This document shows, piece by piece, positions 1-37,056 of a DNA stretch of 37,056 nt. The DNA comes from Fibrobacterota bacterium (lineage in GTDB: Bacteria; Fibrobacterota; Fibrobacteria; UBA11236), in assembly GCA_019509785.1 (NCBI GenBank), contig JAEKLQ010000061.1, forward strand, positions 1 through 37,056, in the 5' to 3' direction. A program made the translations under genes and the position numbers. How positions within the stretch are numbered: position 1 is the stretch's first letter; every line of letters begins with the position of its first letter. The notes under the pieces were generated by a model. It searched no databases and was not told the origin of the DNA. It was given only the letters and a program-made list of their open reading frames with translations.

Positions 1-1412
1 CCAGCGGTAGCTATGGCGATTTTATAATAATCGCTGCTGTCTACCGTGGAAAAATTGGGGCTGTAATAGCCTATCCTGCCAGTGACAACTTGGTTGAGGC
101 CGATTGTGGCGGCATGGGAAAATGTATCATTCAACTCAACATCGACCGGGACATCTTCCTGCGTTTGGAACGACGTGGTGAATTTATAGTTAGTGATGAA
201 ATATGTAAGTGCCGGATCATTCTCATAATAAAAAATCCGGATATAGTAGGTGCCCGGTTCTACGGGAAAGGCAAGAGTATCCGTTGCCGCGGATGAAACG
301 GCTTTGCCAGTCAAGGTTGTGAGCCAGTTGGCGCCGGTTATATCAACCCGAATCGAATAATTCTGGCCAATCGTCATCGCCTGCGGTTTAACTTTGAGTA
401 TGCCGGTATTCGTTACGATGATTTTGTAAAAGTCCATTCTGTCCGTAGCGGATATTGGCGGGCTCCAATAACCGATTCTTCCGGTAAGAACTTGGCCGAA
501 AACGATTGGAATGGCGCTGTCGCCCGAATTATTCGGCTCAACATCGACAGGGACTTCTTCTTGCGTTTGAAAAGTCGTAATGAATTTATAGTTAGTACCG
601 TCAAAATCGCCTTTGATTAGGACATAATATGTACCCGGTTCAACCGGAAAAGCCAGGGTATCAGTAGTGGTATCCGAGTAAGTCCGGTATACTCCACCTG
701 TCGCAGCTATCCCGAGAGCGGGAATTATCTCCACGAGAATCGAATCGCCTTGGCCGACGGTCATTACTTGGGGCTTAACCTTGAGTATGCCAGTATTCGT
801 CACGGCGATTTTATAATAGTCCTGCTTGTCTTTATTGCCCAGAGCAGTTGAAGATCCCCTCCAATAGCCGACTCTGCCGGTAACAACTTGGTCGAGACCG
901 ATTGTAGTCGCGCTGTCGGCCACTTCATTCGGCCCGACGTCATTCGCGACCTCTTCTTGCGTTTTGAAAACCGTAGTGAATTTATAATTGGTCGCGGCAT
1001 TATTGTAAATCCGGATATAATAGGTTCCCGGGTCAATGGAGAGAGAAAGGGTATCGGTTCCTGCGGCTGAAACATAACTGCTTGTCACGGATCCGGCCCC
1101 GCTGACGGTGGGGGTATATATGTATACCCAAACCGAATAATCTTGGCCGATGGTTGTCGCCAGCGGCTTGACTTTGAGCTTTCCGGTATTAGCCACGGTA
1201 ATTTCGTAAAAGTCGCTTAGGTCTTGGGGACCTACCGAACCGCTCACCGTATCATTCGCGTAAATAGTATCCGATGTAGAGTAGGCATTATTCGGCTCGG
1301 CTTCATTCACATTAGAAGCATAAACGGTAAAGCCTGAAATCAATATTGCCGCAAAAGCAATTCCAATTTTGGCGGGTATCAAGCCGGCGAGCCTGCCAAT
1401 GCACCTAAACAT
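1..1412 (-). CDS. Secreted protein of tandem PPC-like repeats, partial (runs off left edge)
   Basis: The frame is open from an ATG at 1412 to the left edge, so the C-terminus is missing. Residues 1-30 form a signal peptide or anchor with basic residues then a hydrophobic stretch. The rest is at least four repeats of about 120-134 residues, each opening with an acidic EPNN-like motif (reverse strand, near 1290, 930, 535 and 130). Each contains a TGRIGYW-like strand, a DYYKI motif, a GxLKVKPQ motif and a PGTYYIRI motif. This layout resembles the bacterial pre-peptidase C-terminal (PPC) beta-sandwich, which usually sits beside secreted enzymes; an enzyme domain could lie beyond the edge. The start has a purine-rich Shine-Dalgarno stretch (AAGGGAGAGAG) and an in-frame TAA just upstream. 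The gene is AT-richer than its neighbours (105 of 240 bases are G or C in four sampled lines, about 44 %), suggesting recent acquisition. Repeat structure is clear; function is unknown. Confidence 0.85.
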   Translation of the reverse strand, partial: MFRCIGRLAGLIPAKIGIAFAAILISGFTVYASNVNEAEPNNAYSTSDTIYANDTVSGSVGPQDLSDFYEITVANTGKLKVKPLATTIGQDYSVWVYIYTPTVSGAGSVTSSYVSAAGTDTLSLSIDPGTYYIRIYNNAATNYKFTTVFKTQEEVANDVGPNEVADSATTIGLDQVVTGRVGYWRGSSTALGNKDKQDYYKIAVTNTGILKVKPQVMTVGQGDSILVEIIPALGIAATGGVYRTYSDTTTDTLAFPVEPGTYYVLIKGDFDGTNYKFITTFQTQEEVPVDVEPNNSGDSAIPIVFGQVLTGRIGYWSPPISATDRMDFYKIIVTNTGILKVKPQAMTIGQNYSIRVDITGANWLTTLTGKAVSSAATDTLAFPVEPGTYYIRIFYYENDPALTYFITNYKFTTSFQTQEDVPVDVELNDTFSHAATIGLNQVVTGRIGYYSPNFSTVDSSDYYKIAIATA

Positions 1413-1471
1413 TTTTCTCTCTCCCTTAAACGGAATCGCGATTTAAAACCGCAGGGCTGAAAGTACTTCAT
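1379..1471 (-). CDS. Possible 30-residue leader ORF overlapping the PPC-repeat gene start
   Basis: A short reading frame starts with ATG at 1471, 8 nt after a perfect AGGAGG. It runs 30 codons and stops 34 bases inside the PPC-repeat gene in another frame. The peptide begins MKYFQPCGF and is rich in Arg and Lys. Its ribosome site is better than that of the gene it overlaps, which fits a translationally coupled leader peptide. A one-base sequence error joining it to the main gene is an alternative, but the main frame has its own ribosome site and a stop upstream. Nothing shows that it is expressed. Confidence 0.3.
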   Translation of the reverse strand: MKYFQPCGFKSRFRLREREKCLGALAGSPA

Positions 1472-1530
1472 TTCGGTTTCCTCCTGAACGGAAAACTCGG
1501 GAGGAAACCCATGACCCCGATTCTGATACT

Positions 1531-3072
1531 TTAGAGCGACTTCAGACGCCCGGCCCAGAACGCTTTGGCTTCCGGTCCCATGCGGCGGCCTACGTAGGCT
1601 TCCATCGGGATGCGCATGCCGGCGGGTTTCCGGGGCGAGGTAAGGCCGTACTTGAGCGCGCTGGAGCCGTCCATCTTGCAGGCGCCGGTGTATTGGATTT
1701 GGGAGAGGCTGTTCCCGTCGTATTCCAGCAGGAACATATCGCCGTTGGGGCCGAAGGCCATGTCGATGGGGCCGTTGGGCTTGCTGCTGGCCATGAAGGC
1801 GGCGATCGAGTTCACCGAGCCGTCGGCCTTGAAGGTGACTTCGTTGATCCAGTGGCGCGCCCAATCCATGATGAACAGGCTTCCGTCGTAGCGCGGGGGC
1901 AGGCGGTTGGGGGATTTCAGGGCCGCGTCGAAGCGGTAGAGGCCGCCTACGACGGCGGCGCGGGCGTCGGCGTTGGCGAAAACGGCGGAGGGGGCATCGG
2001 CATCCCCGTAGGCCAAGATGGTGGGCTGGGCGGGCGGGAGCAGGGTATCACCCGTATTATTGGTCGAATGGTTGGTGACATGCGCCGGATCCTGCTTGAC
2101 GCCGTTCATGATATAGGCCTGGTTGTCGGCGTTGAAATAGGGCCAGCCGAAGAAGCCGGGGACCTTGGCCCGGTTGACTTCGTCCCGGCCCAAGGGGCCG
2201 CGGGTGGTGCTGGCCGTCGTCGCATCGGGGCCGGGCTCGCACCAATAGACCCATCCCGTTTTGGAATCCAGCGCGATGCGGATGGGATTGCGCATGCCCA
2301 TGGCGAAGATTTCGCCCTTCTCCTTGGCGGTCGGGGTGGGGAAAAGGTTTCCCGCGGGGATGGTATAGGTGCCGTTCGCTTCGGGATGGATGCGCAGGAT
2401 CTTGCCGTTCAGATCATTGGTGTTCGCCGCCGTCGCCTGGGTATCTTCCTGCCGGGTCGCTCCGGTGGACGCGTAGCCCTGGGAAACGTTGGGGTCCACG
2501 TTCTCGCCCGTCGAGATGTAGAGGTTCCCATCGGAGCCGAAGGCCAAGGAGCCCGCCGAATGATGCTGATCGGCCCAGCGGATGCCGGGCACGGTCAAGA
2601 CGACCACCTTGGAGGCGTCGGACAAGACGCCCCCGGCCTCGGTGAAGCGGGCCAATTCGTGCTGGGCCAAGGTGAGATGGGTGTAATAGACGTAGACGAA
2701 ATGATTGGTGGCGAATGCCGGATCCAAGGCGATGCCCAGCAGGCCCGTATGCGGCGCGGTCGCGAAGACGGAAACCTTGCCCGCGGTGGCCGTTTGCTTG
2801 GTGGCGGGATCGTAGATCTTGATGTTGCCGCTCACGCGCTCGACGATGAAAATGCGATTGTCCGGGGCGATCGCCAGTTCCATGGGATTGGCCAATCCCG
2901 TGCTGATGATGGAGACCTTCTTGAGTTCGGAGTCGGCCACGGTCATGCAGGGGTCGGCCGCCTGGGCCCGCGCGAGGGTCGCGAGATTAGGGATGGCCGC
3001 GAGGCATCCCGCCGCCCATGCGAGGGATCTAATTCGACATATCGATAAACGCTTACCCTGTGATAATGGCAT
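1531..3072 (-). CDS. Secreted PQQ-dependent sugar dehydrogenase-like beta-propeller (GSDH family)
   Basis: A 513-residue exported protein of the glucose/sorbosone dehydrogenase family, six-bladed propellers that usually oxidise aldose sugars with PQQ in the periplasm. Residues 1-38 are a long signal peptide ending ARAQA. Family signatures follow in order: GLANPMELAIAPDNRIFIVER, GLLGIALDPAF, HHSAGSLAFGSDGNLYISTGE, GMRNPIRIALD, then a DEVNR and FGWPYF pair typical of the sugar-dehydrogenase loop. The last 45 residues are basic (RKPAGMRIP, GRRMGPEAK) and fall outside the propeller. The ATG at 3072 follows an AAGGGGAAGG ribosome site, with a TAGCTTTG promoter-like box at 3108-3101. The gene precedes the PPC-repeat gene by 118 bp on the same strand. 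PQQ use and substrate are inferred from the family only. Confidence 0.8.
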   Translation of the reverse strand: MPLSQGKRLSICRIRSLAWAAGCLAAIPNLATLARAQAADPCMTVADSELKKVSIISTGLANPMELAIAPDNRIFIVERVSGNIKIYDPATKQTATAGKVSVFATAPHTGLLGIALDPAFATNHFVYVYYTHLTLAQHELARFTEAGGVLSDASKVVVLTVPGIRWADQHHSAGSLAFGSDGNLYISTGENVDPNVSQGYASTGATRQEDTQATAANTNDLNGKILRIHPEANGTYTIPAGNLFPTPTAKEKGEIFAMGMRNPIRIALDSKTGWVYWCEPGPDATTASTTRGPLGRDEVNRAKVPGFFGWPYFNADNQAYIMNGVKQDPAHVTNHSTNNTGDTLLPPAQPTILAYGDADAPSAVFANADARAAVVGGLYRFDAALKSPNRLPPRYDGSLFIMDWARHWINEVTFKADGSVNSIAAFMASSKPNGPIDMAFGPNGDMFLLEYDGNSLSQIQYTGACKMDGSSALKYGLTSPRKPAGMRIPMEAYVGRRMGPEAKAFWAGRLKSL

Positions 3073-3100
3073 ACCTTCCCCTTATTTCCCCGGACGTAGG

Positions 3101-3108
3101 CAAAGCTA
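3101..3108 (-). promoter_or_regulatory. TAnnTTTG-type promoter box for the sugar dehydrogenase-like gene
   Basis: The minus strand reads TAGCTTTG, an exact fit to the TAnnTTTG box, 28 nt before the ATG and upstream of its ribosome site. I see no clear TTG element 19-21 nt further upstream. Confidence 0.4.
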
Positions 3109-3122
3109 ATCCCCGGCGCCGC

Positions 3123-6100
3123 TCACTGGCGAGTGATCTTATCCAGGAAAAAGCCGAACATGTCCTTGAGCTTGCCCTGCACGAGGGCCGCCACCCCGGA
3201 AACCAAGGCGGCGACGATCACGGAGGCATAGGCCGAAAGGAAAGGGAGGTTATGGACCAGCAGCAGGTTGCGCGGCCGCAATCCGTTGGTCTTGAGCAGC
3301 CTCCAATCCCCCGCCAGCAGCCCGAGCAGGCTCATGAAGCCGAGGATTTGCATGGACCACAGGATCAGCGGCCGCATATCGGACAAATCCTGGGCCTCCA
3401 GGACGCGGAGAACGAAACTCGGGATCACCAGCAAGACCGCGAACTGCGCGCCTTTGGTAAGGCCGGTCCTGCCGCGCAAGTACGGGAAGAAGATGCCGAA
3501 GAAGCAAACCAGGACGAGCCAGTACAATAAGGCCGCGGCCAGGTAAAGGGCGCAATCCGCCAAGGGGAAAAGCGAATCCGCCGTTTGGTTGGGGAGGTTC
3601 TGGTAAATGCCGATCAGGATGGGCGCCACGGAAAGCACCGCCCCCACGCGGAGGCATTCCCACGTATTGCGGCGGATGTCCGGGCCGGCCACCGAGAAAA
3701 CCCAGGGCGCGCCCGAATTGGGCTTGCTCACGTCCTCGATCCCGGGCAACGGTTGCTCGGCGCGGGTTTCGAAGTGGGTTTGCAATCCCGCTTTCTTCTC
3801 GGCGTAGTCCTTGGGAGTGAGCGTCCCTTTCAGCAGGAGATCGTCCAGGGAATCCAGCGCGGACCGCAGCTTGGTCCGCGCGTAGGAGCCGGCCATGGCT
3901 TTCCGCAGGTAGGCGGACATGGCTTGGGCATCGTTCAATTCCGCTTCGCCGCTTTGGGATACCTCGGCGACGGGACGGAACAGGCGGAACTTGATCAGCA
4001 CCAGGGCGACCAGGAACGGGATGGGGAGCCATAGGGAGGTGGTGGAAGTCCCCACCAGCAAGGCCGCGAAGACGAACGCGCCCGTCATGAGATCTTCGTC
4101 GCGCAACGAGACGCTTCCCGGACGGCTTTCCGGCGGGATGCGGATCAGGAAACCGAGCCCGAACAGGAAGGGCAGCAGGCCTTCCAGCTTTTCCACCAAT
4201 GGCCCGACTTGGGAAAGCTTAAGGGAATTAACCGAATCGGACATGGGCCAGCCCACGGCGATGGCCGCCGCCAACGCGCCTCCCACGAGGATCGGAATCG
4301 TGCGGGGATGCGTCGTTTTCCGGGCGATGGCTAGGGCCGGCGTAGGCATGCCATGCCATACCGTCCAGGCCAGACCCGTGAAGAGCAGGAAACTGGCGGC
4401 CTGCATCAGGGTGCGGGCGGGAAGGTAGGGGAACGCGAGGAAGGCGGCGATCATGCTGGCGGACATGAGCGCATGGGCCAACCCGGACTGGAATGGGAGC
4501 ATGCGCCCCAACAACTTGCGGACCAGCGGGAAGGCGGCGAGCCCCGTGACGATCAGGACCAGGCAGGCGACGGTCTCCCGATTGCCCAGGTCCAAACCGA
4601 ACGGCCGTTCCTGGAATCGCGGAAGCAAGATATACAGCAGGAAACCGGCCTGGCCCAGGCCGAAAAGCAGTCCGCGGAAACCGAAGGCCGCGAATCCGGC
4701 GGTGGCCAGCGCCAATTCCGCCACAGCGATGTACCCGGCACCCAGCGGCCCGTTGAAAGGGAAATGCCGGAGCAGGGATGAAAGGAATACCGGATGGGAA
4801 TGGCCGCCCGGTCCGCTCGTCCCGTCCAAACGGGTCGAGGCCGTGAAAAGGCAGGCGGCCAAGCCGAGGCCGAGGGCGAAGATCAGGATTTGCAGGCCTT
4901 GCCTGCGTAAGGAGGGGCCGTCCCAGGCCCGGTCCCGGGAGACCGCGGATTCGCCCGCGAGCCCCTTGAAATAGAAGGGAGCGGATCCGATGAGGACCAG
5001 GAAAAATAGCCAGAATACCTCTCCGGAAAGCAAGCCGGAGGACCAGAGGAGCTCGGGCCTGGGTAGGCTGGAACGATGGGCCAGGCTTCCGAAGAATTGG
5101 CGCCATATGGGCAACCGGTAGCAGCCCACTTCCAGGAACCAGAGCAAATCGCGGCAGGTCCACAACGCATAGAAGATGCCCATGGCCAGCAAGGGCCGCC
5201 ACAGCGAGCTCTCTTTCCCGGAGCGGCGGCTGATCATCCAGAAGGCCCAGAGGAACGGGATCAATTCGAGAAGCGTGCGCCAAAAGCGCGCCACGAGGCC
5301 CCCGGAATTGCGCTCTTCGAAGGAGGCGAGGAATTCCCGGCGCGAGATGGCCCCGTCACCCTTGCCCGATTTCCTGAGCCTTTCGAGCCGTTCCTTAAGA
5401 GCGTCCAATCCCTCCAGATCCTTGAAGCCCATGGCGAAGGACTGGCCTTTCCCAACGGCAAGGCCGCCGGGACCCAAGACCAACCGGCCCTTCGCGGTAT
5501 CATTCCAATCGTTACGGCCGATCCAAACCGCCCGGGCTTCATCCGAATAGGAGGGCAGGGAATTGGAAAGCCAGCCGAGCTTGCGGCCGTTCAAGTTCAC
5601 GATCAGGCTATCCTTCGCCGTAAGGATGGGTATCGATCCGAGCGAAGGCGTTTGGGAATTGTACCGTGTTCCGGTCAAGCTGAGGTTGCTTCCCACCAGC
5701 ATGCTCAGTTTTCCGTGGACGGCTGCGCTGGCCGTATCCGATCGGAGCAAGGCGGTAGTCGTTTCCAGGACCGTATAATCATCGGAGCCGGTACCCTCGA
5801 ACCGGGATCCGGAGGCCCGCGTGTCCGCCTCGTTAAGGAACAAGGGATTGGCTTCCCCGCCGAAGCGGCCCACGGTCCGTTCGAAAAACGTCTCCGGGGT
5901 GATCAGCCCGGCGGCGTACGCCTTCAGGTAAGGATGCCCCACCGGCAAGCGCACTTCGAATTCCACTTCCGCGGAAATGGCCTTGAGGAGCAGCGGATAG
6001 CTTTCCCGTATCGCCTTCCGCTCGGAAGCCTTCGTCGTTTCCGTCCGGAGCGCCAGGCTATCCAAGGCCGATCGCGGCGGCAAGGTGATCCGCAGTATGC

Positions 6101-6728
6101 GGGAGAGGGGCAGGGAGTCGAGCCGGGCGCGCGCGACCTTCAGCATGATCGGTCCGTAGCTCTGGATTTGACGCGCCGGCAGGAGGATTATTTCCGAAGG
6201 CGCGCTACCGGGAAACCGGACCAATGCATCCAGCACCCCGTCCTCGTCCGCAACGACCTTGGCGAATCCGGCGGTATCGCCGGGAAGCCCGATGTCGAAG
6301 GCTTCATACGGAAGCGTCTCACCCGTGATCCAAAGCCCGCCTACATCGGAAAGCCATAAGGCCCAGGCCGGTTCGAACCGGAATCCCCATGGGATGTTCG
6401 CTTCGACCCGCGCGTTTTCCAACCTACGCCCGCCCTGGTCGCGCGCCCAGACCCGCTTCGCCCGGAGTGGAATATTGGCGGCGATGGCGAAGAGACCGTC
6501 CGACCCGGTCTGACCTTGGGCCAAGACCCTGTCCCCAACGCCGATTTCCATGATCGATTTCGCGGCGGATTTGCCGAATACGGTGATCGAATCAGGCGCG
6601 CTGCACCCCGCGCCGACGGCGCCGAGTCGGATGGAATCGATAGCCAGCTGGGCCCGGGGTTTTCCGGCGATGTCGAGGAACGCGGATTCGAGAACCAGTA
6701 CGCGCAGGCAGGCATAGAGGGCCGCCAT
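3123..6728 (-). CDS. Large polytopic membrane protein of unknown family (about 1,200 residues)
   Basis: I do not recognise the family. The frame is open back to an ATG at 6989, but that would overlap the divergent kinase gene and a likely promoter at 6824-6818, so the start is probably later. I use the ATG at 6728; a start a few dozen codons earlier with a non-ATG codon is possible, since AAAGGG lies near 6800. From 6728 the protein has an N-terminal membrane anchor, about 450 residues probably outside the membrane, then many hydrophobic helices (well over ten) in two blocks. Between the blocks, near 4010-3690, is a soluble charged linker with a short LLKGTLTPKDYAEKK helix resembling SHOCT-like tails. 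It ends SFVLR...LDKITRQ. The lumenal part has several Asp/Ser-rich beta-like stretches but no enzyme motif I can name. Transport, cell-surface assembly or polymer export are all possible. Confidence 0.7.
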   Translation of the reverse strand: MAALYACLRVLVLESAFLDIAGKPRAQLAIDSIRLGAVGAGCSAPDSITVFGKSAAKSIMEIGVGDRVLAQGQTGSDGLFAIAANIPLRAKRVWARDQGGRRLENARVEANIPWGFRFEPAWALWLSDVGGLWITGETLPYEAFDIGLPGDTAGFAKVVADEDGVLDALVRFPGSAPSEIILLPARQIQSYGPIMLKVARARLDSLPLSRILRITLPPRSALDSLALRTETTKASERKAIRESYPLLLKAISAEVEFEVRLPVGHPYLKAYAAGLITPETFFERTVGRFGGEANPLFLNEADTRASGSRFEGTGSDDYTVLETTTALLRSDTASAAVHGKLSMLVGSNLSLTGTRYNSQTPSLGSIPILTAKDSLIVNLNGRKLGWLSNSLPSYSDEARAVWIGRNDWNDTAKGRLVLGPGGLAVGKGQSFAMGFKDLEGLDALKERLERLRKSGKGDGAISRREFLASFEERNSGGLVARFWRTLLELIPFLWAFWMISRRSGKESSLWRPLLAMGIFYALWTCRDLLWFLEVGCYRLPIWRQFFGSLAHRSSLPRPELLWSSGLLSGEVFWLFFLVLIGSAPFYFKGLAGESAVSRDRAWDGPSLRRQGLQILIFALGLGLAACLFTASTRLDGTSGPGGHSHPVFLSSLLRHFPFNGPLGAGYIAVAELALATAGFAAFGFRGLLFGLGQAGFLLYILLPRFQERPFGLDLGNRETVACLVLIVTGLAAFPLVRKLLGRMLPFQSGLAHALMSASMIAAFLAFPYLPARTLMQAASFLLFTGLAWTVWHGMPTPALAIARKTTHPRTIPILVGGALAAAIAVGWPMSDSVNSLKLSQVGPLVEKLEGLLPFLFGLGFLIRIPPESRPGSVSLRDEDLMTGAFVFAALLVGTSTTSLWLPIPFLVALVLIKFRLFRPVAEVSQSGEAELNDAQAMSAYLRKAMAGSYARTKLRSALDSLDDLLLKGTLTPKDYAEKKAGLQTHFETRAEQPLPGIEDVSKPNSGAPWVFSVAGPDIRRNTWECLRVGAVLSVAPILIGIYQNLPNQTADSLFPLADCALYLAAALLYWLVLVCFFGIFFPYLRGRTGLTKGAQFAVLLVIPSFVLRVLEAQDLSDMRPLILWSMQILGFMSLLGLLAGDWRLLKTNGLRPRNLLLVHNLPFLSAYASVIVAALVSGVAALVQGKLKDMFGFFLDKITRQ

Positions 6729-6817
6729 GCACAACAGCGCCCCGAGCGCGCGGCGCGCGTATGTGCGAAGAGCCGTGTTCTGGGGTAAGATAGGGCGCCC
6801 TTTCCGCGATCGGCTCG

Positions 6818-6824
6818 AAATATA
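6818..6824 (-). promoter_or_regulatory. Candidate -10 box for the large membrane protein gene
   Basis: The minus strand reads TATATTT here, inside the longest possible reading frame of the membrane-protein gene. If it is used, translation must start downstream of it, which supports the later start chosen for that gene. Confidence 0.35.
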
Positions 6825-6839
6825 GACTAACCAGGCATT

Positions 6840-6870
6840 CCCGGGTACGCACAGCCCGTGCGTACCCGGG
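6840..6870. repeat. Perfect 13-bp inverted repeat between divergent genes
   Basis: CCCGGGTACGCAC at 6840-6852 is mirrored exactly at 6858-6870, with a 5-nt loop. There is no T-run, so it is not a standard terminator. It covers the -35 region of the minus-strand promoter box and lies about 40-70 bp upstream of the TATAAT box for the kinase, as an operator for a dimeric regulator would. An RNA hairpin or a REP-like element are alternatives. Confidence 0.6.
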
Positions 6871-6905
6871 ACCTTTGGCGGGAAAGCTAAAGTTCTTCGG
6901 GCAGG

Positions 6906-6914
6906 TGGTATAAT
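6906..6914 (+). promoter_or_regulatory. Extended -10 promoter for the hybrid histidine kinase
   Basis: TGGTATAAT is a perfect extended -10 element (TGn followed by TATAAT), 24 nt before the kinase ATG. I see no good -35 hexamer at the usual distance, which is typical of extended -10 promoters. Confidence 0.55.
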
Positions 6915-6938
6915 CGACCACGGTATCACGCGCGCCCA

Positions 6939-8885
6939 ATGAATTACCTCCGCAGCATCCTGGACTCGAGCTTTATGCCCCACGGGCATTGCTTTTTCTG
7001 GACCCCGGATATCCTATGGCTGCACGTGATCGGGGACGCCGTCACCGCCACCTCTTATTACTTGATCCCTTTCGCCCTCGTCTACTTCGTCTGGAAGCGC
7101 AGGCACCTTCCTTACCCATCGCTCTTCATCATGTTCGGCATCTTCATCCTGGCTTGCGGGACCACCCATATCATGGGCGTAGTCACGCTCTGGCATCCCC
7201 TGTACCGCTTGGAAGGCGTCATCAAGGTGGTCACCGCCATCGCCTCCATCGCCACCACCATCGCGCTGTACCCGGTCATTCCCAAGGCCCTCCGCCTTCG
7301 CACTCCGGAAGAGCTGGAAAGCATCAATGTCCAATTGGCCGAAAAGAACTGGGAACTGGCGGCGGGGCGCGAGAGCTTCCGGAACATCGTCGAGCGCGAC
7401 CCGGGCGGAATCGTGGTACTCGCCATGGACGGCACCATCGTCTTCGCGAATCCGTCTTCCCGGCAGTACCTCCCCGGGACCCCGGCCGACCCCGTAGGAG
7501 GCCGGGTGCCGGAAGCGCCGGGAGGCGGCGCCGCGGCGGAGTTCACCTACGGCGCCGATTCCGAGGGCCCGCTCATCGCCGAGTCCTGGATCTCGGAAAC
7601 GCAGTGGCAGGGATTGCCCGCGCAATTGGTCCACCTGCGCGATATCACCGCGCGCAAGCGCACCGAGGCGGCCCTCCGCCTGAGCCAGGAGCAATTGCAG
7701 CAAGCCCAGAAGATGGACGCCATCGGCCGCCTGGCCGGAGGCATCGCGCACGATTTCAACAACCTGCTCACCGCCATCAACGGATTCACTTCCCTCTCCC
7801 TGGTCAAGCTGCCCGCGGAGAACCCCGTGCGGGAGCATTTGATCGAGGTGGCGAGGGCCGGGGAACGCGCCTCCCAGCTTACGCGCCAACTGCTCGCTTT
7901 CAGCCGCAAGCAACTCCTCTCCCCCCAGAGCGTCGATCTGAACAAGGTCGTAGCTGAAATGGGGAACATGATCCGCCGTATCATCGGCGAAGGTTTTACG
8001 GTAGCCACCCGCCTTGATCCGGATTTAGCCCCTATCCGCATGGATCCCGGCCAGCTCGAGCAGATAATCATCAACCTTGCCGTCAACGCGCGCGACGCCA
8101 TGCCAGATGGCGGCGAGCTTTTGATCGAAACCGCCGGCTTCGCTTTCACGACCGGGATGATCGGGGCGCTCGATTCCTTCCGGCCCGGGAACTACGCCAT
8201 GCTGGCGGTTTCGGACAAGGGCCAGGGGATGAGTCCGGAAGTGATGGCGCGCCTTTTCGAACCCTTCTTCACGACCAAAGCCCCGGGCAAAGGGACCGGG
8301 CTGGGTCTCTCCATGGTCTACGGCATCGTGAAGCAGAGCGAGGGACATATCATGGTGACCAGCGAACCGGGCCGGGGCAGTACTTTCAAACTCTATTTCC
8401 CCCTGGCTCCGGAGGCGGGCGCCCTCGAGGCCAAAGCCGCCGAGACCCCCGTCGCCGAGCGTCCCGGGCATGAGACCGTCCTGCTTGTCGAAGACGAAGC
8501 GGCCGTGCGCCGGCTCGCCTCCGAAGTCCTCAGGTCCGCGGGCTACCACGTCCTCTCCGCCCATGACGGCGAGGCGGCCCTGGATCTGGCCCGGCGTTAT
8601 GCCGAGCCCATCCACATCCTGGTTACCGACGTCATCATGCCCAAGCTGAAGGGCTCGGAGGTGGCTCGCCAACTGGCACGCAGCCGTCCCGACATCCGCA
8701 TCCTCTACATGTCCGGCTTCACCGAAGACGCGGCCGTCCGCAACGGCATCCTCAACGACTCCGTCGCATTCCTGCAGAAGCCCTTCTCCACCTCCCAACT
8801 CCTCTCCTTCGTCCGCAAACTCTTGGACGCTCCCGCGGTGGGCCAAGCTGCCCAGACCTCCCGAGAAGGCAACGCACCCGCTTAA
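6939..8885 (+). CDS. Hybrid histidine kinase with ethylene-receptor-type N-terminal sensor
   Basis: A 648-residue membrane sensor kinase. Residues 20-120 form three membrane helices closely resembling the plant ETR1 ethylene-binding domain. The ETR1 residues Asp25, Tyr32, Cys65 and His69 correspond to Asp33, Tyr40, Cys73 and His77 here, all at a constant offset of 8; Cys65 and His69 are the copper(I) ligands. Then come a coiled linker, a PAS domain (about 145-238), a HisKA domain with the phosphoacceptor His271 ([11 protein letters not shown]), an ATPase domain (Asn383, DKGQGM 426-431, GKGTGLGLS 450-458) and a C-terminal receiver with Asp564 (VTDVIMP). No output domain follows, so a separate response regulator or phosphotransfer protein is expected; none is nearby. 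The ATG has no Shine-Dalgarno sequence. The domain assignment is strong; ethylene as the ligand is an inference, since such domains in bacteria may sense other copper-binding molecules. Confidence 0.93.
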
Positions 8886-8942
8886 GACAACCCGCCCCCA
8901 GACCGGTGCGAAAAATAGCGCGAGCCTCTGTCCTACAACGAA

Positions 8943-9041
8943 ATGGGTCTGGCTGGAGCGACGAGGCGGACGGGCCGGGATATGTCTATTCGCATTCTAG
9001 CGGAGTGGGTCTGGCGGGAGAATCCGGCGGTCGGGCCGGGA
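8943..9041 (+). repeat. Imperfect tandem repeat, two units about 62 nt apart
   Basis: ATGGGTCTGGCTGGAG and GTGGGTCTGGCGGGAG open units of 38 and 37 nt, and both end in CGGGCCGGGA. The similarity fades after the unit end. No further full copy is present. Confidence 0.45.
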
Positions 9042-9310
9042 CCGGCTCCTGGCGATTTACAACGGGGCGGGGGCGGTGGATGGTCAGCCCGGCCGGGGCG
9101 GGTCTCCGGGCTGCCGAGTTATGAGCGTCACGGCCTAAAGACGCGCATGACTTCCCACATCGAAAGCCCGCGCTCCCCAATTGCGCGGGCGGTCGCGTCT
9201 ACAGGCCGTGTACTGACCCAACCGCATCGCAAGCGAATAGCCGAGGCATCCCGGAGCCACGCCCCGGCCAGACCAACCTCAACAGCAGAGCCACCCCCAC
9301 CCGCCTTTCC

Positions 9311-9318
9311 TATTTTGT
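9311..9318 (+). promoter_or_regulatory. TAnnTTTG-like box 8 nt before the mfd TTG start
   Basis: TATTTTGT lies 8 nt before the TTG at 9327, with no Shine-Dalgarno sequence between them. The same arrangement precedes fur, aroA and others in this window. It supports TTG 9327 as the start of a leaderless or near-leaderless message. Confidence 0.4.
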
Positions 9319-9326
9319 CCTTTCCC

Positions 9327-12300
9327 TTGAAAACCAAAGCCGCCCGTACTTTTCCCTTAAGCGAACTCTTCGGCGAAGAAGCCTTCCCGGCTTTGGCCAA
9401 ACTCGAATTCCGCGCGGCCGATCCTCTCTACGTCGCCGGCCTCGCCGGCTCATCGGTTTCCGCCCTCATCGCCCGCCAGTTTCACGACGGCGGAAGCGCG
9501 GGCAAGTCCGCCGGCGATATCCTCTACCTGGCCCCGGACTCGAAGACGGCCGAGATGGTCGCCGAAGACCTGGAATCCTGGTTGGGCGAAGAACAAGTGC
9601 TGCTCTTCCCCGGGCTCGATCTCAAGCCCTATGAATGGCGCAAGCCCTTCGGGCACGTGCTGGAGCAAAGGCTGGAAGTCTTCGAGGCCTTGTACCGTAA
9701 GCGCCGCTCGGTGGTGGTCGCCGCCCTCCCGACCTTCCTGACGCGGCTGTCGAGCCCGGATTCCCTGCATCTGGAAATCCTCACCCTGGCCAAAGGCCAG
9801 ACCATCCAATTGGAGGACTTCAAGTCCACCTTGTTGCATATGGGATTCAACGAAGCCCCGGTGGTGCAGGACATCGGGGAGTTCTCCGTGCGCGGCGAAA
9901 TCATCGACGTCTATCCGTACCTCCTCGACAATCCCGTGCGCATCGTGCTGTTCGGGGACGAGATCGAATCGGTAAAGGAATTCGACATCTTCACGCAACG
10001 TTCGGTGAAGGAAATCCCGTCCGTGGATGTCTTCCCGCTGGACGAATGCTGTTTCACCCCGAGGGAACTGGAAGCGGGGATGGAGAAGCATCTCGATCGC
10101 TTCGTGGGGGAAGGATCATTCGAGGCCGAAAACCATCGCCTGATGGTGAAGCGCGACTTCGAAGGCATCCATTGGCAAAAAGCCTTTTTCAAGGATCTGA
10201 AATATTCATTGCTGGACTTCCTGGGCCCGAACGCCCGCGTGGTGGTGGGCGATCAGGACGGGCTCAAGGCCGGGGTGGAAAAGCTTTGGGACGGCGCCAA
10301 GGAAGGCTACTCCGAGGCGCTCGCGAAGGAAAAATGGGTCGCCAAGCCCGAAGAGCTTTTCTTCTCGCTAAAGGAATTGGAAAGCCTGCTAAGCGGAAAA
10401 CCCTCCTTGCGGCTGGGGCGCTTGAGTTGGGAAGGCCCCGGCTGCCGCACCTTCGATATGCAGGACCAGGGACGCGGCGGCGGCGGTTTGGCCCAGGTCG
10501 AGCACGTGTTCCACGATCTGGACGCCGAAGGCATCCGCATCTACCTGCTTTCCTCCAACGAAGGCCAGGCCGATCGCCTGCGCAAGCTGACCGCGGAGCA
10601 ACCCATCGCCGGCGTGGCGGTGGGCCATCTCAACGGCGGCTTCATCGATCGCGACGACGGCATCGCCGTCTTTACCGATCACCAGATCTTCAACCGCTTC
10701 TCGCGGGCGGTCAAGCGCAAGCGGAACAAGGGCGGCGGAGTCTCCATCCAGAACTTCGAAGCCTTGGCGCGCGGCGATTACGTGGTCCACGAGGATTACG
10801 GCATCGCCCGCTTCGTAGGCGTGAAGCGTATCAAGACCCGCCCGCCGTTCTCAGGCGGCATCGACGCACCGGTCCCCGCCGAGATCCAGGTCGATTGCAT
10901 CCTGCTCGATTTCTACGGCTCCGACAAGCTGACCTTGCCGGTCACCGATCTCTCCAAGCTGGAGAAATATTCCTCCGAGGAAGGCCACGTCCCCGTCCTG
11001 TCCAAGCTGGGCGGCAAGGGCTGGGAGAACCAGAAGGAGAAGGCCAAGAAGTCGATCGTCAAGTTGGCCAAGGAGCTGATCGAGCTTTACGCCAAGCGTT
11101 CGGTGATCCCGGGCTACGCATTCGGGCCGGACACCCATCTGCAGAAGGAGTTCGAGGACGCCTTCGAATTCGATCTCACGCCGGACCAGGCCAAAGCCGT
11201 CGCCGACGTGAAGGCGGACATGGAAAGGCCCAAGCCCATGGACCGCCTGATCTGCGGCGACGTCGGCTTCGGCAAGACCGAAGTGGCCATGCGCGGGGCC
11301 TTCAAGGCCGTGGCGGGCAAGAAGCAGGTATGCGTATTGGCGCCCACCACCATCCTCGCGGCGCAGCATTTCAGCAGCTTTTCCGACCGCTTCGCGGCCT
11401 GGCCGGTGCGTATCGATTACCTGAACCGCTTCAAATCGCCCAAGGAGCAGAAGGAAACCCTGGCGGCCCTGGAGCGCGGCGAAATCGACATCATCATCGG
11501 CACCCATCGGCTGGTATCCAAGGACGTGGCCTTCAAGGATCTGGGCCTGATGATCATCGACGAGGAACAGAAGTTCGGGGTGAAGCAGAAGGAGCGCCTC
11601 AAGGAGATGCGGACCCACGTGGACGTGCTCTCCATGTCGGCCACGCCCATCCCGCGCACCCTTAACATGTCCCTGGTGGGCGCGCGCGACTTATCCATCA
11701 TCGCCACGCCTCCGCGCAACCGTCTGCCCATCGACACGCGCGTCCTCTTCCACGATCCCAAGCAAATCCGCGACGCCATCGAAATGGAATTGGCCCGCGG
11801 CGGGCAGGTTTTCTACGTGCATAACCGCGTGATGGATCTTCCCGAGGTGACCAAGAACGTGGAGGGCCTGGTGCCGCATGCGCGCGTGGGCATGGCGCAC
11901 GGGCAGATGGATGAGGTGGGCCTGGAGCAGGTGATGGCCGCCTTCGTGAACCGCGAGTACGACGTGCTGGTCGCGACCGGCATCATCGAGTCCGGGTTGG
12001 ATATCCCCAACGCGAATACCATCATCATCAATCGCGCGGATCTGTTCGGGCTGTCGCAGTTGTACCAATTGCGCGGGCGCGTGGGCCGTTCCGCTACCAA
12101 GGCCTATTGCTACCTCATCAGCCCGGACGCCAACCGCTTCACCGACGAGGCCAAGAAACGTCTGTACTCCCTAGAGAAGTTCACCGACCTGGGCTCGGGC
12201 TTTCAGATCGCCATGCGCGACTTGGAAATCCGCGGGGCGGGTAACATCCTGGGGTTGGAGCAGAGCGGGCATATTGCGGCGGTAGGGTTCGAAACCTACC

Positions 12301-12815
12301 ATCGCATGCTGCGCGAGGCGGTGAAGGAAATGCAGGGCGCCAAGATCATCCCGCCGCTCAATCCCGAAATCGAATTTCCGGAAGACGCCTTCATCCCCGA
12401 GGAATACGTGGAGGACGGCTTCCAACGCGTGGCCCTGTACCAGAAGCTGGCGCGTTGCGAGGAGATCGCCCAGCTCGACGAATTGCGCGGGGAACTGCTG
12501 GACCGCTTCGGGCAATTGCCGCCTTCAGTGTCGGTGCTGATCGCGAGCATGATCGCCCGAGTGGCCGCGCAGAAAATGGGATTCCAGAAGGTGGTCCTAA
12601 ACGGAAACCTTCTCAATCTGCAATTCGCCGAAATGCATGTCCCGGAGAAAGAAGCCTTGGGCGAGCTCGTGAAGAAATTCAAACGGCCGATGCGTTTCCT
12701 GTATACGCAGCCGTTGCAGATGCTGGTGGAGCTGAACCCGCCGACCAAGGGCGACACGCATGCGCTCATCGCTCAGGCCTCGCAAATCCTGCGCGACCTG
12801 GTCCAAGGTGTTTAG
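9327..12815 (+). CDS. mfd: Transcription-repair coupling factor Mfd
   Basis: Mfd frees RNA polymerase stalled at DNA damage and recruits UvrA for nucleotide excision repair. From TTG 9327 the protein is 1,162 residues, the usual family length. The frame is open back to 8943 and an ATG exists at 9147, but the extra residues are low-complexity and unlike Mfd. In order it has a UvrB-like N-terminal module (DILYLAPDSKTAE, LFPGLDLKPYEW, EFSVRGEIIDVYPY), the RNA-polymerase-interacting region (GDYVVHEDYGIARFVGV), and the helicase: Walker A GDVGFGKTEVAMRGAF, DEEQ box IIDEEQKFGVKQKERL, motif III SMSATPIPRTLNMSL, the translocation motif region, GRVGRSATKAYCYL, and the TRCF C-terminal domain. All motifs look intact. 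It stands alone; the next gene is 178 bp away. Confidence 0.97.
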   Translation: MKTKAARTFPLSELFGEEAFPALAKLEFRAADPLYVAGLAGSSVSALIARQFHDGGSAGKSAGDILYLAPDSKTAEMVAEDLESWLGEEQVLLFPGLDLKPYEWRKPFGHVLEQRLEVFEALYRKRRSVVVAALPTFLTRLSSPDSLHLEILTLAKGQTIQLEDFKSTLLHMGFNEAPVVQDIGEFSVRGEIIDVYPYLLDNPVRIVLFGDEIESVKEFDIFTQRSVKEIPSVDVFPLDECCFTPRELEAGMEKHLDRFVGEGSFEAENHRLMVKRDFEGIHWQKAFFKDLKYSLLDFLGPNARVVVGDQDGLKAGVEKLWDGAKEGYSEALAKEKWVAKPEELFFSLKELESLLSGKPSLRLGRLSWEGPGCRTFDMQDQGRGGGGLAQVEHVFHDLDAEGIRIYLLSSNEGQADRLRKLTAEQPIAGVAVGHLNGGFIDRDDGIAVFTDHQIFNRFSRAVKRKRNKGGGVSIQNFEALARGDYVVHEDYGIARFVGVKRIKTRPPFSGGIDAPVPAEIQVDCILLDFYGSDKLTLPVTDLSKLEKYSSEEGHVPVLSKLGGKGWENQKEKAKKSIVKLAKELIELYAKRSVIPGYAFGPDTHLQKEFEDAFEFDLTPDQAKAVADVKADMERPKPMDRLICGDVGFGKTEVAMRGAFKAVAGKKQVCVLAPTTILAAQHFSSFSDRFAAWPVRIDYLNRFKSPKEQKETLAALERGEIDIIIGTHRLVSKDVAFKDLGLMIIDEEQKFGVKQKERLKEMRTHVDVLSMSATPIPRTLNMSLVGARDLSIIATPPRNRLPIDTRVLFHDPKQIRDAIEMELARGGQVFYVHNRVMDLPEVTKNVEGLVPHARVGMAHGQMDEVGLEQVMAAFVNREYDVLVATGIIESGLDIPNANTIIINRADLFGLSQLYQLRGRVGRSATKAYCYLISPDANRFTDEAKKRLYSLEKFTDLGSGFQIAMRDLEIRGAGNILGLEQSGHIAAVGFETYHRMLREAVKEMQGAKIIPPLNPEIEFPEDAFIPEEYVEDGFQRVALYQKLARCEEIAQLDELRGELLDRFGQLPPSVSVLIASMIARVAAQKMGFQKVVLNGNLLNLQFAEMHVPEKEALGELVKKFKRPMRFLYTQPLQMLVELNPPTKGDTHALIAQASQILRDLVQGV

Positions 12816-12895
12816 ACCCGCCTCCCAGAACAGAACCCATCTTCTCTGACATCGTCGACGCGGGATCTACGGCCGGGCAGAGACCGTCCCGGTTC

Positions 12896-12901
12896 TATAT
12901 T
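12896..12901 (+). promoter_or_regulatory. Candidate -10 box for the beta-helix gene
   Basis: TATATT followed by CCCG, about 93 nt upstream of the beta-helix start. It matches the relaxed TAnnTT box found before other genes here. No clear -35 element. Confidence 0.25.
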
Positions 12902-12993
12902 CCCGTGAGGCAATCCGTGCGTGCCGCGCGTCCAATTCTCGCGGTCATTGCCGACCGGAGCAGCCCATTCTGGGAGAAGAAAGGAGTCGATTC

Positions 12994-14412
12994 ATGATGA
13001 CACTGAGTTCGAACGAAGGGGCGAAAGGCGCGGTCCGAAAATACGTTTTGCCTGCCCTTGCCGCCCTGTTCTGGACGGGAATGGCCGGCGCCCAGCAAAC
13101 CATAAACAAGACCAATATCACCCAGGTTTCGACCTTGGCTGCTTTTTTCGATTCCGCGAATGCCAATCCGGCCAATACCTATAACCTGTACTTGGCCTGG
13201 GTGAAGGACGCGTACGGGAATACGCTTCCCTTCGTACCGCCCAGCACCCTCACCCTTACCAAGGGAAAAGTGAATCTCTACGGCTCCAACACCCATTTGT
13301 ACCCCGAGAAGTACATTTTCGACGGCCAGGGTCAGAGACTGCTTTTCAGAGTCGATGGATCAACAGGTTACAAGCCCACTCTGACGCTGACCGGAATCAC
13401 CGTGCAGAATGGGCTGGGCCCCGCAAGGGGGGGCGGACTCTCCGCCTACAAAGCGGATGACATCGAAATCTTTTACTGCCGTTTCCTGAACAATAAGTCC
13501 TTCCAAAACGGATCCGGGGTGGATATACAGGAGACCCGCAACTTCTACATGCTGCATTGCCTGGTGGACCGGAATTTGAACACCCAATGGGGTCTGACAA
13601 TCGACTCCGACCCCAACAACGGGCAATGCTCGGGTGGCGGGTTGACCGGGGGCGGGGGCGGGATCGCCGTAGAGATGCAACTCGGGGGCACGGCCCAGGC
13701 TTCCATCCATCACAGCACCATCTCCAACAACCGGTCTTGCCGGGGGGGAGGCATAGAGATCAGCGGCAATGTCAACGTCAGCATGTACCAGAACACCATT
13801 AGCGGGAATAAGTGCACTGGCCCCGGCGGCGGGATCCTCTTCCGAGCCAGTCAGTCCGGCGCCAGCTCGGGGACCAATTACCTGAGATTCAATACCATCG
13901 CCTACAATGTGGCCGGTAATCCGGTCCAGTTCTCGCCCGAACCGCGCTACGGCGGCGGCCTGGGGCTGAAGGACTATTTCGGCGTCTTCTATTATACCCA
14001 AGGCAACGTCGTCGCCAAGAACTCGGTCCGGTTGCCTATGTCGGGTTGGAACTATAAAGGCCACGATTGTTATACCTATGGCGGCAGCCCGACGGCCTCA
14101 ACCACTTATTCGAATGTCGTGGGGAAAATCGACAATTGCGACTGGCTCTTGGGATCTTACGGTTCCTGGGCCGGGGTCGGCTCCGAAAGCTATCCGGTCG
14201 ATCCCTACCTGCAACCCCTGGCCGTGGGCTCGACCAATGACGGATTCGCATTGCCCGTCCACGTACCGTATTCGTACAGCATTGCACTTGCCGGGTTCGT
14301 GGCAACCGACGTTTACCACCAATGCTTTTACGACGATCAACGCGGGATGCGGCGGCCCTATGGTTACAGCTATTGCGATATCGGCTCGATCGAAGCCGGC
14401 GGCGTGCCGTAA
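12994..14412 (+). CDS. Secreted right-handed beta-helix protein with choice-of-anchor Q-like C-terminus
   Basis: A 472-residue exported protein. The start has a good AAAGGAG ribosome site 7 nt upstream of two consecutive ATG codons. Residues 1-33 are a signal peptide ending AGA. The body is a series of Gly/Asn-rich turns (GGGLSAYKADDIEIFYC, GGGIEISGNVNVSM, GGGILFRASQSG) typical of a parallel beta-helix, with repeating N-x-I-x-x-N motifs. The end reads DQRGMRRPYGYSYCDIGSIEAGG, the pattern of choice-of-anchor Q domains on surface or polysaccharide-binding proteins. Paired Cys residues in the helix may form disulfides. No catalytic residues of a known lyase family are evident. It may bind or cleave a plant polymer, but only the fold is well supported. 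Confidence 0.85.
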   Translation: MMTLSSNEGAKGAVRKYVLPALAALFWTGMAGAQQTINKTNITQVSTLAAFFDSANANPANTYNLYLAWVKDAYGNTLPFVPPSTLTLTKGKVNLYGSNTHLYPEKYIFDGQGQRLLFRVDGSTGYKPTLTLTGITVQNGLGPARGGGLSAYKADDIEIFYCRFLNNKSFQNGSGVDIQETRNFYMLHCLVDRNLNTQWGLTIDSDPNNGQCSGGGLTGGGGGIAVEMQLGGTAQASIHHSTISNNRSCRGGGIEISGNVNVSMYQNTISGNKCTGPGGGILFRASQSGASSGTNYLRFNTIAYNVAGNPVQFSPEPRYGGGLGLKDYFGVFYYTQGNVVAKNSVRLPMSGWNYKGHDCYTYGGSPTASTTYSNVVGKIDNCDWLLGSYGSWAGVGSESYPVDPYLQPLAVGSTNDGFALPVHVPYSYSIALAGFVATDVYHQCFYDDQRGMRRPYGYSYCDIGSIEAGGVP

Positions 14413-14444
14413 CGAGAGCCGGAACTCCAGGAAAAATCCTATCC

Positions 14445-14499
14445 GAGCTGGGCCTTCGCGGCCCGGCTCCAAGGCGGGCCCCACTTGACGGCCCGCCTT
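14445..14499 (+). terminator. Two tandem hairpins after the beta-helix gene
   Basis: The first has arms GAGCTGGGCC (14445-14454) and GGCCCGGCTC with a TTCGC loop and one G-T wobble. The second has perfect 10-bp arms AAGGCGGGCC (14471-14480) and its complement (14490-14499) with a 9-nt loop. No long T-run follows, so termination may be weak, Rho-dependent, or act through RNA stability. Confidence 0.5.
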
Positions 14500-14529
14500 C
14501 GGCGTTTCGCAAAGATTGAGCCGGTTTTG

Positions 14530-14536
14530 TATCTTG
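14530..14536 (+). promoter_or_regulatory. Candidate promoter box for the foldase lipoprotein gene
   Basis: TATCTTG lies 31 nt upstream of the ATG at 14568 and matches the relaxed TAnnTTTG box seen before other genes here. Confidence 0.3.
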
Positions 14537-14567
14537 ATCCGCCTACCGGATTGATAGGTTCAATTTG

Positions 14568-15914
14568 ATGAGAACGCCCTACGCCTTGGCCTTCCTGGGC
14601 CTGGCCCTTTTGTCCGCCTGCTTGTCCGCCTGCAAAAAGCAGGAATCCAAGTCCGTGGTCTTAGCCCAGGTCGGCAAATCCACCCTGACCCTGGATGATT
14701 TGCGCGAAAGCTTCCCCGCTGAATTCGAGCAGCTGATCCGCCGCGAGCAGTACCTCGACTTCATCAAGCGCTGGATCGACGACGAAGCCGTCTACCAACA
14801 AGCCAAGCAGTCCAAGCTGGAGTCGGACCCCGTCGTGGCCCGCAAGCTGGAGAAGATGCGCCGGAAACTGCTCATCGAGGAATTCCTGGCCCATGAGAAC
14901 GCCGGCGAAGTGTTCGAGCCGGACGATATGGCCATGAACCAGTACTACGAGATGCACAAAGAGGATTTCCGCCGCAAGGTGCCGGAGTACAAATATGCCC
15001 ACATCCGCGCCCAGACCAACAAGCAAGCGTCTGAGCTGAGGTCCAAGGCGCAACGTTCCGACTTCCTCGCGGTGGCCGGCGCCAACTCCCTCGACCCCGC
15101 CCCGGAATCCTACGCTTCCATCGCCTTCAAGAAGTTGAGCGAAGTCCCGCCTTGCCTGGCCCAAGAGCTCGAGAAGGCCGGTATCGGAGGCGTGAGCCTG
15201 CCGGTGGCATGCTCCGACGGTTTCTATTTGGTGAAAGTCCTGGAGAAGCAGGACGCGGGAAGCCTCATCGCCTTCCCGGAAGCCAAGGAGGAGATCAGCG
15301 GCATCCTCATCCTGGAGCGCAAGGACAAGCTGCAGGAAGGCCGAATCGCCAAGTACAAGGAAGGCCTGGCGGTGAGCTACAACCTCGACAATATCCCCGG
15401 GCTCTCCGATAACGGCGATGTCGCTTCGGGTCCGGCTGCCCAGGCCGCCGCGGCTCCGGCTCCCGTCGCGGCCCATGCGAGTGGCCCCTCCCCCGCCTCC
15501 AACTCCCGTCCCGTCGCGGCCGCTGCCGCATCGCGGCCCGTTCCGGCCGCCGCTTCCCGCCCCGTCGCCGCTCCGGCCGTACCCAAGGCCCCGGCTTCCC
15601 CTTCCGTTGCGGTGGCCCCCGTTGCCGCATCGCCTTCGCCGGCCCATGTCGCGGCCTCGCCTTCGGCTCCGACTACGAACATGGGGGCGCAAGCCCCCGC
15701 CGCAGCCGCTCCCGCTGCCCCAGTGAACCCCGCGCTTCCGCGCGAACCGTGGGACCCGGTCCCCGCCGCGCCTCCCGCCAAACCGAAGTCCACCAAGAAA
15801 CATGCCCGTCCGGCCGCCCCGGCCGCGACGGCTCCCGATAGCGGAGCGGCCGTAAACGCCACCTCGCAGAAAACCGAGAATGCCGATGCGCCAGATACGA
15901 TTCCTTCGCATTAA
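14568..15914 (+). CDS. Lipoprotein with parvulin-like foldase domain and Ala/Pro-rich tail
   Basis: A 448-residue lipoprotein related to SurA/PpiC periplasmic peptidyl-prolyl isomerases. A TTG lies one codon earlier; I use the ATG. Residues 1-20 are a lipoprotein signal with an LSAC lipobox, with a second LSAC close behind. Residues 30-110 match the SurA-type N-terminal domain (SKSVVLAQVGKSTLTLDDL, then a charged helical region). Residues 140-230 resemble a parvulin domain but are degenerate: the usual HILV start reads YKYAHIRAQ and the core is short. Two Cys residues (PPCL, VACSD) may form a disulfide. From about residue 285 the protein becomes an Ala/Pro-rich tail of some 160 residues, perhaps a spacer crossing the cell wall. 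It overlaps the next gene by 35 bp, so the two are probably translationally coupled. Confidence 0.85.
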   Translation: MRTPYALAFLGLALLSACLSACKKQESKSVVLAQVGKSTLTLDDLRESFPAEFEQLIRREQYLDFIKRWIDDEAVYQQAKQSKLESDPVVARKLEKMRRKLLIEEFLAHENAGEVFEPDDMAMNQYYEMHKEDFRRKVPEYKYAHIRAQTNKQASELRSKAQRSDFLAVAGANSLDPAPESYASIAFKKLSEVPPCLAQELEKAGIGGVSLPVACSDGFYLVKVLEKQDAGSLIAFPEAKEEISGILILERKDKLQEGRIAKYKEGLAVSYNLDNIPGLSDNGDVASGPAAQAAAAPAPVAAHASGPSPASNSRPVAAAAASRPVPAAASRPVAAPAVPKAPASPSVAVAPVAASPSPAHVAASPSAPTTNMGAQAPAAAAPAAPVNPALPREPWDPVPAAPPAKPKSTKKHARPAAPAATAPDSGAAVNATSQKTENADAPDTIPSH

Positions 15915-17265
15915 ATCCCTTTGCGCCGCCCTCGCGGTCGCGGCGATCGCCGCGGCGATGCCCGCATCCGCCACCCGCCAACCCTACGACGGGGTCGTGG
16001 CCCTGGTGGACGATCAAATCATCCTGCTTTCCGAGCTGGAGGAAATGCGCATGGTCACGGCCGCCCAGACGCCGGGACTGCAGAAGGCGCCGGCAGACCT
16101 GCTGCGCAAGGAATTGCTCGAGAAGCTCATCGACGATAAGGTGGTGCTGGTCAAGGCCAAGCAGGATACCACCATCAAGGTTTCGGAGCGGGACATCTCG
16201 CCGCGCGTGGAAGAGGCCATCTCCCGTTACGTGGATCAGCAAGGCGGCGAGAAGAAGTTCGAGACCCTGCTCAAGCAGACCAACGGGATGAGCCTGGCGC
16301 AATTCCGGGCACGCCTCACCCAGCAATACCTGGATCAATCCTTCCGCCAGAAGTTGCAGTACAAATACGTAGGCGAGCACGACCCGTCCAACCAGCAGGT
16401 GAAGGAGTTTTACGATCGGTACAAGGACAGCCTGCCTTTGCAGCAAAACGGGCTGCGGCTTTCGCATATCCAAGTCAAGATCAACCCCAGCCCGGTCCTC
16501 GAGAAGGCCGCCTACCTGAAGGCCGATTCCCTGATCAAGCGGCTGGACAAGGGCGAAGCCTTCGCCGATCTGGCCAAGGCCAAGTCGGACGATGCCTCGG
16601 GCAAGGACGGCGGCGATCTCGGTTATACCAAACGCGGCACTCTCGATCCCGACTTCGAGCGCGCCGCCTTCGGCCTCGACGCGGGCGACTATACCAAGGT
16701 CCCGGTGCGCACCCGCTTCGGATACCACATCATCAAGGTGACCGGCAAGAAGGATGATCAGATCCGTTGCTCGCACATCCTGGTGCGCCTGGTTCCCGAA
16801 TCGGGCGATAGCGCCCGCGCGCTCAAGTACATGGATTCGCTGCGGACCGTGGCCTTGCAAAAGAACTCATTCGCGGAACTCGCTTCCAAGATCTCGGAGG
16901 ACAAGAAGACCAAGGATCATGGCGGCAGCCTCGGCTGGTTCACCCGCGATCGGCTCGACCCGCGCTACCTGCAAGCCGTGGATTCGCTCAAGGTGGGCGG
17001 GATCAGCGCGCCGGTGGCCATCGGCGACAGTTATCATCTCTTCCGCCTGGACGGCGTGGCGCCCGAACGGAAGATGACCCTGGATGAGGACTGGGCCGAC
17101 ATCAGCCAATACGCCCGCAACTGGTACATGGGCCAGAAGCTTTCCGGCTTCGTGAAGAAATGGCGCGAGACCGTGCACATCGAAAACCGCCTGGCCCAAT
17201 TCAAGAACTTGCCCGACGCCGCGGAGGGCATGGAGGACGCCGGCTCCGGCTCGTCCCAGGATTGA
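15880..17265 (+). CDS. SurA-like periplasmic peptidyl-prolyl isomerase with two parvulin domains
   Basis: A 461-residue exported chaperone of the SurA family, which escorts outer-membrane proteins across the periplasm. Residues 1-33 are a signal peptide ending ASA. The N-terminal SurA domain (about 35-175) opens with YDGVVALVDDQIILLSELEE. Two parvulin domains follow: the first around residues 190-290 (RLSHIQVKI ... GDLGYTKRGTLDPDFERAAFGL ... FGYHIIKV) and the second around 300-400 (RCSHILVRL ... GGSLGWFTRDRLDPRYL ... DSYHLFRL). The ATG at 15880 overlaps the preceding lipoprotein gene; a second ATG two codons on is possible. A methyltransferase gene begins 7 bp after the stop. This copy is complete, unlike the degenerate upstream parvulin. 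Confidence 0.9.
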   Translation: MPMRQIRFLRIKSLCAALAVAAIAAAMPASATRQPYDGVVALVDDQIILLSELEEMRMVTAAQTPGLQKAPADLLRKELLEKLIDDKVVLVKAKQDTTIKVSERDISPRVEEAISRYVDQQGGEKKFETLLKQTNGMSLAQFRARLTQQYLDQSFRQKLQYKYVGEHDPSNQQVKEFYDRYKDSLPLQQNGLRLSHIQVKINPSPVLEKAAYLKADSLIKRLDKGEAFADLAKAKSDDASGKDGGDLGYTKRGTLDPDFERAAFGLDAGDYTKVPVRTRFGYHIIKVTGKKDDQIRCSHILVRLVPESGDSARALKYMDSLRTVALQKNSFAELASKISEDKKTKDHGGSLGWFTRDRLDPRYLQAVDSLKVGGISAPVAIGDSYHLFRLDGVAPERKMTLDEDWADISQYARNWYMGQKLSGFVKKWRETVHIENRLAQFKNLPDAAEGMEDAGSGSSQD

Positions 17266-17272
17266 ATCCGGT

Positions 17273-18019
17273 ATGCGGGACGAGACCTCGTACCGGACCA
17301 TCGCCCCTTACTACGATTGGATCATGGCCCACGTCGATTACGACGCCTGGGGCCGTTATCTGACGCGTTTGTGGAAGAAGGGCGGCCTGGACCCGCGCGC
17401 GGTCCTGGAGCTGGCCGCGGGCACCTGCCCCTTCTCCCGCCGCGACGTCTTCCCTCCCGCCGCCCAGGTCGTCTATACCGACCTCTCCCCCTTCATGCTC
17501 TCGCGCGCGCCCATCCTGTCGCCGGATTTGCGCGTAGCCGCCAACGCCCTGGCGCTTCCTTTCAAGGGCCCTTTCGATCTCTGCCTCATGATTTACGACG
17601 CCTTCAATTACCTGATGGAAGAGAAGGACGCGCTCCGATGCCTGCGCGAGGCCCACCGGGTGCTGCGCCCGGGCGGTCTGTTCCTGTTCGACGTGACCAC
17701 CGCGGCCAACTCCAAGCGCCATTTCGATCATGCGGTGGATTTCGGCGAGATGGAAGGTTGCACCTACTACCGGGAAAGCCATTTCGATCGCGAGGCGCGC
17801 ATCCAGGGGAACGATTTCGTGTTCTTCGTGGATGCGGGCCAAGGCCTGTTCCGTAAGGTCAAGGAGAGCCACCAGCAACGCATTTACGCCGTGGGCACGC
17901 TCAAGGCGATGGCCCGCGAGGCGGGATTCGTAGTCGAAGGCGTATACGAGGGCTTCACCTTCCGGCCGGCGCGCGAGACCTCGGAACGCATCCATTTCAT
18001 GCTGCGGCGGCCCGCATGA
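17273..18019 (+). CDS. Class I SAM-dependent methyltransferase
   Basis: A 248-residue soluble methyltransferase. Motif I is VLELAAGTC (44-52), the acidic end of strand 2 is YTDLSP (Asp70), and the post-motif region FDLCLMIYDAFNYL and HRVLRPGGLFLFDV (motifs II-III) are clear. The C-terminal half contains YRESHFD and a charged beta-sheet; the substrate cannot be read from the sequence. Start and stop sit tightly in the cluster: it begins 7 bp after surA and its stop overlaps the ftsE start by ATGA. That coupling suggests a link to envelope or division functions, but the target is unknown. Confidence 0.85.
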   Translation: MRDETSYRTIAPYYDWIMAHVDYDAWGRYLTRLWKKGGLDPRAVLELAAGTCPFSRRDVFPPAAQVVYTDLSPFMLSRAPILSPDLRVAANALALPFKGPFDLCLMIYDAFNYLMEEKDALRCLREAHRVLRPGGLFLFDVTTAANSKRHFDHAVDFGEMEGCTYYRESHFDREARIQGNDFVFFVDAGQGLFRKVKESHQQRIYAVGTLKAMAREAGFVVEGVYEGFTFRPARETSERIHFMLRRPA

Positions 18020-18702
18020 CCATGATCTCGTTCATCCACGTTTCCAAGAGCTACGAGAAGGATTGGAAGGCCTTGGCTGACTTGCATTTCCGCCTGGACC
18101 GGGGCGAGTTCGTGTTCCTGACCGGGCCCAGCGGCGCGGGCAAGACCACGGTGCTGAAGCTCATTTACATGGACGAGAAGCCTGACGTGGGCGAGGTACT
18201 GATCTCTTTCAACAAGGATCTCGCGTACCGTTCCACGGAAACCTCCATGTCCAAGATCCAGCTGTTGCGCCGGCGCCTGGGCATCGTCTTCCAGGATTTC
18301 AAGTTGTTGCCCGATCGCAACGTCTTCGAGAACGTGGCTTTCGCCTTGCGCGTGGCGGGCTACTCCAACAAGCGCATCAAGCAGCGCGTCTACGAGGTCT
18401 TGACGCTGACCGGCATCTCCCATAAGGCGCGCAACCTCCCGCATCAGCTTTCCGGCGGCGAACAGCAGCGCGTCTCCATCGCGAGGGCCATGGCCAACGA
18501 GCCCTATATCGTTCTGGCCGATGAGCCGACGGGCAATCTCGATCCCCAAACTTCCAAGGAGATTGTCAAAATCTTCCAAAACATCAACGCGTCCGGAACT
18601 GCCGTATTGATGGCGACCCACGATTACGGGCTTATCAATAGCCTACCCTACCGGCGCCTGATGCTGAATCGGGGCGCATTGGTCAATCGGGATTTCATTT
18701 AG
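18016..18702 (+). CDS. ftsE: FtsE-like cell division ABC ATPase
   Basis: A 228-residue ABC ATPase with the sequence character of FtsE, which with FtsX links the divisome to cell-wall hydrolases at the septum. It has Walker A GPSGAGKTT (37-45), the Q-loop in FQDFKLLPDRNVFENVAFAL (92-111), the signature LSGGEQQRVSIA (145-156), Walker B VLADEPTGNLD (166-176) and the H-loop ATHD (200-203). FQDFKLL and NVFENVAFAL are typical of FtsE. Its ATG overlaps the upstream methyltransferase stop. No ftsX follows: the next gene, 113 bp on, encodes a YbjQ-like protein. FtsX may be elsewhere, or this could be a related lipoprotein-export ATPase (LolD type), though no transport partner is adjacent either. Confidence 0.85.
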   Translation: MTMISFIHVSKSYEKDWKALADLHFRLDRGEFVFLTGPSGAGKTTVLKLIYMDEKPDVGEVLISFNKDLAYRSTETSMSKIQLLRRRLGIVFQDFKLLPDRNVFENVAFALRVAGYSNKRIKQRVYEVLTLTGISHKARNLPHQLSGGEQQRVSIARAMANEPYIVLADEPTGNLDPQTSKEIVKIFQNINASGTAVLMATHDYGLINSLPYRRLMLNRGALVNRDFI

Positions 18703-18815
18703 CCTTCCTAGTAAGCCTCTCCCCAGGTCCCGCATCGGGGCCCGCCTGAGGGATTAAATCCTCCTCAATTCCGTCTTGCCTCCCCTTACAATATGGGCAT
18801 TCGAGGAAAAATGAG

Positions 18816-19652
18816 ATGGATAAACCGTTCTCCGCCGACAATAGCCCTTTCCTGACGCCCTACTCCCCGCCCGGCGATTCCGTCGCTCCGGGGATAAAAC
18901 CTTTTAAGGCCATGGATTTGGCGCCGCTATCGGCGGCGCCCTCGGCTCCAGTCCCGGCTTCGCGCTCGACCCAGAGCGCGCCGCGCCTTAACGCCCCGCC
19001 GCAAGCGAGCCCATTCCTGGAGAGGGATCCCGCGAAGGCCTTTCCCGGCCTGGCCGCGGCGGCGCCTGCCACGGTTCCGGTTCCGGCTCTTGCTTCCGCT
19101 TCGAGCGATTTTCCCCTCGCTCCCAAACCCGCGCCCGATTTCATTCCGGTGGCGGTCCCGGCAGCGCCCCTGTTGATCGCCGCCGAGCCGGCCCCGTTCC
19201 CAAGCCAACTCTCCCCTGCGCCGCAAGCCGACGTCGCCGCCTTGCGGGCCTCCGCGACCCCTCGTCGGGGCACGGGGACCGAAGCTTATCCGAAATCGGC
19301 GCTAAGCATGACCGATGCCGATGCGGCCCCGGAAGCGCCCAACTTCCTTCTAACCACCGGCCCGAACGTGGAAGGCCGCCGCATCAAGTCGTATCTGGGC
19401 GTGGTGTCGGTGGAAATCGTGATCCCCAAGGACGTTCTGTTCCGCAATCCTGCGCCTTACGGTGAACTGCAACGCATGAAGGCCGCGGAAGAGCACTTGC
19501 AACGCGTGAAGCAGAAGGCTTTCGAAGAGCTGGTGGCGAAAGCGCGCGCGCTGGGCGCCAACGGGGTGGTCGGCGCTACGCTGCAATTCTCCCAGTTCGA
19601 TGCGATGGTTTTTCTATGCGCGGCTATTGGTACTGCGGTGAAGATCGAGTGA
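18816..19652 (+). CDS. Protein with Ala/Pro-rich N-terminus and YbjQ-type (PF01906-like) C-terminal domain
   Basis: A 278-residue protein. Residues 1-175 are low-complexity Ala/Pro-rich, without a signal peptide. Residues 176-278 match the YbjQ/DUF74 family: NFLLTTGPNVEGRRIKSYLG, VSVEIVIPKD, an amphipathic helix with AFEELVAKARALGANGVVGATLQF, and a closing GTAVKIE. Members form pentamers or larger rings and are annotated as putative metal-binding proteins of unknown role. The start has a GAGGAA site about 8 nt upstream. A different-frame ATG at 18811 is not used. The long disordered N-terminus on a single YbjQ domain is unusual. Confidence 0.8.
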   Translation: MDKPFSADNSPFLTPYSPPGDSVAPGIKPFKAMDLAPLSAAPSAPVPASRSTQSAPRLNAPPQASPFLERDPAKAFPGLAAAAPATVPVPALASASSDFPLAPKPAPDFIPVAVPAAPLLIAAEPAPFPSQLSPAPQADVAALRASATPRRGTGTEAYPKSALSMTDADAAPEAPNFLLTTGPNVEGRRIKSYLGVVSVEIVIPKDVLFRNPAPYGELQRMKAAEEHLQRVKQKAFEELVAKARALGANGVVGATLQFSQFDAMVFLCAAIGTAVKIE

Positions 19653-19665
19653 GGTCCGCTGCGCC

Positions 19666-19862
19666 GGTCCGGGGGAGTCGGTTGCTCCTCGGATAAGGCG
19701 GGGGGTGCCTGCGGTTTCGGTCGTTCCGCCCGCTTTGCGCCGCGGCGTCCGCGAATCCTGGGCCGGGTCCTTGAGCGGAATCGCGGACTGCCCGTACTTC
19801 GAATCCTTACGCGGCGCAAAGCGGGCGCCGCCTTAACTCGTCGCAACCGCCTCCCCCGGCCC
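19666..19862. repeat. About 200-bp fold-back region before aroA
   Basis: The outer arms, 19666-19701 and 19828-19862, are imperfect reverse complements over about 35 bp (shared GGGGGAG, CGGTTGC and TAAGGCGG). Directly inside the right arm and 25 nt inside the left arm is a perfect 18-bp pair (19727-19744 with 19810-19827, core CGCTTTGCG). Inside that, GTCCGCGA and TCGCGGAC (19747-19754, 19781-19788) form a third pair. The whole would fold into a branched hairpin. I see no clear target duplication. It may be a miniature element or a structured leader. Confidence 0.6.
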
Positions 19863-20095
19863 GTCGCGTGGGCCTCCCTCTTCTTTGCGCGCCCCTAGAG
19901 CCTCGCGACAATGACGGGGTGCCAGGTATGTGCATCGTGGCGTCTGCTCCCGTGGTTTTGGGGAAAGATGGGGTCTTAGGAAAGAGGATGGTCTCGGGTC
20001 GGAAAAGATAGATGGGGTCGACTGGAAGGCTTTGGGGGTTGCGCCGCGGGGGGACTACGCGCGGCGCGGTGGGGCGGAGGGTTTGGCGAGTTTTA
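19863..20095. other. Intergenic stretch upstream of aroA
   Basis: About 230 bp between the fold-back region and the aroA promoter box. It is G-rich in places and contains open frames on both strands that look accidental. I see no further gene or site. Confidence 0.3.
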
Positions 20096-20103
20096 TAGAT
20101 TTC
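20096..20103 (+). promoter_or_regulatory. TAnnTTTG-like box 7 nt before aroA
   Basis: TAGATTTC is followed by 7 nt and the aroA ATG, with no Shine-Dalgarno sequence. This is one of several such arrangements here. Confidence 0.45.
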
Positions 20104-20110
20104 AACGAAT

Positions 20111-21394
20111 ATGGATACCCTTGTTTTGGCTCCGGCCCGGGTGGCGCGGGGGAGCGTGCGGCCGCCTGGTTCCAAGAGCATCGGCAATCGCGTGCTGCCT
20201 TTGGCGGCCCTGGCCGGCGGCGTGACGCGGCTGGGGAATCTTCCGGATGGCGAGGACGTGGAATTGATGAGGGCGGCCCTGCTTCGGCTGGGCGTTCCCA
20301 TGCGGGAAGACGGGGGTAACCTTGAAGTTACGGGCTGCGGCGGGCCTATCCGGTCGACGGCCCCGGTGGAATTGTTCCTGGGGAATTCGGGGACCGCGAC
20401 GCGGTTCCTGACGGCGCTTTTGGCCGCGGGCCGGGGGACGTTCACGGTGGACGGGGTGGCGCGCATGCGCGAGCGGCCCATCCGCGATTTGGTCGAGGCG
20501 CTGCGGCCCTTGTCGGGCGCGACGCGCATCGCCTACACGGGCGCGGAAGGCTTCCCGCCGCTCCGGATCGATGCGCAAGGGCTGGCGGGCGGGACAACGC
20601 GCATCAAGGGCGACGTGTCGAGCCAATTCCTGACGGGCCTGTTGATGACCCTTCCGCTGTGCCAGGGCCCGGTGGAAGTGGAGGTGGAAGGCGCGCTGGT
20701 CTCGGCGCCGTATGTGGATCTCACCTTGCGCATCATGGAAACCTTCGGTGTCACGGTTATCAACGATCGCTTCCGGCGCTTTTCGCATCCCGGGTCGCGC
20801 GCGTATGTATCGCCGGGCCGGTATGAGGTGGAACCGGATGCTTCTTCGGCCTCCTATTTCCTGGCCGCCGGCGCCATCGCCGGGGGGCCGGTGGAGGTGA
20901 GGGGCATCGGGAAGGACAGCTTACAGGGCGAGGCGCGCTTCGCTACCATGTTGGAACGCATGGGGGCCAAGGTCGAGTATGGCCGCGACTTCATCCGCGT
21001 CGCCGGCGCCCCACTCAAGGGCATCGACGCCGATATGGACTTGATGTCGGATACGGGCATGACCTTGGCGGTGGCGGCCTTGTTCGCGCAAGGGCCCACC
21101 CTGATCCGCAACATCGGCAACTGGCGCGTGAAAGAGACCGATCGCATCCGGGCCATGGCGACCGAGCTGCGCAAGGTCGGGGCGATCGCCGAGGAAGGCC
21201 CGGATTGGCTGCGGATCGAACCGCCCGCGACCTTGCGCGGAGCCGAGATCGACACCTACCAAGATCATCGCATGGCCATGTGCTTCTCCCTGGTTTCCCT
21301 GGGCGGCGTTCCTGTTACCATCCGCGATCCGGGATGCGTCCGCAAGACCTATCCAGGTTATTTCGAAGCCTTCCGGGCTCTCACGGCGGCTTGA
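20111..21394 (+). CDS. aroA: 3-phosphoshikimate 1-carboxyvinyltransferase (EPSP synthase)
   Basis: Makes EPSP from shikimate-3-phosphate and phosphoenolpyruvate, the sixth step of the shikimate pathway to aromatic amino acids. The protein is 427 residues, the normal length. Substrate motifs are intact: PPGSKSIGNR (18-27, Lys22), LGNSGTATRFL (90-100, with the glyphosate-site Gly94 retained), RERPIRDLVEAL, DVSSQFLTGLL, DASSASYF, SDTGMTLAVAALFA, NWRVKETDRIRAMATEL and DHRMAMCFSL. The small substitution GN for SN in the first motif is modest. It is not in an aro operon: structured intergenic sequence lies upstream and a lipoprotein gene downstream. The message may be leaderless. Confidence 0.97.
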   Translation: MDTLVLAPARVARGSVRPPGSKSIGNRVLPLAALAGGVTRLGNLPDGEDVELMRAALLRLGVPMREDGGNLEVTGCGGPIRSTAPVELFLGNSGTATRFLTALLAAGRGTFTVDGVARMRERPIRDLVEALRPLSGATRIAYTGAEGFPPLRIDAQGLAGGTTRIKGDVSSQFLTGLLMTLPLCQGPVEVEVEGALVSAPYVDLTLRIMETFGVTVINDRFRRFSHPGSRAYVSPGRYEVEPDASSASYFLAAGAIAGGPVEVRGIGKDSLQGEARFATMLERMGAKVEYGRDFIRVAGAPLKGIDADMDLMSDTGMTLAVAALFAQGPTLIRNIGNWRVKETDRIRAMATELRKVGAIAEEGPDWLRIEPPATLRGAEIDTYQDHRMAMCFSLVSLGGVPVTIRDPGCVRKTYPGYFEAFRALTAA

Positions 21395-21492
21395 GCCGGC
21401 CCCGGATTCCCCGGTTTCCCCACCGGCGTAACCGGCGCGTAATTCTCACCAATTTGTATAGTTATCTCCGAATCTGCCGCGGGGGAGTCCTC

Positions 21493-22281
21493 ATGCCAGT
21501 AATGATATTCCGCCGAAGCCGCGCCCTGGGGTTGCTTCTGGCCTGCCGACTCATCTCGGCTTGCGGGGAAGTGGATCCCGAAAAAGGACCAGGGGGGGAC
21601 TTCAATCCCCTCCCGGACTCCGCCGAATACGTGTACGCCAAGGAGTTCCGTTATTCCTCCGGCATGACCCCGGGATGGAGTTGCATCGATACCGTGCGGA
21701 GAAATCCCGTGGCGGAGGCCGCATCCCCGGGGCGTCGCCGCTTCTTGGACAGCAATACCATCCACTGCGCCGTGGTCGGGTACAGCCAGGAGATTGCCGG
21801 CGTGATCGACACGATCCGGGAAGAGATAGCCTCTCTCGATACCATATCCTTTTCTGAAACCCCAGTCAGCTTGACCATGACCGACGCGGACGCTTTCCTG
21901 AACGTGGCTCTCCCATCGGGAGTAATGCGCCAATATCCTGATGGACTCAGGCGGAGTTCGCGATTGATAACCGAAGCGACCGTTTCATTCCCGAAGAGCG
22001 GTTTTCCCGTCGTGCAAACGCCCTACAGCCAGGATGCGGCCCAGGATTGCGGATACGTCGAGGTCGGCCGGACCTCGCCCTGCCGGAAATTGATTTCATC
22101 CGATTTCCGGTATCAATCAGAGGTACTTGCCTTCCTGCAGGGTACGGGTTTCATTTCCCTCCAATCCAGTGATTACGCCGCGCCCCTCGGGACGGGCTCC
22201 CAAGAAACGGGTTCCATCCGCCTCCTTTACCGTGTCCTGCACGGGGACACTCTTTGGTACAAAGGCAACGTATCCCCCTAA
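21493..22281 (+). CDS. Lipoprotein of unknown family
   Basis: A 262-residue lipoprotein. The frame is open back into aroA, but the ATG at 21493 has a GGGGGAG ribosome site and is followed by a lipoprotein signal with lipobox LISAC, so I use it. The mature part has four or five conserved-looking Cys residues (SCIDT, HCAVV, DCGYV, PCRKL) that could form disulfides, and a C-terminal LYRVLHGDTLWYKG. No domain is recognised. It probably sits on the outer-membrane inner leaflet or the cell surface. Confidence 0.75.
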   Translation: MPVMIFRRSRALGLLLACRLISACGEVDPEKGPGGDFNPLPDSAEYVYAKEFRYSSGMTPGWSCIDTVRRNPVAEAASPGRRRFLDSNTIHCAVVGYSQEIAGVIDTIREEIASLDTISFSETPVSLTMTDADAFLNVALPSGVMRQYPDGLRRSSRLITEATVSFPKSGFPVVQTPYSQDAAQDCGYVEVGRTSPCRKLISSDFRYQSEVLAFLQGTGFISLQSSDYAAPLGTGSQETGSIRLLYRVLHGDTLWYKGNVSP

Positions 22282-22352
22282 TCGCATCCAGCGCCCGTTT
22301 TTGTTAATTTCCTGGAACCGATGGAAAGCCTTATTGCCGCGGAGCGGGACGC

Positions 22353-24728
22353 ATGAAGGCCCTCGCATTCGGTCTCCTATTCGCATTCGCCGCCTCGGAT
22401 ACCTCCAAGGCGGATTCGGCCGGTAAAGCCGCGCCGGCCCCCAAAACCGGTACGACCGCGGAGGCCAAGGCCCAAACCCCGGCGAAGCCCGCCCCCGTAG
22501 GCGCCGGTAACCCCGCCGCTACCCACACGCCCGAGTCCACCACGCCCTCGGAGGCCGCCACCTTGGGCGCGCCCAACGCGCCGGCCCAATCCGCCCTCAC
22601 GCCGGTGGCCCATAATTATGTCACCCAGGTCTCCCCCTTCCTCAAGAAGGATTTGGAAGCGGTCTACCAGCGCAGCCACGTACACGGGAAGCTGGGCTTC
22701 AGCGTGTATTCCACCCGCTACCAGCGCTTCGAGGCGCAGCTCAACGATACCGATTGGTTCACGCCCGCGTCCTGCCTCAAGCTCATCGTCACTTCGGCGG
22801 CCCTGGATACCTTCCCCATCAACTATTTCCCGGCCACCATCATGGACGTACTGGGCTCGGTCCAGAACCGCACCCTTACGGGCAAGGTGCGCATCTCGGG
22901 CCAGGGGGATCCCAACATCTCGGACCGGTTTTTCCCGGACGCCATGAGCCCGTTGGAACCCTTCCTGGATACCCTCAAGGCGATGGGCATCGATACGGTG
23001 CGCGGGATGGTGGAGGTGACCGATACCTTCTTCACCGGGCCGCATCGTCCCGAGGCCTGGAAGCAGCATCATTTCAATACCTGGTACGGAGCCGAGGTTT
23101 CGGCGATGTCCTACAACGACAATACCTTCGTGCTCAAGGTGGGACCGGGCGCCAAACCCAACGATCCCGCCGTGGTCACCGTGACTCCCGACGTGGGCTA
23201 CGTCCGCATCGTGAACAAGGCCAAGACCGTGGCCGGGGGCAAGCGCCGTATCGTACCCGCGCAGAATCCCGACTCCACCGTGGTGACCTTGAGCGGCCAT
23301 ATCGGGACGCGGGCCGAGGGATTCCAGATGATCCTGCCCGTACGCAACCCCACCGCCTATTTCCGGGCCTCCATCCTCAAGGCCATGGCCCTACGCGGCA
23401 TGATCGTAAAGCCCGAAAGCGTGGCGGCCAACGTCCCCTTGGCCAAATCCTTCCGCTTCGTCACCGCGCCCTTGACCGACGTGGTCGAGGAGATCAACCA
23501 ACGCAGCCAGAACCTCCATGCCGAACTGACCCTGCGCCAACTCGGCAAGTTCGTGAATCATGACGGCTCGTCGGCGGGGGGCATCCGCGCCGAGAAGGCC
23601 TTCCTGGCCCGGCAAGGGCTCGACACCAATGATTTCAAGCTCTTCGACGGTTGCGGCCTCTCGTCCAGCAATAAGATCAAGCCGCGCGGGATGGCGACCT
23701 TGCTGGCGAAGATGGCGCGCCATCGCTACGTGGCCGATTACATCGCCTCTCTGGCTTCCCCCGGTCTGGACGGCGCCACGGGCAAGCGCCTTCGCCCTTA
23801 CATGCAGACCCATTTGATCCGCTATAAGACCGGTTCCATCAGCGGCGTGCAGGGCTTGTGCGGATTCGCCTTCGGCATCGACGGCGATACCCTCGCGTCC
23901 GCCCTGTTCATCAACGATTTCCGCGGATCGCCCGAATCGGCCTCGCGCCTGATGGACTCGCTGCTCGTCCACGTGGCCCTCTTCTACAACAAGGAACGGC
24001 CCGCCCTGATCGAAGCCCATCGCCTATTGAGCCGGCCGGATGCCCCCGCGGCCTATTTCGATCGGCTGAAATTCTTCAGCGGCGCCCTGATGGATCGGCC
24101 CTATTTCCTGGGGCCCACGGGCGAAGGCCGCTTCGGCCGCATCGATCCGTCCCCGCTCATCGATCTCGGCCGCTTCGATTGCGTGACCTTGATCGAAAGT
24201 TCCATGGCCCTCGCGCTCGCAGCGCAGCCGCGCGACGTATTGCCTCGCATCCTCGCCTTGCGTTACGGGTCGGACACCGTCGATTATCCCACCCGCAACC
24301 ATTACTTCGTGGAAGACTGGCTGAAGCACAACGCATCTTTCGTGAAGGTGGCCCGCTTCCCGGGCGACAGCCTGCTCCATAAGGCCATCGATAAGAAGAA
24401 ATTCTTCGCGGCCAAGAAACTGCCCTACCCCCAAGCCAACCCGGTGGCCGAAATCGCCTACATGCCTTATGCCAAGGCCTTGGACATGATGTCGCACTGG
24501 ACCTTCGGGGAGAAATTCCTGGGCGTGGCTTTCGTGACCGACATTCCCGGCCTGGACGTGACCCATACCGGCTTCCTGCTAGCCGATGGCAAGAATCCGC
24601 CCATCCTCCGCAACGCCAGCCTGATTCTCCATAAAGTGGCCGATATGCCTTTCAAGGAATACCTGGAAGGGCGCAAAGGCAAATGCGCCGGAGTGCTTTT
24701 CTTCGAATTCCTGCCCCCGCCCACCTAA
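22353..24728 (+). CDS. PBP4-type D-Ala-D-Ala carboxypeptidase fused to a DUF1460 amidase-like domain
   Basis: A 791-residue exported protein with two peptidoglycan modules. Residues 1-20 are a signal peptide, 21-85 an Ala/Pro spacer. Residues 90-545 form an S13 (DacB/PBP4) peptidase with all three active-site motifs: Ser140-x-x-Lys143 (PASCLKL), Ser438-Ser-Asn440 (GLSSSNK) and Lys492-Thr-Gly (YKTGS). These enzymes trim or cut peptide cross-links in the periplasm. Residues 560-790 match DUF1460, an NlpC/P60-like fold: Cys610 (RFDCVTLIESSMALA), the RYGSDTVDYPTRNHYFVEDW region, and His738 (THTGFL) with Asn754-Ala-Ser. DUF1460 proteins include N-acetylmuramoyl-L-alanine amidases. The ATG follows a GGAGCGGGACGC site. 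The stop codon TAA is one of the direct repeats flanking the fold-back element at 24726-24891. The fusion itself is what is seen; activities are inferred. Confidence 0.88.
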   Translation: MKALAFGLLFAFAASDTSKADSAGKAAPAPKTGTTAEAKAQTPAKPAPVGAGNPAATHTPESTTPSEAATLGAPNAPAQSALTPVAHNYVTQVSPFLKKDLEAVYQRSHVHGKLGFSVYSTRYQRFEAQLNDTDWFTPASCLKLIVTSAALDTFPINYFPATIMDVLGSVQNRTLTGKVRISGQGDPNISDRFFPDAMSPLEPFLDTLKAMGIDTVRGMVEVTDTFFTGPHRPEAWKQHHFNTWYGAEVSAMSYNDNTFVLKVGPGAKPNDPAVVTVTPDVGYVRIVNKAKTVAGGKRRIVPAQNPDSTVVTLSGHIGTRAEGFQMILPVRNPTAYFRASILKAMALRGMIVKPESVAANVPLAKSFRFVTAPLTDVVEEINQRSQNLHAELTLRQLGKFVNHDGSSAGGIRAEKAFLARQGLDTNDFKLFDGCGLSSSNKIKPRGMATLLAKMARHRYVADYIASLASPGLDGATGKRLRPYMQTHLIRYKTGSISGVQGLCGFAFGIDGDTLASALFINDFRGSPESASRLMDSLLVHVALFYNKERPALIEAHRLLSRPDAPAAYFDRLKFFSGALMDRPYFLGPTGEGRFGRIDPSPLIDLGRFDCVTLIESSMALALAAQPRDVLPRILALRYGSDTVDYPTRNHYFVEDWLKHNASFVKVARFPGDSLLHKAIDKKKFFAAKKLPYPQANPVAEIAYMPYAKALDMMSHWTFGEKFLGVAFVTDIPGLDVTHTGFLLADGKNPPILRNASLILHKVADMPFKEYLEGRKGKCAGVLFFEFLPPPT

Positions 24729-24891
24729 GAGCCCCGAACTTAATGGGTACTCGGCTGCGGCCGGCTGCGCGGCCCGGGGACTGCGTCAGACTCAGTCGCG
24801 ATATTTTCCAAATATCGCTCCATCGTCTTCCTTGTCCGCGGGCCGCTCGCTCGGCCTCGCTACTTCGCCCCCATTAAGTTCGGGGCTCTAA
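24726..24891. mobile_element. Putative 160-bp MITE-like fold-back element
   Basis: Perfect 19-bp terminal inverted repeats begin GAGCCCCGAAC (24729-24747) and end at 24870-24888. Each is flanked by TAA (24726-24728 and 24889-24891), as in a 3-bp target duplication of the TWA type used by IS5/PIF-like elements. The left TAA is also the stop codon of the upstream peptidase gene. The interior is imperfectly self-complementary and ends in a perfect 9-bp hairpin (GCGATATTT, 24798-24806 with 24810-24818, loop TCC). It encodes nothing. No other copy is in this window, so an attenuator is an alternative. Confidence 0.5.
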
Positions 24892-24902
24892 GCGGCGTTT
24901 CT

Positions 24903-24910
24903 TATCTTTT
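24903..24910 (+). promoter_or_regulatory. TAnnTTTG-like box 5 nt before fur
   Basis: TATCTTTT is followed by CCCCA and the ATG, with no Shine-Dalgarno sequence. The right arm of the fold-back element covers the sequence just upstream, where a -35 or -33 element would lie. Confidence 0.45.
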
Positions 24911-24915
24911 CCCCA

Positions 24916-25383
24916 ATGGGCGATTCGAAGGACAAGCTCCACCCCGAGGCGCACGGCCTCTATTCCGACTTCCTCAAGAAGAACAAGATGTTCTTCACGA
25001 AGGAGCGTACCCGCCTGTTGGATTTCATCCTCGGGCAGGAAGGCCATTTCAGCGCCGACGAATTGCTCTTCGGCATGCAAAAAGCCGACCTGAAGGTCTC
25101 GCGCGCCACCCTGTACCGGTCCCTAAGCCAATTGGTGGAAGCCGGCATCCTTTCCGAATCGGATTTCGGGCACGGCCATACCCATTACGAGATCGCCCTG
25201 GGATCAAAACCGCACGTCCACCTCATCTGCACCGACTCCGGGGACGTACGGGAAGTGTATTCGCAGAAGCTCGAGGATGCGCTGAACGATCTGGCCCGCA
25301 AGGAAGGCTTCAAGATCAAACGCTACAAGATCCAGGTTTTCGGCGTTTCCAAGGCATCACGCAAGGATTCCGCCAAATCCTGA
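24916..25383 (+). CDS. Fur-family metal-responsive repressor
   Basis: A 155-residue regulator of the ferric-uptake family, which represses target genes with bound metal. The winged helix is at about residues 25-85, with the recognition helix in SRATLYRSLSQLVEAGIL (62-79). Metal-ligand candidates are His44, the HGHTHYE cluster (His86, His88, His90), His100, His102 and Cys105. The usual structural-zinc CxxC is incomplete: where a second Cys is expected (108) there is Ser (CTDSG). No C-terminal CxxC exists. Whether it answers iron, zinc, manganese or peroxide cannot be read. The start is near-leaderless; a terminator-like hairpin follows. Confidence 0.9.
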   Translation: MGDSKDKLHPEAHGLYSDFLKKNKMFFTKERTRLLDFILGQEGHFSADELLFGMQKADLKVSRATLYRSLSQLVEAGILSESDFGHGHTHYEIALGSKPHVHLICTDSGDVREVYSQKLEDALNDLARKEGFKIKRYKIQVFGVSKASRKDSAKS

Positions 25384-25454
25384 CGCCATTCTGCCTTTAG
25401 GGTGGCCCCAGCCATTTACCGGCGGTAAACACTTTCTTCCTCCCTAACCCTGCG

Positions 25455-25480
25455 TAGCCCGCAAAAGCGGGCTATGTTTT
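25455..25480 (+). terminator. Terminator-like hairpin after fur
   Basis: TAGCCCGC (25455-25462), an AAAA loop and GCGGGCTA (25467-25474), followed by TGTTTT. A compact 8-bp stem with a modest T-rich tail, 72 bp after the fur stop. Confidence 0.55.
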
Positions 25481-25626
25481 CCGATGCGCCCTTAGCCATA
25501 CGCCCCTTTACCCGGGGGGCGCCGGGGGGGCGCACTGGGGAGCGGACGGACGAAGGCAGAGGTTTAGGCCACTGCGGATTCGTTCGCCCGCAGAAGCTGC
25601 TCCCGCGAGGGAGCAGCTTTCTTTTT
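25475..25626 (+). ncRNA. Possible small structured RNA ending in a strong terminator
   Basis: About 150 nt without a plausible protein gene, ending in a second, stronger intrinsic terminator 120 nt after the fur one. The 3' part holds a hairpin CTGCGG/CCGCAG (25572-25577, 25588-25593) directly followed by the terminator. The 5' part is GC-rich and self-complementary. I could not match it to RNase P, tmRNA, 6S or SRP RNA. No promoter is obvious. Simple read-through protection is the main alternative. Confidence 0.25.
25594..25626 (+). terminator. Strong intrinsic terminator
   Basis: AAGCTGCTCCC (25594-25604), a GCGA loop and its perfect complement (25609-25619), then TTCTTTTT. An 11-bp stem and T-run make this the best terminator in the window. 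Confidence 0.85.
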
Positions 25627-25715
25627 ACCCCCTCATCCCCTTCCCGACCGGACCACCCGCCTCGATCAACAATCGCGCGTTTTCGGAACATGGGGCGCGG
25701 ACGCGGGAATCGAAC

Positions 25716-25723
25716 TATGTTTT
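25716..25723 (+). promoter_or_regulatory. TAnnTTTG-like box upstream of the first propeller gene
   Basis: TATGTTTT lies about 85 nt before the propeller ATG, between the strong terminator and the gene. Confidence 0.3.
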
Positions 25724-25808
25724 ATGGTCAGCATGGCCCAAGCCCGAGGCCGGCGATGGCGGATGGATCGATGCCGAAGACGCAACCGAGATATCGGAGG
25801 TAAACGCG

Positions 25809-27359
25809 ATGCAGCCCCTCACCTTCGCCATGCTATTGATGTCCTTCTCGCTCGCGTTGGGCCAACCGTCGCGGAATTCGGGTCCCTTCCCGGCGGCAAG
25901 CTGGGATTCGTATCCCTTGCGGGAACCCCTTCCGGCCCGATCCGTCTTCACCGATGGGCGAACCTTGTTCGTCGGCGGCGATGATAGCTTGCGGGCCTCC
26001 AGCGATGGCGGAGAAAACTGGCACACGCTTTCCTCCTTGCCTGGGAATGGAACGATCACCGCGATCTGGGCGGGCGAAGGGCTCATGCTCGCGGCCCGTT
26101 CCCATGCCATCTATCGTTCCCCCGATTCCGCGGCGACCTGGAGCAAGGCAGGGGGCGATTCAGTCATCGATGACGGGCTTCGCTTCCTCGCATGGAAGGA
26201 TACCCTCGTGATGCTCACCTCCCGCTTCTGGACCTATACCCGCATGTACTCCGTCGATTCGGGTCGCACATGGATCGCGGGAGGCAATTGGGGCGAAGAT
26301 CCGGGATCGATCCCGAATTTTCTCGGATCCGATCCCTTGGGGAAATCCGTAGGCGCCACTTCTTTACAGGGTAACCAGTATGTTACAACCGAGACGGGAG
26401 GCTTGCTGCGGCGGAGCGCCGCGGGAGTCTGGACATTCCTCAGCCCAGGAACGCGTCCGGCCACGCCCTTTGCCTTGGCTACCGCCGGCCGGAACCTATG
26501 CATGGCCACCGACCTCGGGGTTTCCTGCTCACAGGATGGAGGTTCGCATTTCTCGACCATTTCCAGCGATAGGATAAACCCCAACGGCTATTCGATCGCC
26601 GTGGACCAGGAACGGGTGTATGCGAACGCTTTTATCAATGGCCCTATAGGTACCTTGTGGTCCCGGCGTCTTGGTGATTTCGACCCTTGGGTCGGGAAGG
26701 AAAATTACTTACAGGGACAACTCGTCGCCGCCAGGCCGGGACTGCTGATGCTTTTCGGCCGTTACTCGGGGGCTTACCGCTCCCTCGATCAAGGGGCCGG
26801 CTTCAAACCTTATGGCAAACAGACGTCCGGCACCCTCACCATGGTCGCGTTGGGTCGGAAGCTCTGGGTCGAAAACTCGGCGAAGGGCATCTACTCGAGC
26901 TCCGACTCCGGAATGCAATGGCACGGATGGAACGCGTGGAAAGGTCCGGAGGTGTCTTCCCTAGCCGTTTCCGACTCGATCCTTTTCGGCCTCGGGTTGG
27001 ACGGGGTCATCCGGCAATCCACGGCAACGGATACCGGCTGGACGACCACGCCTGCCCCGCCAACCGATAGCCTCGTGATCCTCGCCGCCGGGGACTCCGT
27101 GCTTTATGCGGCGGGACCCGGTAAATTGTGGGTCCGTAACCTGTATGCTACCCCTGCGGCCGTGTCGTGGCGGCTTCCGAAGAACCCTTCCCGCCGATAT
27201 TCCGCCAGCTCCCGCGCCGGTTTCTTCCCTCCGCGGGGAGGCGCGGCCCGCGATGCATTGGGCAAACGGGCCGGGGTGAGCGCCCCTAACGCCCAAATTC
27301 CGCAAGGCCACGGCGGTTTGGAACCGGAACGAAACCGGAAGACGATAAAAGGCGACTGA
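25809..27359 (+). CDS. Secreted BNR/sialidase-like beta-propeller protein
   Basis: A 516-residue exported protein. The ATG follows a GGAGGTAAACGCG ribosome site. Residues 1-18 are a signal peptide. The body has at least six Asp-box-like turns with a Ser/Asp-x-Asp-x-Gly-x-x-Trp pattern (SSDGGENW, SPDSAATW, SVDSGRTW, SQDGGSHF, SLDQGAGF, SSDSGMQW), as in BNR, sialidase-like and xyloglucanase-like propellers. No catalytic residues of a named glycosidase family can be picked out. The last 60 residues are basic and Arg-rich and fall outside the propeller. It is the first of three likely co-regulated genes: an AA10 LPMO gene follows 69 bp downstream, and another such propeller follows that. A substrate-binding or accessory role in polymer breakdown is a reasonable guess. 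Confidence 0.8.
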   Translation: MQPLTFAMLLMSFSLALGQPSRNSGPFPAASWDSYPLREPLPARSVFTDGRTLFVGGDDSLRASSDGGENWHTLSSLPGNGTITAIWAGEGLMLAARSHAIYRSPDSAATWSKAGGDSVIDDGLRFLAWKDTLVMLTSRFWTYTRMYSVDSGRTWIAGGNWGEDPGSIPNFLGSDPLGKSVGATSLQGNQYVTTETGGLLRRSAAGVWTFLSPGTRPATPFALATAGRNLCMATDLGVSCSQDGGSHFSTISSDRINPNGYSIAVDQERVYANAFINGPIGTLWSRRLGDFDPWVGKENYLQGQLVAARPGLLMLFGRYSGAYRSLDQGAGFKPYGKQTSGTLTMVALGRKLWVENSAKGIYSSSDSGMQWHGWNAWKGPEVSSLAVSDSILFGLGLDGVIRQSTATDTGWTTTPAPPTDSLVILAAGDSVLYAAGPGKLWVRNLYATPAAVSWRLPKNPSRRYSASSRAGFFPPRGGAARDALGKRAGVSAPNAQIPQGHGGLEPERNRKTIKGD

Positions 27360-27365
27360 TACCTA

Positions 27366-27403
27366 GGGCGCCGCTTTCCAGCGCCCGCCGGCATGAATGC
27401 CGG
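27366..27403 (+). other. Two hairpins between propeller and LPMO genes
   Basis: GGGCGC/GCGCCC (27366-27371, 27381-27386) and CCGGCAT/ATGCCGG (27388-27394, 27397-27403) lie between the propeller stop and the LPMO start. With no T-run they may set relative expression or protect the message rather than terminate. Confidence 0.4.
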
Positions 27404-27428
27404 ATTCCGAACCTTGGGAGGAAGGACG

Positions 27429-28256
27429 ATGCGTTCCTTCATTTCGTTTTGCATTCTGCTCGGTACGCTCGCGGTTTCCCTCCCGCATGCCCACGGCCTC
27501 ATCGAAGATCCCCCTTCGCGGATGTGGATCTGCGGGGAGGAAACCAAACCCGATCAAATCGCCTTGAAGTCGGCGAAGACCCCGGCCTGCTCCACCGCCT
27601 TCGCCATCAACCAGGATGCCGCCTACAACTTCATGGCGGTGGTCAATCATACGTTAGGCCGCTCCCATGACAATCCCTTGCCGGCCTACGTGTGCGGATA
27701 CGCAGGGGAGTTCTGGAAAGGGGCCGAAACGCCTTGGGACGTCCCCATGGACTGGCCCGCTACGCCCATGTCCGCGGGGCCTAAAGCCATTACCTGGAAC
27801 GTCGTCTGGGGGCCGCATTTCGATGACACGCATGAGTTCAAGTATTGGATCACCAAGCCCGATTTCGTGTTCTCGCCGACCAAGGCGCTCGCCTGGGACG
27901 ATTTCGAAACCGAGCCCTTCTGCTCCCTCACCTACGACGATACCAAGCCGGACGCCAATCCGGCCATCACCGCCGATAAGCCTGGCAACCGCTTCGTGAC
28001 CCGATGCACCTTGCCCGCCCGCACCGGGCATCATGTCGTTTACGGGGAATGGGGCCGTACCGAGCCGACCCTGGAACGCTTCCACGGCTGCTTCGACGGG
28101 CAATTCGGCGGGACCCCAATCCGGATCCCCTACCGCCCGCGCGATCCCGGCCGCTCGAGTCCCGCATCCAGCCCGACCGGCTTGGACCTGTTAGGCCGCC
28201 CCCGGGACCTTGGCCGACCAGGAATCTTGCCCCGCGCGCCGGCAAGCACCCGCTAG
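27429..28256 (+). CDS. AA10-family lytic polysaccharide monooxygenase
   Basis: A 275-residue copper enzyme that breaks chitin or cellulose chains by oxidation. The ATG at 27429 has a GGGAGGAAGGACG ribosome site; an earlier in-frame start at 27393 lacks one. The signal peptide ends PHA, so the mature protein starts with His (HGLIEDPPSRMWICG). That N-terminal His is one arm of the copper histidine brace and HGxxxxPPSR is the AA10 hallmark. The second His is in DDTHEFKYWIT. Later RTEPTLERFHGCFDGQF matches the end of the AA10 core, and the Cys residues fit the usual disulfides. A short Pro/Arg-rich tail follows, with no carbohydrate-binding module. It lies between two secreted propeller genes. 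Chitin or cellulose specificity cannot be decided by eye. Confidence 0.9.
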   Translation: MRSFISFCILLGTLAVSLPHAHGLIEDPPSRMWICGEETKPDQIALKSAKTPACSTAFAINQDAAYNFMAVVNHTLGRSHDNPLPAYVCGYAGEFWKGAETPWDVPMDWPATPMSAGPKAITWNVVWGPHFDDTHEFKYWITKPDFVFSPTKALAWDDFETEPFCSLTYDDTKPDANPAITADKPGNRFVTRCTLPARTGHHVVYGEWGRTEPTLERFHGCFDGQFGGTPIRIPYRPRDPGRSSPASSPTGLDLLGRPRDLGRPGILPRAPASTR

Positions 28257-28343
28257 CGGTTTCCGCCTGGAATCGCCCCTTCGCCGGAGCCATCCCCCGT
28301 AAGAAGCCGGGAAGTTCCGCAGGCTTTCCGGCAGGACTCGCGA

Positions 28344-28351
28344 TACCTTAC
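28344..28351 (+). promoter_or_regulatory. TAnnTT box 4 nt before the GTG of the second propeller
   Basis: TACCTTAC then GGTC and GTG, without a Shine-Dalgarno sequence. Near-leaderless layout as for aroA and fur. Confidence 0.35.
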
Positions 28352-28355
28352 GGTC

Positions 28356-29672
28356 GTGACGCATCCCCTTCCCTCCCTCGCCCTCCTGACCTGCGCCGGC
28401 ATCTCCGCCTGGGGGGCGCCCGCATGGCGGGCGATCGAATTCACCGAACCCAATCCGGTGCAGCTCTCCTTATCGGCCTGCAAAGGCGATAGCTTATGGG
28501 CGACGACTCCGGGCGATCAGCGGTTTTCGGGAGATGGCGGGGCGACCTGGAGCGTGGGATGGCCTCTCTCCGATACCAGCTCCGGGGACTGCAAGGCGCC
28601 GGCCGTTTTCCAAGGCGATACCTTAACGGTCAAGAATCCGGTCCCGGGCCGTGGGTATGTTTGGCGCCACTCCGGGAAAGACAGCGTTCTGGCATTCGAC
28701 TTCCGCGGTAACTTCAGGAATCTAGTCGCCACCTCCAATGGCATCCTGGCCGTGACCCGCGGCGGGATCTCCTTTTTTTCGGCCGACGGTCGGAACTGGA
28801 ATCCCATTACCGAGGGAACGCGCGCCGCCGATATCCGCGGGTTGGCCGCCAATGGATCGATGCTGGCGGCCCAGACCTCCCTGGGCCTTTACCTTTCGCG
28901 TGACCGCGGAAGGCAATGGGAATACCTGCGGCGGGCCCTCCCAAGCATGGACGTTCCGCATTTGCTCCTTACGCAAAACCATCTTTTCTCATGCGACGTG
29001 GCCAAAGGATTCTTCCGCTATGATCTGACCCGGAAGGTTTGGGATACGCTTTCCTTCCCCCAGCAGCCGGAATTATTCAGCTTCGCGACCGGCAATGACC
29101 GGATCGTTTATGGAGGGGACGGGCCGGAAGGCCGCGGCATTTACCTCTCCAAGGACGGCGCCGGATTCAAGAGGGCCGGCTCCTTTCCCAGGGCCGTCTT
29201 TTACGCCATGGACGTGCTCCGGAATGACATCGTTTTCATCGGCAAGGATTCGGTCTTCCGGACCCCGGACAGCGGGGCCACTTGGACACGCGCGCTAGGG
29301 CCATGCCTCGACCTCGGCGTGGAGACGGCCGCCACCGATTCGGGGCTGTTCGTGCTGGACCCGATCGGGTTCCTGCGTATTACGGGTCCCAAGGGGTGCA
29401 ATCAATTCGCGGGTCCGAGCGGAAGCAAGCCCTATGGCACCCGCAATGACGAGCCCGGATTCCGCGTCGCCGGCGAAGGGGGCAGCGTGTACCTAAGCGG
29501 GCCCGATGGGCTTTCGGTCTGGGAGGATGCGGAAAACGTCGGCCTCAAGCGCGCCCTGCGCGCAGTTCCGACTCCACCCCAAGGGATCCGTTCCCCGGTG
29601 CGGGTTTGGTCCGCGCCGTCCGCAGGGCATAGGGGGCTGATCGATGCGAAAGGCGCGAGCCGTAAGGAATAG
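28356..29672 (+). CDS. Second secreted BNR-like beta-propeller protein
   Basis: A 438-residue exported protein starting with GTG, since no ATG occurs in the first 190 codons. Residues 1-20 are a signal peptide ending WGA. Asp-box-like turns recur (SGDGGATW, SADGRNW, SRDRGRQW, SKDGAGF, TPDSGATW), and Cys residues appear in pairs. The C-terminal 45 residues are basic and low-complexity, as in the first propeller. The two propellers share style but not close sequence. It begins 99 bp after the LPMO gene and ends before a terminator shared with rpsD. No enzymatic function can be assigned. Confidence 0.8.
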   Translation: MTHPLPSLALLTCAGISAWGAPAWRAIEFTEPNPVQLSLSACKGDSLWATTPGDQRFSGDGGATWSVGWPLSDTSSGDCKAPAVFQGDTLTVKNPVPGRGYVWRHSGKDSVLAFDFRGNFRNLVATSNGILAVTRGGISFFSADGRNWNPITEGTRAADIRGLAANGSMLAAQTSLGLYLSRDRGRQWEYLRRALPSMDVPHLLLTQNHLFSCDVAKGFFRYDLTRKVWDTLSFPQQPELFSFATGNDRIVYGGDGPEGRGIYLSKDGAGFKRAGSFPRAVFYAMDVLRNDIVFIGKDSVFRTPDSGATWTRALGPCLDLGVETAATDSGLFVLDPIGFLRITGPKGCNQFAGPSGSKPYGTRNDEPGFRVAGEGGSVYLSGPDGLSVWEDAENVGLKRALRAVPTPPQGIRSPVRVWSAPSAGHRGLIDAKGASRKE

Positions 29673-29689
29673 GCGGGCCGGAAAAGAAA

Positions 29690-29713
29690 AAGGCGTCCCT
29701 CGCGGAACGCCTT
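29690..29713 (-). terminator. Terminator between the second propeller and rpsD
   Basis: AAGGCGT (29690-29696) pairs with ACGCCTT (29707-29713). On the minus strand it is followed by TTTTTCTTTTCC, so it is a good terminator for rpsD; it may also act on the plus strand. A second hairpin (CGCGGCC/GGCCGCG, 29719-29736) lies between it and the rpsD stop. Confidence 0.75.
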
Positions 29714-29750
29714 TCCAGCGCGGCCCGAAGGCCGCGAAGTAACGCAGAGT

Positions 29751-30356
29751 TTACCGGGAGTAGTATTCCACCACGTGCTGCTCGGCGAGCTTCACGGGGA
29801 TCTGCTCGCGGATAGGCTTGGCGATCAGCTTGCCTTCCATCTTCACCTTGTTGATCTCGTAGTACTCCGGCACCTGGATGCCGCCCGAATGGGTGAGAGC
29901 CTCGATCAACTGGGGATGGTTCTTGGATTTCTCCTGCACCGTGATCACGTCCCCGACCTTCATCTGATGGCTGGGAGTGAAGATGCGCTTGCCGTTGATG
30001 TTGAAGTGGCCGTGGGCGATGTACTGGCGCGCGGCGTAGATGGTACGGGCGAAGCCCATGCGGTAGATGGCGGCGTCGGCGCGCGTTTCCAGGTAGGACA
30101 GCAGCACCGTGCCGGTGGACTCGTGGGAATGCGAGGCTTTGGCGTAGTAGCTGCGCAGCTGCTTCTCGGACACGTTGTACGTGGCCTTGAGGCGCTGCTT
30201 CTCGAGCAACTGAAGCTTGTACGTGGAAGGGCTCTTCTTACGCGCCAGGCCGTGCTGGCCGGGGGTGAAAGAACGGCGCTCCATGATGCGGGCGGCCTTC
30301 GGCGTGATGGCCAGATTCAGCGCGCGGGAAATCTTAACTTTGGGTCCTGCCGACAT
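29751..30356 (-). CDS. rpsD: 30S ribosomal protein S4
   Basis: S4 is a primary 16S-rRNA-binding protein of the small subunit and often represses its own operon. The frame opens earlier, but the ATG at 30356 gives the right N-terminus (MSAGPKVKISRALNLA) and has an AAGGA site. Signatures include ERRSFTPGQHGLARKK, YNVSEKQLRSYYAKA, LLSYLETRADAAIYRMGFA and the S4 RNA-binding domain ARQYIAHGHFNINGKRI. The N-terminal zinc-binding Cys residues of classical S4 are absent, so this is the zinc-free type. It stands alone rather than in the ribosomal alpha operon, at least within this window. Length about 201 residues is normal. Confidence 0.97.
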   Translation of the reverse strand: MSAGPKVKISRALNLAITPKAARIMERRSFTPGQHGLARKKSPSTYKLQLLEKQRLKATYNVSEKQLRSYYAKASHSHESTGTVLLSYLETRADAAIYRMGFARTIYAARQYIAHGHFNINGKRIFTPSHQMKVGDVITVQEKSKNHPQLIEALTHSGGIQVPEYYEINKVKMEGKLIAKPIREQIPVKLAEQHVVEYYSR

Positions 30357-30522
30357 TCCGTATTTCCTTCTTCGGGACTTCGACGCCCTACTCGGCGCCC
30401 AATCCGCAAACAACGATTTTTTAAGGCTTTACAAGTTAACTAAGAGCCTTGTTTTTTTCAACGAAACCGGCAAACGACCTCGTCCCACCGCGAGGGAGGC
30501 AGGTCCGGGGGACGGGAAATCC
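30357..30522. other. Divergent control region between rpsD and the rhodanese gene
   Basis: AT-rich compared with its surroundings. It contains an inverted repeat AAGGCT/AGCCTT (about 30423-30455) around a GTTAAC palindrome and several T-runs. A weak minus-strand promoter for rpsD is likely in this stretch, but I cannot fix its elements. Confidence 0.35.
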
Positions 30523-30530
30523 TATATTGA
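30523..30530 (+). promoter_or_regulatory. Candidate promoter box for the rhodanese gene
   Basis: TATATTGA lies 42 nt upstream of the rhodanese ATG; that ATG also has a GGGAGACC ribosome site. Confidence 0.35.
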
Positions 30531-30572
30531 ACCCTGAAATTCGCCTAAAATACCCCCCCAGGGAGACCTGCA

Positions 30573-30896
30573 ATGTCCATGAGCGATGAAATCTCCGCGT
30601 CGGAACTGAGTGAAATCCTGGAGAGCAATCCCTCCACCCCCCTCATCGACGTCCGGGAACAGGATGAGTTCGACGAGGTGAACCTCGCCGGAAAGCTGAT
30701 TCCCATGAGCGAACTGGAATCCCGCTGGCAGGAAATCCCCAAGGAAGGGACGGTCTATATCCATTGCCGGTCCGGCAAACGCTCCCGTACCGCTATCGAG
30801 TTCCTGAAAACCAAGGGCTATTCCAACTGCGTCAACCTTACGGGAGGGATCCTGTCCTGGTTGAACGAGGTCAACCCCGAGGGGCGTTCGGCCTGA
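30573..30896 (+). CDS. Single-domain rhodanese
   Basis: A 107-residue sulfurtransferase-type domain, close in size to GlpE. Typical features are STPLIDVREQDEFDEVNLAGK (20-40), IPMSELESRWQEIP, and the active-site loop HCRSGKRS with the catalytic Cys (about 74). It ends with GGILSWLNEVNP. Such proteins move sulfur between thiols or serve as sulfur carriers. Its stop overlaps a CTG codon that could start the DUF4230 gene, so the two are likely translated together. Confidence 0.92.
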   Translation: MSMSDEISASELSEILESNPSTPLIDVREQDEFDEVNLAGKLIPMSELESRWQEIPKEGTVYIHCRSGKRSRTAIEFLKTKGYSNCVNLTGGILSWLNEVNPEGRSA

Positions 30897-31597
30897 GCGA
30901 TTCCTCTCCCCCGGCCCGCGGTCCCCGCTTCGGGATCATCCTGGGCATCCTGCTCGCCTTGTTGTTGTGCGCCGGCGGCGGCGCCTGGTATTTTCTGGAT
31001 CGGATACGGCCCGAAAAGGTCGGCCGGGCCCTCTCGGAAGCCCTGGCCCAATCCCTCGGCTTAAGCCCCTCCGTCACCCTGCGCGATTGGGTCGTGGTCG
31101 AGGAGAAGAAACCCCTCGCCGAATTGGCCCTGGTCTCGCGCGATGCCGACGTCTCCCATCGCATCGAAAGCGTACGCCTACGCAGTAAGGCGGAACTGTC
31201 CCTGCGCGCCGTCTTCCGGATCAAGGCCGGTTTCGATCTGCGCGACCCGGATACGCGCTTCGCCCTCGAGCCCGGCCTGCGCAAAGCCTATTTCGAGCTC
31301 CCCCTTCCCCGCGTGCTCTCGGCGGACATGATCCGCTACGAGGTGCTGACGGATCGGGAAGGCTGGTGGAACCGCATCGGCGAAGCGGAGAAATCCCAAG
31401 CCATGGCCGACCTGCGAACCGAAGCCTTGGCGGAAACCATGCGGGCGGGCCTTTTGCGCGAGTGCGAAAGCCGGTTGGAAGAAGAGTTGGCGGGGGTTTC
31501 CCGGCGCACGGGAGTCGAAATCGCCGTGCGTTATCGCGGCAGCTTGGCGAACGCGGATTCGTTGAAAGCGTCGTCGAACTCGCCCATGCTTCCGTAA
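30893..31597 (+). CDS. DUF4230 membrane-anchored protein, probably starting at a CTG
   Basis: About 234 residues from the CTG at 30893, with a short basic start, one membrane helix (LGILLALLLCAGGGAWYFL) and then a DUF4230-like domain. That domain shows FRIKAGFDLRD, AYFELPLPRVLSAD and a C-terminal amphipathic helix ending ELAGVSRRTGVEI. No ATG or GTG is available near the natural start. The CTG overlaps the rhodanese stop as CTGA and has GAGGGG about 9 nt upstream. Alternatives are an earlier TTG at 30764 inside the rhodanese gene or a frameshift joining both. The last 67 bp overlap the convergent radical SAM gene. The family's function is unknown. Confidence 0.65.
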   Translation: MSDSSPPARGPRFGIILGILLALLLCAGGGAWYFLDRIRPEKVGRALSEALAQSLGLSPSVTLRDWVVVEEKKPLAELALVSRDADVSHRIESVRLRSKAELSLRAVFRIKAGFDLRDPDTRFALEPGLRKAYFELPLPRVLSADMIRYEVLTDREGWWNRIGEAEKSQAMADLRTEALAETMRAGLLRECESRLEEELAGVSRRTGVEIAVRYRGSLANADSLKASSNSPMLP

Positions 31598-32829
31598 GCG
31601 AAGCCCATCACCGCATCCCACATCGGCTTGTGCTCCATGCATAGGTACTGGAATACCCGGCCGCGCCAGGGGGCGAGGGCTTCCAGCGCGTTGCGGTAGA
31701 GCTTTTCCCGCACGGCGGAAGCATAGGTGATCTTCCCGTCGGGCGTGGTCTCGGTTTCCATCTGCAGCAGTTTGGAATGCTTGTACTTGAGGCGGAAGTC
31801 CTGGGCGAAGCCCTTGAGCAAGGTGACGCAGCCGAGGGAAATCCACAGCACCTCTTCGGCTCGGAACGACTCCAAGACCCGGGCCATGAGCCCCCGGTAT
31901 TCCCCTTCCCAACCTTCGAAGTACATCATGGGATGGAAATGGAAGCCGACCTTGACGCCCTTGTCGGCGACGGCGCGGGCCGCTTCCAGGCGGCGGTCCA
32001 GGGAGGCCGTCTTATGCTCCTCGTTGGCCACGATGATCTGCGGGTTGAGTGACCAGGAGCAGCAGACGTTGGCGGGGATGTCGTTCTCCAGGATCCAGGC
32101 GACGTTGGCCGACTTGGTCTTGAGCTCGATGACGGCGTTGGGATGGGAGCGGGCGAAATCGCAGAGGTCCCGCAAGATATCGTTCTTGTTGCCCCATAAA
32201 AGGGAGTCGCTGTATTCGCCGGTGCCGATGCGATAGCGCTTGGCCGGATTGAGTTCGACTTCGGCGAGCTTGGCCTTGAGATTGGTCGGCGCCGCCACCA
32301 CGGCCTCGTCGTAATGGTTCTGCAGGACGCAGTAGGAACAGGCCATGGCGCAATTGTCGACGATGTTGAGGACTTTAAGGTTGCAGCAGACCGCGCGTTC
32401 CGAAGCGGCCGGGCAGAGGCGGAAGATGCGGCCCTTGAGCTCCTTGTCGACGAAGCGGTGGGCGGGCAATTTCTCCTTGGGCGCATCGCCCGGATCCTTC
32501 GGATAGGCCTTGGGCCGCGCGGCCAGGTCCAGGTAGGCCTGCTGCCATCGGCGGAACAGGTACTCCCCCTGTTGACGCGAGTGGCCGGGCAATGGCCCCG
32601 CGAGGTCGGCATCCAGGGATGCGCGGAAGCCGGATTCGCCCCAGACGGATGCGTCGATGAGCCAATCGCCGAGGCGCTTCAATTGCTGGAAGCTGAAGCC
32701 GAAATCCCGCTCCATGCGGAAGGCCAATTCCCGATCGGCGGGAAGGAGGCGCTCCAGCACGCCGCCTTCCAGGGCGGCCAGGGTTTTATGGGTCGCCGCG
32801 TCCGGCGCGGGCCGTGTTTCCGGTGCCAT
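31531..32829 (-). CDS. Spore-photoproduct-lyase-like radical SAM protein
   Basis: A 432-residue radical SAM enzyme of the SplB type. The iron-sulfur motif Cys160-x3-Cys164-x2-Cys167 (NCAMACSYC) matches SplB spacing. The central barrel shows RIGTGEYSDSLLW, KTKSANVAWIL, CCSWSLNPQII, VGFHFHPMMYFEGW and VLWISLGCVTLLKGF. Spore photoproduct lyase repairs thymine dimers in Firmicutes spores; outside that group the family may repair other lesions or do something else. Residues 1-130 are an uncharacterised helical N-terminus. The ATG lies 7 nt after TACCTTT with no ribosome site, so the message may be leaderless. Confidence 0.87.
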   Translation of the reverse strand: MAPETRPAPDAATHKTLAALEGGVLERLLPADRELAFRMERDFGFSFQQLKRLGDWLIDASVWGESGFRASLDADLAGPLPGHSRQQGEYLFRRWQQAYLDLAARPKAYPKDPGDAPKEKLPAHRFVDKELKGRIFRLCPAASERAVCCNLKVLNIVDNCAMACSYCVLQNHYDEAVVAAPTNLKAKLAEVELNPAKRYRIGTGEYSDSLLWGNKNDILRDLCDFARSHPNAVIELKTKSANVAWILENDIPANVCCSWSLNPQIIVANEEHKTASLDRRLEAARAVADKGVKVGFHFHPMMYFEGWEGEYRGLMARVLESFRAEEVLWISLGCVTLLKGFAQDFRLKYKHSKLLQMETETTPDGKITYASAVREKLYRNALEALAPWRGRVFQYLCMEHKPMWDAVMGFAYGSMGEFDDAFNESAFAKLPR

Positions 32830-32836
32830 GGTCGGT

Positions 32837-32843
32837 AAAGGTA
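32837..32843 (-). promoter_or_regulatory. TAnnTTT box 7 nt before the radical SAM start
   Basis: The minus strand reads TACCTTT at 32843-32837, then ACCGACC and ATG. Confidence 0.4.
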
Positions 32844-32896
32844 CTAAGCCCCGGCGGGATGGGCCGACCCGCCCTGCGGCTTGGAACGCCTAAGGT

Positions 32897-33250
32897 CTAC
32901 TTCCAGGCCTTCAGGAACGCCGCTTCGTCGAAACCCACCGTGCTCTTGCTCCCGTCGGTGACCAGCGGCCGCTTGATCAGGCGGCCATTCCCCGCCAACA
33001 GGTCGAGAATCCCGCCTTCGCCTAGCTTGGGGATCTTGTCCTTGATCTTGAGTTCCTTATACTGCACGCCGCTGGTATTGAAGAACTTCTTAAGCTCCGC
33101 GCCGCTCTGATCCACGATCTTCTTCAAGGCCGGACGCGTGGGCGGGCTCTCCGTGATGTCGACGAAGGCGTACTCCCGGCCCAGCTTGGCCAGGGCTTTT
33201 TCCGCCTTACGGCAGGTATCGCATTTCTTGTAACCGTAGAAGGTGAGCAT
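32897..33250 (-). CDS. ArsC/Spx-family protein (YffB-like)
   Basis: A 117-residue thioredoxin-fold protein. The frame extends upstream to 33325, but the ATG at 33250 gives the normal start MLTFYGYKKC and follows TATCTTTG by 6 nt. The active site is Cys-x-x-Cys (KKCDTCRKA), followed by LGREYAFVDITESPPTR, KKFFNTSGVQYKELKIKD, GRLIKRPLVTDG and GFDEAAF. The conserved RPLV segment and the helical middle fit the ArsC/YffB/Spx group. The likely role is thiol reduction or a regulatory function; arsenate reduction is not shown, since no ars genes are adjacent. Confidence 0.88.
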   Translation of the reverse strand: MLTFYGYKKCDTCRKAEKALAKLGREYAFVDITESPPTRPALKKIVDQSGAELKKFFNTSGVQYKELKIKDKIPKLGEGGILDLLAGNGRLIKRPLVTDGSKSTVGFDEAAFLKAWK

Positions 33251-33256
33251 GGGATG

Positions 33257-33264
33257 CAAAGATA
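33257..33264 (-). promoter_or_regulatory. TATCTTTG promoter box for the ArsC-like gene
   Basis: Exact TAnnTTTG on the minus strand (33264-33257), 6 nt before the ATG, no ribosome site. Confidence 0.5.
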
Positions 33265-33274
33265 ACCAAGTTGC

Positions 33275-33282
33275 TATTTTGG
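33275..33282 (+). promoter_or_regulatory. TATTTTGG box before the DUF2797 gene
   Basis: A near match on the plus strand, 5 nt before the ATG. The two divergent boxes lie within 26 bp of each other. Confidence 0.4.
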
Positions 33283-33287
33283 CCAGG

Positions 33288-34202
33288 ATGGATAAACGAC
33301 TCGGCCCCATCGCGAAGATGCGCACCTACCCCGAATCCCCGGTGCGCTACGAGCTGCCCATCGGCGACTCCGCGCTGCGGCTGAACGACGTGATCGGGAA
33401 GCCCGTACGCTTCCGGCATACCGGCCGCATCTTCTGCGTGAATTGCGGCAACCTGACCAAGACCAGCTTCAGCCAGGGGTATTGCTTCAAATGCATGCAG
33501 ACCCTGGCGCAATGCGACATGTGCATCGTCAAGCCCGAGCTTTGCCATTTCCATCTCGGGACCTGCCGCGAGCCGGCCTGGGGCGAAAAGCATTGCATGA
33601 TCGAGCATACCGTGTACCTGGCCAATTCCTCCGGCCTCAAGGTGGGGATCACACGTTCCCATCAGATGCGCACGCGCTGGATGGACCAAGGCGCGGTGCA
33701 GGCGCTTCCCATCGTCCGCGTGAAAAACCGGCTCGATTCGGGCCGGGTGGAATCGACCCTGAGCCGCCTGGTGCCGGATAAGACCAATTGGCGCGCCATG
33801 CTGAAAGGCAATTCGGAACGCGTCGATCTGAAGGCGGAGCGCGACAAGCTCTTCGCATCGTGGGGGGCCGATCTTCCGGGCGAGCGGTTGTTCGAAGAGG
33901 AATACGCCTTCGTTTATCCTGTCTTGGCATTTCCCGCCAAGCCGGCCTCGCTCAACCTGGACAAGCAGCCCGAGGTTTCCGGGGAATTGCAAGGGATCAA
34001 AGGGCAGTACCTGATCCTCAGCACCGGCGTCATCAATATGCGCAAGTACGGCGGATACGAGTTGGAATGGGAATGGGACGCTTCAGCCGCGCCGGCCGGG
34101 GGAAACCCGGCAGCGGCGGTTGCGAAAGCCGAAACCGCGCTGGTCTCCCCGGCGGGACTCATCCCCGTCGCCAAGGATCCCGCCCAGACTTCCCTATTCT
34201 AG
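33288..34202 (+). CDS. DUF2797 family protein
   Basis: A 304-residue soluble protein of the DUF2797 family, unknown in function. I choose the ATG at 33288 (MDKRLGPIAKM). Hallmarks are PVRYELPIGDSALRLNDVIGKPV, a Cys-rich metal-binding block (FCVNCGNLTKTSFSQGYCFKCMQTLAQCDMC, then CHFHLGTC), HTVYLANSSGLKVGITR and MDQGAVQALPI, RVESTLSRLVPDKTNWRAMLKG. The GxKVGITR segment resembles GIY-YIG nuclease domains. The Cys/His clusters would bind zinc. The C-terminal Ala/Pro tail is specific to this copy. It is divergent from the ArsC-like gene with 37 bp between the starts. Confidence 0.93.
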   Translation: MDKRLGPIAKMRTYPESPVRYELPIGDSALRLNDVIGKPVRFRHTGRIFCVNCGNLTKTSFSQGYCFKCMQTLAQCDMCIVKPELCHFHLGTCREPAWGEKHCMIEHTVYLANSSGLKVGITRSHQMRTRWMDQGAVQALPIVRVKNRLDSGRVESTLSRLVPDKTNWRAMLKGNSERVDLKAERDKLFASWGADLPGERLFEEEYAFVYPVLAFPAKPASLNLDKQPEVSGELQGIKGQYLILSTGVINMRKYGGYELEWEWDASAAPAGGNPAAAVAKAETALVSPAGLIPVAKDPAQTSLF

Positions 34203-34331
34203 TCCTGCCTACCATAAGCCTGCCTCGCTTTTCAAGAGCTTCCTGAAAAACCGTCCCGCTTCCCGTCTTTCCTTACGCCGCGGTTTCCGAATCGGGGTAA
34301 AATTCCGATTGCGCCCGCCACGAGGCCGCCG

Positions 34332-34339
34332 TACCTTTG
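34332..34339 (+). promoter_or_regulatory. TACCTTTG promoter box with TTG 20 nt upstream
   Basis: Exact TAnnTTTG with a TTG 20 nt before it, the Bacteroidetes spacing. It lies 59 nt before the ATG of the SH3-like gene. A 6-bp inverted repeat AATCGG/CCGATT overlaps the upstream element. Confidence 0.5.
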
Positions 34340-34398
34340 AAGTTACCCCCCCTCTGGGGAGCCTGCGACAGCGACACAAAAACCATTCGGAGGACCCT

Positions 34399-34845
34399 AT
34401 GCGAACCGCCTTGCTCCGGTATTGCCTTCCCGTGACCTTGGTTTTCCCCGCCCTTTCCCTAGCTTCCCTCGGATATGCCCTAAAGCATGATGCCGATCTC
34501 TATCGGACCGAAACCCTGGAGCCTCCGCCCTTGGCCTCCTTGGAAGCCGGGCAATCTGTGCGCATGCTGCATCCCGGCGCCGCCCAATCCCTCGTGGAGA
34601 CCGTGGGCGGATTGAAAGGCTGGGTCCGCAACGGGGACTTGTTGGCGCTGGCGCCGGCGGGCGCGCAAAAGCATGAATTACCGAATCAGAAGGTGACCGG
34701 CGCGGGCGATGTGAACGTCAGCCCTTGGGTCAATAACGGGGCGGTGGACGCGGACATGGCCGTGGCCCCGGACCGCGCCTTCGCGGCGGAAATCATCGAG
34801 ACGCTGGATAAAGAGCAGGTCGAAATGCGCCACGACGAGAATTGA
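34399..34845 (+). CDS. Small exported protein with an SH3-like region
   Basis: A 148-residue exported protein; the ATG follows CGGAGGACCCT. Residues 1-25 are a signal peptide. Residues 30-85 (DLYRTETLEPPPLASLEAGQ... VRMLHPGAAQSLVETVGGLKGWVRNGDLLAL) have the pattern of bacterial SH3 domains, which often bind cell-wall peptides. The C-terminal part contains no known domain. The last 53 bp overlap the convergent pectate lyase gene. The SH3 call is moderate. Confidence 0.7.
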   Translation: MRTALLRYCLPVTLVFPALSLASLGYALKHDADLYRTETLEPPPLASLEAGQSVRMLHPGAAQSLVETVGGLKGWVRNGDLLALAPAGAQKHELPNQKVTGAGDVNVSPWVNNGAVDADMAVAPDRAFAAEIIETLDKEQVEMRHDEN

Positions 34846-36277
34846 CCGAGCGCTCCTCGTCCTGCCGGCGGCCCAAGGCATCGACCTCGGGCCCGCCATG
34901 GGCGGTGGAGGTCGATGGTACGCCGGCCGCCGCGGGCCGGGCCCCGATGGCGACCGTCATCCCGTATTCGAAAGCCCCCAGATCGGGGGCCGAGCCCGCG
35001 AAGGGCAATCCCACGTCCTTACCCTTGCCGATTAAATGGCTGTTTGCCGACAACTTCAGGAAAGAGACGTCCGGGAGGCTGCCGTCCGGTTTGCGCGGGC
35101 CGAACACGCCGGCCGTATCCACGCTCTGGAAGTCCGATGCCGCCACGGTCAATCCGGAAATGTCCCAGGAGTTGAAGGCCGCATCGGCCCCGGTCGCGCT
35201 CGCCGTGGCGGTGCCTTGGAAAGCGACGTTGTTCCGGTAGATGCCCATCCCCGCGTCCGCGGCCTTGGCCAGGTCGTAGCCGAGCATGTTGAAGGCGACG
35301 CCGTGATTGGCGTACGCGGTATTGTTGTAATAGAAGTTGTCCACGGGTTGATGATTCTGATAGAAGCCCGCGGCCTTGTTCAGGAAGGAGATGCAGCGGC
35401 GTATGGTATGTTGCGGGATGGGATCGGGGTACTTCGCGGGAGGATTGCCCCATCCCCCGATCTTGAAACCGTTCCCGTTCCCGTCCGGCGCCGAGGTGGT
35501 GGTGCCGGGCTTATAGCCGTTGAGCGCGTTCCAACTATCCTCGATCATCACCGCCACGCCTTGGTTGATGCAGTCGAAACCGTCGTCGGAATTCCACCAG
35601 GCGCGGCAGCCGCGCAGGATGGTCGGCGGGCCCGACTTCTGGTAATGCACGCCGAAGCCATCCGCGTTCTGCCCGTTCCCCTGATCCGAAAATTCGTCAT
35701 AATTGTGATGCGCATCGCAATTGAGGATAAGGTTGCCGCCGTTGCCGTAGGCCAGGAACAATCCCGCCCCCGCGTTATGGTGGATATCCAGGTTCTCGAA
35801 AATGGTATTGCTGGTCGGATTGCCCCAGATGCCGTTGCAGGATCGCTTCCCGGTCATGGGTACGTTCCGGATTTCGAGCCCCTTCAGGTACAACCAGTTC
35901 CCGCCTTCGATCCAGATGCCGGCCCCGGTGACGGTAGGATCCAGCTGCGCCGCTGAAAAATCGAGGACCGGCTTCTCGGCGCGGTAGGCCCAATAGCAGA
36001 TGCGCTTGGTTTCCGAAGTCCCGCTTTTGGTCAGGTGGATGCCGGAGTTGGCCGCCGGCGTCTTGCCGATTTTATAGGTCCCGCCCCGGAGGAAAACGGT
36101 ATCGCCCGGGCTCGCGGCATCCTGGGCGCGCTGCATGCTGGCGAAGGGCTTCTCTAGGGTTCCCGCGGCGGAATCATCGCCGGCGACTGCGACATAATAA
36201 ACGGCGGCGCCTGCCCGACCGGCTCCCAGGACCAGGGCTCCCGCGAACAATCCCGAGGCGATGCTTTTCACCATCAT
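34793..36277 (-). CDS. PL9-type pectate lyase, secreted
   Basis: A 494-residue exported parallel beta-helix enzyme that cleaves pectate by beta-elimination with calcium. Residues 1-24 are a signal peptide. The family core is clear: NADGFGVHYQ (204-213), SDDGFDCI (230-237), IEDSWNALNGY, and NGNGFKIGGWG with Lys272 at the position of the catalytic Lys of Pel9A. Asp206, Asp231, Asp232 and Asp235 correspond to the calcium ligands. Then YNNTAYANHGVAFNM. A C-terminal tail of about 40 residues is basic and low-complexity (GGPEVDALGRRQDEERSVNSRR). The ATG at 36277 (a second is one codon on) follows GGAAAG. Activity is inferred from the conserved residues. Confidence 0.9.
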   Translation of the reverse strand: MMVKSIASGLFAGALVLGAGRAGAAVYYVAVAGDDSAAGTLEKPFASMQRAQDAASPGDTVFLRGGTYKIGKTPAANSGIHLTKSGTSETKRICYWAYRAEKPVLDFSAAQLDPTVTGAGIWIEGGNWLYLKGLEIRNVPMTGKRSCNGIWGNPTSNTIFENLDIHHNAGAGLFLAYGNGGNLILNCDAHHNYDEFSDQGNGQNADGFGVHYQKSGPPTILRGCRAWWNSDDGFDCINQGVAVMIEDSWNALNGYKPGTTTSAPDGNGNGFKIGGWGNPPAKYPDPIPQHTIRRCISFLNKAAGFYQNHQPVDNFYYNNTAYANHGVAFNMLGYDLAKAADAGMGIYRNNVAFQGTATASATGADAAFNSWDISGLTVAASDFQSVDTAGVFGPRKPDGSLPDVSFLKLSANSHLIGKGKDVGLPFAGSAPDLGAFEYGMTVAIGARPAAAGVPSTSTAHGGPEVDALGRRQDEERSVNSRRGAFRPALYPASR

Positions 36278-36603
36278 TCCGACTTTCCGCGGCCCATTCC
36301 GCTTCCGTTCGGGAATCTACCCTGACCCTGCGCATAGCGGTTCCGGATTCCCGCTTGTAGCCCCCGATTGGAGCGATTGTTACCAAGTAGGCCACGCCGG
36401 CTTCGGTTTTTTGGGACTCCGAAGGCCGGTACGCATCCGAATGCGCATCTTGCGCAGTCCGCGCAGCTTTTTGCGCGCGAACCATTCCGCCTTTTCCATC
36501 CGCGCCCTGCCCTTCGCGACTATTCGTAGTATTAAGGCTATTCCGTCGATGGCATTCTATTTGCGCTCGAAGCTTGGATCTATCGAAAAAAGTGGAGCGC
36601 ATC
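36278..36603. other. Divergent intergenic region between the pectate lyase and the right-end gene
   Basis: The pectate-lyase side has a minus-strand TAGATTCC box (36319-36312). The middle has a cluster of TGCGCA-like palindromes (36442-36447, 36451-36456, 36460-36465, 36472-36477, the last two imperfect), possible regulator sites. Near 36559 is a TATTTGC box for the plus-strand gene. No gene is evident. Confidence 0.4.
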
Positions 36604-37056
36604 ATGACCAAAAAAACTTTCCTGCCTGCCCTTTTCGCGCTCCCGTTCTTCGCCGCCTGCAGTTTCAACATGGCCACCCCGCCCGCCCGCACCGCGTTCT
36701 TCGGATCCCCGCGCGTCCTGCCCGCCAGGGAAAGCGCCGTAACGGCGGAGGGAACATCGGCCGGCGAATTGTTCGGGCCCTCTTTGGCGGGCGGCTCCCT
36801 GACCTATGAGAGGGGGCTGGGGAATCAACGCGAAATCGTGGTCACGCCGACTGCCGGCGTGATCCAGAACGAATCCGACTATCTAGGGATCTCCCTGGAT
36901 ATCAAACAAGGCGTCCCTGAGACCCGCAATGTGGCATTCACCTATGGTACCGGGTATCTCTGGAACGAAAATGGTCAGGCGGTTTCCGCGGAGGCCGGAA
37001 CGCTGCTGGGATTCGAGAACCGTTTCTTCGTGCCCACCCTGTCCCTGATGTTTTTC
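36604..37056 (+). CDS. Lipoprotein, partial (runs off right edge)
   Basis: The first 151 codons of an open frame starting with ATG after a TGGAG site. Residues 1-19 are a lipoprotein signal with lipobox FFAAC. The mature part, with alternating hydrophobic stretches (GGSLTYERGLG, YLGISLDIKQG, NVAFTYGTGYLW, FENRFFVPTLSLMFF), has the rhythm of an outer-membrane beta-barrel. The C-terminus is missing, so the family is undetermined. Confidence 0.75.
   Translation, partial: MTKKTFLPALFALPFFAACSFNMATPPARTAFFGSPRVLPARESAVTAEGTSAGELFGPSLAGGSLTYERGLGNQREIVVTPTAGVIQNESDYLGISLDIKQGVPETRNVAFTYGTGYLWNENGQAVSAEAGTLLGFENRFFVPTLSLMFF

Follow-up and report, generated by a model that had tools for sequence, protein, structure and literature searches.

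The plant ethylene receptor ETR1 sits in the ER, has a GAF domain and acts through CTR1. The ethylene-binding domain is a well-known modular sensor that is already widespread in bacteria, where cyanobacteria and Azospirillum have already been found to perceive ethylene. AzoEtr1 of Azospirillum brasilense binds ethylene directly (PMC11819568), and Geitlerinema, which encodes GeiEtr2, is an ethylene-responsive cyanobacterium that features in a study of cyanobacterial responses to low ethylene (PMC6682694). In Arabidopsis ETR1, seven residues are required for ethylene binding (PMC6682694, PMC11819568).

The locus described here comes from Fibrobacterota, a phylum known above all for breaking down cellulose. 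It lies in a window of 37,056 nucleotides (the whole stretch of DNA that was analysed), and its host appears to be a large-genome member of the phylum outside Fibrobacteraceae. This placement is based on a single gene: a 1,3-1,4-beta-glucanase of Fibrobacter succinogenes is 100% identical to a gene product of G105, a genome from the class to which the host also belongs, which points to Fibrobacterota and to a family other than that of Fibrobacter. The encoded protein is probably an ethylene-receptor-type membrane sensor, in which a horizontally acquired ethylene-binding domain is joined to a kinase body of the host lineage. The sensor family itself is already known; what is new is a full-site copy in Fibrobacterota, which extends the above list, and its apparently chimeric make-up.

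The sensor domain and the kinase body

The reading frame of the kinase gene is intact (Table 1). Residues 25-120 match the Pfam family ETR1_N (PF25487; E 2.4e-36, 124.3 bits against a cut-off of 27), and AlphaFold2 places three long helices at residues 23-53, 60-85 and 89-118, with pLDDT mostly 80-93 and in agreement with hydropathy. A comparison of the domain sequence with solved structures gave no match. Judged by its sequence, the N-terminal domain is a member of the ethylene-receptor family rather than of some other family of membrane proteins. The earlier note had suggested searching the N-terminus against ethylene-receptor families; this returned PF25487, with no grouping with a non-ethylene membrane family.

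In alignment with ETR1, Asp33, Tyr40, Cys73 and His77 correspond to Asp25, Tyr32, Cys65 and His69. These four had been claimed to lie at one constant offset, which is indeed the case (+8), and the same offset holds for Ile43, Pro44 and Ile70 (ETR1 Ile35, Pro36 and Ile62), so that all seven ethylene-binding residues are present. The ETR1 seven are taken here to be D25, Y32, I35, P36, I62, C65 and H69; the residue numbering of the AtETR1 sequence used is consistent with the published positions. Such a set of residues is above chance, since a search for the seven-residue pattern gives one occurrence in the six-frame translation of the window and none in 100 codon shuffles, while the four-residue pattern occurs on average 0.05 times per shuffle (100 shuffles). 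Across 90 bacterial relatives, the Asp is kept in 89 and the Pro in 86, and the only ligand-site residues that are invariant in all 90 are the Tyr, the helix-2 Ile, the Cys and the His.

Table 1. Features of the window. Positions are those of the window; empty cells indicate that no value is given.
Feature	Position	Strand	Basis or remark
Open reading frame, seemingly running off the contig end	1..1411	-	repeats of ~370 bases
Large multi-helix membrane protein, ORF up to 1288 aa	3123..~6800	-	divergent neighbour
Possible extended -10 promoter element TGGTATAAT, 24 bases before the ATG	6906..6914	+	read from sequence; weak
Hybrid histidine kinase gene, 648 aa	6939..8885	+	ethylene-binding domain, coiled-coil, degenerate PAS, HisKA, HATPase_c, receiver
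ETR1-type ethylene-binding domain, residues 25-120, three predicted TM helices	7011..7298	+	PF25487, AlphaFold2, hydropathy
Helix 1 ligand-site residues Asp33, Tyr40, Ile43, Pro44	7035..7070	+	alignment with AtETR1 and 90 bacterial relatives
Helix 2 copper/ethylene residues Ile70, Cys73, His77 (predicted site)	7146..7169	+	Cys and His equivalents in 90/90 relatives
Degenerate PAS-like domain, ~residues 140-240	7356..7658	+	PAS_4, congener kinase L111, AlphaFold2
HisKA dimerisation/phosphoacceptor domain, residues 263-325, His271	7725..7913	+	PF00512, motif
HATPase_c catalytic domain, residues 369-490; N, G1, F and G2 boxes intact	8043..8408	+	PF02518, motifs, CckA fold match
C-terminal receiver (Response_reg), residues 514-625; Asp564 phospho-acceptor, Glu518/Asp519, Ser592, Lys614	8478..8813	+	PF00072
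mfd (transcription-repair coupling factor)	8943..12815	+	57 bases downstream of the kinase gene
D-Ala-D-Ala carboxypeptidase (S13/PBP4) fused to AmiA-like amidase domain, 791 aa	22353..24728		
LPMO10, copper-dependent	27393..28256		PF03067
PelN-like pectate lyase	34793..36277		429 bits, under the equivalog cut-off

A coiled-coil at about residues 119-150, predicted by AlphaFold2 as a helix at 123-150, follows the sensor. Scanned alone, the stretch between the sensor and HisKA matches PAS_4 with E 1.9e-4, just under the Pfam cut-off; the region is 41% identical to that of the congener kinase L111, and its PAS strands are partial and of low confidence in the AlphaFold2 model. As in a hybrid histidine kinase, His271, the N, G1, F and G2 boxes, Asp564 and Lys614 are all intact in one chain. 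PF25487 followed by HisKA, HATPase_c and Response_reg bears out the proposal of an ethylene-receptor-type sensor on a bacterial hybrid kinase. The AlphaFold2 model of the whole protein has a mean pLDDT of 82.9, with the kinase and receiver domains well predicted. The nearest solved structure to the kinase core is that of CckA (5idj/5idm, 46%), while the match to the CckA equivalog NF046020 stops at 407 bits against a cut-off of 1000; the protein is CckA-like in the kinase core only. A scan with the sigma-70 consensus upstream of the gene found no full -35/-10 pair, and RNA-family and tRNA scans of the window gave no matches.

Distribution, locus and origin

In a scan of GTDB genomes, at least 549 loci related to the ethylene-binding domain were found in many phyla. 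The best 80 of these include members of Cyanobacteriota, Pseudomonadota, Verrucomicrobiota, Acidobacteriota, Bacteroidota, Myxococcota, Bdellovibrionota, Nitrospirota, Planctomycetota and candidate phyla. Such domains had been described as known in cyanobacteria and some other bacteria; their range is far wider, with at least nine phyla. The outputs attached to the domain in the relatives vary, and include HisKA and HWE kinases, PAS domains, receivers and GGDEF/EAL. Genes with the domain are also encountered on plasmids, namely Acaryochloris pMB01 and the mobilizable Blastomonas plasmid pBSY18_2, where the gene lies beside an integrase and two response regulators. Plasmid carriage is a possible route of spread for the domain.

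Within Fibrobacterota, the domain exceeds the Pfam cut-off in one of 168 genomes, the window's own, where it is present in a single copy. This agrees with the earlier description of the copy as uncommon in such an organism. No ethylene-binding domain was found in five congeners of 90-98% completeness. A second match in the phylum (22.6 bits, under the cut-off) was rejected as a different membrane sensor without the helix-2 CGxxH. A literature search, which covered few subscription journals, found no paper pairing an ethylene receptor with Fibrobacter.

The kinase gene is followed by mfd, which is 83-86% identical to mfd of several congeners and opens the block mfd-PPIase-surA-methyltransferase-ABC ATPase-ybjQ, syntenic in the congener G159. 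In four congeners and three genomes of the sister genus, an msrAB fusion gene is found directly upstream of mfd; msrAB is present in tandem in G159, and the G157 contig includes no more than the end of the gene. From the window species msrAB is missing, a weak 37% partial match being found elsewhere in its genome, and the site upstream of mfd is taken up by the sensor kinase and a divergent large membrane protein. From the gene order, the locus upstream of mfd is rearranged in the window species. The divergent membrane protein has no Pfam match over the cut-off and no homologue in the five congeners; its listed ATG overlaps the sensor gene, and the real start is probably internal. The absence of an adjacent output regulator, as previously claimed, is confirmed for the neighbours scanned, none of which is a response-regulator gene. 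The only receiver at hand is the C-terminal one within the kinase protein. Elsewhere in the window, the open reading frame at the contig end consists of repeats encoding secreted-looking domains and has 48% GC, as opposed to ~62% for the rest; further along, a carboxypeptidase is fused to an amidase domain (Table 1).

The two halves of the protein have different relatives. Residues 140-632 can be aligned along their whole length with the genus's own kinases of REC-PAS-HK-REC type (L111, L002 and L112-L114) at 46-48% identity and 431-455 bits, compared with 335 bits for the best kinase among 90 other proteins bearing this sensor. Collinearity with the genus kinases starts near residue 116, just past helix 3. 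In the kinase tree, which is moderately resolved, the window protein groups with the genus kinases and one Gemmatirosa kinase (87/77). In the sensor tree, the window protein pairs with Legionella sp. PC1000 (57% identity, support 94/94, from ~140 columns only), and the pair lies in a mixed, mostly proteobacterial group, away from most cyanobacteria. The simplest reading of these alignments and trees is that an acquired sensor domain was joined to a kinase body of the host lineage, replacing the N-terminal receiver. The protein would then be a natural chimera in which the origins of sensor and kinase can be told apart.

Import of the whole gene in one piece, from a bacterium that already carried the fusion, would also account for its absence from the congeners and for the rearranged site, and the Gemmatirosa kinase core is nearly as close as those of the congeners (50%, 354 bits). 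However, among the sampled proteins only the kinases of the congeners match in the linker and PAS region, and none of the 90 combines this sensor with this kinase body. The nearest candidates are rejected by AU tests, both when the window kinase is placed with the nearest sensor-bearing kinase (p 0.0018) and when it is grouped with six sensor-bearing kinases (p 5e-6). The GC and base composition of the gene equals that of its surroundings, and thus a recent import of the whole gene is not visible. Since the 90 relatives were chosen by sensor and not by kinase, whole-gene transfer retains some weight; it is nevertheless doubtful, and less likely than assembly within the lineage. It is extremely improbable that an assembly or binning error brought in the sensor gene from a different organism in the sample. 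The draft state of the genome (106 contigs) and the restriction of the gene to this one genome of the phylum would fit such an error, but the same contig places the gene 57 bases from a congener-like mfd and then the syntenic surA-ABC block, the composition is even, and the kinase body resembles those of the genus. Contamination is argued against in particular by the linkage to an mfd of genus type.

Proposed signalling and ligand

The identity and order of the domains, the complete residue set and the intact kinase and receiver motifs are read directly from the sequence; we infer the copper, the ligand, the direction of the response, the phosphorelay partners and the benefit to a plant-polymer degrader. 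By analogy with ETR1, AzoEtr1 and SynEtr1, the three-helix domain would dimerise in the inner membrane, with Cu(I) held by Cys73/His77. If ethylene, or another small olefin-like ligand, bound at the metal, the packing of the helices would change, and the signal might then travel via the coiled-coil and the PAS-like relay and modulate a CckA-like autophosphorylation of His271. From there, phosphate would move to Asp564 of the receiver, and a phosphotransfer protein would pass it on to a regulator whose gene lies elsewhere. A phosphorelay would be the natural route because the receiver is part of the same protein.

The genome encodes copper P-type ATPases, which offer weak support for copper loading, given that such ATPases are, to our knowledge, near-universal. 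The LPMO and the pectate lyase on the contig support a plant-polymer-degrading life; that the sensor kinase is linked to them is only a suggestion from their shared location.

Alternatively, the domain may bind Cu(I) but report copper availability, redox state, oxygen, CO or some other small pi-ligand, in which case the residues would be kept for the metal rather than for ethylene. The short list of residues that are invariant in the 90 relatives would fit this, and nothing ethylene-related is found in the gene neighbourhood. A copper or oxidant link is also thinkable given the ancestral neighbour msrAB, a methionine sulfoxide reductase, and the copper-dependent LPMO of the contig. Such a ligand is nonetheless unlikely: the protein retains the complete set of ethylene-binding residues, and those of its close relatives that have been characterised either bind ethylene or respond to it (PMC11819568, PMC6682694).

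If ethylene is indeed bound, the protein would give rise to a testable idea, namely that decomposers read the gas of plant ripening and senescence. Tentatively, a lineage-specific fusion may be envisaged in which a REC-gated cytoplasmic kinase swapped its input receiver for an acquired ethylene-binding domain. This might let a plant-polymer degrader detect senescing or wounded plant tissue by way of a gas, with the fusion protein controlling a global CckA-like relay. Existing knowledge of how the receptor works is unchanged by the window protein.

Comparison with known receptors and kinases

The sensor domain is about 45-49% identical to that of AzoEtr1, for which a 525-aa protein was taken, its length matching that in the paper. 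Similar to the window protein, AzoEtr1 has a three-helix domain with the seven residues, followed by PAS and histidine kinase domains. It is described without a receiver, whereas the window protein has one, and its kinase half is distant from that of the window protein (107 bits).

Identity of the sensor domain to GeiEtr2 is 48% (a 1025-aa protein was taken as GeiEtr2, again matching the published length). SynEtr1 and GeiEtr2 share with the window protein the same sensor domain and site residues, as well as one N-terminal Cys (Cys18 in the window protein). SynEtr1 differs in having a light-sensing GAF domain and in signalling to the response regulator slr1213, while the window protein has neither a GAF domain nor an adjacent regulator.

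The plant receptor ETR1 and the window protein share the order sensor, kinase, receiver, and their sensors are identical at 42 of 121 residues. Where ETR1 has a GAF domain, the window protein has a PAS-like relay, and its kinase is bacterial and CckA-like. The CckA-type kinases and the REC-PAS-HK-REC kinases of the genus share with it the PAS-HisKA-HATPase-REC body, which is 46-51% identical. The kinases of the congeners begin with a cytoplasmic receiver, in contrast to the window protein, which begins with a membrane sensor.
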